This document shows, one piece after another, positions 1 to 64,000 of a DNA stretch of 64,000 bases. Origin of the DNA: Thiogranum longum (GTDB taxonomy: Bacteria; Pseudomonadota; Gammaproteobacteria; DSM-19610); NCBI RefSeq assembly GCF_004339085.1, contig NZ_SMFX01000001.1, positions 2,708,573 to 2,772,572 of the forward strand, written 5' to 3'. Both the position numbers and the translations under genes were made by a program. Within the stretch, counting starts at the first letter, position 1. The number at the start of each line of letters is the position of its first letter. The notes under the pieces were generated by a model. It saw nothing but the letters and a program-made list of their open reading frames with translations, was not told the origin of the DNA and ran no database searches.

Positions 1-286
1 CGATGGGGCCGATTCCGTGTTCCTGCATGACAGCGTCATCCGTACCGCGCCGGCCGAGAATGCCACCATGAATTTTCGGGTGCAGGGTTTTGACACGCCC
101 GGCCATCATTTCCGGGAAGCCGGTGTAGTCCGACACCTCGATCACCGGTACACCACGCTCTGCCAGTAAACTGGCCGTACCACCGGTCGACAGAATTTCG
201 ACGCCCGCCTGGTGCAATTGCTGTGCAAACTCAACGATGCCGGTTTTGTCCGACACACTGATCAGCGCGCGCTGAATGACTGCCAT
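1..286 (-). CDS. purH: Bifunctional AICAR formyltransferase/IMP cyclohydrolase PurH, N-terminal part
   Basis: Only the first 95 codons are inside the window; the gene continues past base 1. They encode the MGS-like IMP cyclohydrolase domain, which closes the purine ring in the last step of IMP synthesis. The start reads [17 protein letters not shown], followed by the conserved [20 protein letters not shown] and [15 protein letters not shown] blocks. The ATG at 286 is preceded by an AGGA ribosome site inside the fis-purH gap. The gene lies 9 bases downstream of fis on the same strand, so it is probably transcribed with dusB-fis. Family assignment is secure; the C-terminal transformylase half cannot be seen. 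Confidence 0.95.
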
Positions 287-295
287 GATGTATTC

Positions 296-586
296 CTAGA
301 GTAAGCCGTACAATTTCAATTTCTTGCGCAGGGTACTGCGGTTGATCCCCAGCACCTCGGCTGCACGCGTCTGGTTACTGCGCACCTGCTGCATAACGCT
401 TTCCAGCATGGCTTGCTCGACCTGGCCAATGACCATGTCGTAAATCCCTTCGGCATCGTGTCCGTCGAGATCCTTGAAGTAGATTTCCAGTGCGGATTGC
501 ACGCAGGCACGCAACGGCTGGCTGCGACGCTCGCGTGTTGGCAGCGACGCAGCAACGGCCGCGCCTTCGCGGATCACGGCACTCAT
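296..586 (-). CDS. fis: DNA-binding protein Fis
   Basis: A nucleoid-associated dimeric protein that bends DNA and acts on rRNA promoters, recombination and replication. The product has 96 residues, close to the usual 98. The C-terminal helix-turn-helix (about residues 72-92) carries the family signature AAEVLGINRSTLRKKL and ends KLYGLL. The central part (ALEIYFKDLDG) matches the dimerisation helices. Its ATG overlaps the dusB stop in an ATGA arrangement, the classic dusB-fis operon, implying translational coupling. Confidence 0.95.
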   Translation of the reverse strand: MSAVIREGAAVAASLPTRERRSQPLRACVQSALEIYFKDLDGHDAEGIYDMVIGQVEQAMLESVMQQVRSNQTRAAEVLGINRSTLRKKLKLYGLL

Positions 587-1569
587 GCCGCAAGCTCCTG
601 CTTTTCTGCCAGCCGGTCGAAAAAGGCGTGCGTCTTGCGCAGTTGCTCGTCGAGCGACTCGACGCGGTTGATTGATGCCCTGAATGCGGCACCACCCGGC
701 TGCCGTTTGCTGTACCAGGCAATATGTTTACGTGCCACACGCACGCCGGTGTACTCCCCGTAAAATGCATATAAATTATTGAGATGCTCTATCATGACAG
801 CACGTATTTCCTCCACCCCGGGCGCTTCCAACACTTCACCCGTCAGCAAAAAATGTTCAACTTCACGAAAGATCCACGGACGTCCCTGTGCCGCGCGGCC
901 AATCATGACTGCATCCGCGCCGGTGTACTCCAGTATCTTCCTGGCTTTTTGCGGGCTGTCGATATCGCCGTTGGCGATAACCGGCAGTCCGGTTTGCTGC
1001 TTGACGCAACGAATGGTGTCGTACTCCGCTTCACCGGAATAACCACAGGCGCGGGTGCGGCCATGCACGGCAAGCGACTGAATACCGGCCTGTTCTGCGA
1101 TCTTCGCAATGCTCAGTGCATTACGGTTCTCCGGCTCCCAGCCGGTACGGATTTTCAGCGTGACCGGCACGTTGACGGCCGCGACCACCGCATCGAGAAT
1201 CCGCGCTACCAGGTCTTCCTGCTGCAACAGCGCAGAGCCGGCCATGACATTGCAGACTTTTTTCGCCGGGCAGCCCATGTTGATGTCGATGATCTGCGCA
1301 CCGCGTTCAACATTGAAGCGTGCCGCGTTAGCCATCAACTGTGGGTCGGCGCCGGCTATCTGGACAATGCGCGGTTCGACCTCGCCACTGTGATCCATTC
1401 GCCGCAGCGTTTGTTTGCTGCCCCACAACGCCGAATTGGCCGATACCATTTCAGAAACCGCCATACCCGCGCCGAGTTTTTTACACAGTTGGCGGAAGGG
1501 CCGATCTGTTACTCCCGCCATGGGCGCCAGCACTAACGGGTTACGCAACTTGTACGGACCAATCTGCAT
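583..1569 (-). CDS. dusB: tRNA-dihydrouridine synthase B
   Basis: A flavoenzyme that reduces specific uridines of tRNA to dihydrouridine with NADPH. The start MQIGPYKLRNPLVLAPMAGV is the normal family N-terminus. The frame stays open upstream to a TTG at 1617, adding 16 residues (MAALSL...), but this looks like an unlikely start. From the ATG the protein has 328 residues. Cys100 in the MGCPAKKV motif is the expected catalytic acid. Substrate and FMN-binding blocks (IRTGW, VHGRTR, ANGDI, MIGRAAQGRPW) are all present. It is the promoter-proximal gene of dusB-fis and overlaps fis by 4 bases. Confidence 0.95.
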   Translation of the reverse strand: MQIGPYKLRNPLVLAPMAGVTDRPFRQLCKKLGAGMAVSEMVSANSALWGSKQTLRRMDHSGEVEPRIVQIAGADPQLMANAARFNVERGAQIIDINMGCPAKKVCNVMAGSALLQQEDLVARILDAVVAAVNVPVTLKIRTGWEPENRNALSIAKIAEQAGIQSLAVHGRTRACGYSGEAEYDTIRCVKQQTGLPVIANGDIDSPQKARKILEYTGADAVMIGRAAQGRPWIFREVEHFLLTGEVLEAPGVEEIRAVMIEHLNNLYAFYGEYTGVRVARKHIAWYSKRQPGGAAFRASINRVESLDEQLRKTHAFFDRLAEKQELAA

Positions 1570-1772
1570 ACAGCGCACGTGCTCCTTGATGACGGTTTTC
1601 AGCGAAAGGGCTGCCAATCATACGCGCACTTTTCAACGGGGAAAAGCACTGAAATGATTTTTTTGAGGTGGCCCGAAAATTGCCGGAACCCCTATTTTTA
1701 AGCGATTTGCTGGGAGTCAAGTCTTGACAGGCGGATTAAAGGATGTATTTAACGGACAAGTATTGACTTACA

Positions 1773-1807
1773 CGTCATTGCCGCGCTGCGCTCGCAATGA
1801 TGACGGG
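1773..1807. repeat. R1-family intergenic palindrome, short copy
   Basis: A 35-base inverted repeat whose ends read CGTCATTG and CAATGATGACG around a GC-rich centre. It shares its sequence with one arm of the longer R1 elements at 27698, 37021 and 38877. It lies in the 257-base gap between dusB and the DUF3426 gene. It could protect a 3' end or act as a terminator. The rest of the gap shows no gene. Confidence 0.7.
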
Positions 1808-1826
1808 GGAATGAATAATGTCTTGT

Positions 1827-2864
1827 CTAGAGAAAATCGAACTGGAACGACACGGCGCGGTTACCCGGGTCTATAATCTCCAGCATCACGCGTGTCTGCT
1901 GCCCCGGCGCCATACCTCGCGAGGGATCAACTTCCTTAAGGTATTCATCCGGTAAAAACCGGCGCACGGCAACCGGGGTACCGGAAACATCGGAAAAGGC
2001 GACTTCGAAAACCGGGTAACTCTGTGCAAAATCAGCGCGATTGATAAACGTGGCATTCACCAGCAACGCATCATTGACGTTCGGGTGGTTACGAATTTCA
2101 CGTTCGATAATTTCCAGCCTGGCCGTTTCGTGACGTAACGGCAAATCACAACCCAGGACAGAACAAGCCGTTTCGAGATACGGTCGAAAAGCCGGGATAG
2201 CGGACAAACGGTAGCGTTCGGCCCATACATACTGACCGAGTAGTAACACGGTCAGAAACAGTGCAGCGGCGATGGCGCCCCAGGATGTGCGCGCACCGTC
2301 AGTTCCGGTATCAAACATCAGTGCTGCTGCATGCGCTTCGCCAGTTTGTTCACTGGCGCTCGCGGCAGATACAAACTCGGCAGACACCGGCGCCGCATAG
2401 GTGTCCCTGTCAGCCCCGGGGCCAGCGCCTGGACGCCCGATCGCAATATCAACGAGATCGGCTGTTGGCTCCTTCTGTTCACGAGAAACCGGCTGGTCTG
2501 TCTGGACCGCTTCAGGAATGGCGCTGGCGACCGGCGCATAGCGGTCAGGCACATCGGCCTGCGTTTCCGCATCGGGCTCAACCGCGTCAGCTTCGATGCG
2601 CGAATCTTCTACCGGTTCGTCAGCATCGGTTGCCGGAACTTCATCCAGCGCACGATCCACCAGGTCGTCGATTTCCTGGCTGACAGCACTCAACTGCTGT
2701 TCGGCAAATTCCAGCGCCTGCTGCGGATCATCGAACAGCGCAGCGGTCGCATCAAAAACGGTATGACAGTTTCCGCAGCGCACACGGCCGCCGGCCATGC
2801 GCAGCTGGTCAGCAGTGATCGGATAAACGGTTTTACAGGCTGGGCAGGCAGCGTACATACGCAT
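1827..2864 (-). CDS. Zinc-ribbon and DUF3426 membrane protein
   Basis: 345 residues. The N-terminus holds a zinc-ribbon of the MJ0042 type with Cys7, Cys10, Cys30 and Cys33 (CPAC...CGNC). A long acidic, low-complexity linker follows (about residues 45-190), then one membrane helix near residue 205 (AIAAALFLTVLLLGQYVW). A C-terminal DUF3426 domain of about 120 residues ends in QFDFL and would face the periplasm. The function of the family is not established; it is commonly found beside prmA in gammaproteobacteria, as here (27-base gap). A redox- or metal-sensing cytoplasmic head on a membrane anchor is plausible but inferred. Confidence 0.85.
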   Translation of the reverse strand: MRMYAACPACKTVYPITADQLRMAGGRVRCGNCHTVFDATAALFDDPQQALEFAEQQLSAVSQEIDDLVDRALDEVPATDADEPVEDSRIEADAVEPDAETQADVPDRYAPVASAIPEAVQTDQPVSREQKEPTADLVDIAIGRPGAGPGADRDTYAAPVSAEFVSAASASEQTGEAHAAALMFDTGTDGARTSWGAIAAALFLTVLLLGQYVWAERYRLSAIPAFRPYLETACSVLGCDLPLRHETARLEIIEREIRNHPNVNDALLVNATFINRADFAQSYPVFEVAFSDVSGTPVAVRRFLPDEYLKEVDPSRGMAPGQQTRVMLEIIDPGNRAVSFQFDFL

Positions 2865-2891
2865 TAACAGACCACAGGACAGGGGTGGCGG

Positions 2892-3773
2892 TCAAATTCT
2901 TTCACCTTGCAGGCGCACCCAGCCCTCTTTACCGATTGTGTCGGACAGTCGAAACCAGGGCGCATAGGCCTCGCGCACGGCATCGGCCTGGTCAGCAAGG
3001 ATACCGGACAACACGATGTTTCCCCCGCATCGAACCCGTCCGGCCAGGTCAGGGGCCAGCTTGATCAGCGGATTAGCAAGAATGTTGGCAAGTAACAGAT
3101 CGAAGGCTTGTTCCGGTAACTGTGCCGGAAACAGGGTGTGCAGCCTGTCATCAACCGCATTACGCGCAGCATTGTCCCGCGTCGACAGGAGCGCCTGTTC
3201 ATCGATATCGACAGCCCACAATGCTGCAGCTCCCAGTTTCAGCGCAGCAACTGCCAGGATACCCGAACCGCTACCGTAATCGAGCACAGCCTGGTCCCGC
3301 GGCGGGTTGGCATCCAGCCATTCAAGACACAGTGCAGTGGTGGCATGCGTGCCGGTACCGAATGCCAGCCCGGGATCAAGATTAACAATCACCGGCTTCT
3401 CACCCTGCGGCGGTAACTTGCCCGCCGGACAAACCCAGAGACGCTCACCAAACTGCATGGGATGGAACTGGTCGAGCCAGACCCGTTCCCAGTCCTGGTC
3501 TTCCAGCAGGCTTCTGCCCAGACGCTTTACAGCCGCGGCCCCGAAATCCTGGCGTAATTGTGCGCTTAAGGTATCCGCATCGGCGTCTGCTTCGAACATC
3601 GCCGTAAGCCGCGTGGCAGACCACAGTGGCGTGGTGCCGGGATCCGGTTCGAACAGGGGCTGGTCGGCGGCATCGACCAGCGTGACCGACACCGCCCCGC
3701 GCTGCTCGAACCAGTCGCTGAGCGTTTCTACGTCGAGGTCGCCGGCTTCGAGAGTGAGTTGTAGCCAGGGCAT
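2892..3773 (-). CDS. prmA: Ribosomal protein L11 methyltransferase
   Basis: SAM-dependent enzyme that trimethylates ribosomal protein L11. 293 residues, the usual family length. It has an N-terminal substrate-recognition domain (MPWLQLTLEAGDLDVETLSDW) and a Rossmann methyltransferase domain. The latter carries LDPGLAFGTGTHATT, the SAM loop LDYGSGSGILAVAALKLGA, the acidic residue of VDID, and the catalytic block LLANILANPL. It sits between accC and the DUF3426 gene on the same strand, the conserved accBC-prmA order. Confidence 0.95.
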   Translation of the reverse strand: MPWLQLTLEAGDLDVETLSDWFEQRGAVSVTLVDAADQPLFEPDPGTTPLWSATRLTAMFEADADADTLSAQLRQDFGAAAVKRLGRSLLEDQDWERVWLDQFHPMQFGERLWVCPAGKLPPQGEKPVIVNLDPGLAFGTGTHATTALCLEWLDANPPRDQAVLDYGSGSGILAVAALKLGAAALWAVDIDEQALLSTRDNAARNAVDDRLHTLFPAQLPEQAFDLLLANILANPLIKLAPDLAGRVRCGGNIVLSGILADQADAVREAYAPWFRLSDTIGKEGWVRLQGERI

Positions 3774-3782
3774 GATAGTTGG

Positions 3783-3866
3783 GAGATTGCTTCGCTACGC
3801 TCAAAGAACCCTTACAGGGTTCATTATGAGTACCTCACCCTCTGGGTCGAGGCATCGCAATGACGT
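3783..3866. repeat. Worn R1-like repeat with internal hairpin
   Basis: The prmA-accC gap contains GAGATTGC and GCATCGCAATGACG blocks placed like the two arms of an R1 element, but the arms are much diverged. Inside is a short perfect hairpin, 3806-3812 pairing with 3816-3822 around a 3-base loop. I read it as a decayed R1 copy; this is a weak call. Confidence 0.35.
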
Positions 3867-3876
3867 GGCTGGCAAA

Positions 3877-5217
3877 TTACAGACCGAGCTTCTTCTCCAG
3901 GTAGTGGATATCGGTACCACCGGCCAGGAAGGCTGCATCGCTGCAGATATCCTGGTGCAACGGGATATTGGTCTTGATGCCGTCGATCACGATTTCCGCC
4001 AGCGCACCGCGCATACGCGCCATGGCCGAAGCACGGTCATCCCCGTGGGCAATGAGCTTGGCGATCATTGAATCGTAATACGGCGGTACGTTGTACCCAT
4101 TGTATATATGAGTGTCGACGCGGATACCCGGACCACCCGGCGCATGGTACTGGGTGATAGGACCGGGGGATGGCAGGAAATTGACCGGGTCTTCCGCATT
4201 GATGCGGCACTCCACGGCGTGGCCGGTCCAGCTGATGTCTTCCTGTTTGTAAGTCAGACCCTCGCCGGCAGCAATACGCAGTTGTTCCTTGACGATGTCC
4301 ACGCCGGTGACCATTTCGGTGACCGGGTGCTCGACCTGTACGCGGGTGTTCATTTCGATGAAATAGAACTCGTCGTTTTCGTACAGGAACTCGAAGGTAC
4401 CTGCACCGCGGTAGTTGATACGGCGGCACGCTTCGGCACAGCGTTCGCCCATTTCCAGGCGGCGCTCCAGGCTGATGCCGGGCGCCGGCGCTTCTTCCAC
4501 GACTTTTTGATGGCGGCGCTGCATGGAGCAGTCGCGCTCGCCGAGGTGAATGGCGCCACCTTCTCCATCGGCGATTACCTGGAATTCCACGTGGCGCGGT
4601 TTTTCCAGGAATTTCTCCATGTACACTGTGCCGTCACCGAAAGCCGTTAGTGCCTCGGTGCGGGTCAGGGCGACGGCATTGAGCAGGTTGGCTTCGGCAT
4701 GCACCACGCGCATACCGCGTCCGCCACCACCGGCAGCCGCTTTTATAATGATGGGGTAACCGATGCTGCGCGCCATTTTGATATTGGCTTCGTCCTCATC
4801 GCCGAGTGGCCCGTCACTGCCCGGCACACAGGGTACGCCGGCTTCTTTCATGGCACGGATGGCGGCAACCTTGTCACCCATGGTGCGGATCGTGTCGGCA
4901 CGTGGACCGATGAAGATATAGCCGCTTTTTTCCACCTGCTCGGCAAAATCGGCATTCTCGGACAGGAACCCGTAGCCGGGGTGAATAGCAACGGCGTCGG
5001 TGACTTCGGCCGCGGCAATCAGGACCGGGACATTGAGGTAACTGTCCACCGACGGCGCAGGACCGATACACACCGATTCATCGGCCAGCAGCACGTGCTT
5101 GAGACTGCGGTCTGCTTCGGAATGGACCGCAACGGTCTTGATATCCAGCTCGCGGCAAGCGCGCAGGATTCGCAGGGCAATTTCGCCACGGTTGGCGATA
5201 ACAACTTTATCCAGCAT
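3877..5217 (-). CDS. accC: Acetyl-CoA carboxylase, biotin carboxylase subunit
   Basis: ATP-grasp enzyme that carboxylates the biotin of AccB, the first half of malonyl-CoA formation for fatty acid synthesis. From the ATG at 5217 ([17 protein letters not shown]) it has 446 residues, the family norm. The frame is open for 48 more codons upstream, but that stretch is accB sequence in another frame. Visible motifs are the ATP-binding [23 protein letters not shown], the active-site [15 protein letters not shown] and the C-terminal INAEDP. It starts 17 bases after the accB stop and is surely co-transcribed with it. Confidence 0.97.
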
Positions 5218-5234
5218 ACGTCTTCGCCAAACCG

Positions 5235-5693
5235 TTATTCGATGACAAACAGCGGCTGGCCGAATTCTACCGGCTCCGCGTTCTCGACCAGGATCGCCTT
5301 GATGACACCGGTCTTGTCCGCCTCGATCTGGTTGAGCATCTTCATGGCTTCGATGATACACAGGGTGTCACCAAGCTGGACGCTCTGCCCGACTTCGACA
5401 AAAGCTGAAGCACCCGGTGAAGCGGCGCGGTAGAAGGTACCGACCATCGGCGACTTGACGATGTGCCCGGCAGGAATATTGTCTGCCTCATCGCCACCCG
5501 CAGGCTCGGGCGTTGCGGCCGGTGCCGCTGCAGGCGCCGGGGCGGCAGCCAGGGCGACCGGCGCCGCGGCAACCGGTGCATTGGCGGCATAACGGCTGAT
5601 ACGCACCGATTCCTCGCCTTCGTGAATCTCGATTTCCGCCACGCCGGATTCTTCCAGCAGCTCGATCAGTTTTTTGACTTTGCGAATATCCAT
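5235..5693 (-). CDS. accB: Biotin carboxyl carrier protein of acetyl-CoA carboxylase
   Basis: Carrier subunit that swings biotin between carboxylase and transcarboxylase. 152 residues from the ATG at 5693 ([18 protein letters not shown]). An in-frame GTG five codons upstream is a possible but less likely start. An Ala/Pro-rich flexible linker (about 45-70) joins the N-terminal domain to the biotinyl domain. The attachment lysine is Lys118 in EAMKM, 34 residues from the C-terminus, as is usual. It is the first gene of accBC. Confidence 0.97.
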
Positions 5694-5785
5694 CCAGAAA
5701 CGTTCCACAGGTCATGAATTTGCGCGGCAGTATACCGCTACTTGCGGTGAAATGTTAGCGAAAATCCGCGAAATCCGCTGAAAGA

Positions 5786-6250
5786 TCAGCTTTTGCTGTT
5801 TTTGTCGCCGAGATACGACAGGGCCGCCTGAAGGGCCAGTTCGTAGCCGATGGGCCCCAGACCGGTAATGACACCGACGGCGATATCGGAGAAATAGGAT
5901 TTCTTGCGGAAGTCGTCACGGGCGTGGACGTTTGAGAGGTGGACTTCGATGAACGGGATCTTTACGCCCAGCAGGGCATCGCGCAGGGCGACGCTGGTGT
6001 GAGTGAAGGCGGCGGGGTTGATGATGATGAAAGTAATATTTTCTTGAGCGGCAGCATGGATACGATCAATCAACTCACTTTCAGAATTTGACTGAAATAC
6101 CTGCAAATCCACTTCAGCTTTTTTTGCATACTCCAACAAATGACTATTAAGCTCTTCGAGTGTGGCTAGCCCGTACTTCGCAGGTTCGCGTGTACCAAGC
6201 AAATTCAGGTTGGGGCCGTTAAGAGTAAGCAGTTTATCCATTTTCTTCAT
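5786..6250 (-). CDS. aroQ: Type II 3-dehydroquinate dehydratase
   Basis: Dodecameric enzyme of the shikimate pathway, converting 3-dehydroquinate to 3-dehydroshikimate. Starting at the ATG at 6250 ([19 protein letters not shown]) gives 154 residues, slightly above the usual 145-150; the ATG at 6241 is an alternative. The catalytic tyrosine is Tyr26 (AKYG). The catalytic histidine lies in [16 protein letters not shown], and the substrate-binding [12 protein letters not shown] block is intact. It stands 92 bases upstream of accB, the conserved aroQ-accB-accC order. Confidence 0.95.
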
Positions 6251-6282
6251 GTCATATCTGCGATTTTCAAAACAAGCCTTTA

Positions 6283-6325
6283 GCAAAACTGGAGAAGCGC
6301 AACCCATTCCAGGTTGCGCTTCTCC
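6283..6325 (-). terminator. Intrinsic terminator after the 6356 surface-protein gene
   Basis: A perfect 14-bp stem (6291-6304 pairing with 6312-6325) with a 7-base loop. On the minus strand it is followed by AGTTTTG. It lies just after the stop of the surface-protein gene and before aroQ, separating the accessory block from the housekeeping operon. The T-tract is short, so termination efficiency is uncertain. Confidence 0.7.
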
Positions 6326-6355
6326 GGCTATCTATTCACCACCCAAGCTATATTC

Positions 6356-9300
6356 TTAATGCCTGGATCGCCTCATATGAGCATGGAACCCTAGCAAACC
6401 GAGCAACATAGCCAACAACCACCAGTCGCCACGTTGCCTCGGATCAATTGGTGCAGTTACAACGGTGCACCCACTTGCACTACCCAGACTTGTACTTGGC
6501 GATGCAAACACTGGTGTAGCTGGCACGCCTGCCCCTCCAGGATCGTACACGATACCGTTAGCCGGGTTTGCTGCAGAATCCATATCATTAGCACCACCAT
6601 CCACAATGGTTAACCTGATACATTCATCACCTGCCACCAGGCCCAGCGTATCATCATATGACGCACTGGATTCATCGGGACAGAGTCCACCTGCAATCTT
6701 GCCGGCAGAAGCGATTGCATTACCTGCACCGACCCCAAAATCGACCCACGTACCAGCGCTCTGATTGTACTTCCGGTAAACACTACCTCCAGGGAGTGGT
6801 TCAGACAAGGGCAACACCACCATAACAGAGCCACCCGGGGATACACCCGAAACCTGGAAGTCAAAACACCCGCCAATACAACTCTCTTCGACTCCACTGT
6901 CTGAAGGCAAATCAGTACTGGGTATGCTCCCACCGAAAATTCCGGCAATATAAGCGTTATTCCCAACGCTTAGACTGGTTCCGGGACTGGATATAATACT
7001 TCCCAATGTGGCATCGCCTGCATCCACCAGCAGGCTATTTGCCGGGCCACTATCGTCCACGCTATCCGGAATACCGTCATTATCACTGTCATCCAGACCG
7101 ACAGAAGGTACGCTAGCGACCACTTCGAGTATCAAGCTGCCAGTCGCCTCACTGGAAAGCCCGGAATCAATAGTGACACCCACAGAATAAAACCCGGGGG
7201 CCACACTGGCCGGATCAAAGCTCAAAGAAGACGTAGTAACCGTGGCACCTCCATCAAGCGCGTCGTCCGTGGCACTCCAGTCAAATGTCGTACCAATATC
7301 AGTTGATACAGTAACTATACCGTCGGTAACAAGCACCGCTCTTCGTGTAGCGCCATTTTGAATCGCGCCAAGGATCGGCGCCCGCACACCAGCTGCAGGC
7401 TGAATAGGCGGATTGAAATCCAGGTTGAAGTTGGCATGGAAGCCTATAAACGGCCCATCAACCATTGGCACACCCGAGAAGTTATTCCCATTAGCGTCAA
7501 TAGATACAAGGTTGAAGATCCGGCCTGTTACACCCAGAAACCCGGATGGACTGGTAAACGCACCATCAATATTCCACAGGTTGACTACATCAATATTACT
7601 CGTGGTACTCCAGTCAAACAGAATATGAGCGCCCAACTGATTCGGCCCCACATCCAGCGTAAGAACGCGCCCCTCCGGTTTATCAAGATCAGTAACCGGA
7701 CAGTCAGTTATACCTGCCTGAATCTGGGCCGGAGTACAGTCAACATCGAACTGGTACGAGCCAGGACCAAATACACGTATGTTATGCGCCGTCCACACTG
7801 AACCCTCATAAGGTGTCGGCGTTGCCGTTGCAAGAGTCATGTTGAAGTTAGAATCACTGACCGAGGTATTGAACGTACCATCCCAGGTTGCGACGATATC
7901 ATTAGCGCCGTTCTGAAAATCACCCGTAGGAGTCAACATCGTGAAATTACTGTCAACCGCCGAGAAGAAACCGGCACCCTGCACAATAACATTTCGAGTA
8001 ACAGATGCCGTATTTCCGTCAGTGTCAGTACAGGAATACACAGCCTCGTAAGTACCTGGCTGCGTTACATCAACATTACTGGCTACACTTACGACCGGGG
8101 CAGTAGCATCTTGCGCATCGCTACAGACAGCCCCTGGATTATTAGGATCAAACGTATCACCCACATTCAGGTTAACTGTCTGATTGCCCTGCAACACAAT
8201 TGCTGGTGCTGACGGCTGCACTTCTACCGTACGACTGGCAGTTGCAGGATTCCCGGATGCATCGGAAACGCTATAGGTCACAAGGTAGGTCGAAGGTACT
8301 GATGTGTCTACGGTATTAACTACTGTCAACGCCGGCAAACCGACATCACACCCGTCAGTCGCAGTAGCCCCGGCATCTGTGTAAACACTGCCCTCCTCAA
8401 TAGCTACTGAGGCCGCTCCATTAAGAGAGATAACTGGAGCACTGGTATCAACCACAGTCACCACACGATCTACTGTCGTAGTGCCGCCGCCTCCTGTGTC
8501 CGTACAACTCCATGTCACTGACTGCACGCCCAGAGTACTTACGTTCAGAGCCGATGTGTCCAGGAAGAAATCTGCCGGCGCAGTAATGGGGTTCAACAAA
8601 GCATCTGTACAACTGGCTCCGGCATCTGTATAAGCCACGCCACATTCCTGCGTTACGGAGGCGTTGCCACTCAAGGTAATGATCGGGGCACCCGCTGCGA
8701 CCACTTGAACATTCAGCACGCCCTCGGAGCCATTATCAGCATTCGCATTAGCAGACAAGTCGCTACAATTATAGGTGACTGTATAGTTACCCGCTGCACC
8801 CGTAAGCACACCGTTCGTAATAGAACAATCAGTCGCAACATCAAGCGTACCATCGACAACGTCCACTACCGTAATAGTAACCCCCGGCGGTGCCAGTGGA
8901 TCAAATGCATCCCCCTGATTAATGGAAATCGAATTAGGGCTAAGGGTAACCACCGGTGGCGTGGTGTCAGTGAATGCAGTAAGCATCATGGTGCGTACGT
9001 CAAAATTTGCACCGAATCCGGGGAATGGGCCGTTGTCCATGGCTATACCTGATAACCCGTCAATGTGGCGATTAACCGGCGGAATTGGATTGCCTGGGCC
9101 ATCCGGATCCACCGACTCCTGCGCAAATGGATTCCCATCCACCGTCGCAAGCAATATCGGACCGCCAGACACGTCCGTGGTTAAACCAAACGCACTCGCA
9201 TCCGGTACCAGGGTGCCGTCAGCGGGGTTTATCCATTCAGTTGCACCTGCAGCAGGATCGTCGAGCGCAATAGTACAAACGCCAAAGGTGATGTCAACAC

Positions 9301-9874
9301 AACGTGATTCATAGTCAGGTGCAATAGCCCCCGCACCAGCAACAACACTGCTTCCGACGCCTCCGGCAAGCCCCATATCGCTGGTAAGAAATCCGCCCGC
9401 ATTCCAGATGATCTCAACAACAATATTATTTGTACCATTCCAGTCAAACAATAAATCGCCTTTCAGAAGATCCCCCGGACCGTTTGAAATACCAGAGCTG
9501 TCTCCGTTAAACCCATGCCCGTCACCAATAGCGATAAAGGTGGCATCGTGCGCCACTGCAGGGCCGCCGCCAAAGAAATTGAATGCGTCAATCGCAATAT
9601 CGCCACTACCGCCCCCCCCGTTCACGAGATCATCGCTGCCTGTCCGGTAAGTGAAAGTACCAGTAACTTCCGTCTGGTTCCCCTTCGTGGGATTACCAGC
9701 CACATCGGTATTCACAAGCGTGACGTTCGCCGGATTGATCATGGTGAACGTGCCAGTCCAGTCGTAAACCTGCACGTCCGCCCTCGCGGGACCAACCGCA
9801 GCGGCACTCAGCGCAGTCAAAACTGCTGCAGCCAGGATTCTTTTTTTAGTTTTAAAACATTGAGCAGAATGCAT
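6356..9874 (-). CDS. Large secreted surface protein with HYR/DUF5011 repeats, choice-of-anchor U domain and Cys-type C-terminal sorting signal
   Basis: 1172 residues from the ATG at 9874, chosen because GGAGG stands 9 bases upstream; an ATG six codons earlier overlaps that site. In order: a signal peptide ending near GPARA; a domain of about 290 residues homologous to almost the whole 12075 product (DWTGTFTMINP, FFGGGPAVAHD, APDYESRC, DNGPFPGF); then four Ig-like HYR/DUF5011 repeats (VTYNCSDLSAN, VTWSCTDTGGGG, VTYSVSDASGN, AVYSCTDTDGN). A second, diverged copy of the first domain follows (ILFDWSTTSNI, MVDGPFIGFHANF). Near the end is a choice-of-anchor U domain (MVVLPLSEPLPGGSVYRKY, VDGGANDMD), then SGCTVV, a hydrophobic stretch and RRSRH. 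The tail resembles sorting signals processed by intramembrane proteases. It lies 67 bases after the FadL-type gene, probably in one transcript. Ligand and role are unknown. Confidence 0.85.
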   Translation of the reverse strand: MHSAQCFKTKKRILAAAVLTALSAAAVGPARADVQVYDWTGTFTMINPANVTLVNTDVAGNPTKGNQTEVTGTFTYRTGSDDLVNGGGGSGDIAIDAFNFFGGGPAVAHDATFIAIGDGHGFNGDSSGISNGPGDLLKGDLLFDWNGTNNIVVEIIWNAGGFLTSDMGLAGGVGSSVVAGAGAIAPDYESRCVDITFGVCTIALDDPAAGATEWINPADGTLVPDASAFGLTTDVSGGPILLATVDGNPFAQESVDPDGPGNPIPPVNRHIDGLSGIAMDNGPFPGFGANFDVRTMMLTAFTDTTPPVVTLSPNSISINQGDAFDPLAPPGVTITVVDVVDGTLDVATDCSITNGVLTGAAGNYTVTYNCSDLSANANADNGSEGVLNVQVVAAGAPIITLSGNASVTQECGVAYTDAGASCTDALLNPITAPADFFLDTSALNVSTLGVQSVTWSCTDTGGGGTTTVDRVVTVVDTSAPVISLNGAASVAIEEGSVYTDAGATATDGCDVGLPALTVVNTVDTSVPSTYLVTYSVSDASGNPATASRTVEVQPSAPAIVLQGNQTVNLNVGDTFDPNNPGAVCSDAQDATAPVVSVASNVDVTQPGTYEAVYSCTDTDGNTASVTRNVIVQGAGFFSAVDSNFTMLTPTGDFQNGANDIVATWDGTFNTSVSDSNFNMTLATATPTPYEGSVWTAHNIRVFGPGSYQFDVDCTPAQIQAGITDCPVTDLDKPEGRVLTLDVGPNQLGAHILFDWSTTSNIDVVNLWNIDGAFTSPSGFLGVTGRIFNLVSIDANGNNFSGVPMVDGPFIGFHANFNLDFNPPIQPAAGVRAPILGAIQNGATRRAVLVTDGIVTVSTDIGTTFDWSATDDALDGGATVTTSSLSFDPASVAPGFYSVGVTIDSGLSSEATGSLILEVVASVPSVGLDDSDNDGIPDSVDDSGPANSLLVDAGDATLGSIISSPGTSLSVGNNAYIAGIFGGSIPSTDLPSDSGVEESCIGGCFDFQVSGVSPGGSVMVVLPLSEPLPGGSVYRKYNQSAGTWVDFGVGAGNAIASAGKIAGGLCPDESSASYDDTLGLVAGDECIRLTIVDGGANDMDSAANPANGIVYDPGGAGVPATPVFASPSTSLGSASGCTVVTAPIDPRQRGDWWLLAMLLGLLGFHAHMRRSRH

Positions 9875-9941
9875 GAAATAATCCTCCAACATAATATTTT
9901 CGCAGCTCTCACATACCCCTGATACCGGGATGACGGCTACT

Positions 9942-11357
9942 TTACATCTTGTAAGCGAAGCTTATACCAACAGAATACTGGTACATAGATATCGCTGCGT
10001 TATCCACAGGCGCTGTAGCACCTGCTGGCGGGAAACGGGTCGGACCTTTCAGGGTGTTCTTGAAGGCGTGCATAAAGTTAGCCGACCATTCCATGTTTTT
10101 GTTTGGCGCATAACTTGCACCCAAAGTTATATGGTGCTCCACAGTGGCGGGAGCCAATAAGTTGAATAACAGCTGTGAATTTTCATCAATGGGTGATTTA
10201 CCGTAATTGTAACCCGCCCGGAATGCCCATTTGCTGTTGTACTGATAATTTACACCCAGCTTGTAGACCCACTGATCCTGCCAACCGAAACCAAGCCCTT
10301 TGTCACCACCAAGCTTACATTCCGCTGGTTCATTGCCAGTCGCCAGCAACGCGTCTTTACACGCCTGGTCCGGATTAAAGAAAGACGGGTCCAGTGTCGG
10401 GCCAGGATTTCCGACAGACCTGACGGAGCTATAAAGAATGTGCTGCACATCCGCAGCAACCGTCACGGCATCAGTTGCCTTGAATGCCAGCCCGAACGCA
10501 AAGTGTTCCGGGATATCAAAGCTTCCTTGTTCAGCAAACAGATTTTTGTATTTTTTGAACCTAGTCATATAAACGCGTGAGGCGTAATTGGCTCCCAGGC
10601 TAAGTCGTTGATTAAAAAACTTACCCAGCCAGCCCAGCCGGATACCTGCACCGTAGGACCAGTCGTTACCTTCACCCGAGACATTGCTGTTGCTGCCCGC
10701 AAATCCCAGGCTTTCAAATGCGCCAAGACCATATGCACGGAACTGCTGCACACCTATCGCGAGTGAAGCCCCCACCGAATGCTGTTTGTTAATTTTATAC
10801 GCTGCGCTGGGCAACATCTGCATTTGCATCAACGAGACACCCACGGTGGTGGAATCCGCATTACAGGCAAAGTTAAAGAAATAACTGTTATTGACCCCGG
10901 CAGGAACACCGCTGCTATCTCCGTTGATACAACCAGTCGTCCCCGGAACCACCTGCTGGTAACGTGTACCCAGTCCGGCGCCGATAGCTGCCATGCCTAT
11001 CGTCATGCGACGATTAAATTTGTAAATACCGCCCATATTGGGGATCAGAAACAGATTGGAACCACTCACCTCATCCGCGGGTAACAGAGCGCTATTGTGG
11101 GATGCGGCCCGTCTCGGAACAAAAAATTCACCACCGACATCAACGCGCATCGTATCCATTTTTACATCGGTCATGGTAGCGGGATTGGCCGCCGCAGCCA
11201 GACCATCAGTGCCGTAGGCTACGCCCGTTCCGCCCATACCGCGGGACTTCGCCCCAAACCCGATAAGGAAATACCCATTGGTGGCAAATGCAGCCGCAGG
11301 TGCTAAAATCAAAAAAACACAAAACGGTACAGACAAGCGCCTGAATAGCACTTTCAT
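9942..11357 (-). CDS. FadL-type outer-membrane transport protein
   Basis: 471 residues with a signal peptide (MKVLFRRLSVPFCVFLIL, cut after AAAFA) and a mature N-terminus TNGYFLIGFGAKSRGMGGTG. That is the plug region typical of the OMPP1/FadL/TodX family of hydrophobic-compound porins. The remainder is alternating beta-barrel sequence (ASYAPNKNMEWSANFMHAF) ending in SVGISFAYKM, whose penultimate aromatic suits barrel assembly. A strong GGAGGAG site precedes the ATG. FadL relatives pass long-chain fatty acids or aromatic hydrocarbons through the outer membrane; the substrate here is unknown. It is followed on the same strand by the large surface-protein gene. Confidence 0.9.
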   Translation of the reverse strand: MKVLFRRLSVPFCVFLILAPAAAFATNGYFLIGFGAKSRGMGGTGVAYGTDGLAAAANPATMTDVKMDTMRVDVGGEFFVPRRAASHNSALLPADEVSGSNLFLIPNMGGIYKFNRRMTIGMAAIGAGLGTRYQQVVPGTTGCINGDSSGVPAGVNNSYFFNFACNADSTTVGVSLMQMQMLPSAAYKINKQHSVGASLAIGVQQFRAYGLGAFESLGFAGSNSNVSGEGNDWSYGAGIRLGWLGKFFNQRLSLGANYASRVYMTRFKKYKNLFAEQGSFDIPEHFAFGLAFKATDAVTVAADVQHILYSSVRSVGNPGPTLDPSFFNPDQACKDALLATGNEPAECKLGGDKGLGFGWQDQWVYKLGVNYQYNSKWAFRAGYNYGKSPIDENSQLLFNLLAPATVEHHITLGASYAPNKNMEWSANFMHAFKNTLKGPTRFPPAGATAPVDNAAISMYQYSVGISFAYKM

Positions 11358-12074
11358 AGTTCAACTCCTCCAGTGTTGCTTGGATACCAAAACAACAAAA
11401 TATTATTTGTATTTAGCTTGTCAACCACCACTGCATACGTACTTTGAGCAGCAGCTGACACAACATCACATTCAAAATCGAACCACATTCAGGCGAGATA
11501 TATATACCTTCTTTAAAGAATATGGCCACGTGTATTTCGACTGAGTCACACGATATGCTTGTCGTAATGACGGCGCCATCATCACTGGCGGACTTTATTT
11601 TGTCAAGGATACATTTGCCGCAATAATCCATCACAGCATTGAAGTTTAAAGAGACAAATACGATTCTTTAGAACCTGCAACAGGATGTCGATTTATTTAA
11701 CAACCCCCAACCCTTTTGTTTCTGATGCTGATCTTCAAGTAACTAGTTGTTTGTAAATTGTATTGGACAAGCAGATGCACGCTGAATACAACTTGGCACC
11801 GTCGATCAACTTTACATTCCTTGGTTTGCGCTCGATCTTGCATAGGGCCACTCCGAACTCAACAGATTGATAAACATGTATTTTTATTAGCTGGCCTGAA
11901 TATTGCCTTCACTCTGGATGCCAAGTAGTCGTTTGGGGAGGCCTAGAAGCCAGAAAACCATACAAGCAATTTGGCAATTAAATTCAAGTCTGTAACAAGT
12001 ACTTGTTAGCGGTCTAAAAACTTTATGTATTTTGGCCACCTTAAATTACTTCCTTATGAATCGTTGGAGGATTT
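11358..12074. other. 717-base AT-rich divergent intergenic region
   Basis: This gap separates the divergent FadL-type gene and the PEP-CTERM gene, so it must hold promoters for both. It is clearly richer in A+T than its surroundings. I see no convincing ORF, tRNA, terminator or long inverted repeat. The only identifiable signals are the ribosome sites at its two ends (GGAGGAG for the minus gene, GGAGG at 12065 for the plus gene). A TTGGCAC box near 11794 lacks a matching -12 element for sigma-54. Confidence 0.6.
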
Positions 12075-13076
12075 ATGAAAATGAATAAAACTGCCCTTAG
12101 CGCAGCTTTGGTACTGGCAATGGGCGCCGGGAGCGCTCAAGCTGATATCGTTAAATTTGACTGGACTGGCACCTTTACCATGATCAACCCGAATGACCAG
12201 ACACTGGTCAACTCGGATTTTGCTGGCAACAGTACAAAAGGCAAACAAACCGAGATCACTGGTACCATGGTATTCAACACCAGTCAGACTGATTCGCAGT
12301 CAACGACCTTTGACGGCAGCACTGTGACCTATGGCCCCGGCGCTGGCGCTGCGACTGTAAACACATTTGACTTCTTCGGTGGCGGCCCTGCAGTCGCCCA
12401 CGACATCACCATGCAGGCGATTGGCGATGGCAGTGGTGCAGGACCAGGCACCCTGGTAGCCGGCACTATGCTGTTTGACTGGAATGGCACTCAAAACATT
12501 TTTGTGGAAATCGTTCTGGATGCAGCCGGTTTCTTCACAGCTGACATGACAGGCGTTGGCATCGGCGATGCACTAACCATGGGGCCGGGCGCTGTTGCTC
12601 CGGACTATGAATCACGCTGTATCGACGTATCGTTTGGTGTTTGTACTATCGCACTCGATGATCCTGCCGGAGGTGCCACTTCGTGGGTAGATGAGACCAG
12701 CGGTAACGTTGTAAACGATGCATCTGCATTCGGTCAGACAACACTCATAACCGGCGGTCCACGCTTTATGGCTACAGTTGATGGCAACCCGTTTGCATCA
12801 GAAAATGTAACCATTACTCAGCCTGGTGCAGACGGTATTTTGGGTACAGCCGATGATATCGTATTTACCGGCAACCGCCACCAGGACGGCCTTTCAGGCA
12901 TCCGCATGGACAATGGTCCGTTCCCGGGTTTCAATGCCAACTTCGATGTTGCCACTATGAGCCTGTCCGGATTTGAACCCGCACCTTCTGCTGTTCCGGT
13001 TCCGGCAGCAGTCTGGCTGTTTGGTTCTGGCCTGGTAGGACTGGTTGGCGTAGCACGTCGTCGCAAGTCTGCCTGA
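12075..13076 (+). CDS. PEP-CTERM-type sorted extracellular protein
   Basis: 333 residues. A signal peptide ends at GSAQA, followed by a single domain of about 280 residues homologous to the N-terminal domain of the 6356 product (DWTGTFTMINP, FDFFGGGPAVAHD, APDYESRCIDVSFGVC, MDNGPFPGFNANFD). A C-terminal signal VPVPAAVWLFGSGLVGL then runs to ARRRKSA. That tail is the proteobacterial PEP-CTERM variant (VPxPA, hydrophobic helix, Arg cluster) recognised by exosortase. Proteins with it are linked to extracellular polysaccharide. GGAGG stands upstream of the ATG and a strong terminator follows, so it is probably a single-gene transcript. No exosortase gene is in the window. Confidence 0.92.
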   Translation: MKMNKTALSAALVLAMGAGSAQADIVKFDWTGTFTMINPNDQTLVNSDFAGNSTKGKQTEITGTMVFNTSQTDSQSTTFDGSTVTYGPGAGAATVNTFDFFGGGPAVAHDITMQAIGDGSGAGPGTLVAGTMLFDWNGTQNIFVEIVLDAAGFFTADMTGVGIGDALTMGPGAVAPDYESRCIDVSFGVCTIALDDPAGGATSWVDETSGNVVNDASAFGQTTLITGGPRFMATVDGNPFASENVTITQPGADGILGTADDIVFTGNRHQDGLSGIRMDNGPFPGFNANFDVATMSLSGFEPAPSAVPVPAAVWLFGSGLVGLVGVARRRKSA

Positions 13077-13106
13077 ACACCGGAAGACAAGTAAGAGTAA
13101 GCAGAG

Positions 13107-13135
13107 CGGGTGGCCATTTGGCCACCCGTTTTTTT
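13107..13135 (+). terminator. Intrinsic terminator of the PEP-CTERM gene
   Basis: A perfect 9-bp stem (CGGGTGGCC with GGCCACCCG), a 4-base loop ATTT and a run of seven T. It lies 30 bases after the stop codon. Confidence 0.93.
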
Positions 13136-13167
13136 ATGTACCAGAAATAATATACCCTAAGGCGACC

Positions 13168-14889
13168 TTAAGCTTGGGATATCCCCTCAGCCACAGTTTC
13201 CCACATATCGCGATAAGCTGATTCGATCTGCCGGGCAAACTGTTTCCCGTCGCAAAGGTGTGAAGTTGCCATGCGCTCCCTCAACCCTGCTCTGAGCACA
13301 CCAAGCGTTTTAGTATCGCGAGCCAATGCGGTTGCACAGGCCCTGTATTGTTCAGCACCATGTGTAATGAACTGATCCAGACCTAACTGCGACAGCAGGC
13401 TCACGCCGACTCGTCCTGCATGCGCCTGTCCCGCCAGTGTAATTACTGGCACACCCATCCAGATTGCCTGGCAGGTCGTTGTAGTACCATTATAGAGAAA
13501 CGTATCCAGCGCAATATCTACCTTGTTATAAGTGGACATGTGCTGGCCCATATTGGGAATCCAGCCAATTAACTCCAGACGCTCCCGCCCAATACCATGG
13601 CCCTCAAACAAGCTGTAAAAATACTCGCGGGTTACTGCATCGCTTAGCGGGCGGTTCTTCAATACCAGATGTGACCCCGGTACCGCGCAAAGAATTTCTG
13701 ACCATAGCTCTAAAACCTCCGGAGTAATCTTGGCCAGGTTATTGAACGATCCAAAGGTAATGTATCCATTTACCTGACAGGGTGACGGAGTGAGTGGCGG
13801 TGAAGCCGGACTACCTTGCAAGGGGTTGTAACATAGAAAACCGCCGGGAAGGCGTACCAGCGCCTCGGTATGTAAATGCTCGGTCTGCCCGGGGGGGTCT
13901 GCCCAGGCATCAGTGAAACGATAACCCATTGCCGACAAGCCGGTCGTATTGGGATACCCGAGGTAACTGACCTGCACCGGCGCCACTTTTCGGGCAAATA
14001 CAGACAACCGGTTGCGCGCAGTATGACCGGCCAGATCAACCAGTATATCGATTTGGTCACGTCTGACCAGATCAGCCACTTCGTCATCTGTCATTAGCTG
14101 AATATCGCGCCACACGTGCGCCACTGTATGCAATTGCGTGGTTATCGCGTCTGGCTTCAGGACATCAGAGTAGCAAAATGTCCTAACATTGGCTGGATCA
14201 TGATTCGCCAGAAGATTTACGATAAAAAAGAACACCGGGTGCGCACAGAAATCCGGCGATACATAGCCAATGCGTAACGGCCGCTTATCTGCTGCCAGAT
14301 CATTTTTTACACTGGCCGCAGGGACAGACTGTCTCTCCCTTGCCTGCCCCCACTGCACGTGCGCATGAAAAACTTCTTCTACATCCTGCTGACAGTAGTT
14401 TAAAGCGCTTAACAGACATGAGCGCGCACCCATCGCCTCCGGCTTTATAGAAAGGACCTGGCGCAACAGGGGGATCGCATCGGTCACACGCCCCTGCTTC
14501 ATCATGGCTGAGGCCAGCTTGTGAATAAGGGTTACGTTGGTCGGTTCGATTGAAAGTGCACGCTCGTAGCAACCTATGGATTCCCCAAGCTTTCCTGTCG
14601 AATCAAGCAATTCGCCCAAAGTCATCATTGCATGAGCGCTATCCGGAGTGATGGCTACAGCTTTCCTGAGACACTTTTCAGCTTCCTGTAACGAACCAAG
14701 CGCTATATGAGTTTTTCCTAACAGATACCACGCCTCGCCATCTCCCGGGCTGATTTTGCATATTCTTTCATACAGTAACCGGGCTTTTTTAAAGTGCCCA
14801 GCCTGAAACGCTGCAGCAGCCTTTAGTTTAATCTGCCGTTTCCTTGACCGGGCATGATTACCGGCCCGGATATTTTTCTTCGCCATCAA
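13168..14889 (-). CDS. TPR protein with O-GlcNAc-transferase-like (GT41/SPINDLY) domain
   Basis: 573 residues. After a basic N-terminus there are about four TPR motifs (residues 25-165: GEAWYLLGKTHIALGSLQEA, MMTLGELLDSTGKL). The GT41 catalytic region follows: LRIGYVSPDFCAHPV, DILVDLAGHT, PVQVSYLGYPNTTG, TFGSFNNLAKITPEV, DTFLYNGTTTTCQAIWMGVP and HAGRVGVSLL. Eukaryotic members modify Ser/Thr with GlcNAc or fucose; bacterial members modify proteins or glycans that are mostly unidentified. There is no signal peptide, so it acts in the cytoplasm. The gene converges on the PEP-CTERM gene and sits near a TPR-sulfotransferase. A role in decorating surface proteins or polymer is inferred from context only. 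Confidence 0.9.
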   Translation of the reverse strand: MMAKKNIRAGNHARSRKRQIKLKAAAAFQAGHFKKARLLYERICKISPGDGEAWYLLGKTHIALGSLQEAEKCLRKAVAITPDSAHAMMTLGELLDSTGKLGESIGCYERALSIEPTNVTLIHKLASAMMKQGRVTDAIPLLRQVLSIKPEAMGARSCLLSALNYCQQDVEEVFHAHVQWGQARERQSVPAASVKNDLAADKRPLRIGYVSPDFCAHPVFFFIVNLLANHDPANVRTFCYSDVLKPDAITTQLHTVAHVWRDIQLMTDDEVADLVRRDQIDILVDLAGHTARNRLSVFARKVAPVQVSYLGYPNTTGLSAMGYRFTDAWADPPGQTEHLHTEALVRLPGGFLCYNPLQGSPASPPLTPSPCQVNGYITFGSFNNLAKITPEVLELWSEILCAVPGSHLVLKNRPLSDAVTREYFYSLFEGHGIGRERLELIGWIPNMGQHMSTYNKVDIALDTFLYNGTTTTCQAIWMGVPVITLAGQAHAGRVGVSLLSQLGLDQFITHGAEQYRACATALARDTKTLGVLRAGLRERMATSHLCDGKQFARQIESAYRDMWETVAEGISQA

Positions 14890-15098
14890 TCAAACTCTCT
14901 TAAATCCGCAAGTTACGGGGCTGGCAAGCTGCCACCAATGAGAATAGCACCAAACAGAATACTTTCACTATATTAGAATATTGTAGTCTTATTATTCTTG
15001 ATAGAGGAGGTTAGAAAATTCACGCCTTAACGTGTGATTCCTTCACTTCTGCTCTACAATTACCTATCTGTTCGTTTTACCCATGGAGATGAACTCTA

Positions 15099-16046
15099 AT
15101 GCAAAAAAAATCACACCTCCAGCTCCCCCGCCTTTTTATTATCTGCTGCTCTATCGCACTTCTTTTGTCCGGGTGCTCTGGAATAGAAACATTCCCGACA
15201 TCTGCAAGAGCGGGTGACACTATTGCCCTGGCAACAGGATGGAAGCAGGGATATACACGAAAGAATATCAGCGTCACCATAAATTCTTCAGATGGCGCCG
15301 TGTACACCTATAGCCCCGGTGACCCGGCAATACGTGCTGCAGTAAATTTCTACCCTGATCCTGTTTCCTGGATGGCTGTGGGCGGCGTCATCGGAAGTGA
15401 TGGCGGGACAAAATACGGCGAGGCCGCCTCTTACGCCGATGTCATTGAACAATATCATACTGGAGATGACCCGGACTGGTGGCAGACAGTAGTGTTTCTC
15501 GATTTACCGTCCGGACTCAGCACCGGGACGGCGCAGGTAACTATAACGAGTCTGTCGGGCGCCTCTTATGGCCCTGTGCCGGTAAATATTATTGATGCAG
15601 GAATTGGCCAGGCATTCCAGTTCAACACCGACCCACTGGGTGCAGGCGGAGTATTCCCACTATCCGAAAGCCATCTGGAAGCAATGGAACGCAGTACTCA
15701 CTATACCGTTGCCTTTTCTGGCACGACATTACCGGCCGCAGTCGAGCTTGAACTACAACATGACGCGGATTCTTTACATGGTGGCGTCGGGAGAGCCTTT
15801 GTTGCCAACCCTGCCGGTGACAGAAAAACCATCAACTGGAAAGATGACGGTCAATTCCTGCGCATAATAGTTCTTGGAGCCGGGACAACAGAGCTGGTAC
15901 CCGGGGCAACTGAATCGACGTTAGATCGGTGGGATGCCTTAAAACTTTACGTAACCGGCGGTATTCAGAACTTGCAGATAAACTCAGTTAAGGGTTTCGA
16001 TGCGCAGGGCGCACAAATAACGGGCGTAACTGCGGCCCTTCAATAA
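15099..16046 (+). CDS. Predicted lipoprotein of unknown family
   Basis: 315 residues. The N-terminus has a basic start, a hydrophobic stretch and a lipobox LLLSGC with the lipidated Cys near residue 26. The mature protein begins SGIETFPTSARAGDTIALAT, suggesting a beta-rich or Ig-like fold. Two further segments contain GTAQVTITSLSGASYGPVPV and a C-terminal region with LKLYVTGGIQN. No enzyme motif is recognised. Residue +2 after Cys is Ser, so outer-membrane localisation is likely. It converges with the TPR-sulfotransferase gene, 18 bases apart. Gene reality is supported by the lipobox and normal codon usage; function is unknown. Confidence 0.8.
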   Translation: MQKKSHLQLPRLFIICCSIALLLSGCSGIETFPTSARAGDTIALATGWKQGYTRKNISVTINSSDGAVYTYSPGDPAIRAAVNFYPDPVSWMAVGGVIGSDGGTKYGEAASYADVIEQYHTGDDPDWWQTVVFLDLPSGLSTGTAQVTITSLSGASYGPVPVNIIDAGIGQAFQFNTDPLGAGGVFPLSESHLEAMERSTHYTVAFSGTTLPAAVELELQHDADSLHGGVGRAFVANPAGDRKTINWKDDGQFLRIIVLGAGTTELVPGATESTLDRWDALKLYVTGGIQNLQINSVKGFDAQGAQITGVTAALQ

Positions 16047-16064
16047 GAAACGCGGGCAATCATT

Positions 16065-17792
16065 CTATGCATATCCAAATTGTTTTATAAACGGATCAAG
16101 AATTGGCAATACCGCCTGGATTTCATCGCTATAATTCCGATATTTGCCAATGGCATGGGTATAGACAGGTTCGGCAACACCCTCATAACTGGGGGTAGAG
16201 ATATAGCGCTGACCGGAGTTCTGGAAGTAATCGAGAACAGATTCATCCCACTCCTCACCAAGAAAGTCCAGTACACGACTTACAACAGCGGGCATTTCCG
16301 CAACGAGGTCTTCATACCGAAGCTCCATCCATTTTACAGGTAATGTTTCCCGGTATTTCATCCAGAGCGACATAACATCAGCATACAATAACGCAGTATT
16401 TTTAATATCCAGGAAATGCGCCATCGCCTGGTTCGGCACAAACGATTGCGTAAAACAACTCAGACAGACATCACGCGGATCACGAATAAGTACGACAATA
16501 GAAGCAGTCGGAAACAGGCGATAAATCAGGCCTAAATCCACGATATTAAGCGGAAGCTTATCAACGAAACACCTGTCACCGATTTTTGCACCCACATGGC
16601 TTTCAACGAGCTGCCAGTACTCTTCCACCAGTACCTCGATATTTTCAGGAGTCAGACCCGGGACAGACTCCGGGTAACTTGTATCTGATTGCATTATTTC
16701 TGGTATTTTGTCGATGAGTTGCTGGAGAAAAGGAGCCTCATCGCTTGATATCACATTTGGATGGGCCGCCAGAATCTGTTCCGTAAGTGTTGTACCCGAC
16801 CTTGGGAAACCCACCAGAAACACAGGCGCTCGATCACATGCTTCCAGTTGAGGCTGTGACCGCTCCTGCTCCCCGATATGCGTTAACAATCCGGAGTAAC
16901 TACTGACTCGATCCTTGAATGCGTCAGCACTCAATTGAGTACTGGATATAACATCCGTCCAGACCTGATTTGCTCTGGAAAAGGCATCAAAAGCATCACT
17001 GTAGATTTCCAGCCCCTCCAGCACCCTCCCAAGTTCGTTGTAAGCCTGCGCCTTGTCGACAGGCCGCGCCGCCAACTCAATCGACCTGGTCGCTAACGCT
17101 CTCGCCTCATGCAATTTCCCGACACGTCTGTTTATCCTGGAAAGCAGCAGAGTCGCTGCATAAGATTCGGGATGCAGGCTCAAAGACAACTCAGCGTGAG
17201 TTGCCGCCTGATCAAGATCGTGCATTTTTTCAAGCAAACTGGCGAGATTCAAATTCGCCAAAAATGACTTTGGATCAGACGCAATAGCCGCCTGATATGA
17301 TGACATAGCTTCCTCAGGTCGCTTTAGTTTTCGCAGCGCATTACCTAAATTAATATGCGCTTCAGTCAGGTCAGGCCTCTGTTTAAGAGCGGCTTTATAG
17401 TAATGTTCGGCATTGCTGAAGTCGCCCACCGTAGCATAAGCGAGCGCCAGATTATAAAGGGCGCCGAGGTGATTCTTCTCACGATCCAGTGCCTTGTTAA
17501 GGGCGATGATCGCCTCTGGGTATCGACCCCGCGCCTGTAACAAATAGCCAAGATTATTACAGCTATCTGCATTTAGCACCCCTATTTCAAGCGCCTGGTT
17601 ATAGTCAACTATGGCTGCATCGAAATCACGTAGCGCCGTATGTACATTTGCAGCAAGCACCCATAGCTCAATATCCCTGGTGTCCGACTTGCATGCCTGT
17701 TCGAGTAGCTGCCTGGCCTTGCCCAGCTCTTTTCTATGGATACAGTCTTTAATCGATTGCTTGATTTGTTGCAGCGATGAATTTTTCTGCAT
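16065..17792 (-). CDS. TPR-repeat sulfotransferase
   Basis: 575 residues. The N-terminal half (about 1-290) is a series of roughly seven TPR motifs (NADSCNNLGYLLQARGRYPEA, GALYNLALAYATVGDFSNAE, AHINLGNALRKLKRPEEA). The C-terminal half is a sulfotransferase domain with the PAPS 5'-phosphosulfate loop PVFLVGFPRSGTTLTEQIL and the 3'-phosphate block SIVVLIRDPRDVCLS. It would transfer sulfate from PAPS to an unknown acceptor; TPR-sulfotransferases often act on peptides or glycans. There is no signal peptide. cysQ, which removes the by-product PAP, is 10 kb away in the same window; the link is suggestive only. Confidence 0.92.
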   Translation of the reverse strand: MQKNSSLQQIKQSIKDCIHRKELGKARQLLEQACKSDTRDIELWVLAANVHTALRDFDAAIVDYNQALEIGVLNADSCNNLGYLLQARGRYPEAIIALNKALDREKNHLGALYNLALAYATVGDFSNAEHYYKAALKQRPDLTEAHINLGNALRKLKRPEEAMSSYQAAIASDPKSFLANLNLASLLEKMHDLDQAATHAELSLSLHPESYAATLLLSRINRRVGKLHEARALATRSIELAARPVDKAQAYNELGRVLEGLEIYSDAFDAFSRANQVWTDVISSTQLSADAFKDRVSSYSGLLTHIGEQERSQPQLEACDRAPVFLVGFPRSGTTLTEQILAAHPNVISSDEAPFLQQLIDKIPEIMQSDTSYPESVPGLTPENIEVLVEEYWQLVESHVGAKIGDRCFVDKLPLNIVDLGLIYRLFPTASIVVLIRDPRDVCLSCFTQSFVPNQAMAHFLDIKNTALLYADVMSLWMKYRETLPVKWMELRYEDLVAEMPAVVSRVLDFLGEEWDESVLDYFQNSGQRYISTPSYEGVAEPVYTHAIGKYRNYSDEIQAVLPILDPFIKQFGYA

Positions 17793-18054
17793 GTTATTAC
17801 CTTAGAATGGATACAATCTATATTTTCATTTTATATCAACCGGATAACTTTACCTTGCAGTAAGCGCCTAGTAAATTACATCTACCTAAAGCCATTTAAG
17901 CATGTTAACTTTAACACGTGAGTTCAATTTTCAACCACCAACGCAGGCAAGCTTTTTAAATCATATAATACTTACGATTCGATCGTCAGTTTTCTTGCCT
18001 GAACCCAACGCCTCATATTTTTCCTGACTCAGGCTATTAAGAGCGAGATATTAC

Positions 18055-18753
18055 TTGAAAGAACTACCAAATAAAGGCCAGTTCACAGTCACTTTCCCTA
18101 TGGGGCTTCTATTGCGTCACTACTCAGGTGAAAAGGTAAACCAGTTAAACAAAGATCTGGCTGAACTGATACTGGAGATGGAGGATAAATCCCGGGCGGA
18201 CATGAAGCCTACTGCAACCCAGGGTGGGTTCCATACCAGCCCCGCGTTCGTCAATCGCAAGGATCCCGTGGTTACCAGGTTCCGTGAAAAAGTGCTTATT
18301 CCAGGCGTACAGCACTACATGGCCAATTATTACAATTTAATGGGCGTACCCCCCACTACACTCACACCGGATAAGCTAAGCCTCCAGGGCTGGGCCAATG
18401 TCATGCGCGCTGGCGAGTGGAATGCACCACACAATCACATCACGCCAAACTTCCGCCTAAGCGCAGTTTATTATGTACGAACACCGGATAGCCCACCACC
18501 GGAAGGCGCGCTGCAACTCGATAACCCGAACCAGATCAGCAGCCAGCACGGCACTTACGGCCACGCTAAATTTTACCCGCACGCGGGCGATCTAGTGATT
18601 TTTCCTTGCTATCAGGTACATTTCTCCCACCCATTCACGGGGTCAGGCGAACGTATTTTAATTGCCAACGATATTCGAGTACACGACCGGTTTGATGAGA
18701 TCCGACATAATAACTACAACTGCATGCTCGTGGACAGCAAGACGTTAAGGTAA
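18055..18753 (+). CDS. Putative 2-oxoglutarate/Fe(II) oxygenase (TIGR02466 family)
   Basis: 232 residues from a TTG start at 18055; no upstream ATG is in frame and the next Met is residue 16. The double-stranded beta-helix motif is present: HNHITPNFRLSAVYYV supplies a metal-ligand His region, then DLVIFPCYQVHFSHPFTG the distal His and ERILIANDIRV the 2-oxoglutarate Arg. Members are thought to hydroxylate proteins, peptides or small molecules; the substrate is unknown. It stands alone on the plus strand between the TPR-sulfotransferase and the secreted cyclophilin. The TTG start is uncertain. Confidence 0.82.
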   Translation: MKELPNKGQFTVTFPMGLLLRHYSGEKVNQLNKDLAELILEMEDKSRADMKPTATQGGFHTSPAFVNRKDPVVTRFREKVLIPGVQHYMANYYNLMGVPPTTLTPDKLSLQGWANVMRAGEWNAPHNHITPNFRLSAVYYVRTPDSPPPEGALQLDNPNQISSQHGTYGHAKFYPHAGDLVIFPCYQVHFSHPFTGSGERILIANDIRVHDRFDEIRHNNYNCMLVDSKTLR

Positions 18754-19093
18754 CCGAGCTACCCACCAGGCATTAACGTGGCCGGAAACTACAAGCCGAG
18801 TCTCTTTGTGGCAGGAATATATATTTTGAATCTACACGAATCAGCTACTATATTTGACGGGATTATTTACATAGGTATTTATTGCTAATTCGCATCTATT
18901 CTATCGCCAATTTATTGTTATTCAGTACTTTTATAACCATCATGGCATGGTCAGTTCGTCGAATTTATTTACATTAACACTTCCACGCAACCATCCAAAA
19001 CGTTAGTATTCAATGTGTTAAATACAGGCATATTACTTGCTAATTATGTAACCAATCGCGTTTTGACCATATACCGGACAGCCAATAGCAATT
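18754..19093. other. 340-base AT-rich intergenic stretch
   Basis: No ORF, hairpin or repeat stands out. Being AT-rich and upstream of the cyclophilin gene it presumably carries that gene's promoter, but I cannot assign boxes with confidence. Confidence 0.5.
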
Positions 19094-21433
19094 ATGTATA
19101 GCTACTACAACCATCTACGTTCCGCACTCATATTCTTTGCTGCTATTTCAACTGCACACGCATCTGTAGTCCGCATGAGTATCGCCTTTGGTGATCAACC
19201 GGCCAACGACATCTATATCGAGTTATTCGATTTCGCCGCACCCATTACCGTTAGCAATTTCCTGAACTATGTTGAAAATACCAGTGGCGAAAAACGCTAT
19301 GACGGTAGTTTTATACACCGCAGCATTCCCGGGTTCGTTATACAGGGCGGCGGATTTTCATACGACCCCGGCCTGGGCGATTTCGGAACGACCTCTGCGC
19401 CGCACATAATTACAGATCCTCCAATAACGAATGAGTTTGACAGCTCGCGCTCTAATGTACGCGGAACAATCGCCATGGCGAAAATTGACGGCGATGCTAA
19501 TAGCGCAACATCAGAATGGTTCTTTAACCTGGTCGATAACGCTGCAGACCTTGACTCTCAAAACGGTGGTTTTACTGTTTTTGGACAGGTGCTCAGCAAC
19601 GGAATGGATCTTATCGACTCAATTGCAGGGCTAGCAACCGAAAACCTCGGTGGCACTTTCCAGGATCTTCCGGTGTTTAATTATACCTCGGGAAGCCCTG
19701 TCACAGCCGCCAACCTGGTCACAGTGAACACAACAAGCTCACCATACCCGCCTCCTTTTTTTATTACCCCCGCACCGCTGGATTTTGGATTACGTGTAAT
19801 CAATACTGGGCCAGTTGAACAAACAGTCACCATCCAGAACATAAGCAATAAAAATCTTTCCTTTGGATTAATTAGTGGTTTGGATGTGCTTGTACCGCCA
19901 TATTCCATTGCAGCTGATAGCTGCTCTAGTCAGATTATTACACCATCCTCTTTTTGCACCCTGCAGATAAGCTATACCCCCACAACACCAGGGCTATCTG
20001 AAGATACCATCAACATCCCTTCTGATGACCCAACAAACCCGAGCATTGTCTTTAGCGTTTCTGGTAGCGGTGCACCTACAACAGCCAGCCTTGAAACTAA
20101 TCCAGTTTCATTGATCGACTTCGGCAGCGTTGACATCGCCGGCACTGCGGATCAACAGATTACTATACGCAATGTCGGCGGCGGCATCCTGCAGCCGGGC
20201 GCAATAGAATTTTCAGGTGCCAATGCTTCTTTGTTTACCATAGATGCCAGCACCAGTAACTGTGAGGGTGCTCAATTAGCCTTTACGGAAAGCTGTTCAT
20301 TCACGGTACGATTGACTCCTGATACCGTAGGCCCTAAAAGTGCAACGTTACTTATCAATGCTTCGCCCAATGGACAACTTAACCAGCTAGGTCTCATCGG
20401 CGATGTAATTCTTCCACAGCCTGATTTACTAATATCAGAGTCCATAATTGACGTCGGGGATACACAGGCAGGCACACCAAAAACAGCCACTGTCACGCTC
20501 GCAAACGCAGGGACTCTGGACTTGATATTTACAGACATCAGCATATCAGGCACAGATGCTGAAAATTTCACATCAACGAATAACTGTAATCTATTGGCAC
20601 CCGATGAGTTTTGTCAGGAACTAATCACCTTCACCTCTTCCACTACAGGAACAAGTTCGGCCACACTACAAGTATCGACCAATGACCCAGACACACCTGT
20701 TTCCACTGTTCCTATAATCGCAACATCAAGTACTGATAGTGACGGGGTTCCCGATGATATCGAGGCTGCCGGCCCAAATCGTGGTGACGGGAACCAGGAT
20801 GGTACTCCTGATAGTCAACAAGCTAACGTTACCACCCTGTTAGATTTAAATGGAAACTATGTCACTGTAGCGGCAGACCCAGGCACACAGTTTCTCGGTG
20901 TTAGCATTGACCCTAACCCTGCACCGGAAACGACACCAACGGCTGGCGGAACAACAATAACTTTCCCCAATGGCTTTGTTAGCTTCTTACTCGATGGTAT
21001 CCCGGTAGGTAGCAATACCGCCATATCGATTTTTCTTCCCACAAACAATCCATCGGTGAACAGTTATTTTAAATATGGATGGATCCCCGGCGACAATCCC
21101 CTAATTGTTTCCAAGCACTGGTATCAATTTGATTTCGATGGACGTACAGGTGCTGAAATACAGGAGAACCAGATCATCCTGCATTTTGTAGATGGTGGGT
21201 TCGGAGATGCCGATTTAACTCCAAATGGCAGAATTTTTGATCCCGGGGGCCCTGCAAGCATCAATCTTGGCAGCAGCTCCAGCTCCAGCGGTGGCGGATG
21301 CAGCCTCACCACGCCAAGAAACAAGGCTTCGCGTCCAATAGACATGGTGGTATTGCTTGTCTTAGCGGTGGTGCTACGACTTCTCCGGAAGCGCTATGCC
21401 ACGTTCGAAAACACGCACCATAAGCTACCTTGA
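19094..21433 (+). CDS. Secreted cyclophilin-type peptidyl-prolyl isomerase with choice-of-anchor D and U domains and C-terminal sorting tail
   Basis: 779 residues. A signal peptide ends near STAHA. Residues 25-215 form a cyclophilin domain with the active-site blocks FIHRSIPGFVIQGGGF, GTIAMAK and SEWFFNLVDN. Then come three choice-of-anchor D (ASPM/SPD-2/Hydin-like) beta repeats of about 110 residues each (LDFGLRVINTGPVEQTVTI, IDFGSVDIAGTADQQITI, IDVGDTQAGTPKTATVTL). A choice-of-anchor U domain follows (FKYGWIPGDNP, FVDGGFGDAD). The tail has a Ser/Gly stretch, GGGCSL, a hydrophobic helix and LLRKR, resembling the Cys-containing signal on the 6356 product. It would isomerise prolyl bonds outside the cytoplasm, perhaps for other surface proteins. 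Start choice follows the signal peptide. Confidence 0.88.
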   Translation: MYSYYNHLRSALIFFAAISTAHASVVRMSIAFGDQPANDIYIELFDFAAPITVSNFLNYVENTSGEKRYDGSFIHRSIPGFVIQGGGFSYDPGLGDFGTTSAPHIITDPPITNEFDSSRSNVRGTIAMAKIDGDANSATSEWFFNLVDNAADLDSQNGGFTVFGQVLSNGMDLIDSIAGLATENLGGTFQDLPVFNYTSGSPVTAANLVTVNTTSSPYPPPFFITPAPLDFGLRVINTGPVEQTVTIQNISNKNLSFGLISGLDVLVPPYSIAADSCSSQIITPSSFCTLQISYTPTTPGLSEDTINIPSDDPTNPSIVFSVSGSGAPTTASLETNPVSLIDFGSVDIAGTADQQITIRNVGGGILQPGAIEFSGANASLFTIDASTSNCEGAQLAFTESCSFTVRLTPDTVGPKSATLLINASPNGQLNQLGLIGDVILPQPDLLISESIIDVGDTQAGTPKTATVTLANAGTLDLIFTDISISGTDAENFTSTNNCNLLAPDEFCQELITFTSSTTGTSSATLQVSTNDPDTPVSTVPIIATSSTDSDGVPDDIEAAGPNRGDGNQDGTPDSQQANVTTLLDLNGNYVTVAADPGTQFLGVSIDPNPAPETTPTAGGTTITFPNGFVSFLLDGIPVGSNTAISIFLPTNNPSVNSYFKYGWIPGDNPLIVSKHWYQFDFDGRTGAEIQENQIILHFVDGGFGDADLTPNGRIFDPGGPASINLGSSSSSSGGGCSLTTPRNKASRPIDMVVLLVLAVVLRLLRKRYATFENTHHKLP

Positions 21434-21510
21434 CCGTTACACGGCCATCTGTTCCAATATCGCGACTCCCTCGCAGGATCGCTAGTTAACGCACAATTAT
21501 AGATGAGACC

Positions 21511-22122
21511 ATGAAATCAAATTCTGAAAGGTTATCAAACAGGTATGGGTTCTTGCGGCAATTTGTCCGGCACCTGTTAGTACCATTCCTTTTATGCATG
21601 GGCGCCAACGCAACCGCCGCTGAACACACTGATGGAGCAACTTCTTATCAGATTCAGCCGGGCGATGTCCTACGCATTTCGGTTTGGCGGGAAGAAAACC
21701 TGATTTCGGACGTCATTGTCAGACCTGATGGGAAAATAACCTTCCCACTGGCAGGAGAGGTTGATGCAGCAGGGGGCAGTGTTGAATCGTTACGTAACGA
21801 GATTATGGCTCGACTTCAAAAATTTATTCCAGACCCCGTCGTGACTGTTTCAGTAACGCAACTACTTGGCAACAAGGTTTATATCATAGGCAAGGTTAAC
21901 CGGCCGGGCGAATTCCCGATGGTGCGCAATGTCGATGTAATGCAGGCATTGAGCATGGCAGGTGGAACATCTACGTATGCAGCACTCAACAAAATCAAAA
22001 TCCTCCGAAGGAAAAACGGCTCGCTTATGGCCATCCCATTTGAGTACGGAGAAGTGGAAAAAGGCAAGAACCTGGATCAGAATATTATTTTACACGCCGG
22101 CGATGTCGTAGTTGTGCCCTAA
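21511..22122 (+). CDS. Polysaccharide export protein, Wza/PEP-CTERM-associated type
   Basis: 203 residues with an N-terminal signal and a poly-export domain (YQIQPGDVLRISVWREENL, VRPDGKITFPLAGEVDAAG). A SLBB-like segment follows (KVYIIGKVNRPGEFPM, LSMAGGTSTYAALNKI), ending HAGDVVVVP. Such proteins form the periplasmic and outer-membrane channel for exopolysaccharide. It is shorter than Wza and has no clear lipobox, as in exosortase-linked export proteins. It is the first gene of a plus-strand block running to the VanZ gene. Confidence 0.9.
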   Translation: MKSNSERLSNRYGFLRQFVRHLLVPFLLCMGANATAAEHTDGATSYQIQPGDVLRISVWREENLISDVIVRPDGKITFPLAGEVDAAGGSVESLRNEIMARLQKFIPDPVVTVSVTQLLGNKVYIIGKVNRPGEFPMVRNVDVMQALSMAGGTSTYAALNKIKILRRKNGSLMAIPFEYGEVEKGKNLDQNIILHAGDVVVVP

Positions 22123-22180
22123 AAGCTTGTCAGGCTCTCGCGACGTAATAATCAAAATTATATTAATAAAGGCATTTGCA

Positions 22181-23401
22181 ATGCGAGCGACGTTTCGCAA
22201 TATAACAGCTGGTTTGATTATAATTAGCAACGCGGGAACAGTCTTTGGTGCTGAATGGAAAATTGACCCCACCCTGCGCCTTCGTACCGGCTATAACGAC
22301 AACCTACGCCTGAGCACCAACAACGAAATATCTACTGCAGAGGCCACCTTCAGTCCGGACGCAGTCTTCAGCGTCACGACACCCACGTCTGGCGCAAGCG
22401 GCAAAGTAGGCTTTGATTTTCGCCGATATGAAGAAGACAGCGATCTTGACGACAACAATACACGTCTTGACCTGAATACATTCCATAATATGGAGCGCTC
22501 TCGCCTGGGTCTGGATCTTGGCTTTATCAAGGACACTACGCTTGACAGTCAGCTCGAAGCAACCGGCCTGGCCTTCGATCGAATACCCCGGCGACGCATT
22601 ACCGTCAGTCCGAACTGGAGCTACTCATTCAATGAGCGCACCCGGCTAAGCGCCAGCTATGGTTATACGGATGTCGAATACAACAACAGTAGCAACACCG
22701 CCTTTGTAAACTACAATCTGAATAGTGGCCAACTGGCACTAAACCGTGTGCTCAATGAAAAGACGACCGCCTCCCTGACGTTATCGGGAAGCAAGTCCAG
22801 CAACGACAACGACATTGAATCAGTCAATGCTAACCTGCAAGGCGGTGTCTCGTATCGATATAGTGAAACCCTATCGGCATCACTGTTCATCGGCGTTAGA
22901 CGAACTGAAGTCGATTTTTCACAAACCAGCCAGATACCCATTTTTTCCGGCAACACCATCATCGGCTTTGTACCGCTGACTCAGGACATATCCAACAGCG
23001 ACTGGGGTTCGACCTACAGCGCCAGCATCGACAAAGCTTTTCTGCTTGGCAACATCGGCCTCTCCGCCTCCCGCGATATCAGCAACGATATTAACGGACA
23101 GCCCATCGAAACGACCCGCGTGCGCGCCACCAGCCTCTATAGATTCAGTGAAATACTGTCAGCCAACCTGAACCTGGCGTTTTTCAACAGCCAATCCAGC
23201 AATAATGTCGGTAACAGCCTGAACCGCAATTACTACGAGATTGAACCCACATTCACTTGGGCAATGAAAAAATTCTGGAGTTTATCCGGCAGTTACCGCT
23301 ACAGAAAGCAGACTTTTGATGACATCAAGGATGACGCGACGCAGAACGCCGCGTATTTGACGCTGGCCTACCGCTGGCCTAAAATCGCTGTTTCCCGCTA
23401 G
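22181..23401 (+). CDS. Outer-membrane beta-barrel protein of the exopolysaccharide locus
   Basis: 406 residues from the ATG at 22181, which begins a signal peptide (MRATFRNITAGLIIISNAG, cut near VFGA); the frame is open 23 codons upstream into the previous gene. The mature protein is all amphipathic beta strands (LRLRTGYNDNLRLS, SYSFNERTRLSASYGYTDVE, YYEIEPTFTWAMKKFWSLS), ending in LTLAYRWPKIAVSR. Position between the export protein and the chain-length protein matches the barrel proteins of XrtA-type loci. It probably forms or assists the outer-membrane exit for polysaccharide; that role is inferred. Confidence 0.85.
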   Translation: MRATFRNITAGLIIISNAGTVFGAEWKIDPTLRLRTGYNDNLRLSTNNEISTAEATFSPDAVFSVTTPTSGASGKVGFDFRRYEEDSDLDDNNTRLDLNTFHNMERSRLGLDLGFIKDTTLDSQLEATGLAFDRIPRRRITVSPNWSYSFNERTRLSASYGYTDVEYNNSSNTAFVNYNLNSGQLALNRVLNEKTTASLTLSGSKSSNDNDIESVNANLQGGVSYRYSETLSASLFIGVRRTEVDFSQTSQIPIFSGNTIIGFVPLTQDISNSDWGSTYSASIDKAFLLGNIGLSASRDISNDINGQPIETTRVRATSLYRFSEILSANLNLAFFNSQSSNNVGNSLNRNYYEIEPTFTWAMKKFWSLSGSYRYRKQTFDDIKDDATQNAAYLTLAYRWPKIAVSR

Positions 23402-23467
23402 TGGCCTGTGTTTGGGGGAGGGTCATGTGTGCGTTGTCGCAGTTCCCCTGGCGCGAAAGGGAAAACA

Positions 23468-25210
23468 ATGGAAGAACAAGCACTTGATTTTTCAGATTAT
23501 TTAGGCGCATTTAAAAGGCGTCGTACCAGCATACTGGTTATTACCCTGTCGGTTTTCCTGATGGGAGCACTGGCTGCATGGCTGTGGCCTGCAACCTATA
23601 AATCTTCTGCGACCATTCTCATCAAGGAGCAGGACATACCCCCGGAAATGGTGCGTTCAACGGTGACTAGTTTCGCCTCTCAACGCATCCAGGCCATCAG
23701 CCAGAAAGTTATGGCACGCCCGAACCTTCTTGAACTCATTGATAAATATAATTTATATCAAGATGAACGCAAGCGTCTGACGACTGAACAAATCATCAAA
23801 GAGATGCGTGACAACATCAGCCTGGATCTCATTGATGCAAATGTTGTGGATCCTCGTACCGGCCGACCGACAGCAGCCACTATCGCCTTCCAGTTGAGTT
23901 TTTCCGGCGAAAATCCGGTCCAGGTTCAGAAAGTGGCCAACGAACTCATGAGCCTTTACCTTAAGGAAAATCTCAAGGAACGCTCGGAAAAGGCCAGTGA
24001 AACGTACGAATTTCTCGATCAGGAGTCCAATCGCCTGAACAAGGAAATTGCAGATCTTCAGGAAAAGCTCGCCACATTCAAGGAACAACACGCGAACGCA
24101 CTGCCAGAGCTTCAGGAACTCAATCTGAGCATATTGAACCGGACCGAAAGTGAAAGGTCCGATATCGATAATCAGATTCGCGCCCAGGAGCAAACCAAAA
24201 TATACCTGCAAAGCCAGCTTGCTCAATTGAAGCCGTTTGGCGCCGATGCCGTGCTCGACCCCAAAACCCGCCTGCAAGCCCTGCGCACCGAATACCTGCG
24301 CCTGCTCGCGCGCTACTCCACCGATCACCCGGATGTCATCCGTACAAAGCGGGAAATTGAAGGCCTGGAGAAGGAAACCGGGCTGGTCGACAGCTCGGCT
24401 GAGCAATTGAAGCAGATCGAAGTGCTGCACGGCGAACTCGGCACACTCCGCAAAAAATATTCCCCGGAGCACCCGGACGTGGTCAAGCTGGAACGCCAGA
24501 TCAAGGCCCTGGAGCAATCGGTAGAGAGCAGCCCGGCACCTGCCAATCTGGCTACAGCAGCAGCCGACAACCCGGATAACCCGGCCTATATACAGATACA
24601 GACCCAGATTGAAGCCGCCGAGAACCAGATTCGCTCTCTGCGCGCCAAGAAAGAAGACTTAAGGAAGAAACTCGACGACTATGAACAGCGCCTGACCGAG
24701 ACTCCCCAGGTCGAGCGTAAATACTCAACCTTGCAGCGCGACCTGCAAAACGCCGTAGCACGCTACCAGGACATCCGCCTGAAACTCACCTCCGCCGAAA
24801 TCGCACAGGAGCTGGAGAAAGACAGCAAGGGCGAGCGCTTCGAAATTGTCGAACCGCCGATCCTGCCGGAAGAACCGATCAGTCCCAATCGTCCGGCCAT
24901 CCTGTTCCTCAGCTTCGTACTGGCACTGGGCAGCGGTATCGGCTATGCCGCGGTCGCAGAAAGTCTCGATAGTTCAGTCCGGGGTAGCAAGGGCGTTGCT
25001 TCCGCAGCCGGCGCCCCGCCACTGGCTGTCATTCCCTATCTCGAAAGCGACCGCGAGAAATCCCGCCGCAAGGGGAAATCTTACCGGCGGGCCGCCGCGC
25101 TGATTGGTGCCATCATCATCGCCATCACGCTGTTACACAATTTCTGGATGCCGCTCGATGTATTCTGGTACAAGGCGCTGAGAAAGGCTGACGTCGTCAT
25201 CAACACCTGA
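23468..25210 (+). CDS. Polysaccharide chain-length determinant (Wzz/GumC-like, PEP-CTERM locus type)
   Basis: 580 residues from the ATG at 23468 (MEEQALDFSDYLGAFKRRR), which has an AAGGG site; an earlier in-frame ATG has none. A Wzz domain with a first membrane helix (ILVITLSVFLMGALAAWLW) is followed by a long periplasmic coiled coil (about 150-430, rich in Glu, Gln, Lys). A PNRPAILFLSFVLALGSG motif marks a membrane helix near residue 480, and a further helix follows near 550 (AALIGAIIIAITLLH). It regulates polymer length and pairs with the kinase gene that follows 24 bases later. Confidence 0.92.
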   Translation: MEEQALDFSDYLGAFKRRRTSILVITLSVFLMGALAAWLWPATYKSSATILIKEQDIPPEMVRSTVTSFASQRIQAISQKVMARPNLLELIDKYNLYQDERKRLTTEQIIKEMRDNISLDLIDANVVDPRTGRPTAATIAFQLSFSGENPVQVQKVANELMSLYLKENLKERSEKASETYEFLDQESNRLNKEIADLQEKLATFKEQHANALPELQELNLSILNRTESERSDIDNQIRAQEQTKIYLQSQLAQLKPFGADAVLDPKTRLQALRTEYLRLLARYSTDHPDVIRTKREIEGLEKETGLVDSSAEQLKQIEVLHGELGTLRKKYSPEHPDVVKLERQIKALEQSVESSPAPANLATAAADNPDNPAYIQIQTQIEAAENQIRSLRAKKEDLRKKLDDYEQRLTETPQVERKYSTLQRDLQNAVARYQDIRLKLTSAEIAQELEKDSKGERFEIVEPPILPEEPISPNRPAILFLSFVLALGSGIGYAAVAESLDSSVRGSKGVASAAGAPPLAVIPYLESDREKSRRKGKSYRRAAALIGAIIIAITLLHNFWMPLDVFWYKALRKADVVINT

Positions 25211-25234
25211 TGCGATCATCAAGGTAATTATATA

Positions 25235-26026
25235 ATGGAACGTATCAAACAAGCTCTTGAACGCGCACGCGCCGAACGCCAGGGTCAGCCGGCGAGTATC
25301 CCGACCCGGGATGCTCCTGCACATGTACCGGCGGAAGACATTACCTATTCCCAGACCCGTAATGTCGATGTCTCCAAAACCACGCTGCGCAAGAACCGTG
25401 TCATCACCGGCTTTGATCCCTGCGATTTCACGGATGCCTACAAAATGCTGCGCACCCAGGTGTTGCAGCGTCTGGATGAAAACGACTGGAATGTGCTGGC
25501 CGTTACCAGCCCGGGTTCCGGCGAGGGCAAGTCACTGACCGCCCTTAATCTTGCGGCCAGCATAGCCATGGAAATCGACCATACGGTGTTGCTGGTTGAC
25601 GCGAATCTGCGCCACCCCAGCCTGCACCAGCACCTGGGCCTGCCGGACGGCCCCGGCCTGAACGATTACCTGACAAAAGACTCGCCGCTCAGTGAACTGC
25701 TTGTTCATCCAAAGGATATTGAGCACCTGACGTTCCTGCCGGCGGGTGCTGCCATGCTTAATTCAGCAGAAATGCTTAATTCGCCCAAGATGACACACCT
25801 GGTCGATGAGTTGAAGAATCGCTACGCCGGGCGCATTATTGTATTCGACCTGCCACCGGTATTGAGTGCAGCTGACGCACTGGCGTTTGCCCCTTATGTC
25901 GATGCTGCACTACTGGTTATCGAGGAAGGCAAGACTTCGCGGCAGGAAGTCGAGAATGCGCTCGAACTGCTGTCGAGCACCAACGTACTCGGAACGGTAC
26001 TCAACAAGGCCGGCAATGCCGGCTAG
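25235..26026 (+). CDS. CpsD/CapB-type tyrosine kinase of exosortase-linked polysaccharide locus
   Basis: 263 residues with a BY-kinase P-loop fold: Walker A SPGSGEGKSLTALNLA, Walker A' LLVDANLRHPS and Walker B region RIIVFDLPPVLS. BY-kinases phosphorylate C-terminal tyrosines and, through the Wzz-like partner, control polymerisation. The product lacks the Tyr-rich tail; it ends LGTVLNKAGNAG. It may therefore phosphorylate other targets or act as a ParA-like regulator. It is 14 bases upstream of the AAA ATPase gene. Confidence 0.9.
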   Translation: MERIKQALERARAERQGQPASIPTRDAPAHVPAEDITYSQTRNVDVSKTTLRKNRVITGFDPCDFTDAYKMLRTQVLQRLDENDWNVLAVTSPGSGEGKSLTALNLAASIAMEIDHTVLLVDANLRHPSLHQHLGLPDGPGLNDYLTKDSPLSELLVHPKDIEHLTFLPAGAAMLNSAEMLNSPKMTHLVDELKNRYAGRIIVFDLPPVLSAADALAFAPYVDAALLVIEEGKTSRQEVENALELLSSTNVLGTVLNKAGNAG

Positions 26027-26040
26027 GCGGAACGCCCACG

Positions 26041-27312
26041 ATGTACGAGAGTTTTTACAACTTCAGGGAAAAACCCTTTTCCCTGCTACCTGACTCCGGC
26101 TTCCTGTACCTGAGTAACAAGCACCGTATGGCGCTTACCCTGCTGGAGTACGGTCTGATGAACCAGGCCGGCTTCACGGTGATCAGCGGCGACATCGGCA
26201 CCGGCAAAACCACGCTCATTCGACAACTGCTCAACCAGATCGATGACAGTATCCGTGTAGGGCTGATTTCCAACACCCACCAGACCTTCGGCGACCTGAT
26301 GCAGTGGATCGCGCTCGCCTATGACCTGCCCCACCACGATAAAAACAAGGTGGAGCTGTACCAGGACTTCATGGACTTCATCATCAAGGAGTACGCCCGC
26401 GGCCGGCGTACCGTACTGATCGTCGATGAAGCCCAGAATATGTCCGCGGAAACGCTGGAAGAACTGCGCATGCTGTCCAACGTCAACGCTGACAAGGATC
26501 AGGTGCTGCAGATCATTCTGGTTGGCCAGCGCGAACTGCGCGACACGCTGAGACGCCCCGACCTGGTTCAATTCGCGCAACGTATCGGGGTCGACTATCA
26601 CCTGGAACCACTGGATGAGCAGGAAACGATTGATTACATCCGCCATCGTTGCGAGAAAGCGGGTGGCAGCATTGACCTGTTCACGGAAAAAGCCTGCCAC
26701 CAGGTTTATGAAGCCACCGGCGGCGTACCGCGCCTGATCAATCTGCTGTGTGATACCACGCTGGTCTATGGCTATGCCGAACAACGCGAACACATCGATG
26801 CCAGACTGGTCAGCGACGTGGCGAGAGACAAGCAACAGGGCGGCCTGTTCGCACAAAACAAGTCCACGGTTACACCCGAGCGCCAGGTCAGCGCCGTGCC
26901 GGCCGCCGTTAAAACACTGCAACCGGTCGGGGCATCGAACCCGCAACCCCGTAAGAACGGACAGTTGCGTATCGCTATCGCGGCGGAGTCCGAGTTGCTC
27001 AGAATTTACCTGTCACGCCTGCTGTCGGAATATAGCATCACGGCTGTCGCCGAAATTCCGTTGACAGCACAGAGCCTGAAGAGCCTGGAAGGTATGGAGC
27101 TGGATGCCTTGCTGGTGGAGCTTGATCAGCAACCCGACCAGATCAACGACGAACTCTACAGCTTGCTGGAAAGCTGGAAACAACCGGTGCTGTTTAACGA
27201 CAGCCTGGCAACCGAGGCCAGCCTCTCGCAACCGAACCGTGAAGAATACGGCCGCAAACTCAGCGAGAAACTGTTTTCCCTGGTGCCACACGCACCACAA
27301 TCTGTCGCCTGA
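26041..27312 (+). CDS. ExeA-like AAA ATPase of the exopolysaccharide locus with receiver-like C-terminal extension
   Basis: 423 residues. The N-terminal 270 form an AAA ATPase of the XrtA-associated type: MYESFYNFREKPFSLLPD, Walker A GDIGTGKTTLIRQLL, Walker B TVLIVDEAQNMS, sensor LVGQRELRDTL and GGVPRLINLLCD. After a linker, the last 120 residues look like a degenerate receiver fold (LRIAIAAESELLRIYLSRLL, ELDALLVELDQQ, KQPVLFND). It lacks the usual acidic pair and phospho-Asp context. The ATPase probably energises or regulates polysaccharide export. The C-terminal extension is unusual for the family as I know it. Confidence 0.88.
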   Translation: MYESFYNFREKPFSLLPDSGFLYLSNKHRMALTLLEYGLMNQAGFTVISGDIGTGKTTLIRQLLNQIDDSIRVGLISNTHQTFGDLMQWIALAYDLPHHDKNKVELYQDFMDFIIKEYARGRRTVLIVDEAQNMSAETLEELRMLSNVNADKDQVLQIILVGQRELRDTLRRPDLVQFAQRIGVDYHLEPLDEQETIDYIRHRCEKAGGSIDLFTEKACHQVYEATGGVPRLINLLCDTTLVYGYAEQREHIDARLVSDVARDKQQGGLFAQNKSTVTPERQVSAVPAAVKTLQPVGASNPQPRKNGQLRIAIAAESELLRIYLSRLLSEYSITAVAEIPLTAQSLKSLEGMELDALLVELDQQPDQINDELYSLLESWKQPVLFNDSLATEASLSQPNREEYGRKLSEKLFSLVPHAPQSVA

Positions 27313-27317
27313 AAAGC

Positions 27318-27695
27318 ATGAACATTCATCGCCTGTCACTGGTACTGGCTGTGCTCTGGATGGGCGTGCTGTTCTGGCTGTCCCACCAGCCCAGCCTTGA
27401 CGCCCCTTCCCTGTTTAGCGGCCAGGACAAACTGTTTCATGCCGGCGCATACGGACTGCTTGGCATCCTGTTGCTGGGCGCCATGCGTCCGGATTTTTCG
27501 GGGTATACCGGCAACCAGGCGCTATTCGTCGCCTTCGTCGCCAGTGTTTACGGCATCAGTGATGAATTCCACCAGTCTTTTATACCCGGCCGAAGCCCGG
27601 AAGTGCTGGACTGGGTGGCGGACAGCACGGGTGCGCTGCTGGCGGCACTGTTGCTGGCCCACCTGACCCGGACTTACTCAACACGCGCTTCTTGA
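27318..27695 (+). CDS. VanZ-family membrane protein
   Basis: 125 residues with four predicted membrane helices. The VanZ signature is visible: DKLFHAGAYGLLGILL, SVYGISDEFHQSFIPGRSPEVLDWVADSTGALLA. VanZ-like proteins are common at the end of exosortase-linked polysaccharide loci; their biochemical role is unclear. Start at ATG 27318, 5 bases after the ATPase stop, so it is in the same operon. A long R1 hairpin follows directly and may end the transcript. Confidence 0.9.
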   Translation: MNIHRLSLVLAVLWMGVLFWLSHQPSLDAPSLFSGQDKLFHAGAYGLLGILLLGAMRPDFSGYTGNQALFVAFVASVYGISDEFHQSFIPGRSPEVLDWVADSTGALLAALLLAHLTRTYSTRAS

Positions 27696-27697
27696 CT

Positions 27698-27786
27698 CCC
27701 CCGTCATTGCGAGCGGAGCGCGGCAATCTCTTTCGGTTTTGCACCAGGCCAAAGAGATTGCCGCGCTCCGCTCGCAATGACGGGGG
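27698..27786. repeat. R1 intergenic element with 36-bp perfect inverted repeat
   Basis: Bases 27698-27733 are the exact reverse complement of 27751-27786, with a 17-base loop. The stem contains CGTCATTGCGAGCG and GCGGCAATCTC. It sits between the converging VanZ and cysQ genes, where it could terminate or protect both transcripts. It is the best-preserved copy of the family also found at 37021 and 38877. Confidence 0.93.
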
Positions 27787-27800
27787 TTGGCATGACGGGG

Positions 27801-28598
27801 CTAGTCCGCGAGATACGACGACCAGTCGCGCGAGTCATCCCCGAATACGAAGAAGAACGGGTTCAACAGGGAATCCTTGGTGTTGTAACGCAGCGGCTGC
27901 ATATCGAGATCTGTCAGCTTGCCACCCGCCTGCACCACCACGCAGTGTGCTGCCGCAGTGTCCCATTCCGAAGTCAGACCCAGTCGGGGATACACATCGG
28001 CAGCCCCTTCCGCCACCAGGCAAATTTTCAGCGAACTGCCCATGCTGACAATTTCGTGCTCACCCAGCTTTTCAAGAAACGCCTTCAGCGAGTCGCCCTG
28101 GTGAGAGCGGCTGCCGACCACGGCTACAGGGCCTCCAGACAGCTTGCGCACGTGGATTTCCCGCTCACCGTCTTCAGGCGACTCCTTGATGGCCCCTCGA
28201 CCCTCGCAGGCTGCGTAGGTGACTCCTGTAACCGGTACGTACACCACGCCCAGCACCGGCTCACCTTCGTGAATGAGTGCGATATTGACCGTGAACTCGC
28301 CATTGCGCTTGACGAACTCCCTGGTGCCGTCGAGAGGATCGATCAGCCAGTAGGTCTTCCAGGAGGATCGCTTCTCGTAGGGGATCTTTGCATCTTCTTC
28401 CGACAGCACAGGAATATCCGGGGTCAACGCCTTCAGGCCCGCGACAATGGTATTGTGCGATGCCATATCCGCGGCAGTCAGCGGCGACTTGTCGTCCTTG
28501 TCTTGCACGGTAAACTCGGTGCCGTACACCTCGAGAATTTTCTCTCCGGCCTGTTTCGCCAACTGGCGCACGTCATTCAGGTAATCACACACATTCAT
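27801..28598 (-). CDS. cysQ: 3'(2'),5'-bisphosphate nucleotidase CysQ
   Basis: Inositol-monophosphatase-fold, Mg-dependent enzyme that hydrolyses PAP, the by-product of sulfate transfer and PAPS reduction. The metal-binding motifs are intact: LSEEDA, WLIDPLDGTREFVKRNGEF and EWDTAAAHCVVVQAGG. From the ATG at 28598 (MNVCDYLNDVRQLAKQAG) it has 265 residues; ATG 28604 is an alternative with poorer spacing to GCGAG. It is divergent from yrfG, 74 bases apart. The presence of a sulfotransferase gene in the window makes PAP recycling relevant. Confidence 0.93.
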   Translation of the reverse strand: MNVCDYLNDVRQLAKQAGEKILEVYGTEFTVQDKDDKSPLTAADMASHNTIVAGLKALTPDIPVLSEEDAKIPYEKRSSWKTYWLIDPLDGTREFVKRNGEFTVNIALIHEGEPVLGVVYVPVTGVTYAACEGRGAIKESPEDGEREIHVRKLSGGPVAVVGSRSHQGDSLKAFLEKLGEHEIVSMGSSLKICLVAEGAADVYPRLGLTSEWDTAAAHCVVVQAGGKLTDLDMQPLRYNTKDSLLNPFFFVFGDDSRDWSSYLAD

Positions 28599-28672
28599 CG
28601 ACATATCTCGCTGCTTCACGCATGGGTAGGAAGGCCGTATCATACGCCATCCACGCGGCCCGATTAAGCACC

Positions 28673-29341
28673 ATGACCCACCCGTTGCCCTGGCAAGATA
28701 TCGACACTGTGTTCCTGGACATGGACGGCACCCTGCTGGACCTGCATTTTGACAACCACTTCTGGCTGGAGCACGTCCCCCTGCGCTACGCCGAAAAACA
28801 CGGTCTGAGCGTGGACGAGGCCAAACAGCAACTGTTTCCGCGTTTTCGCGCCGTGGAAGGCACCATCGACTGGTACTGCATTGATTACTGGAGCCGGGAA
28901 CTGGGCCTGGATATCAATGCCCTGAAACGTGAACTGGAGCACCTGATCCAGGTACACCCGCAGGTTATCGAATTTCTGCAGGCATTACGCGTAATGGACA
29001 AGCGGGTTGCCCTGCTGACCAACGCACACCACAAAGTCGTGGAGCTGAAAATGTCCAGCACCGGGCTGGCGGAACACTTCGATCATTTTATCTGTGCGCA
29101 TACCTTCCGCATACCGAAAGAAGACGTGCGCTTCTGGCCACGTCTTGCCGAGGAAGACCCTTTCCACCGGGAGCGGACTTTATTCGTCGATGACAGCCTT
29201 CCGGTTCTGCATGCCGCGCGTGATTATGGCATTCGCCACCTTCGGGCGGTGCGCCTGCCGGACACCACCGCGCCACCGAAACAGACTGAGGATTTTATTG
29301 CGATAGGAAGTTTCGATGAGTTGCTGGATGGGCTGCCCTGA
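28673..29341 (+). CDS. yrfG: HAD-family GMP/IMP nucleotidase YrfG-like
   Basis: 222 residues from the ATG at 28673 (MTHPLPWQDIDTVFLDMDGT). HAD motif I DMDGTLLDL provides the nucleophile Asp, motif II is in ALLTNAHHK, and motifs III/IV are PKEDVRFWPRL and LFVDDSLPVL. Length and the LHFDNHFWLEHVP block match E. coli YrfG, which dephosphorylates GMP and IMP. The frame runs 17 codons further upstream, but into the cysQ promoter region. Confidence 0.88.
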   Translation: MTHPLPWQDIDTVFLDMDGTLLDLHFDNHFWLEHVPLRYAEKHGLSVDEAKQQLFPRFRAVEGTIDWYCIDYWSRELGLDINALKRELEHLIQVHPQVIEFLQALRVMDKRVALLTNAHHKVVELKMSSTGLAEHFDHFICAHTFRIPKEDVRFWPRLAEEDPFHRERTLFVDDSLPVLHAARDYGIRHLRAVRLPDTTAPPKQTEDFIAIGSFDELLDGLP

Positions 29342-29350
29342 CGGGGCAGG

Positions 29351-29791
29351 CTAGTAGGGGCGTTGACCCCAGCGTTTAAAGCGTTTTTTGCAATATTTCA
29401 GCAATGATTTGTAGCCGTCGAAATACAGTTCGAAACCTTCTTCTGCCGGGGCATCGAATTCACAGTAATCATTGGAGTAGTCCCGGCAGATCTGCGGGCG
29501 GTCGTCGTAGATGCCGCAACGACCATCCGGCAGAATATGCGTACAGGCATTATCGACCAGCAGGTACCAGCTTCCTTCGTCCTTATAAACACGGATGTCG
29601 CGATGCGATATCTGCCAGAGCAGAAAATCGAAATCCTCCTTGGAACGCGGGGCATCGATTTCCTGGCTGATATAGGTACAGCATTTGGTGTTGGTGCAGA
29701 AACCACACTTGGTCTCTGGCGTCATCTCGACTTCAACCGGAATCTTGCGACTTTTCCCACGCATGCTTTTCTTTCGCTTTGCACTCATCAT
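29351..29791 (-). CDS. YkgJ-family cysteine-cluster protein
   Basis: 146 residues with the conserved cysteine cluster CGFCTNTKCCTY near residue 34 and the C-terminal set C...LPDGRCGIYDDRPQICRDY. These likely bind an Fe-S cluster or zinc. The family is of unknown function. The ATG directly abuts the stop codon of the PilZ gene, so it is the last gene of the gsp-PilZ run and probably translationally coupled. ATG 29788 is an equally possible start. Confidence 0.88.
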   Translation of the reverse strand: MMSAKRKKSMRGKSRKIPVEVEMTPETKCGFCTNTKCCTYISQEIDAPRSKEDFDFLLWQISHRDIRVYKDEGSWYLLVDNACTHILPDGRCGIYDDRPQICRDYSNDYCEFDAPAEEGFELYFDGYKSLLKYCKKRFKRWGQRPY

Positions 29792-31297
29792 TCAACCTGC
29801 TGCTGTAAACTCAAAACAATCAAATCCCGGTGACTGCTCGACATGCGCCGCACAGACCACCTTCACCTCACGATCTCCCACGTGGATCAGCACCTCTCGC
29901 CCAGGCGCACACAGCCCCGCAGGTGCAACCAGACGTGCGCTCGATCCCTGCTCACCGGAGGATGGTAGAAACAGGGCACTGCGGCGTATCGTTTCACCTT
30001 CATCATCTTCCAGTTCAAGTTCGACCGGTGCCGGCACACCATCGTAGGCCTCAACACCCAGCTCGGTGCCCTTTTCACGTTCATCACGCACCCAGCGCAC
30101 TGCCAGCAGCCGTAAAGCCATATCCGGTTTCTCACCATCGGCAACCACACAGACCAGGTCACCGACCTGCAGGGCGCTCGCCGAGCTCTGGCTCCAGCCC
30201 AGTCGATAACCCTGCTCACTACGATCCCGGATGACCCAGCGCTGTGGCTCCGGCGCCTCATCATTCATGTTACTGAGTAACCAGTCGTGAATGGCTTCCA
30301 GGCCGACCACCACATGAATCCAGCTCCCGCCTGGCAGACGCCGGCTACGACGTTTGTCGCGTGGCGTCACTTCCGGCAACAGGTGTCGCAAAATCGCCGC
30401 CTCACTGCGCTGGCGCCGCCGCTCCGCTGAAAGTGCCAGCAACATCTTATGCATCGACTGCAAAACAACGCGGGCATCGATAAGGTAGGGGTCTTCAGCC
30501 TCCACCGGAGATGTCAGGAACACACAGTGCCGTGGTCTGCTGTCACTCATCAAGTCAATAAAAAACAAGCCTTCCGGCACACCCTGCCAGCTGTTGCCGG
30601 GCACAATGCGGACCTTGCCGGCATACTGCAGAAGCGTGCGGTAATAGAGGTCCGCCTGCCCCTCTTCGGCGGCAAAGGGGTCCAGTAGCGACAGCAGACA
30701 GACCGCCTGATAGGTTGCTGCCAGGCTGACCGTACTGCCGGTTTCATTTTCATCAAGCCAGTCATGAATACCATGATGCCGGGCCAGACGATAGAGCTGG
30801 TTCAACTCAAGGAACACAAATGGCGGCTCGGGGCGATAGTAGCGATAACTGTGCAACAGCGCGGCCGCCAACTGGCGCACGGCTGCACGTACCACACGGC
30901 CAAAGGCAACCCGGTCAGCTTCATGCTGACCAGCCGAATGCATCGCCTTGATGACCAGCTTGTAACCATTCGCCATCGCCAGGCACAGCCGCTCGATATC
31001 GTCTACTGTGTTCTTGCGCTGCTGGCTGCCGAGTGGTTGCTGACGCAAGCGAATCGGCTCAGCGCCATCAAACAATCGCTGCACGAAAGGTCGATATACG
31101 TCGAGCAGTTCAAGACGCAGACCGGCATCGAGACGCTGCTCATTAAGCGGTTCCAGCGTCAGTAGCAGCTGGCGCACCGATTCACCGGCATTCATCGCCG
31201 GCATGGCGGACAGTCGTTCATACAGGCGCCCGGCATCAAGCTCCAGCGTCGGGTCCTGGAAGTCGTGCTGCTCCGGCGTGGTTAAAATCAAACTCAT
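29792..31297 (-). CDS. PilZ-domain protein linked to the type II secretion operon
   Basis: 501 residues from the ATG at 31297 (MSLILTTPEQHDFQDPTLEL); a TTG at 31309 is also in frame. The first 270 residues are helical without a recognised domain. The C-terminal region carries a PilZ-like barrel with RRSRRLPGGSWIHV and the DRSEQG (D-x-S-x-x-G) element, suggesting cyclic-di-GMP binding. It begins right after gspN on the same strand. It may connect c-di-GMP, which the 54507 protein could make or break, to secretion or surface behaviour; this is inference. Confidence 0.8.
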   Translation of the reverse strand: MSLILTTPEQHDFQDPTLELDAGRLYERLSAMPAMNAGESVRQLLLTLEPLNEQRLDAGLRLELLDVYRPFVQRLFDGAEPIRLRQQPLGSQQRKNTVDDIERLCLAMANGYKLVIKAMHSAGQHEADRVAFGRVVRAAVRQLAAALLHSYRYYRPEPPFVFLELNQLYRLARHHGIHDWLDENETGSTVSLAATYQAVCLLSLLDPFAAEEGQADLYYRTLLQYAGKVRIVPGNSWQGVPEGLFFIDLMSDSRPRHCVFLTSPVEAEDPYLIDARVVLQSMHKMLLALSAERRRQRSEAAILRHLLPEVTPRDKRRSRRLPGGSWIHVVVGLEAIHDWLLSNMNDEAPEPQRWVIRDRSEQGYRLGWSQSSASALQVGDLVCVVADGEKPDMALRLLAVRWVRDEREKGTELGVEAYDGVPAPVELELEDDEGETIRRSALFLPSSGEQGSSARLVAPAGLCAPGREVLIHVGDREVKVVCAAHVEQSPGFDCFEFTAAG

Positions 31298-31309
31298 GAC
31301 GACAGGCAA

Positions 31310-32053
31310 CTACAACAGGTTATCCGACCATTCCAGCCGGTAACTCCCGTTTTCATATTCTGCAAAGGTAGCAAGAAATTTTGTCACCGCCTGGGGCACT
31401 GTTCCGTTTTGTGTAATGACGGCATTCAGTCGATAGGCACCCGTAGCTTCAAGCGCAACATCAGCTTTTACCTGCAACACACCACCAGTCGCCACCAGGT
31501 CACCCTGCGTGATACTACCGTCGTGCTGTGTCGTCAGCGTGGCCGTACCCAGTGACAACACCAGCGGCGCCTCGACCTCGGCCGGCGCCCAGCGCGTTAC
31601 GCCACTGAACATCGGGATACCGCCTGGCGTGAAACGTACATCATCAAGATCCATCACCAGGTCACCACTGACACCCACCTGTTTTATACCAAGGCGATAC
31701 AATACATCGGATGCCGGCATGCTGAGCTGAACATCGCCCAGGTAGCGGGCACCTGAAAACAGGGTGCCCGCAATCGCATGCACCGGCTTACTGCCCAGCC
31801 CTGCCTTCAGATCAAATTCGAACCGGCCGGTAAACAGCGACAAGGGCCTGAAACCCCAGCGCAGATTATCCAGCTGTATGCCTTTTATAATAAGGCTACC
31901 GGCTTTGCCGTGCCACAAGGTGCCCTGTACGTGACCAATAGTGACACCCGGCATCTGCGGCGCAAGCGCAAGCGCACGATCCGCGGGAAGGGTCGCGATC
32001 AGAAAAACCAGCCATGCAACCAGGCCCAGTGCAACCGTTCGCCACATTGTCAT
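31310..32053 (-). CDS. gspN: Type II secretion system protein N
   Basis: 247 residues with an N-terminal membrane anchor (MWRTVALGLVAWLVFLIA) and a periplasmic beta-rich domain. The family features are VTIGHVQGTLWHGKAGSLII and LDNLRWGFRPLSLFTGRFEF. GspN is an accessory inner-membrane component found only in some T2SS. Its ATG overlaps the gspM stop (TGATG). Last gsp gene of the cluster. Confidence 0.9.
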   Translation of the reverse strand: MTMWRTVALGLVAWLVFLIATLPADRALALAPQMPGVTIGHVQGTLWHGKAGSLIIKGIQLDNLRWGFRPLSLFTGRFEFDLKAGLGSKPVHAIAGTLFSGARYLGDVQLSMPASDVLYRLGIKQVGVSGDLVMDLDDVRFTPGGIPMFSGVTRWAPAEVEAPLVLSLGTATLTTQHDGSITQGDLVATGGVLQVKADVALEATGAYRLNAVITQNGTVPQAVTKFLATFAEYENGSYRLEWSDNLL

Positions 32054-32541
32054 CAGGCCGGCGGCCCCGCCAGGGTCAACCGTGCATTGACGCGCCCGTC
32101 ACCCTGCGGCTCGATAGTAACGACCGTGGCATCGATGCGGTAGGTCCTGCTCAGCTTGCCCAGCCACAACACCATCGGGTCAAATGCGGCGCCTTCCAAC
32201 CAGATCTTGACACCCTTGCTACCGTCCGGCTCAACGCGCTTGATAGCCGGCCCCAGCCCGGCTGAGCGGGCCGACTTGTCGACAACTGCCAGCAAAGAAC
32301 TGCCTCCCAGGCTGCGCGCACCGCCTCGTGCACTACCCTGCAGGGCTTTCACCTTGCGGCTCGCCTGTTTCATCCAGTCGAGTGTTTCCTGCTGTGCGGC
32401 AACATTTTTTTTCAGGTCTTTGTAGGCAACCGCAGCGGGTTCCCACACCAACAGGTAAAACATCAATAACAGCAGGATCGCTGCACCGCCCGCCACCAGC
32501 TTGCGCTCGCGCATGTCCAGCCCCATGAACCAGTCCTTCAT
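32053..32541 (-). CDS. gspM: Type II secretion system protein M
   Basis: 162 residues: a short cytoplasmic start MKDWFMGLDMRERKLVAGGA, one membrane helix (AILLLLMFYLLVWEP) and a periplasmic coiled region plus ferredoxin-like domain. GspM partners GspL in the inner-membrane platform. It overlaps gspL by 4 bases and gspN by 1. Confidence 0.92.
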   Translation of the reverse strand: MKDWFMGLDMRERKLVAGGAAILLLLMFYLLVWEPAAVAYKDLKKNVAAQQETLDWMKQASRKVKALQGSARGGARSLGGSSLLAVVDKSARSAGLGPAIKRVEPDGSKGVKIWLEGAAFDPMVLWLGKLSRTYRIDATVVTIEPQGDGRVNARLTLAGPPA

Positions 32542-33746
32542 GCGCGGCCTCCTTCGACACGGACGCGGCTGTTGACCTTGCCGTCCTTCTGCGTGGTGGC
32601 TGACTGGATCTCCGCGCGCAGTTTGCCTTCGCCAACCAGCGCCTGTTTCAACTGATCGAGCACCTGCACATTGTCGGCAAGTAACTGCAGGTCCAGCCTG
32701 CCATCCCGATAGGTCACACCCTGTATCTGCACACCTTTTTTACTGCGCAGGATACGCCCCACATCAGCAAGCAGCGCAAGAAAAGCGGTTTGCCCGCCAC
32801 CACCGGCCTGGCGTTGCAGTTCCTTGAGCTTTTGTTCCATCTGCGCGCGCGGATTGACGATGCGTCGCGCTTTCGGAAAAGTTTCCAGGTACACCGTTTC
32901 GATTTCGCTGGCCAGCTGTGCCTGCTGTTTCGACAATCGATAATAATTTATCCCGGTCGAGACACCGGCCAGAAGCAAGCCTGCAAGCAGCAATGCAGCG
33001 GTTGCCTTCCAGGGCCGGAGGATGCGACCCCACTCCTCTCTGCGGCTGTAATCCCCCTGCAGCAGGTCGAGTGTCGGACCCTGAACATATCCACGCCCCA
33101 GAACTTCCAGTGACTGCAACTCCGGGTCAACGGCATCAAGATACATGCCGTCAATATCGAGGTTGCCATCACCAAACAGACGGGCATGCGCGGGGGCCTC
33201 GTTGCGTGAAACAAACAACGCCACCAGCGCCGGGAATGTTTCCCTGTCTGAGGCAAAGCCGGCATAGGGCCCGCTGCGCGCCAGCACCTCGCTGCCCTGG
33301 ACCATCAAACTCCAGCCGTCTTCAGTCAACGGCAGCGCAAGCATCTCCGGCAGACACTGGTTGGCAACAATATGATGTTCGGCCAGCAGTTCAGCCCAGG
33401 CATCCATCCGCGCACGATCCACCACGGCGACCGGGTAAGTGTCGTCATCCTGTACCGGACCAGGGGCGAAATGCAGCGACTCAACATCGCTGGACAGTTG
33501 TTCTTCCAGGGCATAGGGAATTGCGCGCAGTACCCGCTGACGATTCCGTCCGGGCACCCGCGCCTCGCTGAGCAATACTTCCGTACCCGGCACAATAACC
33601 ACAATACGCAATGCGCCCGCTACCACGCCGGCTTCAGGCTCACCTTCACGCACGGGGGTACGCGCACCGCCTGCTTCATCGATCAGCAACCAGTCTCGAA
33701 AACCCGCACCGGCCACTGCCAGTCGAATCAGTAAGGTATCCGCCAT
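32538..33746 (-). CDS. gspL: Type II secretion system protein L
   Basis: 402 residues from the ATG at 33746 (MADTLLIRLAVAGAGFRDWL), which has AAAGGA just upstream; the frame extends 10 codons further. The cytoplasmic actin-like domain (about 1-240) recruits the GspE ATPase. A membrane helix lies near residue 260 (ATAALLLAGLLLAGVSTGI), followed by a periplasmic ferredoxin-like domain that pairs with GspM. GspE itself is not in the window. Confidence 0.93.
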   Translation of the reverse strand: MADTLLIRLAVAGAGFRDWLLIDEAGGARTPVREGEPEAGVVAGALRIVVIVPGTEVLLSEARVPGRNRQRVLRAIPYALEEQLSSDVESLHFAPGPVQDDDTYPVAVVDRARMDAWAELLAEHHIVANQCLPEMLALPLTEDGWSLMVQGSEVLARSGPYAGFASDRETFPALVALFVSRNEAPAHARLFGDGNLDIDGMYLDAVDPELQSLEVLGRGYVQGPTLDLLQGDYSRREEWGRILRPWKATAALLLAGLLLAGVSTGINYYRLSKQQAQLASEIETVYLETFPKARRIVNPRAQMEQKLKELQRQAGGGGQTAFLALLADVGRILRSKKGVQIQGVTYRDGRLDLQLLADNVQVLDQLKQALVGEGKLRAEIQSATTQKDGKVNSRVRVEGGRA

Positions 33747-33791
33747 TCGTCCTTTATCCTGTTTTCCGGCATACATCGTATCATGATCGTC

Positions 33792-34778
33792 TCAGGGTTC
33801 ATCCGTCTGCACGACCGGCGCCTGTACCGGGTCGAAAAATTCTCGTTGCCGACGTATGACGCGTGTGCCCTGCGTGGTGCGTTGTATCAGGCTGGCCAGT
33901 TTTACCCGGCCCTGGCCAACATTGGCCTCGCCGAGCAGTAAAAACCACTGACTCTGCACCGCCAGCGACTGAGGGTCAGGTTGCTGAGGCCCCGCCAGTA
34001 CAGAAAGTTGCAGCAGATCCTCAACTTTTTCGAAACCGGTTTCACCTCGCGCTTCGATAATGGCCTCCCCGCTGGATAGTGACAAACCATCCGCCAGCGT
34101 GGTTAATACCTCGGCACTTGCGGTGTTAACGTTAATCAACGTGGGCTCCGGCAGCGCGGTGACAAGCGGAGCCCCGGACGATGCGCCCAGCAGCTTGTCC
34201 ATGACTTTTTTATCGTAGCCCTTGACCAGGCGTAACTCACTGATATCCGCCATCAGCCGGTTGGCGGCACGGTAGGCAGGCTGCAGCAGCTGGTATACTC
34301 CATCTTCAGCACCGCCCGGAAAACGTGAGTTGATATCGGAGTCCAGCCAGTCGACCAGCGAATCAGCCAGTGATTCATCCAGTTCCAGCGTCCGTAACAA
34401 ACGTTTGTATCGTTCTATTGCAGCATTATCCGCCTCACCGTTGACAACCAGGCTGTTTACATTGAAGCGCCCCTGCACATCGACCACCCGGCCGATCACC
34501 GAGCCCCCTTCCACAAATGAGGCTGGCACCTGGCTCGCCCAGTCTTCGGACAGGTTATCCACCTTGTTGTCCTTGCCATCGCGAGCCAGCACCACGCGTG
34601 CCCAGCTCTCCGCACCCAGCACGTAGGCCCATGCCTGTTCACTGTGCAGCAGGTTACCGGTACGACGTACATCGAGCTGCTGACGGGTGGTCATGGCGAC
34701 AGCGGCCACTGTTGCCAGCGCCACAACCAGCAGGGCGGTCAGCAGCGCCACACCGGATTGTCGGTTACCGGCTTTCAC
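33792..34778 (-). CDS. gspK: Type II secretion minor pseudopilin K
   Basis: 328 residues. The prepilin cleavage site is NRQSG|VALLTALLVVALATV; the usual Glu at +5 is absent, which is normal for GspK. A large alpha-helical insertion domain and the INVNTASAEVLTTLADGLS block (T2SSK) are present. GspK caps the pseudopilus tip with GspI and GspJ. It overlaps gspJ by 4 bases. Confidence 0.93.
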   Translation of the reverse strand: MKAGNRQSGVALLTALLVVALATVAAVAMTTRQQLDVRRTGNLLHSEQAWAYVLGAESWARVVLARDGKDNKVDNLSEDWASQVPASFVEGGSVIGRVVDVQGRFNVNSLVVNGEADNAAIERYKRLLRTLELDESLADSLVDWLDSDINSRFPGGAEDGVYQLLQPAYRAANRLMADISELRLVKGYDKKVMDKLLGASSGAPLVTALPEPTLINVNTASAEVLTTLADGLSLSSGEAIIEARGETGFEKVEDLLQLSVLAGPQQPDPQSLAVQSQWFLLLGEANVGQGRVKLASLIQRTTQGTRVIRRQREFFDPVQAPVVQTDEP

Positions 34779-35467
34779 GTGTTTCCCGGCGCTTTGCCTT
34801 GTTGCGGCTGACCGCCACCCGGAGCCGCGGCCCCAGGTGGCGCGGGCTGGTAAGTGTCAGGCAGGCGAAACAGCCATTTCAAGACGCCCAGATCATCCAG
34901 GGTAAGCTGCACTTCCACCGCACGGGGCCACTGGGTCGATGCGCTGGCCCCAGCCGGGGGAGCGGCCTGACTGGCCGGTGGCCAACGCTCCTGCCAGTTG
35001 TCCTGCAGATCCAGGTAGCGCACGGAAAAAGCGCGCACACCTTCTGCCAGCTGTTGCTCGTCCGGCTGACTGTCCTGTGAACGATCCAGCACACGCCAGC
35101 TGCGCCGCACCAGGCGATCGTCATCTACCAGATAAGCCACGCGCTGCAGATTACTGCGCAGATAACCTGCCGGGTTCGGGTAGCCGGCATGTGTGAATTC
35201 CACACCGGCATAGTCGCCGCCCGTGACCAGCGCCGGCATTACATCACCAAATTCGTTGCGAATACTGCGGTCAATAATCTGTTCGAAGTCACGTTTGAGC
35301 ACACGGTAGGCGAGTTGCAGATCCTGCATACGATCCGCATAGGCTTCTGTCTGGGACTGCTGCCGCATGACATTGGCCAGACCGCTATACGCCATCACAC
35401 CGATAGCGGCAAAGATGGACAATGCCACCAGCAGTTCCAGCAGGGTAAAACCACGCATACCGCGCAT
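34775..35467 (-). CDS. gspJ: Type II secretion minor pseudopilin J
   Basis: 230 residues with a prepilin-type N-terminus MRGMRG|FTLLELLVALSIFAA and a C-terminal beta domain (EQIIDRSIRNEFG, GVEFTHAGYPNP). The C-terminus is Pro/Gly/Gln-rich (PAPPGAAAPGGGQPQQG), somewhat longer than usual. Part of the pseudopilus tip complex. Starts at the last base of gspI's stop region (coupled). Confidence 0.93.
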   Translation of the reverse strand: MRGMRGFTLLELLVALSIFAAIGVMAYSGLANVMRQQSQTEAYADRMQDLQLAYRVLKRDFEQIIDRSIRNEFGDVMPALVTGGDYAGVEFTHAGYPNPAGYLRSNLQRVAYLVDDDRLVRRSWRVLDRSQDSQPDEQQLAEGVRAFSVRYLDLQDNWQERWPPASQAAPPAGASASTQWPRAVEVQLTLDDLGVLKWLFRLPDTYQPAPPGAAAPGGGQPQQGKAPGNT

Positions 35468-35859
35468 CAGCGTTTCTCCACAAACCCGCTCAGACGGGCG
35501 ATCGGCTCGGCATCGTCATCGGCGTCGGCACGAAACACATCGATATCGAGACGGCGCATATCTTCTTCAGGGGATTGGGTCACCTGCATTACCCAGCGCC
35601 ATTCCCGGCTTTTGCTACCGCCGGCATCTTCCGGGAAATCGGTATCTCCTTTTTTCTGGCCAACCGATGGCCAGTCGCCGGCAATCTGTACCGAAGCCAG
35701 CTGGTTACGCGCTACCCATTGCGCAAACACGCGATCGCGCAGGTTTGCCTGGTTTCGCGTATAGCTGCCTACCGTCTGGACGACTGCCCCCATCGACAGG
35801 CTGACCACCAACAGCGCAACCAGAATTTCCAGCAGCGTGAACCCGTGCATGCGGTTCAT
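35467..35859 (-). CDS. gspI: Type II secretion minor pseudopilin I
   Basis: 130 residues with the site MNRMHG|FTLLEILVALLVVSLSM, followed by the WVARNQLASVQI motif typical of GspI. The small globular domain ends at FVEKR. It initiates pseudopilus tip assembly. It overlaps gspH by 4 bases. Confidence 0.93.
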   Translation of the reverse strand: MNRMHGFTLLEILVALLVVSLSMGAVVQTVGSYTRNQANLRDRVFAQWVARNQLASVQIAGDWPSVGQKKGDTDFPEDAGGSKSREWRWVMQVTQSPEEDMRRLDIDVFRADADDDAEPIARLSGFVEKR

Positions 35860-36413
35860 TGTTCAAGCTCCAGGTGACCGGTCAGACTACCCTTGAGAAC
35901 AAAACGCCGTTCGGTACCCGGTGAGTACAGGGTCACCACAAAAGGTGTCATCTCCCCACTCGACAACAGGTATACCTGTGGCAGATCGGATTCCTCACTG
36001 CCCAGCGATGGCGGCGGGTTGTCTTCCAGTTCGAGGCGTAACTCAATGTCATCGGGCAACTTGCGCGGGCGTAACGACCGGTCATCGTCCAATACTACCC
36101 AGTGACCGTTTTGTAACAGCATGAACTCATACCCTTCATCGGAGAAGCGGACTGCAAGCTGCTCGCTGCGCATTACCGCCTCCTGACTGGCCAGGTCAAG
36201 CAATGCCATCAGGCGGGTAGCTTCCCGTTGCATGAGTTCGGCGTGTGAATCACCGCGCAGTGACAGGGTCGCTACGGTCAGCATAATGCCGATGATCACC
36301 ACCACTACCATGACTTCCAGCAAGGTAAAACCGCGCGATCGCTGCAGCCGGCCAAACGCAAACAGCCTGCCGGAGGCAGGCTGATGGACAGCGTGACGAG
36401 GGAGTACGATCAC
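35856..36413 (-). CDS. gspH: Type II secretion minor pseudopilin H
   Basis: 185 residues with an unusually long pre-sequence of about 27 residues before the cleavage site RSRG|FTLLEVMVVVVIIGIML, then a GspH globular domain (DLASQEAVMRSEQLAVRFSD, GEMTPFVVTLYSPG). The assigned start is a GTG 7 bases after the gspG stop. A later, unrecognised start is possible but no ATG lies close to the cleavage site. Confidence 0.9.
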   Translation of the reverse strand: MIVLPRHAVHQPASGRLFAFGRLQRSRGFTLLEVMVVVVIIGIMLTVATLSLRGDSHAELMQREATRLMALLDLASQEAVMRSEQLAVRFSDEGYEFMLLQNGHWVVLDDDRSLRPRKLPDDIELRLELEDNPPPSLGSEESDLPQVYLLSSGEMTPFVVTLYSPGTERRFVLKGSLTGHLELEQ

Positions 36414-36420
36414 GGTAACG

Positions 36421-36849
36421 TCAGTTCAGATTCCAGTTCCCGATGTCATCGTCACTCGGCTTGCGATCCGGTCCCATTGAATACACATCAAACGAACCGT
36501 GAACACCCGGTGAAAGATACTGGTAAGGCTGCTGCCAGGGATCAAGCGGTATGCGATCCATGTATCCATCGCCCCAATTGGCCGGCTCCGGCGGGGTATC
36601 CGGTTTGGTAACCAGCGCCTCCAGGCCCTGCTCGGTAGTCGGGTAGTCGTAATTCTGCAGCTTGTACATATTCAACGCACCTTCGATGGCGCGGATATTG
36701 GACTTGGCCGCTGTGATACGCGCTTCTTCAGGCCGACTCATGAGCTTTGGCACCAGCACGCCGGCAAGAATGCCGAGTATGACCACGACGACCATGACCT
36801 CTATCAGGGTAAAGCCCCCAACGCGTTGTTTATTAAAATAAATATTCAT
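36421..36849 (-). CDS. gspG: Type II secretion major pseudopilin G
   Basis: 142 residues: N-terminus with cleavage site RVGG|FTLIEVMVVVVILGILA, then the hallmark LVPKLMSRPEEARITAAKSN, ALNMYKLQNYDYPTTEQGL and a calcium-site C-terminus with DVYSMGPDRKPSDDDIGNWN. It forms the pseudopilus shaft. First gene of the gspG-N run; gspC, gspD, gspE and gspF are not adjacent. Confidence 0.96.
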   Translation of the reverse strand: MNIYFNKQRVGGFTLIEVMVVVVILGILAGVLVPKLMSRPEEARITAAKSNIRAIEGALNMYKLQNYDYPTTEQGLEALVTKPDTPPEPANWGDGYMDRIPLDPWQQPYQYLSPGVHGSFDVYSMGPDRKPSDDDIGNWNLN

Positions 36850-37020
36850 AGTTTACTCTTGGAATTGTGAAACATCGTCCGTTGGTTACCGGGCTACGGT
36901 CGCTACGGGCCGGGCCCGGGGCGCCAGGCAGTGTCATATTGTACCGTTTACAGCACAAATTTGGCCATTAGACGAGAGAACAGCAGGAAAATTCCCGCAG
37001 GTATCGCAGAATCCGAAATA

Positions 37021-37105
37021 CCGTCATTGCGAGCGCAGCGTGGCAATCTTTTCAGATCCGGCACCATGAAGTGGCGAGATTGCCACGCTGCGCTCGCAAT
37101 GACGG
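37021..37105. repeat. R1 intergenic element
   Basis: A 29-bp perfect inverted repeat (37021-37049 with 37077-37105) around a 27-base loop, in the gap between the DUF5063 gene and gspG. The stem differs from the 27698 copy at a few positions, with both arms changed together. The rest of this gap (36850-37020) shows only a GC-rich stretch next to gspG and no gene. Confidence 0.92.
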
Positions 37106-37124
37106 GGCCAGAACTAAAGATACC

Positions 37125-37622
37125 TCAGGCAAGCCGGTTATTGGCCCTCAGGGTATACAAATGACGCTCCGCATCCACTAGGTGTTGCCCCCAGTGCTGC
37201 CTGAAACCGATTTCCCACAGGTGTGCGACCTCATCCATACCGGCTGCATCAAGCATGTTGAGTCCCCGTTTGAGCTCGAAATAGATATCGGTCAGATCAT
37301 CGGCGAGACTGCCCGAGCGGTGATCGACATCAGACGCCAGTTCACCGGGTTCATCATATTCCAGCCAGTACATATCGAGCTCACCGAGCTTTGCCCGTAG
37401 CTGGCTGAACAGGTCGAAACGGTCATCGAAATCAGCCAGCTGCGGCGGAAAAGAGCTTCCACCCGGGTCATGCAATACAACAACACCGGCGTGCAGCTTC
37501 GGCAGTACCTTTACCATAGGCCTTAGCCAGTCGGTATGATCAGCACTTGATTCAATGATTCGGCAGTAATGGCGTGCCGTATCAATTAATTCCATAAACT
37601 GAACACGTTCGGGGTCTATCAT
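37125..37622 (-). CDS. DUF5063 family protein
   Basis: 165 residues, soluble and mostly helical and acidic. The N-terminus FMELIDTARHYCRIIE and the C-terminal LWEIGFRQHWGQHLVDAERHL match the DUF5063 pattern. No catalytic motif is seen and the function is unknown. An AGGGG site precedes the ATG at 37622. It lies between rubredoxin and the gsp cluster on the same strand. Confidence 0.8.
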   Translation of the reverse strand: MIDPERVQFMELIDTARHYCRIIESSADHTDWLRPMVKVLPKLHAGVVVLHDPGGSSFPPQLADFDDRFDLFSQLRAKLGELDMYWLEYDEPGELASDVDHRSGSLADDLTDIYFELKRGLNMLDAAGMDEVAHLWEIGFRQHWGQHLVDAERHLYTLRANNRLA

Positions 37623-37703
37623 TGCCCCTACCTCTCAACACTTGACAACAGCGACAAACGCGCGCCTTAAAACAAGTGTAGACGGGATTGGCGAATTTTC
37701 CCG

Positions 37704-37877
37704 TCAAACCTCGACCATTTCAAAATCTTCCTTGCCGGCACCGCAATCCGGGCAAACCCAGTTCAGTGGAATATCCTCCCAGCGCGTGCCCGGCGCGATG
37801 CCTTCTTCGGGCAAACCCTTTTCTTCATCGTAGATAAATCCGCAAATAACACACATCCAGCGCTTGTATTCACTCAT
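37704..37877 (-). CDS. rubA: Rubredoxin
   Basis: A 57-residue protein with the two iron-binding knuckles CVICGFIYD and [12 protein letters not shown], four Cys in all, separated by the typical 29-residue spacer ending [13 protein letters not shown]. It carries one electron at a mononuclear FeS4 site, serving alkane hydroxylases, oxygen or peroxide detoxification or other reductases. It is divergent from the thiD leader. The start MSEYKRWMC follows a CAGGAGTCAGTCT ribosome site. Confidence 0.95.
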
Positions 37878-37984
37878 AGACTGACTCCTGCCTGAAATTC
37901 AGGCCCGCATAATACCCTTGCAAGCCGCGCCACAACAGCCAACCGCAGTGCTACAATAACCTGTCCGAAGCAAGGTAAAATCCA

Positions 37985-38050
37985 ATGCAACAACGCGTTA
38001 GCCGTCTGGAACAAATTTCACAACCTGCACGACCGGTGCTACCGTCATGA
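37985..38050 (+). CDS. Possible 21-codon leader peptide coupled to thiD
   Basis: An ATG at 37985 with AAGG nine bases upstream opens a 21-residue frame (MQQRVSRLEQISQPARPVLP, then Ser). Its stop overlaps the thiD start as TCATGA. The thiD ATG has no purine-rich ribosome site of its own, so translation through this short frame could deliver ribosomes to thiD. The peptide is basic and has no homologue I recognise. Chance occurrence cannot be excluded. Confidence 0.45.
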   Translation: MQQRVSRLEQISQPARPVLPS

Positions 38051-38853
38051 CAGCACAGAACAGTCCTGTACCGGTTGTCATGGTATTTTCCGGCAACGAC
38101 CCGAGTGGTGGCGCCGGCGTACAGGCCGACATCGAGGCACTGATCAGCCACGGCTGTCACACCACGCCGGTTATTACCACCCTCACCATCCAGGACACCC
38201 AGGATGTAATCGGTTACACACCACTGGATGGAGCACTGATCGCAGAACAGGCGCGTGCCGTGCTCGAGGATATTCCTGTCAGCGTCTTCAAGCTGGGCTT
38301 GTTGACCAGCACCGAGGCCGTTGAAGCCATACACGCCATTCTCGACGATTACCCGGAAATCCCCGTTGTTACCGACCCGGTACTGGCGACCGGTGGCGGC
38401 ACCCTGCTGGCTGACGAGGATGTCATCGATGCCGTCAACGAGTTACTGCTGCCCCAGACCACCGTACTCACACCCAATAGTAACGAAGCGCGCCTGCTGG
38501 CCCCGGAGGCCGACTCACTCGGAGCCTGCGCCATGGCGTTACTCGACAAGGGCGCCGAGTTTGTTCTGCTTACCGGTACCCACGAAAACACCCCGAGCGT
38601 CGTCAATTCGCTGTACAGCAATCGCCGCCTGATCGAGACTTTTACCTGGGACCGGCTGGAAGGCGAGTTCCACGGTTCCGGCTGCACACTGGCTTCAAGC
38701 ATTGCAGGATTGCTGGCGCAAGGCATGGAGCCTTTCTCGGCGATTCACGAAGCCCAGGAATATACCTGGCAATCACTGGCCGAAGGTTACCGCATCGGCA
38801 TGGGTCAGAAGTTACCCAACCGGCTGTTCTGGGCACGTGAGGAACAGGAGTGA
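38047..38853 (+). CDS. thiD: Hydroxymethylpyrimidine/phosphomethylpyrimidine kinase
   Basis: 268 residues, ribokinase fold. It phosphorylates HMP and HMP-phosphate, the product of ThiC, for thiamine synthesis. Motifs: FSGNDPSGGAGVQADIEAL, VFKLGLL, VTDPVLATGGGTLL, LTPNSNEARLL and the anion-hole/catalytic GSGCTLASSIAGLL. No TPP riboswitch is visible upstream, in contrast to thiC. It heads thiD-thiE-hemL. Confidence 0.93.
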   Translation: MTAQNSPVPVVMVFSGNDPSGGAGVQADIEALISHGCHTTPVITTLTIQDTQDVIGYTPLDGALIAEQARAVLEDIPVSVFKLGLLTSTEAVEAIHAILDDYPEIPVVTDPVLATGGGTLLADEDVIDAVNELLLPQTTVLTPNSNEARLLAPEADSLGACAMALLDKGAEFVLLTGTHENTPSVVNSLYSNRRLIETFTWDRLEGEFHGSGCTLASSIAGLLAQGMEPFSAIHEAQEYTWQSLAEGYRIGMGQKLPNRLFWAREEQE

Positions 38854-38876
38854 ATCGACGACTGCACATAACAAAA

Positions 38877-38961
38877 CCCGTCATTGCGGGCGCAGCGCGG
38901 CAACCTCTTTGGGCTGGCGCCAGGGCCCGGGAGATTGCCGCGCTGCGCCCGCAATGACGGG
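38877..38961. repeat. R1 element inside the thiD-thiE gap
   Basis: Arms 38877-38907 and 38931-38961 are 31-base inverted repeats with one G/A mismatch and a 23-base loop. The right end supplies the first bases of the GGGAG ribosome site of thiE (38959-38963). A hairpin here could both stabilise the thiD mRNA and limit thiE translation. Confidence 0.9.
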
Positions 38962-38967
38962 AGCATT

Positions 38968-39633
38968 ATGCTGCGCGGGCTTTATGTCATTACCGATGCC
39001 GGGCTGCAAACGCCTGCCCGGCTGGTGCCAGGCGTTCGGCAAGCCATCGAGGGTGGCGCTGTGCTGGTACAATACCGGGACAAATCGAATGACCCGGCAC
39101 GGCGGGAACAACAGGCGAGTGAACTCGTTGAACTGTGCAACGCACAAAATGCAAAACTGATCATTAATGATGATGTAGCGCTGGCCGCGAAGGTCGGCGC
39201 ACACGGCGTGCACCTCGGGCGCGATGACCTGACCATCGGCAGGGCGCGCGAACAACTGGGCAAAAAAGCCCTTATCGGCATTTCCTGCTACAACCAGTGG
39301 CCACTGGCGCAGCAGGCCGCTGAAGCCGGCGCCGACTACGTCGCTTTCGGGCGCTTTTTTGTCTCGCAGACAAAACCGGACGCCGTACAGGCAACGCCGG
39401 CCTTGTTGACACAGGCACGCCGCGAACTCGACATACCAGTGGCTGCCATCGGCGGCATCACCGCGGACAACGGCGCCGCCCTGATCGAGGCCGGCGCTGA
39501 TCTGCTGGCCGTGGTGCGGGATGTATTCGCCGCCACCGATGTACGTGCGGCTGCACAACGCTACCAGGCATTATTCGCATCACACGAACACAGCCCGTGT
39601 GATGCAGGACAACACGGGGAAAACAGGGCATGA
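38968..39633 (+). CDS. thiE: Thiamine-phosphate synthase
   Basis: 221 residues, TIM barrel. It joins HMP-PP and thiazole phosphate to thiamine phosphate. It starts [16 protein letters not shown]; motifs [52 protein letters not shown] and [20 protein letters not shown]. The open frame upstream is R1 repeat sequence and should not be included. It overlaps hemL by 4 bases. Confidence 0.94.
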
Positions 39634-40913
39634 GCAAGTCGGAACAACTTTTCAAACAGGCACAAAAAGTCATACCCGGGGGTGTCAACTCACCGGTACG
39701 CGCATTCAAAGGGGTCGGTGGTGACCCGCTATTTTTCACGCGCGGCGAAGGGGCATGGTTGTATGACGCAGACGACCGGCGCTATGTCGATTATGTCGGC
39801 TCCTGGGGACCGATGATTGCCGGCCATTGTCATCCAGACGTGGTTCGCGCCGTGCAGGAAACTGCTGCCAACGGGCTCGGTTTCGGCGCACCCACCGAAA
39901 TCGAAACCCGCATGGCGGAACTGTTGTGCAACATGGTGCCGTCTCTGGAACTGGTGCGTATGGTCAGCTCCGGAACCGAAGCCACCATGAGCGCCATCCG
40001 TCTCGCACGCGGCTTTACCAATCGCGACAAGATCGTCAAGTTCGAGGGCTGTTACCACGGTCACTCGGACTCCCTTCTGGTCAAGGCCGGCTCCGGGGCG
40101 CTGACACTCGGTGTACCTACCTCACCCGGTGTACCAGCCGACCTGGCACAGCACACGATGACACTGTCGTACAACGACGCAGAGCAGGTCAGCAAGGCCT
40201 TTTCGGAAATCGGTGACCAGGTGGCCGCCATAATCGTGGAACCCGTCGCCGGCAACATGAACTGCATCCCGCCGGCGGAAGGCTTTCTGCAGACCCTGCG
40301 TGAAGTCTGCGACCGGCATGGCAGTGTACTGATCTTTGACGAGGTCATGACCGGTTTCCGTGTGGCTCCCGGAGGTGCTCAACAACGCTACGGCGTCACC
40401 CCGGACCTCACCACACTGGGCAAGGTCGTCGGCGGTGGCCTGCCCGTCGGCGCCTTTGGCGGACGCCGCGACATTATGGAATATATCGCCCCTACCGGCC
40501 CTGTGTACCAGGCCGGCACCCTGTCGGGTAACCCGGTAGCCATGGCGGCCGGACTGGCCACCCTGGCGCTGGTACAACAGCCCGGTTTTCACGAGGGACT
40601 CGACCAGCGCGCAAAACAGCTTGTCGGAGGATTAAAAACCCGTGCTTCCAGCGCCGGCATAGCACTGACCAGCAACCAGGTCGGCGGCATGTTCGGGTTG
40701 TTCTTCACCGAGGCTGATCAGGTGTGTGACTTTGCCGGCGTGAATGACTGCAACCTGGAGCGCTTCAAGGCGTTTTACCACGCCATGCTGGAACATGGTG
40801 TATACCTTGCGCCATCAGCTTTCGAGGCAGGCTTTGTCTCCTCGGCACACGATGATGAAGCCATTCAAACCACACTGGATGCGGCAGAACAGGCCTTTGC
40901 CAGCCTGTCCTGA
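39630..40913 (+). CDS. hemL: Glutamate-1-semialdehyde 2,1-aminomutase
   Basis: 427 residues, the family length. PLP enzyme that makes 5-aminolevulinate in the C5 haem pathway. Motifs: [68 protein letters not shown] and the PLP-lysine block [17 protein letters not shown]. Coupled to thiE by an ATGA overlap, as often seen in gammaproteobacteria. Confidence 0.96.
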
Positions 40914-40989
40914 AGCACAACCACTGACGACATAACAACAAACTATCAGGCACAAGTCATTTAAACCGAAGGTCATGTAAACCGAAAAC

Positions 40990-43026
40990 ATGGAAAGCCT
41001 GTTTACCCAATTGCTTGAATGGATGCAGGCCCACCCCAACTGGGCGGGCTTTATCGTGCTGCTGGTTTCAGCACTGGAATCCCTGCTGGTGGTCGGCCTG
41101 TTTGTCCCCGGCACGGTGGTCATGTTCGGCATTGGAGCAATCATCGTGGCGGGCGGCATGCCGCTTTACCCGACCCTGGCCTGGGCTGCTGTCGGTGCAG
41201 TGCTCGGAGACGGTGCCAGCTATCTCATCGGCCGACACTATCATCAGCAATTACGGGTGATCTGGCCGTTCAGGAAATATCCGACCATGATCAGCCGTGG
41301 CGTGGATTTCTTCCACCGCCATGGCGGCAAGAGCGTTGTGCTGGCACGCTTCGTCGGTCCGGTGCGCCCCCTGCTGCCCGCCGTTGCCGGTATGCTCGAC
41401 ATGCCGCCGTCGCGCTTCTTTGCAGTAAACATCCTGTCAGCCATCCTGTGGGCCCCGGCCTATATTCTGCCCGGCATGCTGTTTGGTGCTTCACTGGGCG
41501 TGGCGGCGGAGATTGCCGGCCGGCTGGCACTGTTACTCATCATCCTGCTCGCATTACTGTGGTTCTCGTGGTGGCTGGTGAGGCGCATTGCACGCAGTTT
41601 TCAGCCGCATGCCGAAAGTGTACAGACGCGCATCCTGACCTGGTCTCGCCAGCACCCCATGATCGAACCCCTGACAGCTGCGCTGCTCGACCCGGAACAC
41701 CCGGAAGCACGCGGCATGTCAGTGCTCACCGGCCTGTTACTTGTCGCCAGCTGGGCGTTGTTCGTAATACCGCGCCACATTACCAGTGGCAGCCTGCTGT
41801 CCAACGTTGACCTGTACCTGTTCAATGCATTGCAGTCTCTACGCAGTCCCCTGGGGGACCGCCTGATGGTGATGGTCACTGAACTGGGAGACGCCGAGGT
41901 ACTGTACGGGTTTACCCTGCTGTTGAGTCTGTGGCTGGTATGGCGTCGCGACTGGCGCATGGCATTGCACTGGGCCATTACTGTGGCAGCCGTCAGCCTG
42001 CTCACCTGGGCACTGAAACTGCACACGGCAGTTGAACGTCCACCCCTGCTCGACACTTCACTTCTGAGCTACGCTTTCCCGAGCGGGCACGCCGGTCTGT
42101 CAGTCGCCGTATTCGGTTTTCTGGCGGTTGCCATAGCCCGTGAACTGCGCAGCAACTGGCACTGGGTCCCTTACTCGATCACTGTTTTTCTTGTCGTTTC
42201 CATCGGCTTCTCGCGCCTCTACCTGGGCGCGCACTGGTTGTCCGATGTACTGGCGGGCTGGAGCCTGGGGCTGGTGTGGGTTGCAACCATGGGTATCGCC
42301 TACCGCCACCACCCGGCACCCGCGATATCGACACGCACCATTGCCCCTGTTGCATTACTGGTCCTGTTTGCCGTCGCCAGTTTTCACAGCGCCCGGTCAC
42401 TGCAAAAAGATCTGGCCTTCTACCAGCCGTCACAACCTGAAGCCATTGCATTATCGCGCAGTGACTGGCTGGCCGACGGCTGGCAGGCACTGCCTGCGTT
42501 CCGCGATGACCTGGAAGGCCGCCACCATCATCCGCTGACCGTGCAATGGATGGGTAGCCTGGAACAACTGCGTACTGCACTGGAAACACAGGGCTGGCAG
42601 ACACCACGTAATACCGGTGTTGTTCGCCTGGTAGATCTCTTTAATACCGAGGTCGTTATTGATGACATGCCGATTTTGCCGCAGCTGCACCGTGGACAGC
42701 CACAGCGCCTGTTGCTGACCCGACAGCTGCCCGGTAAAGCCCGCATTCTTACCCTGCGCCTGTGGGAAAGCGGATATTACGACCCGCAAGACAACACAAC
42801 GCTGTGGACAGGCAGTGCCTCCCTGTTGCGACTTGAGGACCGTTTCTGGCTGTTACGTTTTCTGCGCACCGACACGGACTTCAATACACCACTGCAACAA
42901 CTCGATGCAGACCTGGGTGAATTTGAGGTACGCAAGGTGCAGCGACATATCGACAAGGCCGACATCGCCGATATAGATTGGGACGGAACGGTGCTGCTGG
43001 TCAGCCCGGGGCAACTCAGCGAGTAA
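40990..43026 (+). CDS. DedA / PAP2 phosphatase / LssY-type fusion membrane protein
   Basis: 678 residues. N-terminal DedA-like (SNARE-associated) domain: LLVVGLFVPGTVVMFGIGAI, GAVLGDGASYLIGRHY, RFVGPVRPLLPAVAGML. The middle (about 235-460) is a PAP2 lipid phosphatase with all three catalytic motifs: KLHTAVERP, FPSGHAGLS and SRLYLGAHWLSDV. The last 200 residues form an LssY-C-like domain (DGWQALPAFRDDLEGRHHHP, LWTGSASLLRLEDRFWLLRF). DedA proteins are implicated in undecaprenyl-phosphate recycling, PAP2 enzymes in its dephosphorylation, so a lipid-carrier role is likely. Its 3' end overlaps that of the convergent LON-domain gene by 11 bases. Confidence 0.92.
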   Translation: MESLFTQLLEWMQAHPNWAGFIVLLVSALESLLVVGLFVPGTVVMFGIGAIIVAGGMPLYPTLAWAAVGAVLGDGASYLIGRHYHQQLRVIWPFRKYPTMISRGVDFFHRHGGKSVVLARFVGPVRPLLPAVAGMLDMPPSRFFAVNILSAILWAPAYILPGMLFGASLGVAAEIAGRLALLLIILLALLWFSWWLVRRIARSFQPHAESVQTRILTWSRQHPMIEPLTAALLDPEHPEARGMSVLTGLLLVASWALFVIPRHITSGSLLSNVDLYLFNALQSLRSPLGDRLMVMVTELGDAEVLYGFTLLLSLWLVWRRDWRMALHWAITVAAVSLLTWALKLHTAVERPPLLDTSLLSYAFPSGHAGLSVAVFGFLAVAIARELRSNWHWVPYSITVFLVVSIGFSRLYLGAHWLSDVLAGWSLGLVWVATMGIAYRHHPAPAISTRTIAPVALLVLFAVASFHSARSLQKDLAFYQPSQPEAIALSRSDWLADGWQALPAFRDDLEGRHHHPLTVQWMGSLEQLRTALETQGWQTPRNTGVVRLVDLFNTEVVIDDMPILPQLHRGQPQRLLLTRQLPGKARILTLRLWESGYYDPQDNTTLWTGSASLLRLEDRFWLLRFLRTDTDFNTPLQQLDADLGEFEVRKVQRHIDKADIADIDWDGTVLLVSPGQLSE

Positions 43027-43606
43027 TATCTTCCGCCAGCAAGTCATGGTAGAGAATTTCCAGTCGCTCCAGCGCGGAGTCTGTTTCCAGTAACCGCTGC
43101 TTGTCACTGAGGGCAAAGGGCAATAACTCCGCCAGACGACCGGCGACCCAGCCCGCGCTGTCAAATTCCGGCGTCATTTCCGAAACCGGGGATTCAGCCT
43201 GATGTAACAGGCGACCGAGCAGGTCCGCCAGGGGTTTTCGTTCATCGGGTAGTGGTGCATCCTGCTCTTCCAGCCAGCTGACGCGGGCGCGTTGCAACTG
43301 GTTACGCTCGACCCGGGATTCCTCAATACGAAAGCGCCGCTCTCCCTGTACGATTACCCGCAACAGGTCATCCTCACCGCGATCAAAATCAGTGACCACG
43401 GCCAGCGTCCCGACCGTGTGGCAACGCGCCGCCTTGCCGACCTCGGCGCCGGAGCGGATAGCGCATATTCCGAAGCCGCTCTGTGTGCGCATACAGTCAC
43501 TGATCATGTCCAGGTAACGTGCTTCGAAAATACGCAGTGGCAGCAGACCGCCGGGGAACAACACAGTATTGAGCGGAAACAGCGATATTTCGCCCGTATT
43601 TTTCAC
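43016..43606 (-). CDS. LON substrate-binding-domain protein
   Basis: 196 residues without the Lon ATPase or protease parts: ISLFPLNTVLFPGGLLPLRI, FEARYLDMISDCMRTQSGFG and VVTDFDRGEDDLLRVIVQGE match the Lon N-terminal (PUA-like) domain family. Stand-alone versions have unknown function. Start is a GTG overlapping the ubiX stop (GTGA), so it is the last gene of the operon of the Yip1-like protein, mpl, ubiX and this gene. Confidence 0.9.
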   Translation of the reverse strand: MKNTGEISLFPLNTVLFPGGLLPLRIFEARYLDMISDCMRTQSGFGICAIRSGAEVGKAARCHTVGTLAVVTDFDRGEDDLLRVIVQGERRFRIEESRVERNQLQRARVSWLEEQDAPLPDERKPLADLLGRLLHQAESPVSEMTPEFDSAGWVAGRLAELLPFALSDKQRLLETDSALERLEILYHDLLAEDITR

Positions 43607-44232
43607 CCTGCATCACCCGGGCTTTCCTCCCCCCAGCGCGGCGACAGGTCGTTATCGATACCGATCTGGTCGAGGACACGCGACACCACAAAGTTCACCA
43701 GGTCATCGATGCACGTCACGCCCTGGTAGAAACCGGGACTGGGCGGCATGATCACTACGCCGAGCCTTGCCAGCTTGAGCATGTTCTCCAGGTGTATGGC
43801 AGAGAACGGCATTTCGCGTGGCACCAGCACCAGTTTGCGGCCCTCCTTGATCGCTACGTCAGCGGCGCGTTCGATCAGGTTGCCGCTGGTGCCAGCGGCA
43901 ATCGAGGCCAGTGTGCCGGTAGTGCACGGACACACCACCATGGCTTTCGGGGCACTGGAACCACTGGCCAGTGGCGCCGTCCATTCTTCACGCCCGAAGA
44001 CACGCAACAATGCCTCGTCAACGGCGTAATGTTCCGCCAGGTAACGGCGGATCCCCGCACAACGACCGGGAAGCTTCAACGCCGTTTCCATACCGATCAC
44101 AATCTGTCCCGGTGCAGACAACATCAGGTCGACGCGGTGACCGCCCTTCAGCATGACTTCGAGCAGGCGCAATGCGTAGGGCATACCGGATGCACCGGTC
44201 AGTGCCAGGGCGTAGGGTTTTTCTTCAGACAT
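43603..44232 (-). CDS. ubiX: Flavin prenyltransferase UbiX
   Basis: 209 residues from the ATG at 44232 (MSEEKPYALALTGASGMPYA). It makes prenylated FMN for the UbiD decarboxylase of ubiquinone synthesis. Motifs: ALTGASGMPYALRLLEVML, VVCPCTTGTLASIAAGTSGN, LVLVPREMPFSAIHLENML and MPPSPGFYQGV. The frame opens 18 codons upstream, within mpl sequence. It overlaps mpl by 8 bases. Confidence 0.95.
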   Translation of the reverse strand: MSEEKPYALALTGASGMPYALRLLEVMLKGGHRVDLMLSAPGQIVIGMETALKLPGRCAGIRRYLAEHYAVDEALLRVFGREEWTAPLASGSSAPKAMVVCPCTTGTLASIAAGTSGNLIERAADVAIKEGRKLVLVPREMPFSAIHLENMLKLARLGVVIMPPSPGFYQGVTCIDDLVNFVVSRVLDQIGIDNDLSPRWGEESPGDAG

Positions 44233-45592
44233 AAGCCTCTCCCAGGGCGGCCAGCAGTTTCTCGTGGATGCCACCAAAACCACCATTGCTCATGACCACC
44301 AGGCGGTCTCCGGGCTGCGCAGCGGCAACCACTGATTCCACCAGCCTGTCTACGCTACCGGCCACTTCAACCGGTGCCATAACATGTGTCGACACCTCGT
44401 CAATATTCCAGCCAAGGTCATCCGGTTCAAACAGCCACACAGCATCGGCACCCGACAGAGACTGCGCCAGTGACTCACGGTGTATGCCCATACGCATGGT
44501 ATTGGATCGCGGCTCGAACACGGCCAGCAAACGCCCGTTACCATGTTGCCGTAAGCCCTGCAGTGTTGTTGCAATGGCCGTGGGGTGATGGGCAAAGTCA
44601 TCATAGACCGTGATGCCGCCCACTTCACCACGCACTTCCAGCCGCCGCTTCACCCCGGCAAACCCGGCCAGTGCCTCGATAGCCTGTACGACCGGTACAC
44701 CGGCATGTCGGGCAGCCGCAATGGCGGACAATGCATTGTGCACATTGTGTTCACCCAGTTGTGACCAGTTGACCTCACCCTGCGACTTGCCGTCCAGCAG
44801 CACACCGAAATGGCTACCATCCGCCGCCAGCAAGTTTGCCTGCCAGCGGGCCGGGAAATCACCCACCGAGACGGTTTCTTCCGGAGTCCAGCTTCCCATT
44901 TCCAGTACTTCGGCAAGATTGGCGTCGTTGGCGTTTACCACCAGTAAGCCGCTAGCAGGCACGATACGGACCAGGTGGTGGAACTGGCGCTGGATTGCTG
45001 CAAGGTCCGGAAAGATATCCGCATGATCAAATTCGAGGTTGTTCAGTATCACCGTGCGCGGCCGGTAGTGTACGAACTTGGAACGCTTGTCGAAGAATGC
45101 CGTATCGTATTCGTCGGCCTCGACCACAAAGAAAGGGGATTCGCCCAGCCTGGCCGAGACCCCGAAATTACCCGGCACACCGCCAATCAGGAAACCCGGC
45201 TGTAATCCGGCATATTCCAGTATCCAGGCCAGCATACTCGCCGTACTGGTTTTGCCGTGGGTACCGGCCACGGCCAGCACCCAGCGATCCTGCAGCAGGT
45301 GGTCTTCCAGCCACTGCGGACCCGAGGTATACCGCAGGCCACGATCCAGCATGGCTTCCACCGCCGGGTTACCGCGGCTCATGGCGTTACCCACCACCAC
45401 CTGGTCCGGTGGCGGGTCAAGGTGTTCGGGCGAATAGCCCTCCTTCAGCACAATGCCCTGCTCGCGCAGCTGGTCACTCATGGGCGGATAGACATTGGCA
45501 TCCGAGCCTTCCACCTCGAAACCGGCCTGCCTGGCGAGAATCGCCAGCCCACCCATGAATGTACCGCAAATACCCAGTATATGTAGTTTCAT
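44225..45592 (-). CDS. mpl: UDP-N-acetylmuramate:tripeptide ligase Mpl
   Basis: 455 residues from the ATG at 45592 (MKLHILGICGTFMGGLAILA). Recycles cell-wall tripeptide by joining it to UDP-MurNAc. Motifs: GSDANVYPPMSDQL, VVGNAMSRGNPAVEAMLD, ATP loop VAGTHGKTSTASMLAWIL, VVEADEYDTAFFDKRSKF and YDDFAHHPTAI. It starts 16 bases after the small membrane-protein gene and overlaps ubiX. Confidence 0.96.
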   Translation of the reverse strand: MKLHILGICGTFMGGLAILARQAGFEVEGSDANVYPPMSDQLREQGIVLKEGYSPEHLDPPPDQVVVGNAMSRGNPAVEAMLDRGLRYTSGPQWLEDHLLQDRWVLAVAGTHGKTSTASMLAWILEYAGLQPGFLIGGVPGNFGVSARLGESPFFVVEADEYDTAFFDKRSKFVHYRPRTVILNNLEFDHADIFPDLAAIQRQFHHLVRIVPASGLLVVNANDANLAEVLEMGSWTPEETVSVGDFPARWQANLLAADGSHFGVLLDGKSQGEVNWSQLGEHNVHNALSAIAAARHAGVPVVQAIEALAGFAGVKRRLEVRGEVGGITVYDDFAHHPTAIATTLQGLRQHGNGRLLAVFEPRSNTMRMGIHRESLAQSLSGADAVWLFEPDDLGWNIDEVSTHVMAPVEVAGSVDRLVESVVAAAQPGDRLVVMSNGGFGGIHEKLLAALGEAYV

Positions 45593-45608
45593 CGGATTCC
45601 CTGCTCGC

Positions 45609-46142
45609 TCAGCCCTGCGTCTGCGGAAACAGGGTTTCAATCAAACCAATCCCCAGCACGGTATGCAACCCGGCCAGCAACAGCCCGCTACCGTATCGCA
45701 CTGTCAGTGCATGACGGAAAATATGCGCCTGAACACTGACACTCCAGACCAGCAACATAAGCCAGCCAAGTACCAGGTTTGTCATGGGTTCATCGTTACG
45801 GTGTGCACTGGCCGCCAGCTGTACCAGCGGCAGCGCCAGTAACCCGAGTATCATCCCGGTCCCGGCCAGCGAAGTCAGTGTCTGCACAAAACGCTGCGTG
45901 TACCCGGTGACACGCAGCACCACCCAGGCAAACACCACCATCAGCAATGTATCGACCAGCGTCATGCCAAGGGCAATCATCAGGCTGGAGCTTGCGCTGG
46001 CCTGTATCAGATCAATCAGCAAATAACCTGTCAGCGCCTGGATCAGCGCAGCATAAGAAACCGGGTCATCCTGTGGTGTCCGTCTCAGCAGGCACTGCTG
46101 TAACCATGACCAGAGGCTGTCACGTATCTCGCTACTCTTCAT
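45609..46142 (-). CDS. Yip1-like integral membrane protein
   Basis: 177 residues with about five hydrophobic segments (IQALTGYLLIDLIQ, MTLVDTLLMVVFAWVVL, LAGTGMILGLLALPLVQ, LVLGWLMLLVWSVSVQ, LLLAGLHTVLGIGLIETL). The pattern resembles the Yip1/YIPF domain family found in bacterial inner membranes; similarity is by layout rather than clear motifs. First gene of the operon with mpl, ubiX and the LON-domain protein. Confidence 0.7.
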   Translation of the reverse strand: MKSSEIRDSLWSWLQQCLLRRTPQDDPVSYAALIQALTGYLLIDLIQASASSSLMIALGMTLVDTLLMVVFAWVVLRVTGYTQRFVQTLTSLAGTGMILGLLALPLVQLAASAHRNDEPMTNLVLGWLMLLVWSVSVQAHIFRHALTVRYGSGLLLAGLHTVLGIGLIETLFPQTQG

Positions 46143-46241
46143 TTTCTACAACCACAATCTTGACAGGCCCATCCTGCGATGCACTGCGTTCTTGCTATTG
46201 GTGCTCCACCAGGGCAGCACGGGATCCGCTTCACGAGTCAT

Positions 46242-46268
46242 GGATTCCGGCCTTCGCCGGAATGACGG
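46242..46268. repeat. R2-family half element
   Basis: A perfect 8-bp hairpin (ATTCCGGC, 4-base loop, GCCGGAAT) flanked by GG and GAC, the same unit as in the R2 elements at 51639 and 59976. It lies between adk and the Yip1-like gene. Confidence 0.75.
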
Positions 46269-46285
46269 AAGCCGGATAATTGTAC

Positions 46286-47404
46286 TCAGCGTCGCTTGCG
46301 AACAGCTTTCTTCTTTGCTGCAGTTTTCTTCTTTGCTGTGGCTTTCTTCTTTACCGCCGTTTTCTTTTTTGCCACAGCTTTCTTTTTTACTGCTGTTTTT
46401 TTCTTGCTGACCAGCTTCTTCGTGACAGTCTTCTTGCTGGCAACTGCTTTCTTCTTCGCTGTGGCTTTCTTTTTTGCAGGCACCTTTCTGGCGACAGCCT
46501 TTTTATTGCCGACCTTCTTTTTCACTAGCGCTTTTTTTGCCACGGCTTTCTTTTTTACCGCTGTTTTTTTCTTGCTCGCCGTCTTCTTCGCAACAGCTTT
46601 CTTGCTGGCGACCGGCTTCTTCTCAGGCGGGGCCTTCTTTGCCCGTGCCTTGCCCTCTTCAAGCACCGGTGCAGCATCACCCTCACGCTGTTCCAGCAGC
46701 TTGCGCGCCACAGCACGACGTATGGCTGCGGAACGGTCACGGCTTGGAAATGTCTTCCTCGCCTCCTCCGCAACTTTCAGCACCGCCTGAAATACATCAT
46801 CCGGCTCACCTGTCCCCTGCACCTGCCGCAGAATTTCCTGTTCACGGTAATACTCCACCACCGGCAGGGTCTGCAGCTCATAGATTCTCAGGCGATTGCC
46901 AATGGTTTCTTCATTGTCATCCGAACGGCGTCGCAAACGGCCGCCGCATTCGTCGCAACGGCCATCCATTTTCGGCGGAGCATAGAAAATGTTGTAACTG
47001 GCGCCGCAGGACACACAGGTACGTCGCCCGAACAGGCGCTGCATGATGGTATCGACATCGACATCGATCAGCAGTGCCAGGTCAATGGGCTGGCTCAGCT
47101 GCCCAAGCAACTCATCCAGCTGCTCGGCCTGCGCCAGATTTCGCGGAAAACCATCCAGAATGAAGCCCTTGCGGGCATCGCTGCGGGAAAGTCGCTCGCG
47201 AATGACGCCCAGCACGATTTCGTCGGAAACCAGCTGACCGGCGTCCATTACGACTTTCGCCGCCTTGCCAAGCGGCGTTCCGGCCGCCACGGCCTCCCTC
47301 AGAAGGTCGCCGGTAGAGATTTCCGGAATCTTGTAATGCTTTGCCAATCGATGTCCCTGCGTGCCCTTTCCGCACCCGGGCGCTCCCAATAGCACAATCC
47401 TCAT
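46286..47404 (-). CDS. adk: Adenylate kinase with a long histone H1-like Lys/Ala-rich C-terminal tail
   Basis: 372 residues, against about 215 for normal adenylate kinase. Residues 1-215 are a complete enzyme: P-loop GAPGCGKGTQG, ISTGDLLREAV, LDGFPRNLAQAEQLD, a zinc LID with Cys130, Cys133, Cys150, Cys153, and ETIGNRLRIYELQTLPVVEYY. It interconverts ATP+AMP and 2 ADP. Residues 216-250 form a helical linker (SAAIRRAVARKLLEQRE). From 251 on the sequence is KKxVAKK-type repeats: 52 Lys in the last 122 residues. Such tails resemble AlgP-like or histone-H1-like proteins and could bind DNA, RNA or polyphosphate. No stop or frameshift separates the two parts. A GAGG site precedes the ATG. Confidence 0.93.
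   Translation of the reverse strand: MRIVLLGAPGCGKGTQGHRLAKHYKIPEISTGDLLREAVAAGTPLGKAAKVVMDAGQLVSDEIVLGVIRERLSRSDARKGFILDGFPRNLAQAEQLDELLGQLSQPIDLALLIDVDVDTIMQRLFGRRTCVSCGASYNIFYAPPKMDGRCDECGGRLRRRSDDNEETIGNRLRIYELQTLPVVEYYREQEILRQVQGTGEPDDVFQAVLKVAEEARKTFPSRDRSAAIRRAVARKLLEQREGDAAPVLEEGKARAKKAPPEKKPVASKKAVAKKTASKKKTAVKKKAVAKKALVKKKVGNKKAVARKVPAKKKATAKKKAVASKKTVTKKLVSKKKTAVKKKAVAKKKTAVKKKATAKKKTAAKKKAVRKRR
46290..46650. repeat. Internal low-complexity repeats encoding the adk tail
   Basis: Degenerate tandem units built on alternating CTTTCTTCTTT and GCTGTTTTTTTC-type tracts on the plus strand, encoding KKK-[TA]-[AV] blocks on the minus strand. The region is prone to length change by slippage or recombination, so tail length may differ between strains. 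It also risks assembly error. Confidence 0.8.
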
Positions 47405-47653
47405 AGTCCTCTCACACTCGCTGTGTCATTGATTTTTATTGCATTTATCAGCCAACCCATGGTTTTCGGGAAGCGCTGGCAAATAAAAGTTTTTTCATAG
47501 GGACATACAATAGTTTTCTTAGCTGAAACACCGTCCAGTGATTAAGCTACCGCCCCTACAAGCCCCAAGTCAAACAAAGCACCTGAATTTCATTGCTTTT
47601 TGCTCTATGATTGGGCGCCTTTTCGAAGCTCGCAGGGATTAAACAGCACCAGA

Positions 47654-47833
47654 ATGAACCGGGTTCCCGACTTCACAGACAATGAATTGTGGATTATCAG
47701 GTCCACCTTACAGGAGCGTTATGGCGGAACGCCAGAGCTCCGGCCGGCCGAAACCGAACGGCATCCTGGCCGCTCCCGTACCGGGCTGACAGCCTCACAG
47801 CCGAATTTTACAAAACTGCTTCAGGAGTATTGA
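47654..47833 (+). CDS. Small protein of unknown function upstream of pfp
   Basis: 59 residues starting MNRVPDFTDNELWIIRSTLQ with ERYGG following, then a basic, Pro/Arg-rich part ending FTKLLQEY. Its stop lies 3 bases before the pfp ATG, and the pfp ribosome site GGAG is within its last codons, suggesting coupling. No ribosome site of its own is obvious. The N-terminal half looks like a folded helix, so I consider it a probable small gene rather than noise. An upstream in-frame start at 47600 is less likely. Confidence 0.5.
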   Translation: MNRVPDFTDNELWIIRSTLQERYGGTPELRPAETERHPGRSRTGLTASQPNFTKLLQEY

Positions 47834-47836
47834 TAC

Positions 47837-49114
47837 ATGGCACGATCCACAGAAAAGAAAAACGCATTTTATGCGCAGTCAGGCGGCGTAACCGCTGTCA
47901 TCAACGCCAGTGCCTGCGGCGTGATCGAAACCGCACGCAAACACAAGGACAAGATCGGCAAAGTGTATGCCGGACGTAACGGCATCATCGGCGCGCTGAC
48001 CGAAGACCTCATCGACACCAGCAAGGAATCCGCACGCGCTATTGCCGCGCTGCGTCACACACCTTCCGGTGCCTTCGGTTCCTGCCGCTACAAGATGAAG
48101 AGCCTTGAAGCCAACAAGCGCGAATACGATCGGCTGATCGAGGTCTTCGCTGCACACAACATCGGTTACTTTTTCTATAACGGTGGCGGTGACTCCGCTG
48201 ACACTTGCCTGAAAGTCTCGCAGCTGTCCAAGGCAACCGGTTATCCCATCCAGGCGATACACGTACCCAAGACCGTCGACAACGATCTGCCGATCACCGA
48301 TAACTGCCCCGGCTTCGGCTCTGTCGCCAAGTACATTGCCGTATCCACTCGCGAAGCCAGTTTTGACGTTGCATCCATGTGCGCAACGTCAACCAAGATC
48401 TTCGTGCTGGAAGTCATGGGGCGCCACGCCGGCTGGATCGCTGCCGCCGGCGGTATGGCCGCCACCGAGAACGTCGACCTGCCTATCGTCATCCTGTTCC
48501 CGGAAGTAAAATTCAGCCAGGGCAAATTCCTGAAACTGGTAAAAGAAAAGGTCAAGCAGTACGGCTACTGCTCGATTGTCGTATCCGAAGGCGTACAGGA
48601 CCGTTCCGGCAACTTCCTTGCCGACCAGGGCCTCAAGGATGCCTTTGGTCATGCACAGCTGGGTGGTGTGGCACCGGTTATCGCTGGTCTGATCCGCGAC
48701 AAGCTTGGCTACAAATATCACTGGGCGGTTGCGGATTACCTGCAACGCTCCGCACGCCACATTGCCTCGAAGTCCGACGTGGAGCAGGCCTACGCCATGG
48801 GCAAGGCGGCCGTGGAGATGGCACTGCAGGGCAAGAACTCGGTGATGCCGACTATCAAACGCACATCCAGCAAGCCCTACCGCTGGAAGATCGGCGAGGC
48901 CAAGCTGTCGCGTGTCGCCAACGTCGAGAAGATGATGCCCAAGGGCTTTATCAGCAGGGACGGCTTCGGCATTACCAAAAAGTGTCGCGAGTACCTGGAA
49001 CCGTTGATTGCGGGTGAAGACTACCCGCCTTATGGCAAGGACGGCATGCCGAAATACGTTCAACTCAAGAACGCGCCGGCAAGAAAAAAACTTGCCGACT
49101 TCAAGGTCAAGTAA
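47837..49114 (+). CDS. pfp: Pyrophosphate-dependent 6-phosphofructokinase
   Basis: 425 residues. It phosphorylates fructose 6-phosphate reversibly, using PPi. PPi use is indicated by GGGDSADT (Asp where ATP enzymes have Gly of GGDGS) and by the Lys in PKTVDNDL (Gly in ATP enzymes). Other motifs: FYAQSGGVTAVINAS, YAGRNGIIGAL, VLEVMGRHAGWIAAAGG, VVSEGVQD and YLQRSARHIASKSD. The downstream neighbour is hppA, so the PPi pool links glycolytic flux and proton pumping. GGAG lies 9 bases before the ATG; a terminator follows. Confidence 0.94.
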   Translation: MARSTEKKNAFYAQSGGVTAVINASACGVIETARKHKDKIGKVYAGRNGIIGALTEDLIDTSKESARAIAALRHTPSGAFGSCRYKMKSLEANKREYDRLIEVFAAHNIGYFFYNGGGDSADTCLKVSQLSKATGYPIQAIHVPKTVDNDLPITDNCPGFGSVAKYIAVSTREASFDVASMCATSTKIFVLEVMGRHAGWIAAAGGMAATENVDLPIVILFPEVKFSQGKFLKLVKEKVKQYGYCSIVVSEGVQDRSGNFLADQGLKDAFGHAQLGGVAPVIAGLIRDKLGYKYHWAVADYLQRSARHIASKSDVEQAYAMGKAAVEMALQGKNSVMPTIKRTSSKPYRWKIGEAKLSRVANVEKMMPKGFISRDGFGITKKCREYLEPLIAGEDYPPYGKDGMPKYVQLKNAPARKKLADFKVK

Positions 49115-49127
49115 AAACGGCTAGACA

Positions 49128-49154
49128 AGGGGTGCTGAAACGCACCCCTTTTTT
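49128..49154 (+). terminator. Intrinsic terminator after pfp
   Basis: A 7-bp GC-rich stem (GGGGTGC with GCACCCC), 6-base loop, and seven T. It lies 13 bases after the pfp stop, so pfp and hppA are partly uncoupled in transcription despite their adjacency. Confidence 0.92.
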
Positions 49155-49260
49155 TGTGGTGACGGGATGACGCTGGAAAAAGCACGGCAAGAAACAAATA
49201 CAGTCTCCCCCGTAAAGTACCGCGTATCGCACCGTAGAAACTGTTGTTGGAGGAACTAAC

Positions 49261-51294
49261 ATGTCCGCTGAACTGATTTTTGTACTGGCCTGTGCGGCCG
49301 CTGCCATCCTGTATGGCATTGTGTCTACACAATGGATACTGGCCAAGCCGGCCGGTAATGAACGCATGCAGGAAATTGCCGCAGCCATTCAGGCAGGCGC
49401 AAAGGCCTACCTGAACCGGCAATACACCACCATCGGTATGGCGGGTGTCGCGCTGCTGGTGCTGATCGGCATTTTTATTGACTGGATAACCGCAGGCGGT
49501 TTCGCCATTGGCGCCATCTTCTCCGGACTGACAGGCTACATCGGCATGAACGTGTCGGTCCGTGCCAATGTGCGTACCGCCGAAGCCGCCAACGACGGTC
49601 TCAACGCTGCCATGCAGATTGCCTTCCGCGGTGGCGCCATTACCGGCATGCTGGTGGTTGGGCTCGGGCTGCTGGGTGTTGCCGGATTTTATACAGCACT
49701 ACTGGTCAGCGGCGTTGAAGACCCCATCCACCCACTGATCGGGCTGGCCTTCGGTGGTTCGCTGATTTCCATTTTCGCCCGTCTTGGTGGCGGTATCTTC
49801 ACCAAGGGCGCGGATGTCGGCGCGGATATCGTCGGCAAGGTGGAAGCCGGTATCCCCGAAGATGACCCGCGCAACCCGGCGGTCATTGCCGACAACGTCG
49901 GTGACAATGTCGGTGACTGTGCCGGCATGGCAGCCGACCTGTTCGAAACCTACGCAGTAACCGTAGTGGCTACCATGCTGCTGGGCGGCCTGTTATTGAA
50001 GGACATGGGTTCGGCTGCAGCAACCTATCCACTGGTGCTCGGTGGTGTGTCGATTATTGCTTCTATTATCGGCACCTTCTTCGTCAAGGCACGCGACGGT
50101 GGCAAGATCATGAATGCCCTGTATCGGGGCCTGATCGTGGCCGGTGTGCTGGCGGCAGGCGCCTTCTACTTCGTCACTCAGCAGGTTATGGGTGACTCGG
50201 TCATGCTGGATGGTGTCAGTGTCGATAGTATGAACCTGTTCTATTGCGGACTGATCGGACTGGCGCTGACGGCCGCCATGGTGGTAATCACCGAGTACTA
50301 CACGGCCACGGAATTCTCCCCGGTTCGCCACATCGCCGAAGCCTCCACCACTGGCGACGGCACCAACGTGATTGCCGGCCTGGGCGTTTCCATGAAATCC
50401 ACCGCTGCCCCGGTTCTCGCCGTTTGCGCGTCTATCTGGGGTGCTTACGAACTGGCCGGCCTGTACGGGATTGCCATTGCTGCAACCTCCATGCTGTCCA
50501 TGACCGGCATCATTGTGGCGCTGGACGCCTATGGTCCTATCACTGACAACGCTGGCGGTATTGCCGAGATGGCCGAACTGGATGAGAAAATCCGCAACAT
50601 TACCGACCCGCTGGATGCTGTCGGTAATACCACCAAGGCCGTAACCAAGGGCTACGCCATCGGTTCCGCAGGTCTTGCAGCCCTGGTGTTGTTTGCCGAT
50701 TACACCCACGCGCTGGCGGGACAGGGTAACGGCGAAGCACTGAACTTCTCGCTGGACAACCACATGGTCATCATCGGCCTGTTCATTGGCGGCCTGGTAC
50801 CCTACCTGTTCGGCGCTATGGCAATGGAAGCCGTGGGCCGTGCTGCCGGTGGCATCGTCAACGAAGTACGTCGCCAGTTCCGCGAAATGCCGGGCATCAT
50901 GGACTACACCCAGAAGCCGGATTACTCCAGGGCAGTGGACATGCTCACCAAGTCGGCCATCAAGGAAATGGTGATTCCGTCACTATTGCCTGTACTGGTA
51001 CCGGTAGTGGTTGGCCTGACACTGGGCAAGGAAGCGCTGGGCGGCCTGTTAATCGGCACCATCGTCACCGGTCTGTTTGTGGCGATTTCCATGACCACCG
51101 GTGGTGGCGCCTGGGACAATGCCAAAAAGTATATCGAGGACGGCAACTTCGGCGGCAAGGGCTCCGATGCTCATAAAGCTGCGGTAACCGGTGATACGGT
51201 GGGTGACCCGTACAAGGACACGGCGGGACCTGCGATCAATCCGTTGATCAAGATCATCAATATTGTTGCATTGATGATTGTGCCGCTGCTGTAG
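49261..51294 (+). CDS. hppA: K+-independent proton-translocating pyrophosphatase
   Basis: 677 residues with about 16 membrane helices. It hydrolyses PPi to pump protons across the inner membrane, or runs in reverse. Catalytic motifs are intact: [20 protein letters not shown] and [19 protein letters not shown], plus the C-terminal [20 protein letters not shown]. In [18 protein letters not shown] the Lys after GNTT marks the K+-independent subclass (K+-dependent enzymes have Ala). A strong GGAGG site precedes the ATG and a terminator follows. Confidence 0.96.
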
Positions 51295-51309
51295 TTTTAA
51301 CGGGTGTGA

Positions 51310-51343
51310 CGCCCCCGGCTCTTCCAGGGCCGGGGGCGTTTTT
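51310..51343 (+). terminator. Intrinsic terminator after hppA
   Basis: A 10-bp stem CGCCCCCGGC / GCCGGGGGCG with a 9-base loop and five T, 15 bases after the hppA stop. Confidence 0.92.
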
Positions 51344-51362
51344 GTTTCTGGTGGTTTTTATC

Positions 51363-51560
51363 GTCAGTGAGGCGGCCAAGAAGGTTCAGGCTGCGATTTG
51401 CCCGCTGCGCGGGTTCCCTGCGCTTCTCGACATTTTGCGCGCTCGCTAAACTCGCGGTACGCGCTGTGCGCGAACCGCTCAGACAACGCTCGCTTGATCG
51501 CAAAACGTCTGCGATGCTCGGCTGCATCGATGCCTGAACCTTCTTGGCCGCCTCGCTGAC
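51363..51560 (-). repeat. Structured element copy A: conserved core closed by a 29-bp terminal inverted repeat
   Basis: Ends 51363-51391 and 51532-51560 are reverse complements (29 bases, one position a G-T wobble). The enclosed 140-base core, read on the minus strand, matches the core of copy B at 51762-51964 in three blocks: TGCAGCCGAGCATCGCAG, the hairpin region GCGGTTCGCGCAC...GCGCGTACCGC (51454-51478), and CAGGGAACC...AGCGGGCAAA. The terminal stem is unrelated to that of copy B. No protein gene is supported, because a one-base length difference between copies breaks the shared frame. Confidence 0.9.
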
Positions 51561-51638
51561 TGGATCTGTGCGAATTTCACGCTCACCGAATAGCAAAAGC
51601 CTGTACCGAACTTGAAGAGCATTTGATTAATTCATATA

Positions 51639-51708
51639 CCGTCATTCTGGCGTATGCCAGAATCCATTGGTTTCAATGAGATGGATACCGGCATTCGCCG
51701 GAATGACG
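51639..51708. repeat. R2 repeat, two-hairpin element
   Basis: Two palindromes in inverted order: CATTCTGGCGTATGCCAGAATCC, then GGATACCGGCATTCGCCGGAATGACG. Together they give the outer inverted repeat GTCATTC/GAATGAC. Same layout as the element at 59976. It lies between the two structured elements A and B in the hppA-ppa gap. Confidence 0.85.
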
Positions 51709-51761
51709 TAGGTAGCTATCAACAGCATGTGCCGGCCACACGGAATCTGCCACACACTGAC

Positions 51762-51964
51762 TGGTTCGGGGCGGCGGGGGTGTACCCGGTGAGTCGGTGC
51801 AGCCGAGCATCGCAGCGAAACGCGGAAGAAGAGAGCCCTGTTTGAGCGGTTCGCGCACGGCGCGTACCGCGAGTTTGGGCAAACGCCGCGTTTTGCGAGA
51901 AGCACAGGGAACCTGCGTAGCGGGCAAACCGTCGAAACGGGTACACCCCCGCCGCCCCGAACCA
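51762..51964 (+). repeat. Structured element copy B: same core, different 27-bp perfect terminal inverted repeat
   Basis: Ends 51762-51788 and 51938-51964 are exact reverse complements over 27 bases, G-rich on one side. They share no sequence with the terminal repeats of copy A. The core (about 51795-51930) carries the same three conserved blocks as copy A in the opposite chromosomal orientation, including the internal hairpin 51846-51870 (5 bp, T-T mismatch, 5 bp, 3-base loop). The element ends 85 bases before ppa. Confidence 0.9.
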
Positions 51965-52049
51965 CACCACCTGAATAATTAAATCAGGCTTTCCTAATAC
52001 AGATCCGCTATAATCACTGGCCTTTTTATGCTCTTGATGGGAGACTCCC

Positions 52050-52598
52050 ATGAATCTTGATCGCGTCAGCTCCGGTACGGATCTGCCCAATGACATTAAC
52101 GTCATTATCGAAATCCCGGCCCACGCCGATCCGGTGAAATATGAAGTCGATAAAGAAACCGGCGCCATGTTCGTCGATCGCTTCATGAACACCGCCATGC
52201 ACTATCCGTGCAATTACGGCTACGTTCCCCACACGCTATCACCTGATGGCGACCCGGTTGATGTGCTTGTGCTCACGCCTGTGCCCCTGATCAGCGGTTC
52301 CGTGGTACGCTGCCGACCGGTCGGGGTGCTGAAAATGACCGATGAATCCGGGGACGATGCCAAGGTACTGGCCGTGCCAATCGACAAGCTGTGCAAGGAA
52401 TACCGCCGGGTTCAGGACTTCCGTGACCTGCCGCCGAGCATTCTTGAGCAGGTAGCGCATTTCTTCGAACACTATAAGGACCTGGATGAAGGCAAGTGGG
52501 TTCGTGTTGACGGCTGGGCCGGTATCGACGAAGCTCGCAAGGAAATTCTCGACAGTGTCGAATTGTTCAAGAAAGCTCCCGAAAAACCCCATTTCTGA
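52050..52598 (+). CDS. ppa: Soluble inorganic pyrophosphatase, family I
   Basis: 182 residues. Hydrolyses PPi in the cytoplasm, drawing biosynthetic reactions forward. Motifs: [20 protein letters not shown], the metal-binding [12 protein letters not shown], and [19 protein letters not shown]. It competes for the PPi used by Pfp and HppA just upstream, so its regulation matters for the local pathway. Followed after 8 bases by the phosphoesterase gene, likely co-transcribed. Confidence 0.96.
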
Positions 52599-52606
52599 GT
52601 ATCGCC

Positions 52607-53149
52607 ATGAAGGTTTGCATCGTATCCGACAGTCACGACCATCGCTTGCTGCTGGCAGCCGCCGTTAGCGCGGCCAAAAACGCCGGTGCCGAGGCCGTGC
52701 TGCACTGTGGCGACGTGGTCGCACCTAGCACACTGGGCGTGCTGAAACCCTTCGGGTTGCCGATACACGTCATCCACGGCAATAACAGTGGTGACTTGTA
52801 CATGATGGCGCGCATCGCCAGCCAGCCGGGCAATCTGATCACTTTTTACGGGCAGGATGCCGGCATCGAACTGGGCGGGCGCAAGATTTTTATGGTGCAC
52901 TATCCGCATTATGCACGCGCCATGGCAACCACCGGTGACTGGGACCTGGTGTGCTGCGGACACGATCACGAAATACGGATAGAAACCGTAGCCAACATAA
53001 AAGGCGGCGAAACCCATATGGTCAACCCCGGCACAGTTGGCGGTGTTGCCGCACCGGCGACCTGGGTGATGGGCGACCTGGATACGATGACGTTCACGGC
53101 TCACGATGTAGAGATCGACACCACTGCGGATACACAGGCGGCTTCCTGA
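52607..53149 (+). CDS. YfcE/MJ0936-type metallophosphoesterase
   Basis: 180 residues. Dinuclear metal site motifs: VSDSHDH, LHCGDVV, IHGNNSGD, MVHYPH and CGHDHEIR, in the canonical order. Relatives cleave phosphodiesters; the substrate here is unknown. Shares a probable transcript with ppa. Its 3' end faces moaE. Confidence 0.9.
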   Translation: MKVCIVSDSHDHRLLLAAAVSAAKNAGAEAVLHCGDVVAPSTLGVLKPFGLPIHVIHGNNSGDLYMMARIASQPGNLITFYGQDAGIELGGRKIFMVHYPHYARAMATTGDWDLVCCGHDHEIRIETVANIKGGETHMVNPGTVGGVAAPATWVMGDLDTMTFTAHDVEIDTTADTQAAS

Positions 53150-53160
53150 TACCTGCCCGC

Positions 53161-53601
53161 CTAGCCCGGTGTATTGTGTTCGACCCAGCGACTGCCTTCT
53201 TTCAGTTGTTCTTTCTTCCAGAACGGCGCATGTGATTTAAGCGCTTCCATCAGCCAGCGACTGGCATCAAACGCTGCCTTGCGGTGTGCGGACCAGACGG
53301 CAACCAGCACAATCGGATCGGCTGGCCGCAACTCCCCGACACGATGCACGATCAGGGTATCGACCAGCTGCCAACGGTCAGCCGCTTCGGCACTGATTTT
53401 TTCCAGGTAACGCTCGGTCATACCGGGATAGTGTTCAAGGAACATGCCTTCGACCGCGTCACCTTCGTTGAAATCGCGCAGGGTGCCGACAAATACTGCG
53501 GTCGCACCAAAGTCTGCCGCACCACCTTTTAACCCGCCAATCTGCAAGGTTTGAATCTGCTGCCAGGGGTCGAATGGCTGGTCGGTTATGACAACGTTCA
53601 C
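53161..53601 (-). CDS. moaE: Molybdopterin synthase catalytic subunit MoaE
   Basis: 146 residues. Transfers sulfur from MoaD thiocarboxylate to precursor Z (cPMP). Motifs: FVGTLRDFNEGD, LEHYPGM, IVHRVGELRPADPIVLVAVW, HRKAAFDASRWLMEALK and the catalytic FWKKE. Start is a GTG that overlaps the moaD stop (GTGA). Confidence 0.93.
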   Translation of the reverse strand: MNVVITDQPFDPWQQIQTLQIGGLKGGAADFGATAVFVGTLRDFNEGDAVEGMFLEHYPGMTERYLEKISAEAADRWQLVDTLIVHRVGELRPADPIVLVAVWSAHRKAAFDASRWLMEALKSHAPFWKKEQLKEGSRWVEHNTPG

Positions 53602-53837
53602 GAAGCGCCCCCGGTCACTGGCGGGAAAAAAGCGATTTCATCGCCATCGGCAACAGCAGACTCATAATCAACGTATTCCATATTCTGTGCGGCTAACACG
53701 TTGTCAGGCAAGGGTTCTTCCGGCAACACAAGACTCCACACCTCGCTTACCGTAATATTTCCGGGCACCGAAACTGTCATCACATCCATGCCATAACGCT
53801 CACGCAAACCGGCAAACAACCTGACTGTAATCTGCAC
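53598..53837 (-). CDS. moaD: Molybdopterin synthase sulfur carrier MoaD, C-terminus extended by two residues
   Basis: 79 residues from a GTG at 53837 (MQITVRLFAGLRERYG) with GGA six bases upstream; a GTG at 53876 would add 13 residues. It has a ubiquitin-like fold, with ADGDEIAFFPPVTGG typical of the end of the family. Normal MoaD ends exactly with Gly-Gly, which is adenylated by MoeB and carries the thiocarboxylate. Here Ala-Ser follows before the stop, so maturation would need trimming, or the sequence has changed. Confidence 0.88.
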   Translation of the reverse strand: MQITVRLFAGLRERYGMDVMTVSVPGNITVSEVWSLVLPEEPLPDNVLAAQNMEYVDYESAVADGDEIAFFPPVTGGAS

Positions 53838-53976
53838 TTTAATTCCATCCTGCGTTGCGGCATGCTCAGCGGCCACCTATAGTGACAGGTAACCACACGA
53901 AAAGATTCCGGGAAATCTACCGATACAAGTTTACCACGGACAACGTGGGCAGATGTGGAATGGCGAACAGGCAGGT

Positions 53977-54459
53977 ATGGGCAAACTTACTCACTTCAAT
54001 GCAGCCGGTGAAGCGCACATGGTCGATGTCGGCGACAAGGCTGTATCGAGTCGCTGCGCTACTGCCGATGGCTGGATCGCCATGCTTCCCGCTACGCTGC
54101 AGCACATCCGTCATGGCGATAACAGGAAAGGCGATGTTCTTGGCGTGGCGCGCATCGCCGGCATCATGGCCGCCAAGAAAACCGCCGACCTGATACCACT
54201 GTGTCACCCACTCGCCTTGACACGCGTAGAGCTGGAATTTGAAACCCGTGACGAACCGGCCTCGGTTTACTGCCGCGCCACGGTGGAAACACGCGGGCAG
54301 ACAGGCGTTGAAATGGAGGCACTGACCGCCGTACAGATTGCCTTGTTAACGGTTTACGATATGTGCAAGGCCGTTGATCGCGGCATGATTTTGCACGAGG
54401 TGCGTCTACTGGAGAAGCAGGGCGGAAAATCAGGTCATTGGCAACGCACTGAACTCTGA
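53977..54459 (+). CDS. moaC: Cyclic pyranopterin monophosphate synthase MoaC
   Basis: 160 residues from the ATG at 53977 ([20 protein letters not shown]); the frame opens 8 codons earlier without a better site. Makes cPMP together with MoaA (not in the window). Motifs: [55 protein letters not shown]. It is divergent from moaD-moaE, so the two units share a 139-base promoter region. Confidence 0.95.
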
Positions 54460-54506
54460 CAACCCGTGCGTCGTATAAATATAAAAATGCAGCAAATGGA
54501 AGCGAT

Positions 54507-56621
54507 ATGACAGCACCAATAAGGATGTTACTTGTCGAAGACAACGACGATGATGCCCAGCTATTACTGGTCAGACTCAGGCGTGCCGGGTATACGCCAG
54601 ACTACATACGCGTCGATAATGCCGACTCACTGAAACAGGCACTGCAGGATCACGACTGGCAAATTGTCGTATCGGATTATGCCATGCCGGGTTTTAGTGG
54701 CCTTGAGGCATTGCGCATCCTGCGTGAACATAACAGAAATACCCCGTTCATCCTGGTGTCCGGCACTGTTGGTGAGGAAATCGCCGTTGAAGCCATGCGC
54801 TTAGGCGCAAATGACTACATCATGAAAGACAATCTTACACGGCTGGTGCCCGCTATCGACCGTGAATTGCGCGATGTCCGTGACAGGTCTGACCGCAAGC
54901 GCGCCGAGGAAGCACTGTACCAGGAGCGTGAACGCGCACTGGTTACCCTGCACTCCATTGGCGATGGCGTCATTACCACCGATGCAGACGGGCGTGTCGA
55001 CTACATGAACCCGGTTGCAGAACGCGTCACTGGCTGGAGCAGCAACGAAGCCCAGGGCCACCCGCTTATGGAAGTGCTGCCACTGACCAACGAAGCCACA
55101 CGTATCTCAATAGAAAGTCCCGCCTCCATCAGCTTGCGCACCAGGCAGGTCGTCAGCCTCAGCGAACAATGTCTGCTGGTCAATCGTGATGGGCAGGAAT
55201 TTCATATCGAAGATTCTGCCGCCCCGATTTTCGACCGGGATAACCGTGTCATCGGCGTGGTACTGGTATTCCACGACGTGACTCGCGAACGACGTATGGC
55301 ACGGCAGATGACCTGGGAGGCGACCCATGACAGCCTGACCGGACTGGTCAACCGACGTGAATTTGCCGAACGACTGAACAACCTGCTCGCATCGAGTGAA
55401 CAGGAGCACGCCCTGCTGTACCTCGATCTTGACCAGTTCAAGGTAATCAACGACACCTGCGGTCATGATGCCGGCGATGAACTGCTGAGGCAGCTCAGTC
55501 GCCTGTTGCTGCAGAATGTACCCACCAACTCCTCGCTGGCGAGGCTGGGCGGTGACGAATTCGGGGTGCTGCTTGAAAATGTCTCCATGGAGCAGGCAAG
55601 GGAAGTTGCCAACCAATTGCTGACAACCTTCAGTCATTTCACCTACCAGTGGGAAGAACGACGGTTTGATATCGGGGTCAGTATCGGCATGGTGCCCATC
55701 CAGCGTGATACCCGCAATGCCTCACTGATACTCAGCGCGGCTGATGTGGCCTGCTACGTTGCCAAGGAGTCCGGCAGAAACCGCATTCACGTCTATGAAG
55801 AAAGCGACATCGACCTTGGTCAACGACACAACGAAATGCACTGGGTATCCCGTATCACCGAGGCACTGGAGGAAGACCGCTTCGTACTTTACCGGCAGGA
55901 AATCACCTCGCTGGATGAAATGGAAACAACACCGCACTACGAATTACTGGTACGCATGCGTTCCGTGGACGGCACCATTATCCCACCCGGCAATTTTATC
56001 CCTGCTGCAGAACGCTACAACCTGATGAATAGCCTTGACCGGTGGGTCATCGACAAGGCTTTCCAGCAGCTGAAATTATTTCAGCAGCAAGGTGACGAGG
56101 GCATTTACTCGATTAACCTGTCCGGAAATTCACTCAACGACGAAAACTTTTCCGAATACATCGTACAGAAGATCCGTGAATACCGGATTCGTACCGAACT
56201 TCTGTGTTTCGAGGTGACGGAAACGGCCGCAGTCTTCAACCTGGCCAGGGCCAGCCACATTATCAAGACCCTGAAAAAACTTGGCTGCAGGTTCTCTCTC
56301 GACGATTTTGGCAGTGGACTCAGTTCTTTCGGTTACCTGAAAAACCTGCCGGTGGACTTTCTTAAAATTGATGGCAGCTTTGTGAAAGATATGGATACCA
56401 ACCCGATGAATCGTGCAATCGTCGAGGCAATACACCAGGTCGGACATGCGCTGAGCATTCGCACCATTGCCGAATTTGTCGAGAACGAGGCTATTGTGAG
56501 GCAGCTACGAGACATCGGGGTGGACTATGCACAGGGTTACTATTTCAGTCGGCCAGAACCGCTGGTCGATGACAACAACGTTGTCCCGATCGGGAAAAGC
56601 TCTTTATCTTCAAATAATTAA
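54507..56621 (+). CDS. Response regulator with PAS, GGDEF and EAL domains
   Basis: 704 residues. Receiver domain with phospho-Asp57 (VVSDYAMPG) and conserved Lys (YIMKDN); a PAS domain (about 145-270: SIGDGVITTDADGRVDYMNP); a GGDEF domain with intact SLARLGGDEFGVLLEN; and an EAL domain with ELL in place of EAL (HYELLVRM) but with EVTETAAV and DDFGSGLSSFGYLKNLPVDF intact. It can probably make and degrade cyclic di-GMP; net activity is not predictable. It has no membrane segment. The PilZ protein at 29792 is a possible effector in the same window. Confidence 0.93.
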   Translation: MTAPIRMLLVEDNDDDAQLLLVRLRRAGYTPDYIRVDNADSLKQALQDHDWQIVVSDYAMPGFSGLEALRILREHNRNTPFILVSGTVGEEIAVEAMRLGANDYIMKDNLTRLVPAIDRELRDVRDRSDRKRAEEALYQERERALVTLHSIGDGVITTDADGRVDYMNPVAERVTGWSSNEAQGHPLMEVLPLTNEATRISIESPASISLRTRQVVSLSEQCLLVNRDGQEFHIEDSAAPIFDRDNRVIGVVLVFHDVTRERRMARQMTWEATHDSLTGLVNRREFAERLNNLLASSEQEHALLYLDLDQFKVINDTCGHDAGDELLRQLSRLLLQNVPTNSSLARLGGDEFGVLLENVSMEQAREVANQLLTTFSHFTYQWEERRFDIGVSIGMVPIQRDTRNASLILSAADVACYVAKESGRNRIHVYEESDIDLGQRHNEMHWVSRITEALEEDRFVLYRQEITSLDEMETTPHYELLVRMRSVDGTIIPPGNFIPAAERYNLMNSLDRWVIDKAFQQLKLFQQQGDEGIYSINLSGNSLNDENFSEYIVQKIREYRIRTELLCFEVTETAAVFNLARASHIIKTLKKLGCRFSLDDFGSGLSSFGYLKNLPVDFLKIDGSFVKDMDTNPMNRAIVEAIHQVGHALSIRTIAEFVENEAIVRQLRDIGVDYAQGYYFSRPEPLVDDNNVVPIGKSSLSSNN

Positions 56622-56702
56622 CTAGCAGTGAATACCACCACACCTGGCACTGAAACAACCTTGCAGTACCCCGGGCGCTACAAAAACGCTATACTTTGAC
56701 GC

Positions 56703-57047
56703 ATGCAATGGATCACTCTCGTTCCGGAAGATGCAGGCGTACAACGCCTCAAGGCCGATAACAGGCGCCCCGTCATTACTCGTAATGTCGACGCCGTTTC
56801 GCCCTACCCGTCTGCACATGCCCTGCGTATCGGCGAAGGCAACCGCCGCGAATCTGCGCCGCATGGGGAACGCCGTGCCGATGAGCGTCGTGCAGGCGCC
56901 GAGCGACGCAAACAACAGGTTCCGGTTTTGCTCGACACACGCAGCAAACACGACCGGCGCGCCATCGACAATCGTCGCACGATTGATGCCACCGACAATA
57001 ATTCCGATCAGCGTCCCCGGCGCGTACGCCTGAATCTTTATGCCTGA
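56703..57047 (+). CDS. Arg-rich small conserved-type protein of unknown function
   Basis: 114 residues, start MQWITLVPEDAGVQRLKADN. The middle is very rich in Arg with an RRxxERRxG pattern (GERRADERRAGAERRKQQ), followed by PVLLDTRSKHDRRAIDNRR. Strongly basic, probably disordered, perhaps binding nucleic acid. Its end overlaps the DUF1289 gene by 8 bases, so the two are probably coupled. No function known. Confidence 0.7.
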   Translation: MQWITLVPEDAGVQRLKADNRRPVITRNVDAVSPYPSAHALRIGEGNRRESAPHGERRADERRAGAERRKQQVPVLLDTRSKHDRRAIDNRRTIDATDNNSDQRPRRVRLNLYA

Positions 57048-57261
57048 CCGGGATGGCTCACCCGCACAGCCGCCCGCCATTAATTCACCCTGCATTCGCA
57101 ACTGCTGTCTCGATGAAGATGATATCTGCCTGGGTTGTTACCGCAGCCTGACGGAAATCTGCGCCTGGGGTGAAGCCGACGATGCACAACGTCTGAAAAT
57201 TCTGCACAATGCCACACAACGCAAACAACAACGCGGTCACAACTCGCCGGGAAATACCTGA
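57040..57261 (+). CDS. DUF1289 family small cysteine protein
   Basis: 73 residues. DUF1289 pattern [20 protein letters not shown] with four closely spaced Cys, then [15 protein letters not shown]. Probably binds metal or an Fe-S cluster. The stop overlaps the aminopeptidase start by 1 base. Function of the family is unknown. Confidence 0.9.
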
Positions 57262-58547
57262 TGGACAGTAACCTGAACTCAAGCCTGCTCGATTTCATCC
57301 AGCGCTCACCGACCCCTTTCCACGCCACAGACAATCTGCGCTCACCACTCCTGGATGCCGGTTTTGAAGAACTGCACGAAGCCGAGCGCTGGCAAACCGT
57401 TACGGGAGGACGCTACTTTGTTACCCGCAACGGGTCCTCTCTTGTTGCCTTTACACTGGGCGAACAACCCCCATCGGAACATGGCTTCCGCATGGCAGGC
57501 GCACATACGGACAGCCCCTGCCTGCACATCAAGCCACAACCCGTGACAGTGCAGCAGGGTTACTACCAGCTGGGTGTTGAAGTATACGGCGGCGCATTGC
57601 TCAACCCCTGGTTTGACCGCGACCTGTCTATTGCCGGCCGGGTAAGCTACCAGGATTCCAGCAAAAAACTGGGACATGTACTTGTTGACTTTAAACAGGC
57701 CGTCGCCAGCATACCCAGCCTGGCCATACACCTTGATCGGGATGCCAATAAATCACGCAGCATTAATGCACAAAAGCACCTGCCGCCGATCCTGATGCAA
57801 ACTGATGAGGAGGGCTCCCCGCCAGGTTTCAGGAAACTGCTGCGTGACACGGTTCGCAAGCAACACCCCCGGCTGGATATCGAAGAGGTCCTTGAATTCG
57901 AGCTGTCACTCTACGACTGTCAGCCTCCCGCACAAATCGGGCTCAACGGAGACTTTCTTGCTGCAGCACGACTGGACAACCTGCTCAGTTGCTATATCGG
58001 ACTGCGGGCGTTGCTCGACAGTGACAACAGCCGCTCAAAGCTGCTGGTTTGCAATGACCATGAAGAGGTTGGCAGCACTTCGGCCTGCGGTGCAGACGGC
58101 CCGTTCCTGAAGTCGGTTTTACAACGCCTGTGTAGCGACAGCGAATCAATGGCGCGTTGCATTGACCGTTCATGGATGGTTTCTGTCGATAACGCACACG
58201 GCATTCACCCGAACTACGCCGACAAACACGATGGTAACCATGGTCCATTGCTGAACCACGGCCCGGTCATTAAAACCAATGCCAGTCAGCGGTACGCCAC
58301 CAACAGTGAAACGGCAGCACTGTTTCGCCTGCTGTGCGAACGCGCAGGTGTACCCGTCCAGTCTTTCGTGGTACGCAGTGACATGGCCTGTGGCAGCACC
58401 ATCGGACCTGTAACCGCCAGCAATATCGGTGTTCGCACACTGGATGCAGGTGTTCCGACCTTTGCCATGCACTCCATTCGCGAACTGGCCGGCAGCCAGG
58501 ATACAGAGTACCTGTACAAGGCACTAAAGGAATTTTTTGTCTACTAA
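57261..58547 (+). CDS. M18-family aminopeptidase
   Basis: 428 residues. Zinc metalloprotease that removes acidic or other N-terminal residues from peptides in the cytoplasm. Motifs: [14 protein letters not shown] (first metal His and Asp), [41 protein letters not shown] (catalytic Glu), [17 protein letters not shown] and [13 protein letters not shown]. Length matches DapE-like M18 enzymes such as ApeB/PepC (about 430). Coupled to the DUF1289 gene. Confidence 0.93.
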
Positions 58548-58580
58548 AAAACACCCGTCATCGAGACCCGGGAGACAGTG

Positions 58581-59957
58581 ATGTCAAGACAGAAACGCGT
58601 ACTGGTTGTTGACGACTCAAAATCTGCCCGGCTGGTGCTACGCCGCATGCTGGAAAAGCACGGACTGATCGTCGACACCGCCGAGTCAGCTACCGAGGCA
58701 CTGGAATACCTTATCGTTAATCGCCCGGATGCCATTTTCATGGACCACATGATGCCCGGCATGGACGGATTCGAGGCGGTACGTGCCATAAAGGGAAACC
58801 CGCAGACAGCCACCATCCCGGTGATGATGTATACCTCGAAAGGCGGTGACCTGTACCTTGGCCAGGCACGCGCACTGGGTGCTGTAGGTGTACTGCCAAA
58901 AACTGTGGCTCCTGCCGAACTGTATGAATCACTGAAACGCATCGGCCTGGTCGATGAGCGGCGTAACATTGAAGATGCAGATGAAGCAGACGGTGAATAT
59001 GCCTCCGAACGCCTGGACGACCTGCGTTCACGAGACTTCCTGGATATTCCGGTTGTAACGGCTACAGCCGGTGACAAACAGACAGATGAAGATGCCCCCG
59101 TACCGATACAGCTGCGTCGAATGCTGGACGAGCAGCGCGTGGAAATCCGCAAGGATCTGCTACTTGGTCTGGATACGATTGCAAGGCAGAGTCGTGAAAA
59201 AATTGATCGCTTGCTGGATGAGAAGATCGATGCCCTTCGACAGGCATTACCGGTCCCTGTACAGCCATCTATTTTCCCAACTGTGTTGCTGGCGATCCTG
59301 TTATTTCTTTCACTGGCCTGGAATTTTTCCTCCCGTCAGTCCACCCCGGGGACGCAACAGCACAAAACAATGGAGCTTGCTGCGGCCAGCACAACGCAGA
59401 ACCCTGCCGTAACCCCGGCGGATACAAAACGCACCAGCACCCCGGGGAAACCGGCAGACAACACCGGCCCTGCCAATGCGTTATGGCACAGCGTAGGCTG
59501 GGCACTCAACCAGGACATGAATTACAGCTGGGATGAAATTGCGCTCGACGGGGCGCGCATGCAAACCATTGCACAATTGCTTTATCAACTCGCCAATTCC
59601 GGTTTCGCGGGCAAGTTGATTCTGGAAACACACGTAGGAGAATTCTGCCTGCAAGGCAGTCAGGAAAAGGGCTTTGAACCCGCTCCGGATGATATGCCAC
59701 TGGACAAGTGCAGTGCCATTATGAACCCGGTGCAGCCTACCAATTCACCATCGACACACCAGTCACTGGCATTTGCGAACCTGATTTCCAGCTCACCCTG
59801 GCTACAGGATGGCGCAATCGAAGTGGAGATAGTTGCCGCCCCGCGCAATGAGCCACTGGTTCCCTACCCGCCACGGGAACCGACCACTACAGCGGCTGAA
59901 TGGAATCGTGCTGCCGCTGCCAACAACCGGGTTCTGGTACGGCTGGTTCCTGAATAG
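58581..59957 (+). CDS. Membrane-anchored receiver-domain protein with periplasmic C-terminal domain
   Basis: 458 residues from the ATG at 58581, which follows GGGAG six bases upstream. Receiver domain 1-125 with VVDDSKSAR, phospho-Asp55 (FMDHMMPGMDG) and Lys107 (VLPKTV). A variable linker and a helical segment rich in charged residues (about 175-222) precede one membrane helix at 232-249 (FPTVLLAILLFLSLAWN). The remaining 200 residues would be periplasmic: an unknown domain with SGFAGKLILETHVGEFCLQ and AAANNRVLVRLVPE, two Cys, faintly OmpA-like. Its output is unknown. It converges on thiC across an R2 repeat. Confidence 0.82.
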   Translation: MSRQKRVLVVDDSKSARLVLRRMLEKHGLIVDTAESATEALEYLIVNRPDAIFMDHMMPGMDGFEAVRAIKGNPQTATIPVMMYTSKGGDLYLGQARALGAVGVLPKTVAPAELYESLKRIGLVDERRNIEDADEADGEYASERLDDLRSRDFLDIPVVTATAGDKQTDEDAPVPIQLRRMLDEQRVEIRKDLLLGLDTIARQSREKIDRLLDEKIDALRQALPVPVQPSIFPTVLLAILLFLSLAWNFSSRQSTPGTQQHKTMELAAASTTQNPAVTPADTKRTSTPGKPADNTGPANALWHSVGWALNQDMNYSWDEIALDGARMQTIAQLLYQLANSGFAGKLILETHVGEFCLQGSQEKGFEPAPDDMPLDKCSAIMNPVQPTNSPSTHQSLAFANLISSSPWLQDGAIEVEIVAAPRNEPLVPYPPREPTTTAAEWNRAAAANNRVLVRLVPE

Positions 59958-59975
59958 CACAAAGGCTCACAGACT

Positions 59976-60061
59976 CGTCATTCCGGCGCATGCCGGAATC
60001 CAGAAGCTTGTCCGCCACGCACTGGATTCCGGGTCTCCACTGCGCTACGCCCGGAATGACG
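59976..60061. repeat. R2 repeat between converging genes
   Basis: First hairpin CCGGCGCATGCCGG, then a second, longer one pairing CCGGG with CCCGG (60029-60055), framed by outer CGTCATTCCGG and CCGGAATGACG. It lies between the receiver-protein gene and thiC, where it could terminate both transcripts. Confidence 0.88.
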
Positions 60062-60084
60062 AACCGGGATTCAGCCAGCCTGGC

Positions 60085-62100
<2,016 letters not shown>

Positions 62101-62187
62101 CGCGAACAAAGTAGCTAAAGGGTGGAAGTATTGCAAGCGCACCCTCACGCCAGTACCCTTTGTGCGCCGACGGAGGAAATAACCCTG

Positions 62188-62850
62188 ATGAATGCACTGA
62201 ATCTGGAAGAAGCCCGCTTCAATATGATCGAACAGCAGATCCGTCCCTGGGATGTGCTTGATGATCAGGTACTTGAAACACTCGCCACTACACCGCGCGA
62301 GAATTTCGTGCCGCAGCGTTATCACGCGCTGGCCTTCTCCGATATCAGCATACCGCTGGCGCACGACCAGGTGATGATGCCGCCCAAGCTGGAAGGCCGG
62401 CTGCTTCAAAGCCTGCTGCTGAAACCCACCGACAGCGTGCTGGAGATCGGTACCGGCAGCGGTTACCTCACCGCCTGCCTGGCAAAGCTGGCCGGCAGCG
62501 TGCATTCGGTCGACATTTTTGCCGACTTCATCGAACAAGCCGGTAGCAAACTCGAGCAGCACGGCATTAACCACGCCACGTTCGAGAACACCGATGCCGC
62601 CAGCGGGCTGGATACACCACAGCGCTTTGATGCCATTGCCGTGACCGGTTCTTTACCGATACTGCATCACGGCTTTCACGAACTGCTGACCCCGGGTGGC
62701 CGTCTGTTCGTCATTGTCGGCAAGCCGCCGATCATGCAGGCGCTGCTCATCACCCGCACCGGTGAGCAGGAATGGAACGAGGAAAGCCTGTTCGAGATTT
62801 CCCTTCCGCCACTGATCAACGCCCCGCAACCCGAGGCGTTCAGGTTCTGA
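62188..62850 (+). CDS. Protein-L-isoaspartate O-methyltransferase-like protein
   Basis: 220 residues from the ATG at 62188 (MNALNLEEARFNMIEQQIRP), with GGAGG upstream; the frame extends 22 codons further. SAM-binding loop VLEIGTGSGYLTACLAKLA and the family blocks FVPQRYHALAF, PKLEGRLLQSLLL and AVTGSLPILHHGF. Pcm repairs isoaspartyl residues; this branch, usually next to tolC, may have another methyl acceptor. The rhodanese gene follows after 2 bases. Confidence 0.88.
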   Translation: MNALNLEEARFNMIEQQIRPWDVLDDQVLETLATTPRENFVPQRYHALAFSDISIPLAHDQVMMPPKLEGRLLQSLLLKPTDSVLEIGTGSGYLTACLAKLAGSVHSVDIFADFIEQAGSKLEQHGINHATFENTDAASGLDTPQRFDAIAVTGSLPILHHGFHELLTPGGRLFVIVGKPPIMQALLITRTGEQEWNEESLFEISLPPLINAPQPEAFRF

Positions 62851-62852
62851 AC

Positions 62853-63173
62853 ATGCGCGAGTTCAGCGCCGGTGAACTGAGTGCCTATCTGTGCAATGCG
62901 GACTGCAAACCGCTGCTACTCGACGTGCGTGAACCCTGGGAATTCGACAAGGTCAGCATCGAGGGCTCGACCCTGGTGCCCATGCGCCAGATCGGCGAAC
63001 ACATTCATATGTTAAACAGCGATGACGAAATTGTCGTCATCTGTCATCACGGTATCCGCAGTCGTGTGGTATGCCGTTTCCTGGAAAGTGAAGGTTTCAG
63101 CAATGTCATCAACCTGTCCGGCGGTATCGCTGCCTGGGCAAAAGATGTCGATTGCCAGATGCCTACCTACTGA
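62853..63173 (+). CDS. Single-domain rhodanese
   Basis: 106 residues from ATG 62853 (MREFSAGELSAYLCNADC). LLLDVREPWEFDKVSIEG, catalytic loop VVICHHGIRSRVV (active Cys in CHHGIR) and NLSGGIAAWAKDVD. Transfers sulfane sulfur to an unknown acceptor. The frame is open upstream into the methyltransferase gene in another frame. Between the methyltransferase and tolC, a conserved order. Confidence 0.92.
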   Translation: MREFSAGELSAYLCNADCKPLLLDVREPWEFDKVSIEGSTLVPMRQIGEHIHMLNSDDEIVVICHHGIRSRVVCRFLESEGFSNVINLSGGIAAWAKDVDCQMPTY

Positions 63174-63179
63174 GTGCCA

Positions 63180-64000
63180 ATGAAAATACTATTGCTATCT
63201 GTGTTTCTACTGCTGACAAGCCGTTTTGCCAGCGCCGCCGACTTGATAACTGTCTATGAGGTTGCCGCGCGCAATAACCCCACACTGTCGGCTGCCGCCG
63301 CAAGCCTGGATGCCAGCAGGGAAAGTCATCCACAGGCCTTCGCAGGGCTGTTGCCAAACCTGAACGCGGGCGCCTCAATGAGCCGTTCACGCTTCAAGAA
63401 CACTGACCCTTCGCAGGATGCCACTTACAGCACTGACAAACAGGCCAGCATCAACCTGGTCCAGCCGCTGTTTCGCTACGACCGCTGGATTGCACTGAAA
63501 CAGGCTGACAGCACCATCGCCGCTGCAGAAGCCGACTATGCTGCGGCACAGCAGACGTTGATGGTCGATGTGGCGGAACGCTACTTTGCCGTTCTCGACG
63601 CACAGGACAACCTGGAATTTGCCCAGGCGGAGAAAAGCGCCATAGGCCGCCAGCTGGATCAGGCAAAACAGCGCTTTGATGTGGGACTGATTGCCATTAC
63701 CGACGTCAAGGCCGCACAGGCGCGCTACGACATTGCCGTCAGCCAGGAAATTCGCGCTGTCAGCGAACTGGAAGGCAGCCGTGATGCCCTGCGCGAACTG
63801 ACCGGGGAATACTTCGACAAGCTTGACCTGCTGCGCGAGGACCTGAAACTGGTTCGCCCCGATCCCGATTCACCGGAACACTGGATCGCCCAGGCAAAAC
63901 AGCAGAACCTGCAGGTCCTGTCGGCAGAAGCTGCCAGTGAAGCCGCCAGACAGGAAATGCGTCGCCAGCGCGCCGGACATTTGCCGACACTCGACCTTAA
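63180..64000 (+). CDS. tolC: TolC-family outer-membrane efflux protein, N-terminal part
   Basis: 273 codons are visible and the frame runs off the window end. Signal peptide MKILLLSVFLLLTSRFASA, then LITVYEVAARNNPTLSAAAA, INLVQPLFRYDRWIALKQAD, VAERYFAVLDAQDNLEFAQA and KQRFDVGLIAITDVKAAQAR. This is the first alpha-barrel repeat of TolC. The trimer forms the exit channel for type I secretion and RND efflux. It starts 7 bases after the rhodanese stop. Confidence 0.94.
   Translation, partial: MKILLLSVFLLLTSRFASAADLITVYEVAARNNPTLSAAAASLDASRESHPQAFAGLLPNLNAGASMSRSRFKNTDPSQDATYSTDKQASINLVQPLFRYDRWIALKQADSTIAAAEADYAAAQQTLMVDVAERYFAVLDAQDNLEFAQAEKSAIGRQLDQAKQRFDVGLIAITDVKAAQARYDIAVSQEIRAVSELEGSRDALRELTGEYFDKLDLLREDLKLVRPDPDSPEHWIAQAKQQNLQVLSAEAASEAARQEMRRQRAGHLPTLDL

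Follow-up and report, generated by a model that had tools for sequence, protein, structure and literature searches.

A single open reading frame of Thiogranum longum encodes a complete zinc-LID adenylate kinase (Adk) followed by a long histone H1-like tail. Such tails are carried by orthologues in many gammaproteobacteria, their lysines are under purifying selection, and we see about an even chance that they tether the kinase to nucleic acids. The gene lies on the minus strand at positions 46286-47404 of the window, that is, of the whole analyzed stretch of 64,000 nucleotides. It starts with ATG, ends with a stop codon at 46286..46288, and encodes 372 amino acids. The kinase domain (residues 1-216, 46757..47404, minus strand) was delimited with NF001380, PF00406, and PF05191, the structures 5g3y and 1zin, and an AF2 model. 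In profile searches, residues 1-213 scored 286.9 bits against NF001380 (cut-off 251), the protein scored 180 bits against PF00406 (cut-off 26.8), and the ADK_lid family PF05191 was matched as well. The P-loop is present, as are the catalytic residues K13, R36, R88, R123, R127, R160, and R171, and the LID carries four cysteines in a CxxC...CxxC arrangement. The catalytic domain is intact. The nearest solved structures, of the 5g3y and 1zin family, share with the window protein the kinase domain, the four-Cys LID, and the catalytic residues; however, the solved chains stop at about residue 217-226 and lack the lysine tail.

The AF2 model gave a pLDDT of mostly 86-95 for the kinase domain and placed an additional helix at residues 224-243 (pLDDT about 60-75). 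This linker (46676..46756, minus strand) was delimited by the model together with conservation in the family, and it contains the R(D)RSAAIRRAVARK motif. In the form R(D/N)RSAAIRRAVARK, the motif is kept in 13 members of the genus and family and is predicted to be helical, with the tail beyond it drifting in sequence. Residues 244-372 (46289..46675, minus strand) were modeled without secondary structure (pLDDT 43-51) and are thus predicted to be disordered. This segment was recognized as a tail by its composition, by the model, and by the similar tails found in 110 orthologues. Its 129 residues are 40% Lys and 22.5% Ala, with a net charge of +54. An earlier note, made from the letters alone, had described a complete zinc-LID Adk with an in-frame linker and a lysine-rich tail, and this description was borne out down to the count of 52 Lys in 121 residues (252-372). 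Long, disordered, K/A-rich, repeat-like, and C-terminal, the tail fits the H1-like or lysine-repeat type known from AlgP, HupS, and the C-terminal domain of TopA.

The fusion does not result from faulty assembly. The window belongs to a genome assembled as one 2.9 Mb contig, and more than 100 independently assembled orthologues have similar in-frame tails. The orthologues of relatives likewise carry the tail in frame, which rules out that it is a separate gene. The earlier note had named both possibilities as ways in which its reading could fail. Furthermore, only 45 of 118 tails have a methionine among their first 60 residues; thus, an internal ATG that might start a free tail protein is no conserved feature.

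The earlier note had also proposed a comparison of adk C termini across related genomes, which we made in a family sample of 20 genomes, including the window's own, and in 370 genomes sampled across the class. In the family, an orthologue was found in 17 of 20 genomes (16 of 19 relatives and the window's own), and all 17 have a K/A-rich tail, three of which reach a contig end; the remaining genomes (G001, G009, and G013) have short Adks only. Class-wide, 130 orthologues were read; 88 of them, spread over 40 family codes, are tailed, and 42 are tailless. Composition was similar across 110 distinct tails (K 34%, A 24%, V 8%, T 7%, and P 6%). The median length, among tails with a stop codon, was 190 aa (range 88-440), and the median net charge was +62. 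The four-Cys LID was present in 115 of 116 tailed orthologues. In a few orthologues (such as L157, L163, and L167) an arginine-rich tail of 35-46 aa, for example SPRRPGTRGGRSTGSRGSGHSRRR, stands in place of the lysine tail, so that the positive charge is kept.

The tailed gene was the single PF00406 match in 30 of 30 tailed genomes, which had been picked for having shown one Adk match. Their sole-Adk status implies that the orthologues are active adenylate kinases, as far as can be judged from gene content. The window genome differs in having two short Adk paralogues besides the tailed gene, and thus the tailed enzyme need not be essential there.

Next, we compared the evolution of the tail with that of the kinase. 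Within the genus, identity was 53% in the tail versus 81% in the kinase, and a shuffled tail gave 41%, indicating that the order of residues is loosely held. Few gaps were needed to align the tails of the orthologues L071, L072, and L073. Among these, whose three pairs are not mutually independent, 87-90 lysines were shared, with 18-22 synonymous AAA/AAG changes and 0-1 changes from lysine to another residue, while 32-33 non-lysine tail positions had changed. The Lys-codon omega at kappa 4 was 0.00-0.02 for these pairs and 0.14-0.24 for L023/L007, L009/L011, L002/L056, and L094/L095, with weaker constraint (0.41-0.79) in L074/L076, L034/L035, L057/L059, and L029/L031; these values are pairwise counts, and alignments of repeats can over-match lysines. 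The tail lysines are under purifying selection, and the tail is selected for lysine and charge, not for sequence. Both the sequence and the length of the tail undergo rapid turnover.

This turnover within the genus would also be seen if the tail were a near-neutral product of slippage, in which lysine and alanine codon repeats at the 3' end of the gene expanded and were tolerated since the protein is soluble and abundant. The imperfect 18/36-bp repeats in the tail DNA and the large length shifts among close relatives (311 versus 440 aa in L009/L011) agree with such an origin. However, the strong purifying selection on the lysine codons, the persistence of the tail in 40 family codes, and the fact that the tail state changed only 12 times across the 170 rows of the tree speak against it. 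The tail is therefore unlikely to be neutral junk.

A comparable fusion exists in alphaproteobacteria. In the family code f196, members of NF010381/PRK13808 resemble the window protein in that a K/A-rich tail, 92-110 aa long, comes after the Adk (8 of 8 genomes over the cut-off). In contrast to the four-Cys window enzyme, the two PRK13808 kinases that were inspected have a short LID without the four cysteines. The PRK13808 kinase is about 40% identical to that of the window and sits on a separate long branch of the tree, far from the gammaproteobacterial clade. The window protein is not a member of this model, against which it scored 185 bits in two partial stretches (cut-off 426). Judging from the separate branch, the tail arose at least twice, and that of PRK13808 was gained independently, by convergence. 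PRK13808 is an NCBIfam equivalog named only "adenylate kinase". The earlier note did not know the fusion as a described family. This holds insofar as no paper on an Adk with a lysine-rich tail was found in a search confined to open-access papers, but it has to be qualified by the convergent lysine-tailed Adk already modeled as PRK13808. Thus, the parts are known singly and one lysine-tailed Adk model has been named, while the gammaproteobacterial zinc-LID fusion is without a description that we could find.

Lysine-repeat tails are known to bind DNA or to keep enzymes on it, as reported for AlgP (PMC9239181), HupS/HupB (PMC11229371), and TopA (PMC7398561). AlgP of Pseudomonas aeruginosa has an H1-like, K/A-rich, disordered, DNA-binding C-terminal domain of about 154 aa (PMC9239181). 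It differs from the window protein in having a helical, non-enzyme N-terminal part and KPAA units that act at polyphosphate (polyP) granules, whereas the window tail has KKKxVA units and is attached to an enzyme. In actinobacterial TopA and HupB/HupS, C-terminal lysine repeats on a conserved protein stabilize the contact with DNA (PMC7398561, PMC11229371). There the repeats are joined to proteins that act on DNA or bind it, while here the partner is a soluble enzyme of nucleotide metabolism. According to PMC11229371, lysine-repeat domains have been identified in DNA-binding proteins only.

A second lysine-rich extension was noted outside the window, on a DksA/TraR zinc-finger protein of 275 aa (L082:1414-2241; G000:C1, about 1852222-1853049) whose gene adjoins a gluQ-RS-like gene. 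DksA is an RNA-polymerase-binding factor. The protein has a K/A-rich N-terminal extension with 53 Lys in 156 aa, and a K-rich N-terminal extension of about 90-156 aa was present in 19 of 19 family members read.

Because the tails of AlgP, HupS/HupB, and TopA behave in this way, and DNA and RNA are universal in tailed genomes, we propose, at roughly even confidence, that the polycationic tail tethers a housekeeping-type zinc-LID Adk to nucleic acids (nucleoid DNA and/or RNA and ribosomes) by charge. In favor of this proposal we count the intact active site, the conserved disordered tail, the selection on lysines, the sole-Adk genomes, the DksA extension, and the arginine-rich replacement tails. 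As regards the putative ligand, the composition of the tail does not discriminate between DNA and RNA, ribosomes, or further polyanions.

The H1-like composition, together with a length similar to that of the AlgP and HupS tails, could also suit a moonlighting nucleoid-associated or condensate-forming protein, whose abundant tails would compact DNA or phase-separate with catalysis being incidental. Lysine-rich disordered domains of snoRNPs both target and compact (PMC11528048). We consider this reading improbable, since the catalytic domain shows strict conservation and provides the sole Adk in 30 genomes, and catalysis is thus not incidental. Versions with two roles, combining catalysis with a nucleoid or condensate function, may apply.

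Among the ligands suggested by the earlier note was polyP. Lysine repeats have affinity for polyP (PMC12345225 and references therein), the KPAA tail of AlgP works at polyP granules (PMC9239181), and the window genome has one PPK2, so that the tail might anchor Adk to polyP or its granules and aid polyP-driven AMP/ADP recycling. However, PPK1 was not found in the closed genome of the window. It was also not enriched with the tail, being present in 57 of 88 tailed versus 32 of 42 tailless genomes (p=0.23). PPK1 was missing from 31 tailed genomes, and 23 of these, including the single-contig genomes G133 and G089, lacked PPK2 as well. The capacity to make polyP, as judged by PPK1 and PPK2, is therefore not common to all tailed genomes, as a polyP-binding tail would call for, and these 23 genomes weaken the idea of polyP as a shared ligand. 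PolyP can be a ligand where it is present but could hardly serve as the shared ligand without another route of synthesis. As a general ligand it is disfavored, and an anchoring role like that of AlgP seems to us quite unlikely; of the ligands that the note had listed, DNA or RNA remains the best supported.

The note had further placed the gene beside genes handling pyrophosphate (PPi), and the profile scores agree. The divergent neighbor on the plus strand (47837..49114) encodes a PPi-dependent phosphofructokinase (PPi-PFK) of the PRK14072 family (651 bits, cut-off 273). It is followed on the same strand (49261..51294) by HppA, a membrane H+/Na+-pumping pyrophosphatase (NF001951, 1169 bits, cut-off 859). 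In the adk-pfp intergenic region (47405..47836) and near the gene, scans detected neither Rfam families nor sigma70-consensus promoters. A divergent PPi-PFK adjoined adk in 63 of 85 tailed versus 8 of 42 tailless class genomes (Fisher p=4e-9), and once further rows, short paralogues among them, were added, in 83 of 107 tailed versus 8 of 59 (p=7e-16). On the tree, adjacency changed 12 times over 170 rows, with a single well-supported independent pair of tail and PFK changes. We therefore do not claim independent coevolution of the two; tail and adk-pfp arrangement are mostly one inherited ancestral arrangement. Four genomes without a tailed orthologue (G001, G009, G013, and G154) also had no PPi-PFK (PRK14072) match, a joint absence that physical linkage and gaps in metagenome-assembled genomes can explain.

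This conserved neighborhood could be taken to mean that the tail regulates or stabilizes Adk without binding nucleic acids, be it as a lysine acetylation sensor, by electrostatic attraction of nucleotides, or by docking to PPi-PFK or HppA. Such a role would be in line with the conserved RSAAIRRAVARK helix that separates the kinase from the tail, and with the finding that acetylation weakens DNA binding by the lysine tail of HupS (PMC11229371). Yet PPi-PFK was not adjacent in 22 of the 85 tailed genomes, and the tailed f20 genomes G038, G169, G263, and G337 were absent from the list of PPi-PFK matches, which indicates that the tail does not depend on PPi-PFK. We consider this explanation quite unlikely.

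Charging of tRNA and similar steps yield AMP and PPi. If the tail holds Adk on DNA or RNA through charge, the reaction AMP + ATP -> 2 ADP would be placed where AMP and PPi are released, namely, at tRNA charging, ligation, and nucleic-acid synthesis, and the PPi would be consumed by the divergently encoded PPi-PFK and the HppA pyrophosphatase. This idea follows from the reactions themselves, as Adk removes AMP while PPi-PFK and HppA remove PPi. The tie to sites of AMP and PPi production is less certain than the tether. Only tentatively do we suggest that in many gammaproteobacteria Adk is bound to nucleic acids, that adk-pfp-hppA may form an AMP-plus-PPi disposal module, and that the tail might put AMP recycling at tRNA charging, transcription, or replication.

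Adk is usually regarded as an equilibrium enzyme that diffuses freely. The sole Adk of many bacterial genomes bears a selected H1-like polycation, and such a protein should not stay free amid DNA and RNA. If the tail is a tether, the whole-cell Adk would be spatially organized, the AMP/ADP/ATP balance near nucleic acids would become a testable local property in bacteria, and lysine-repeat domains would no longer be confined to DNA-binding proteins.

Last, some orthologues (L005, L139, L141, and L170) have, beyond the lysine tail, an additional C-terminal segment that is coiled-coil-like and less rich in lysine.

Follow-up and report, generated by a model that had tools for sequence, protein, structure and literature searches.

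The window, by which we mean the whole 64,000-nucleotide stretch of Thiogranum longum DNA analysed here, carries two inverted copies of a structured element between a membrane pyrophosphatase gene (hppA) and an inorganic pyrophosphatase gene (ppa), both named by reading their translations. The membrane pyrophosphatase gene has its own terminator (51309-51345) ahead of the pair, and the inorganic pyrophosphatase gene has its own promoter region. Copy A lies on the minus strand (51363-51560) and copy B on the plus strand (51762-51964), exactly where an earlier note on this DNA had placed them. Their heads are separated by a spacer (51561-51761), inside which an inverted CGTC-type REP dimer, CGTCATTCTGGCG ... 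CGCCGGAATGACG, occupies about 51640-51708. CGTC REP families have been described (PMC3733652). Head-to-head units in Stenotrophomonas often have a GTAG-type (SMAG-like) REP at the equivalent place in the spacer. Elsewhere in the window are an adenylate kinase-like ORF of 372 aa with a long Lys/Ala-rich, histone-H1-like C-terminal tail (46286-47404) and, on the minus strand, a TPP riboswitch (62008-62105, Rfam RF00059, 72.4 bits).

Copies A (subtype I) and B (subtype II) were delimited from stem to stem by reading the sequence, by inverted-block comparison and by folding. They share three inverted blocks of 48 nt (90% identity), 36 nt (89%) and 22 nt (95%), which bears out the shared core described earlier. 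The closing stem P1 of copy A forms 28 of 29 Watson-Crick pairs between its 5' arm (51532-51560, minus; sense GTCAGCGAGGCGGCCAAGAAGGTTCAGGC) and its 3' arm (51363-51391, minus). Within it, all on the minus strand, lie a 5' box TGCAGCCGAGCATCGCAG (51509-51526), the two arms of helix P2, GACGTTTTGCG (51499-51509) and CGCAAAATGTC (51429-51439), placed by alignment and pair counts, a 3' box CGAGAAGCGCAGGGAACC (51412-51429) placed by alignment, and the hairpin P4, CCCGC-GCA-GCGGG, with a C-GNA-G triloop (51401-51413), recognised from the sequence and a loop survey. The two boxes are joined by the pairs CC/GG, GC/GC and TC/GA, which are separated by conserved non-canonical positions.

Copy B has the same layout on the plus strand. 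The arms of its P1 (51762-51788 and 51938-51964) match in 27 of 27 pairs, and its 5' box at 51798-51815 has the same letters, TGCAGCCGAGCATCGCAG, as that of copy A. By the same alignments and pair counts, its P2 arms are GCGAAACGCGG (51815-51825) and CCGCGTTTTGC (51886-51896) and its 3' box is CGAGAAGCACAGGGAACC (51896-51913). P4 of copy B (51912-51924), CCTGC-GTA-GCGGG, has a C-GTA-G triloop and one T·G stem pair; the internal 5+5 bp hairpin reported earlier is present in both copies. The closing stems had been called perfect, which is true of copy B, whereas in copy A the sixth pair from the outside is a C·A mismatch on the sense strand (T·G on the plus strand). As DNA folds, the sense strands are far more stable than expected, with z = -8.1 (A) and -8.6 (B), and none of 200 shuffles was equally stable.

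The two copies belong to a larger family whose members are about 140-200 nt long and carry the boxes GAGCATCGCAG and CGAGAAGCGCAGGG. In the 2.9-Mb host genome, a single contig, 13 copies were counted, a number also returned by the covariance model. At least two of these (L007 and L013) are incomplete, and most have a long closing stem of their own. Other genomes of the window's genus have 0 to 9 copies each by blastn, which makes the host the richest in the genus. The covariance model (R1), built from 54 diverse copies, finds from at least 2 up to at least 30 copies in each of 16 individually searched genomes, and strict filters leave 12 positive genomes among 299 sampled Pseudomonadota. At least 120 stretches of a genome collection match the conserved-box pattern. 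Among the matches listed are many Xanthomonadaceae (Stenotrophomonas, Luteimonas, Pseudoxanthomonas, Xanthomonas), as well as Silvimonas, Methylophaga, an Ectothiorhodospiraceae MAG, Halorhodospira, Nevskia and two MAGs named Desulfobacteraceae and Olavius Delta 4 endosymbiont. Low-complexity repeats of the GCTTTGGC/GCCAAAGC type flank element heads in Xanthomonadaceae (L060 and L063, Luteimonas and relatives).

No Rfam 15 model matches the family at gathering score, and matches below that threshold, seen with permissive settings, are at chance level. Plasmid, phage and E. coli collections gave no match in sensitive blastn with single-member queries, a search that could miss divergent relatives, nor did viral contigs contain the exact box pattern. 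The family was not recovered in literature searches, whether for its box sequences or for its described features, although most subscription journals lay outside their scope and an earlier description is possible. The remark that no named family fits thus agrees with the databases and papers searched. A protein-coding reading, already doubted in the earlier note, is ruled out, as the boxes covary as base pairs and the core lengths vary out of frame. We conclude firmly that the family is real and strongly structured, and that it is absent from the databases and papers covered by our searches.

The conserved boxes pair with each other, a feature of the RNAalifold consensus of 54 diverse sequences that is not visible from copies A and B alone. 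The whole structure forms a three-way junction composed of the closing stem P1, a long arm (boxes, P2, P3 and an apical hairpin) and the side hairpin P4; outside the window's genus, the P1/P4 junction was judged by eye on several sequences, with no scored alignment. Over the 27 core pairs in the 54 sequences, 84.4% of cells are paired compared with 63.1% after shuffling, and 330 cells are changed on both sides compared with 115.6±9.0 in shuffles, which leave kinship among the sequences in place, and 77-134 when the partner is slid. Most positions of P2 use five or six of the standard pair types, and box columns 18/145 are T/A in 165, C/G in 49, G/C in 7 and other combinations in 5 of 226 distinct cores. 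P3 is poorly aligned, with 54% of its cells paired. In two loci (L242 and L233) the folded arm is missing, deleted between short direct repeats located at its base, as would be expected of an arm that makes a hairpin in replicating DNA.

The closing stems covary in the same manner. For 26 genus copies in register, 90.6% of stem cells are paired compared with 53.7% after shuffling, and 283 cells are changed on both arms compared with 84.7±7.2 in shuffles that likewise retain kinship (maximum among 500, 104). The evidence for covariation across the core and closing stems is overwhelming, and the earlier statement that pairing is kept while sequence changes is borne out. That note had also proposed a covariance-model search for many copies with compensatory stem changes; such copies exist, 13 in the host and more elsewhere.

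The stems of A and B were further described as unrelated, and they indeed cannot be aligned, but across the 26 genus copies nearest-neighbour stem identity is graded, from 27/30 to 16/30. The non-resemblance of A and B is therefore the far end of a gradual series. At the argG site, the stems of orthologous copies in two genomes (G007 and G016) show three positions at which both arms have changed and two at which a single arm has. Together, the compensated changes and the graded identity indicate that stems evolve in place, with no need for new termini. The alternative raised in the earlier note, in which a mobile element picks up different terminal inverted repeats each time it moves, would account for the unalignable stems of A and B and for the two or more outer-repeat types seen among Stenotrophomonas units. 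It is contradicted for the window's genus by these stepwise compensated substitutions, and recent duplicates at different sites (L003 and L004) keep identical stems, so that we regard it as barely credible.

Mismatches in the helices are strongly asymmetric. On the box-bearing strand, G·T exceeds A·C by 25:4 in the closing stems and by 71:10 and 25:1 in distinct P2 arms of the two box types; a non-redundant alignment gives 30:13 (sign test p = 0.014). This excess identifies the box-bearing strand as the one that folds. Strand-symmetric causes, such as cruciform DNA or correction of one arm by the other, fail to predict it. The latter process, in which template switching copies one arm of an imperfect inverted repeat onto the other with no selection, would explain why nearly all stems are close to perfect and why the long outer repeats of Stenotrophomonas agree inside each unit but not from one unit to the next. 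A recombinant Stenotrophomonas copy (L234, about 1060-1152), whose P2 arms derive from different subtypes and are non-complementary, as if template-switched at the apex, also resembles switching between partners. Such correction predicts neither the sense-strand G·T excess nor covariation in short paired boxes that retain non-canonical positions, and we consider it an improbable source of the pattern as a whole. In one unit (L122), the outer inverted repeat is 119 bp long, almost free of mismatches, and includes a stretch found on both sides of the unit, which suggests copying between the two ends.

Whether the folding strand acts as RNA or as DNA bears on the main rival explanation, a family of structured non-coding RNAs in which a sense-strand transcript folds and serves a cellular or selfish role, with dispersal secondary. 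Covariation is expected of such a family, the conserved internal loops, which have G·A-type positions, look like RNA motifs, and the excess of G·T over A·C on the box strand, present in both partners whichever way they are inserted, suits the G·U tolerance of RNA equally well. The loops point the other way. Among 238 distinct apical and P4 hairpins, the C-GNA-G triloop occurs 110 times, GNRA once and UNCG never. Typical structured RNAs contrast with this near absence of GNRA and UNCG loops. GNA loops closed by G-C pairs form extraordinarily stable DNA minihairpins (PMC4686876). Loop composition thus favours single-stranded DNA over RNA with moderate strength, and nothing separates the two decisively. 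The RNA reading also has to contend with the lack of an Rfam 15 match, the absence of any obvious promoter by eye at element heads and the variation of insertion sites between relatives. We judge it rather unlikely.

The family is often arranged in inverted pairs of unlike members. The distinct inverted pairs number 75 (38 joined head-to-head, 37 tail-to-tail), a tally uncorrected for shared ancestry and inflated by orthologous loci from Stenotrophomonas and Luteimonas. In 72 of them the two partners have dissimilar P2 arms, whereas random pairs of pooled elements have similar arms in 16% (head-to-head) and 37% (tail-to-tail) of cases. With the same caveat of shared ancestry, 55 pairs combine a T:A partner with a C:G partner in their boxes, and none combines C:G with C:G. 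The window pair, of subtypes I and II, fits this rule. We infer that unlike partners are needed so that each member folds on itself. About half of the sampled loci have a single copy only, and one locus (L097) has an alternating +,-,+ run. Stenotrophomonas units possess an additional outer inverted repeat, whose arms agree with each other inside a unit; comparison of units shows at least two types.

Insertion sites vary between relatives. In eight relatives, nine loci could be read across the hppA-ppa region, and all nine lack the element there, with a recognisable ppa promoter region; a tenth ppa locus (L192) is cut by a contig end and was left out. At the argG site, six genomes have one copy or two and eight have none, and one Stenotrophomonas site is likewise occupied in certain genomes and vacant in the rest. 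Neither the L003/L004 duplicates nor the empty sites define an exact boundary or a target-site duplication.

These empty sites also bear on the idea that the elements are bidirectional terminators or protectors of mRNA 3' ends that are incidentally repeated. Consistent with such a role, they are intergenic, and a crude tally based on ORFs places 25 single copies between convergent genes but just 6 between divergent ones. However, a normal terminator (51309-51345) already precedes the A/B pair, a terminator has no need of conserved boxes, two subtypes or a three-way junction, and relatives do without the element at the same gene ends. This role is very improbable as the explanation of the family.

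No recurrent gene was found beside the elements besides syntenic orthologues. A Y1 transposase (PF01797), present in 12 of 17 genomes of the genus, has no match in the host genome and was for this reason rejected as the mobiliser. In one locus (L180, 2691-4103), a 470-aa ORF with coiled-coil-like N-terminal repeats (AEGDIATAQSDISAAESRI) occupies a 2-kb spacer between inverted subtype II copies, and a 1.2-kb spacer (L183) has transposase-like ORFs. Judging by their translations, neither looks like a gene of the element itself.

We propose, at about even odds, that the family is a non-autonomous, REPIN/BIME-like mobile repeat that acts as a folded single strand, with A and B being two members of one inserted unit. 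The sense strand of each member would fold into the three-way junction of P1, the long arm and P4 with its C-GNA-G loop. This folded strand, most likely DNA exposed in replication or transposition, could be recognised by a putative trans-acting enzyme that reads shape, boxes and junction and not the letters of the stem. Stems whose letters go unread could drift freely while both sides change together. Inversion and unlike subtypes may ensure that each member folds on itself and not with its neighbour, and that a long perfect palindrome is avoided. Compared with the earlier interpretation, which is partly supported as a whole, this account is narrower: the box strand folds, the fold is a three-way junction, the inverted pairs join unlike subtypes, and the loops favour single-stranded DNA.

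Several observations weigh against this mobile-repeat proposal, and the mechanism of single-stranded DNA mobilised in trans is itself about an even bet. The host has no Y1 transposase although it is the richest genome of the genus, no neighbouring gene recurs, and no target-site duplication can be defined. Because head-to-head and tail-to-tail pairs both occur and about half of the sampled loci are single, the unit that moves may not be a pair in every case. One member is always the complement on either strand, so that of the two members in a single-stranded intermediate, just one would fold correctly. The GNA loops suggest DNA without proving it, G·U tolerance fits RNA too, and the shuffle controls retain kinship among sequences. 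More tentatively still, the family is possibly a new class of selfish chromosomal element in Gammaproteobacteria and two deltaproteobacterial MAGs. Its replicating unit would be an inverted pair of three-way-junction folds that differ from each other; these would be recognised in single-stranded DNA by their shape, whatever the letters of the stems, and mobilised by an enzyme that is not known to move repeats.

Rfam 15 thus lacks a strongly covarying repeat that occurs in many lineages of Gammaproteobacteria, among them well-sequenced Stenotrophomonas and Xanthomonas relatives. The repeat offers a natural experiment in how a fold is kept under sequence drift and why inverted neighbours differ. 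If it acts on single-stranded DNA, it would extend the recognition of folded strands, as in REP, IS200/IS605 and attC, to a structure of much greater size, and would suggest that a new mobilising enzyme exists.

Among known systems, MITEs are likewise short and non-coding, with terminal inverted repeats and a presence that varies between relatives. Unlike theirs, the terminal repeats of this family differ between copies and match no recognised transposase ends, and no transposase recurs beside the copies. Integron attC sites function as folded single strands whose stem sequence is variable, a property the family appears to share, but the ends of A and B, read directly, have no RYYYAAC/GTTRRRY core sites. 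Structured RNAs in Rfam resemble it in their strong covariation with conserved non-canonical positions, yet none of the Rfam 15 models recognises it at gathering score.

The closest likeness is to REP, BIME and REPIN sequences, which are also intergenic, dispersed and non-coding, form head-to-head and tail-to-tail inverted pairs, heterodimers included, undergo compensatory stem changes and have a fold that is read on one strand only. REPINs are inverted doublets with compensatory stem changes (PMC3116915), and TnpA-REP acts on single-stranded REP and not on its complement (PMC8266576). The family shares the inverted doublet in its 75 distinct pairs, with about half of the sampled loci single. 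A REP is defined as a 20-40 nt palindrome tagged GTAG or CGTC (PMC3733652, PMC8266576), whereas members of this family are about five times longer (about 140-200 nt), have no GTAG or CGTC tag that we could see, and so fall outside the definition. They also differ in having two long paired boxes and a three-way junction, in numbering tens of copies and not hundreds, and, in contrast to REPs with their RAYT (TnpA-REP), in the absence of a cognate Y1 transposase from the host genome. On the features tested, the family is neither a MITE, an attC site nor an Rfam family; by analogy, it appears to behave like a much larger counterpart of REP/BIME elements, without being one of them by definition.
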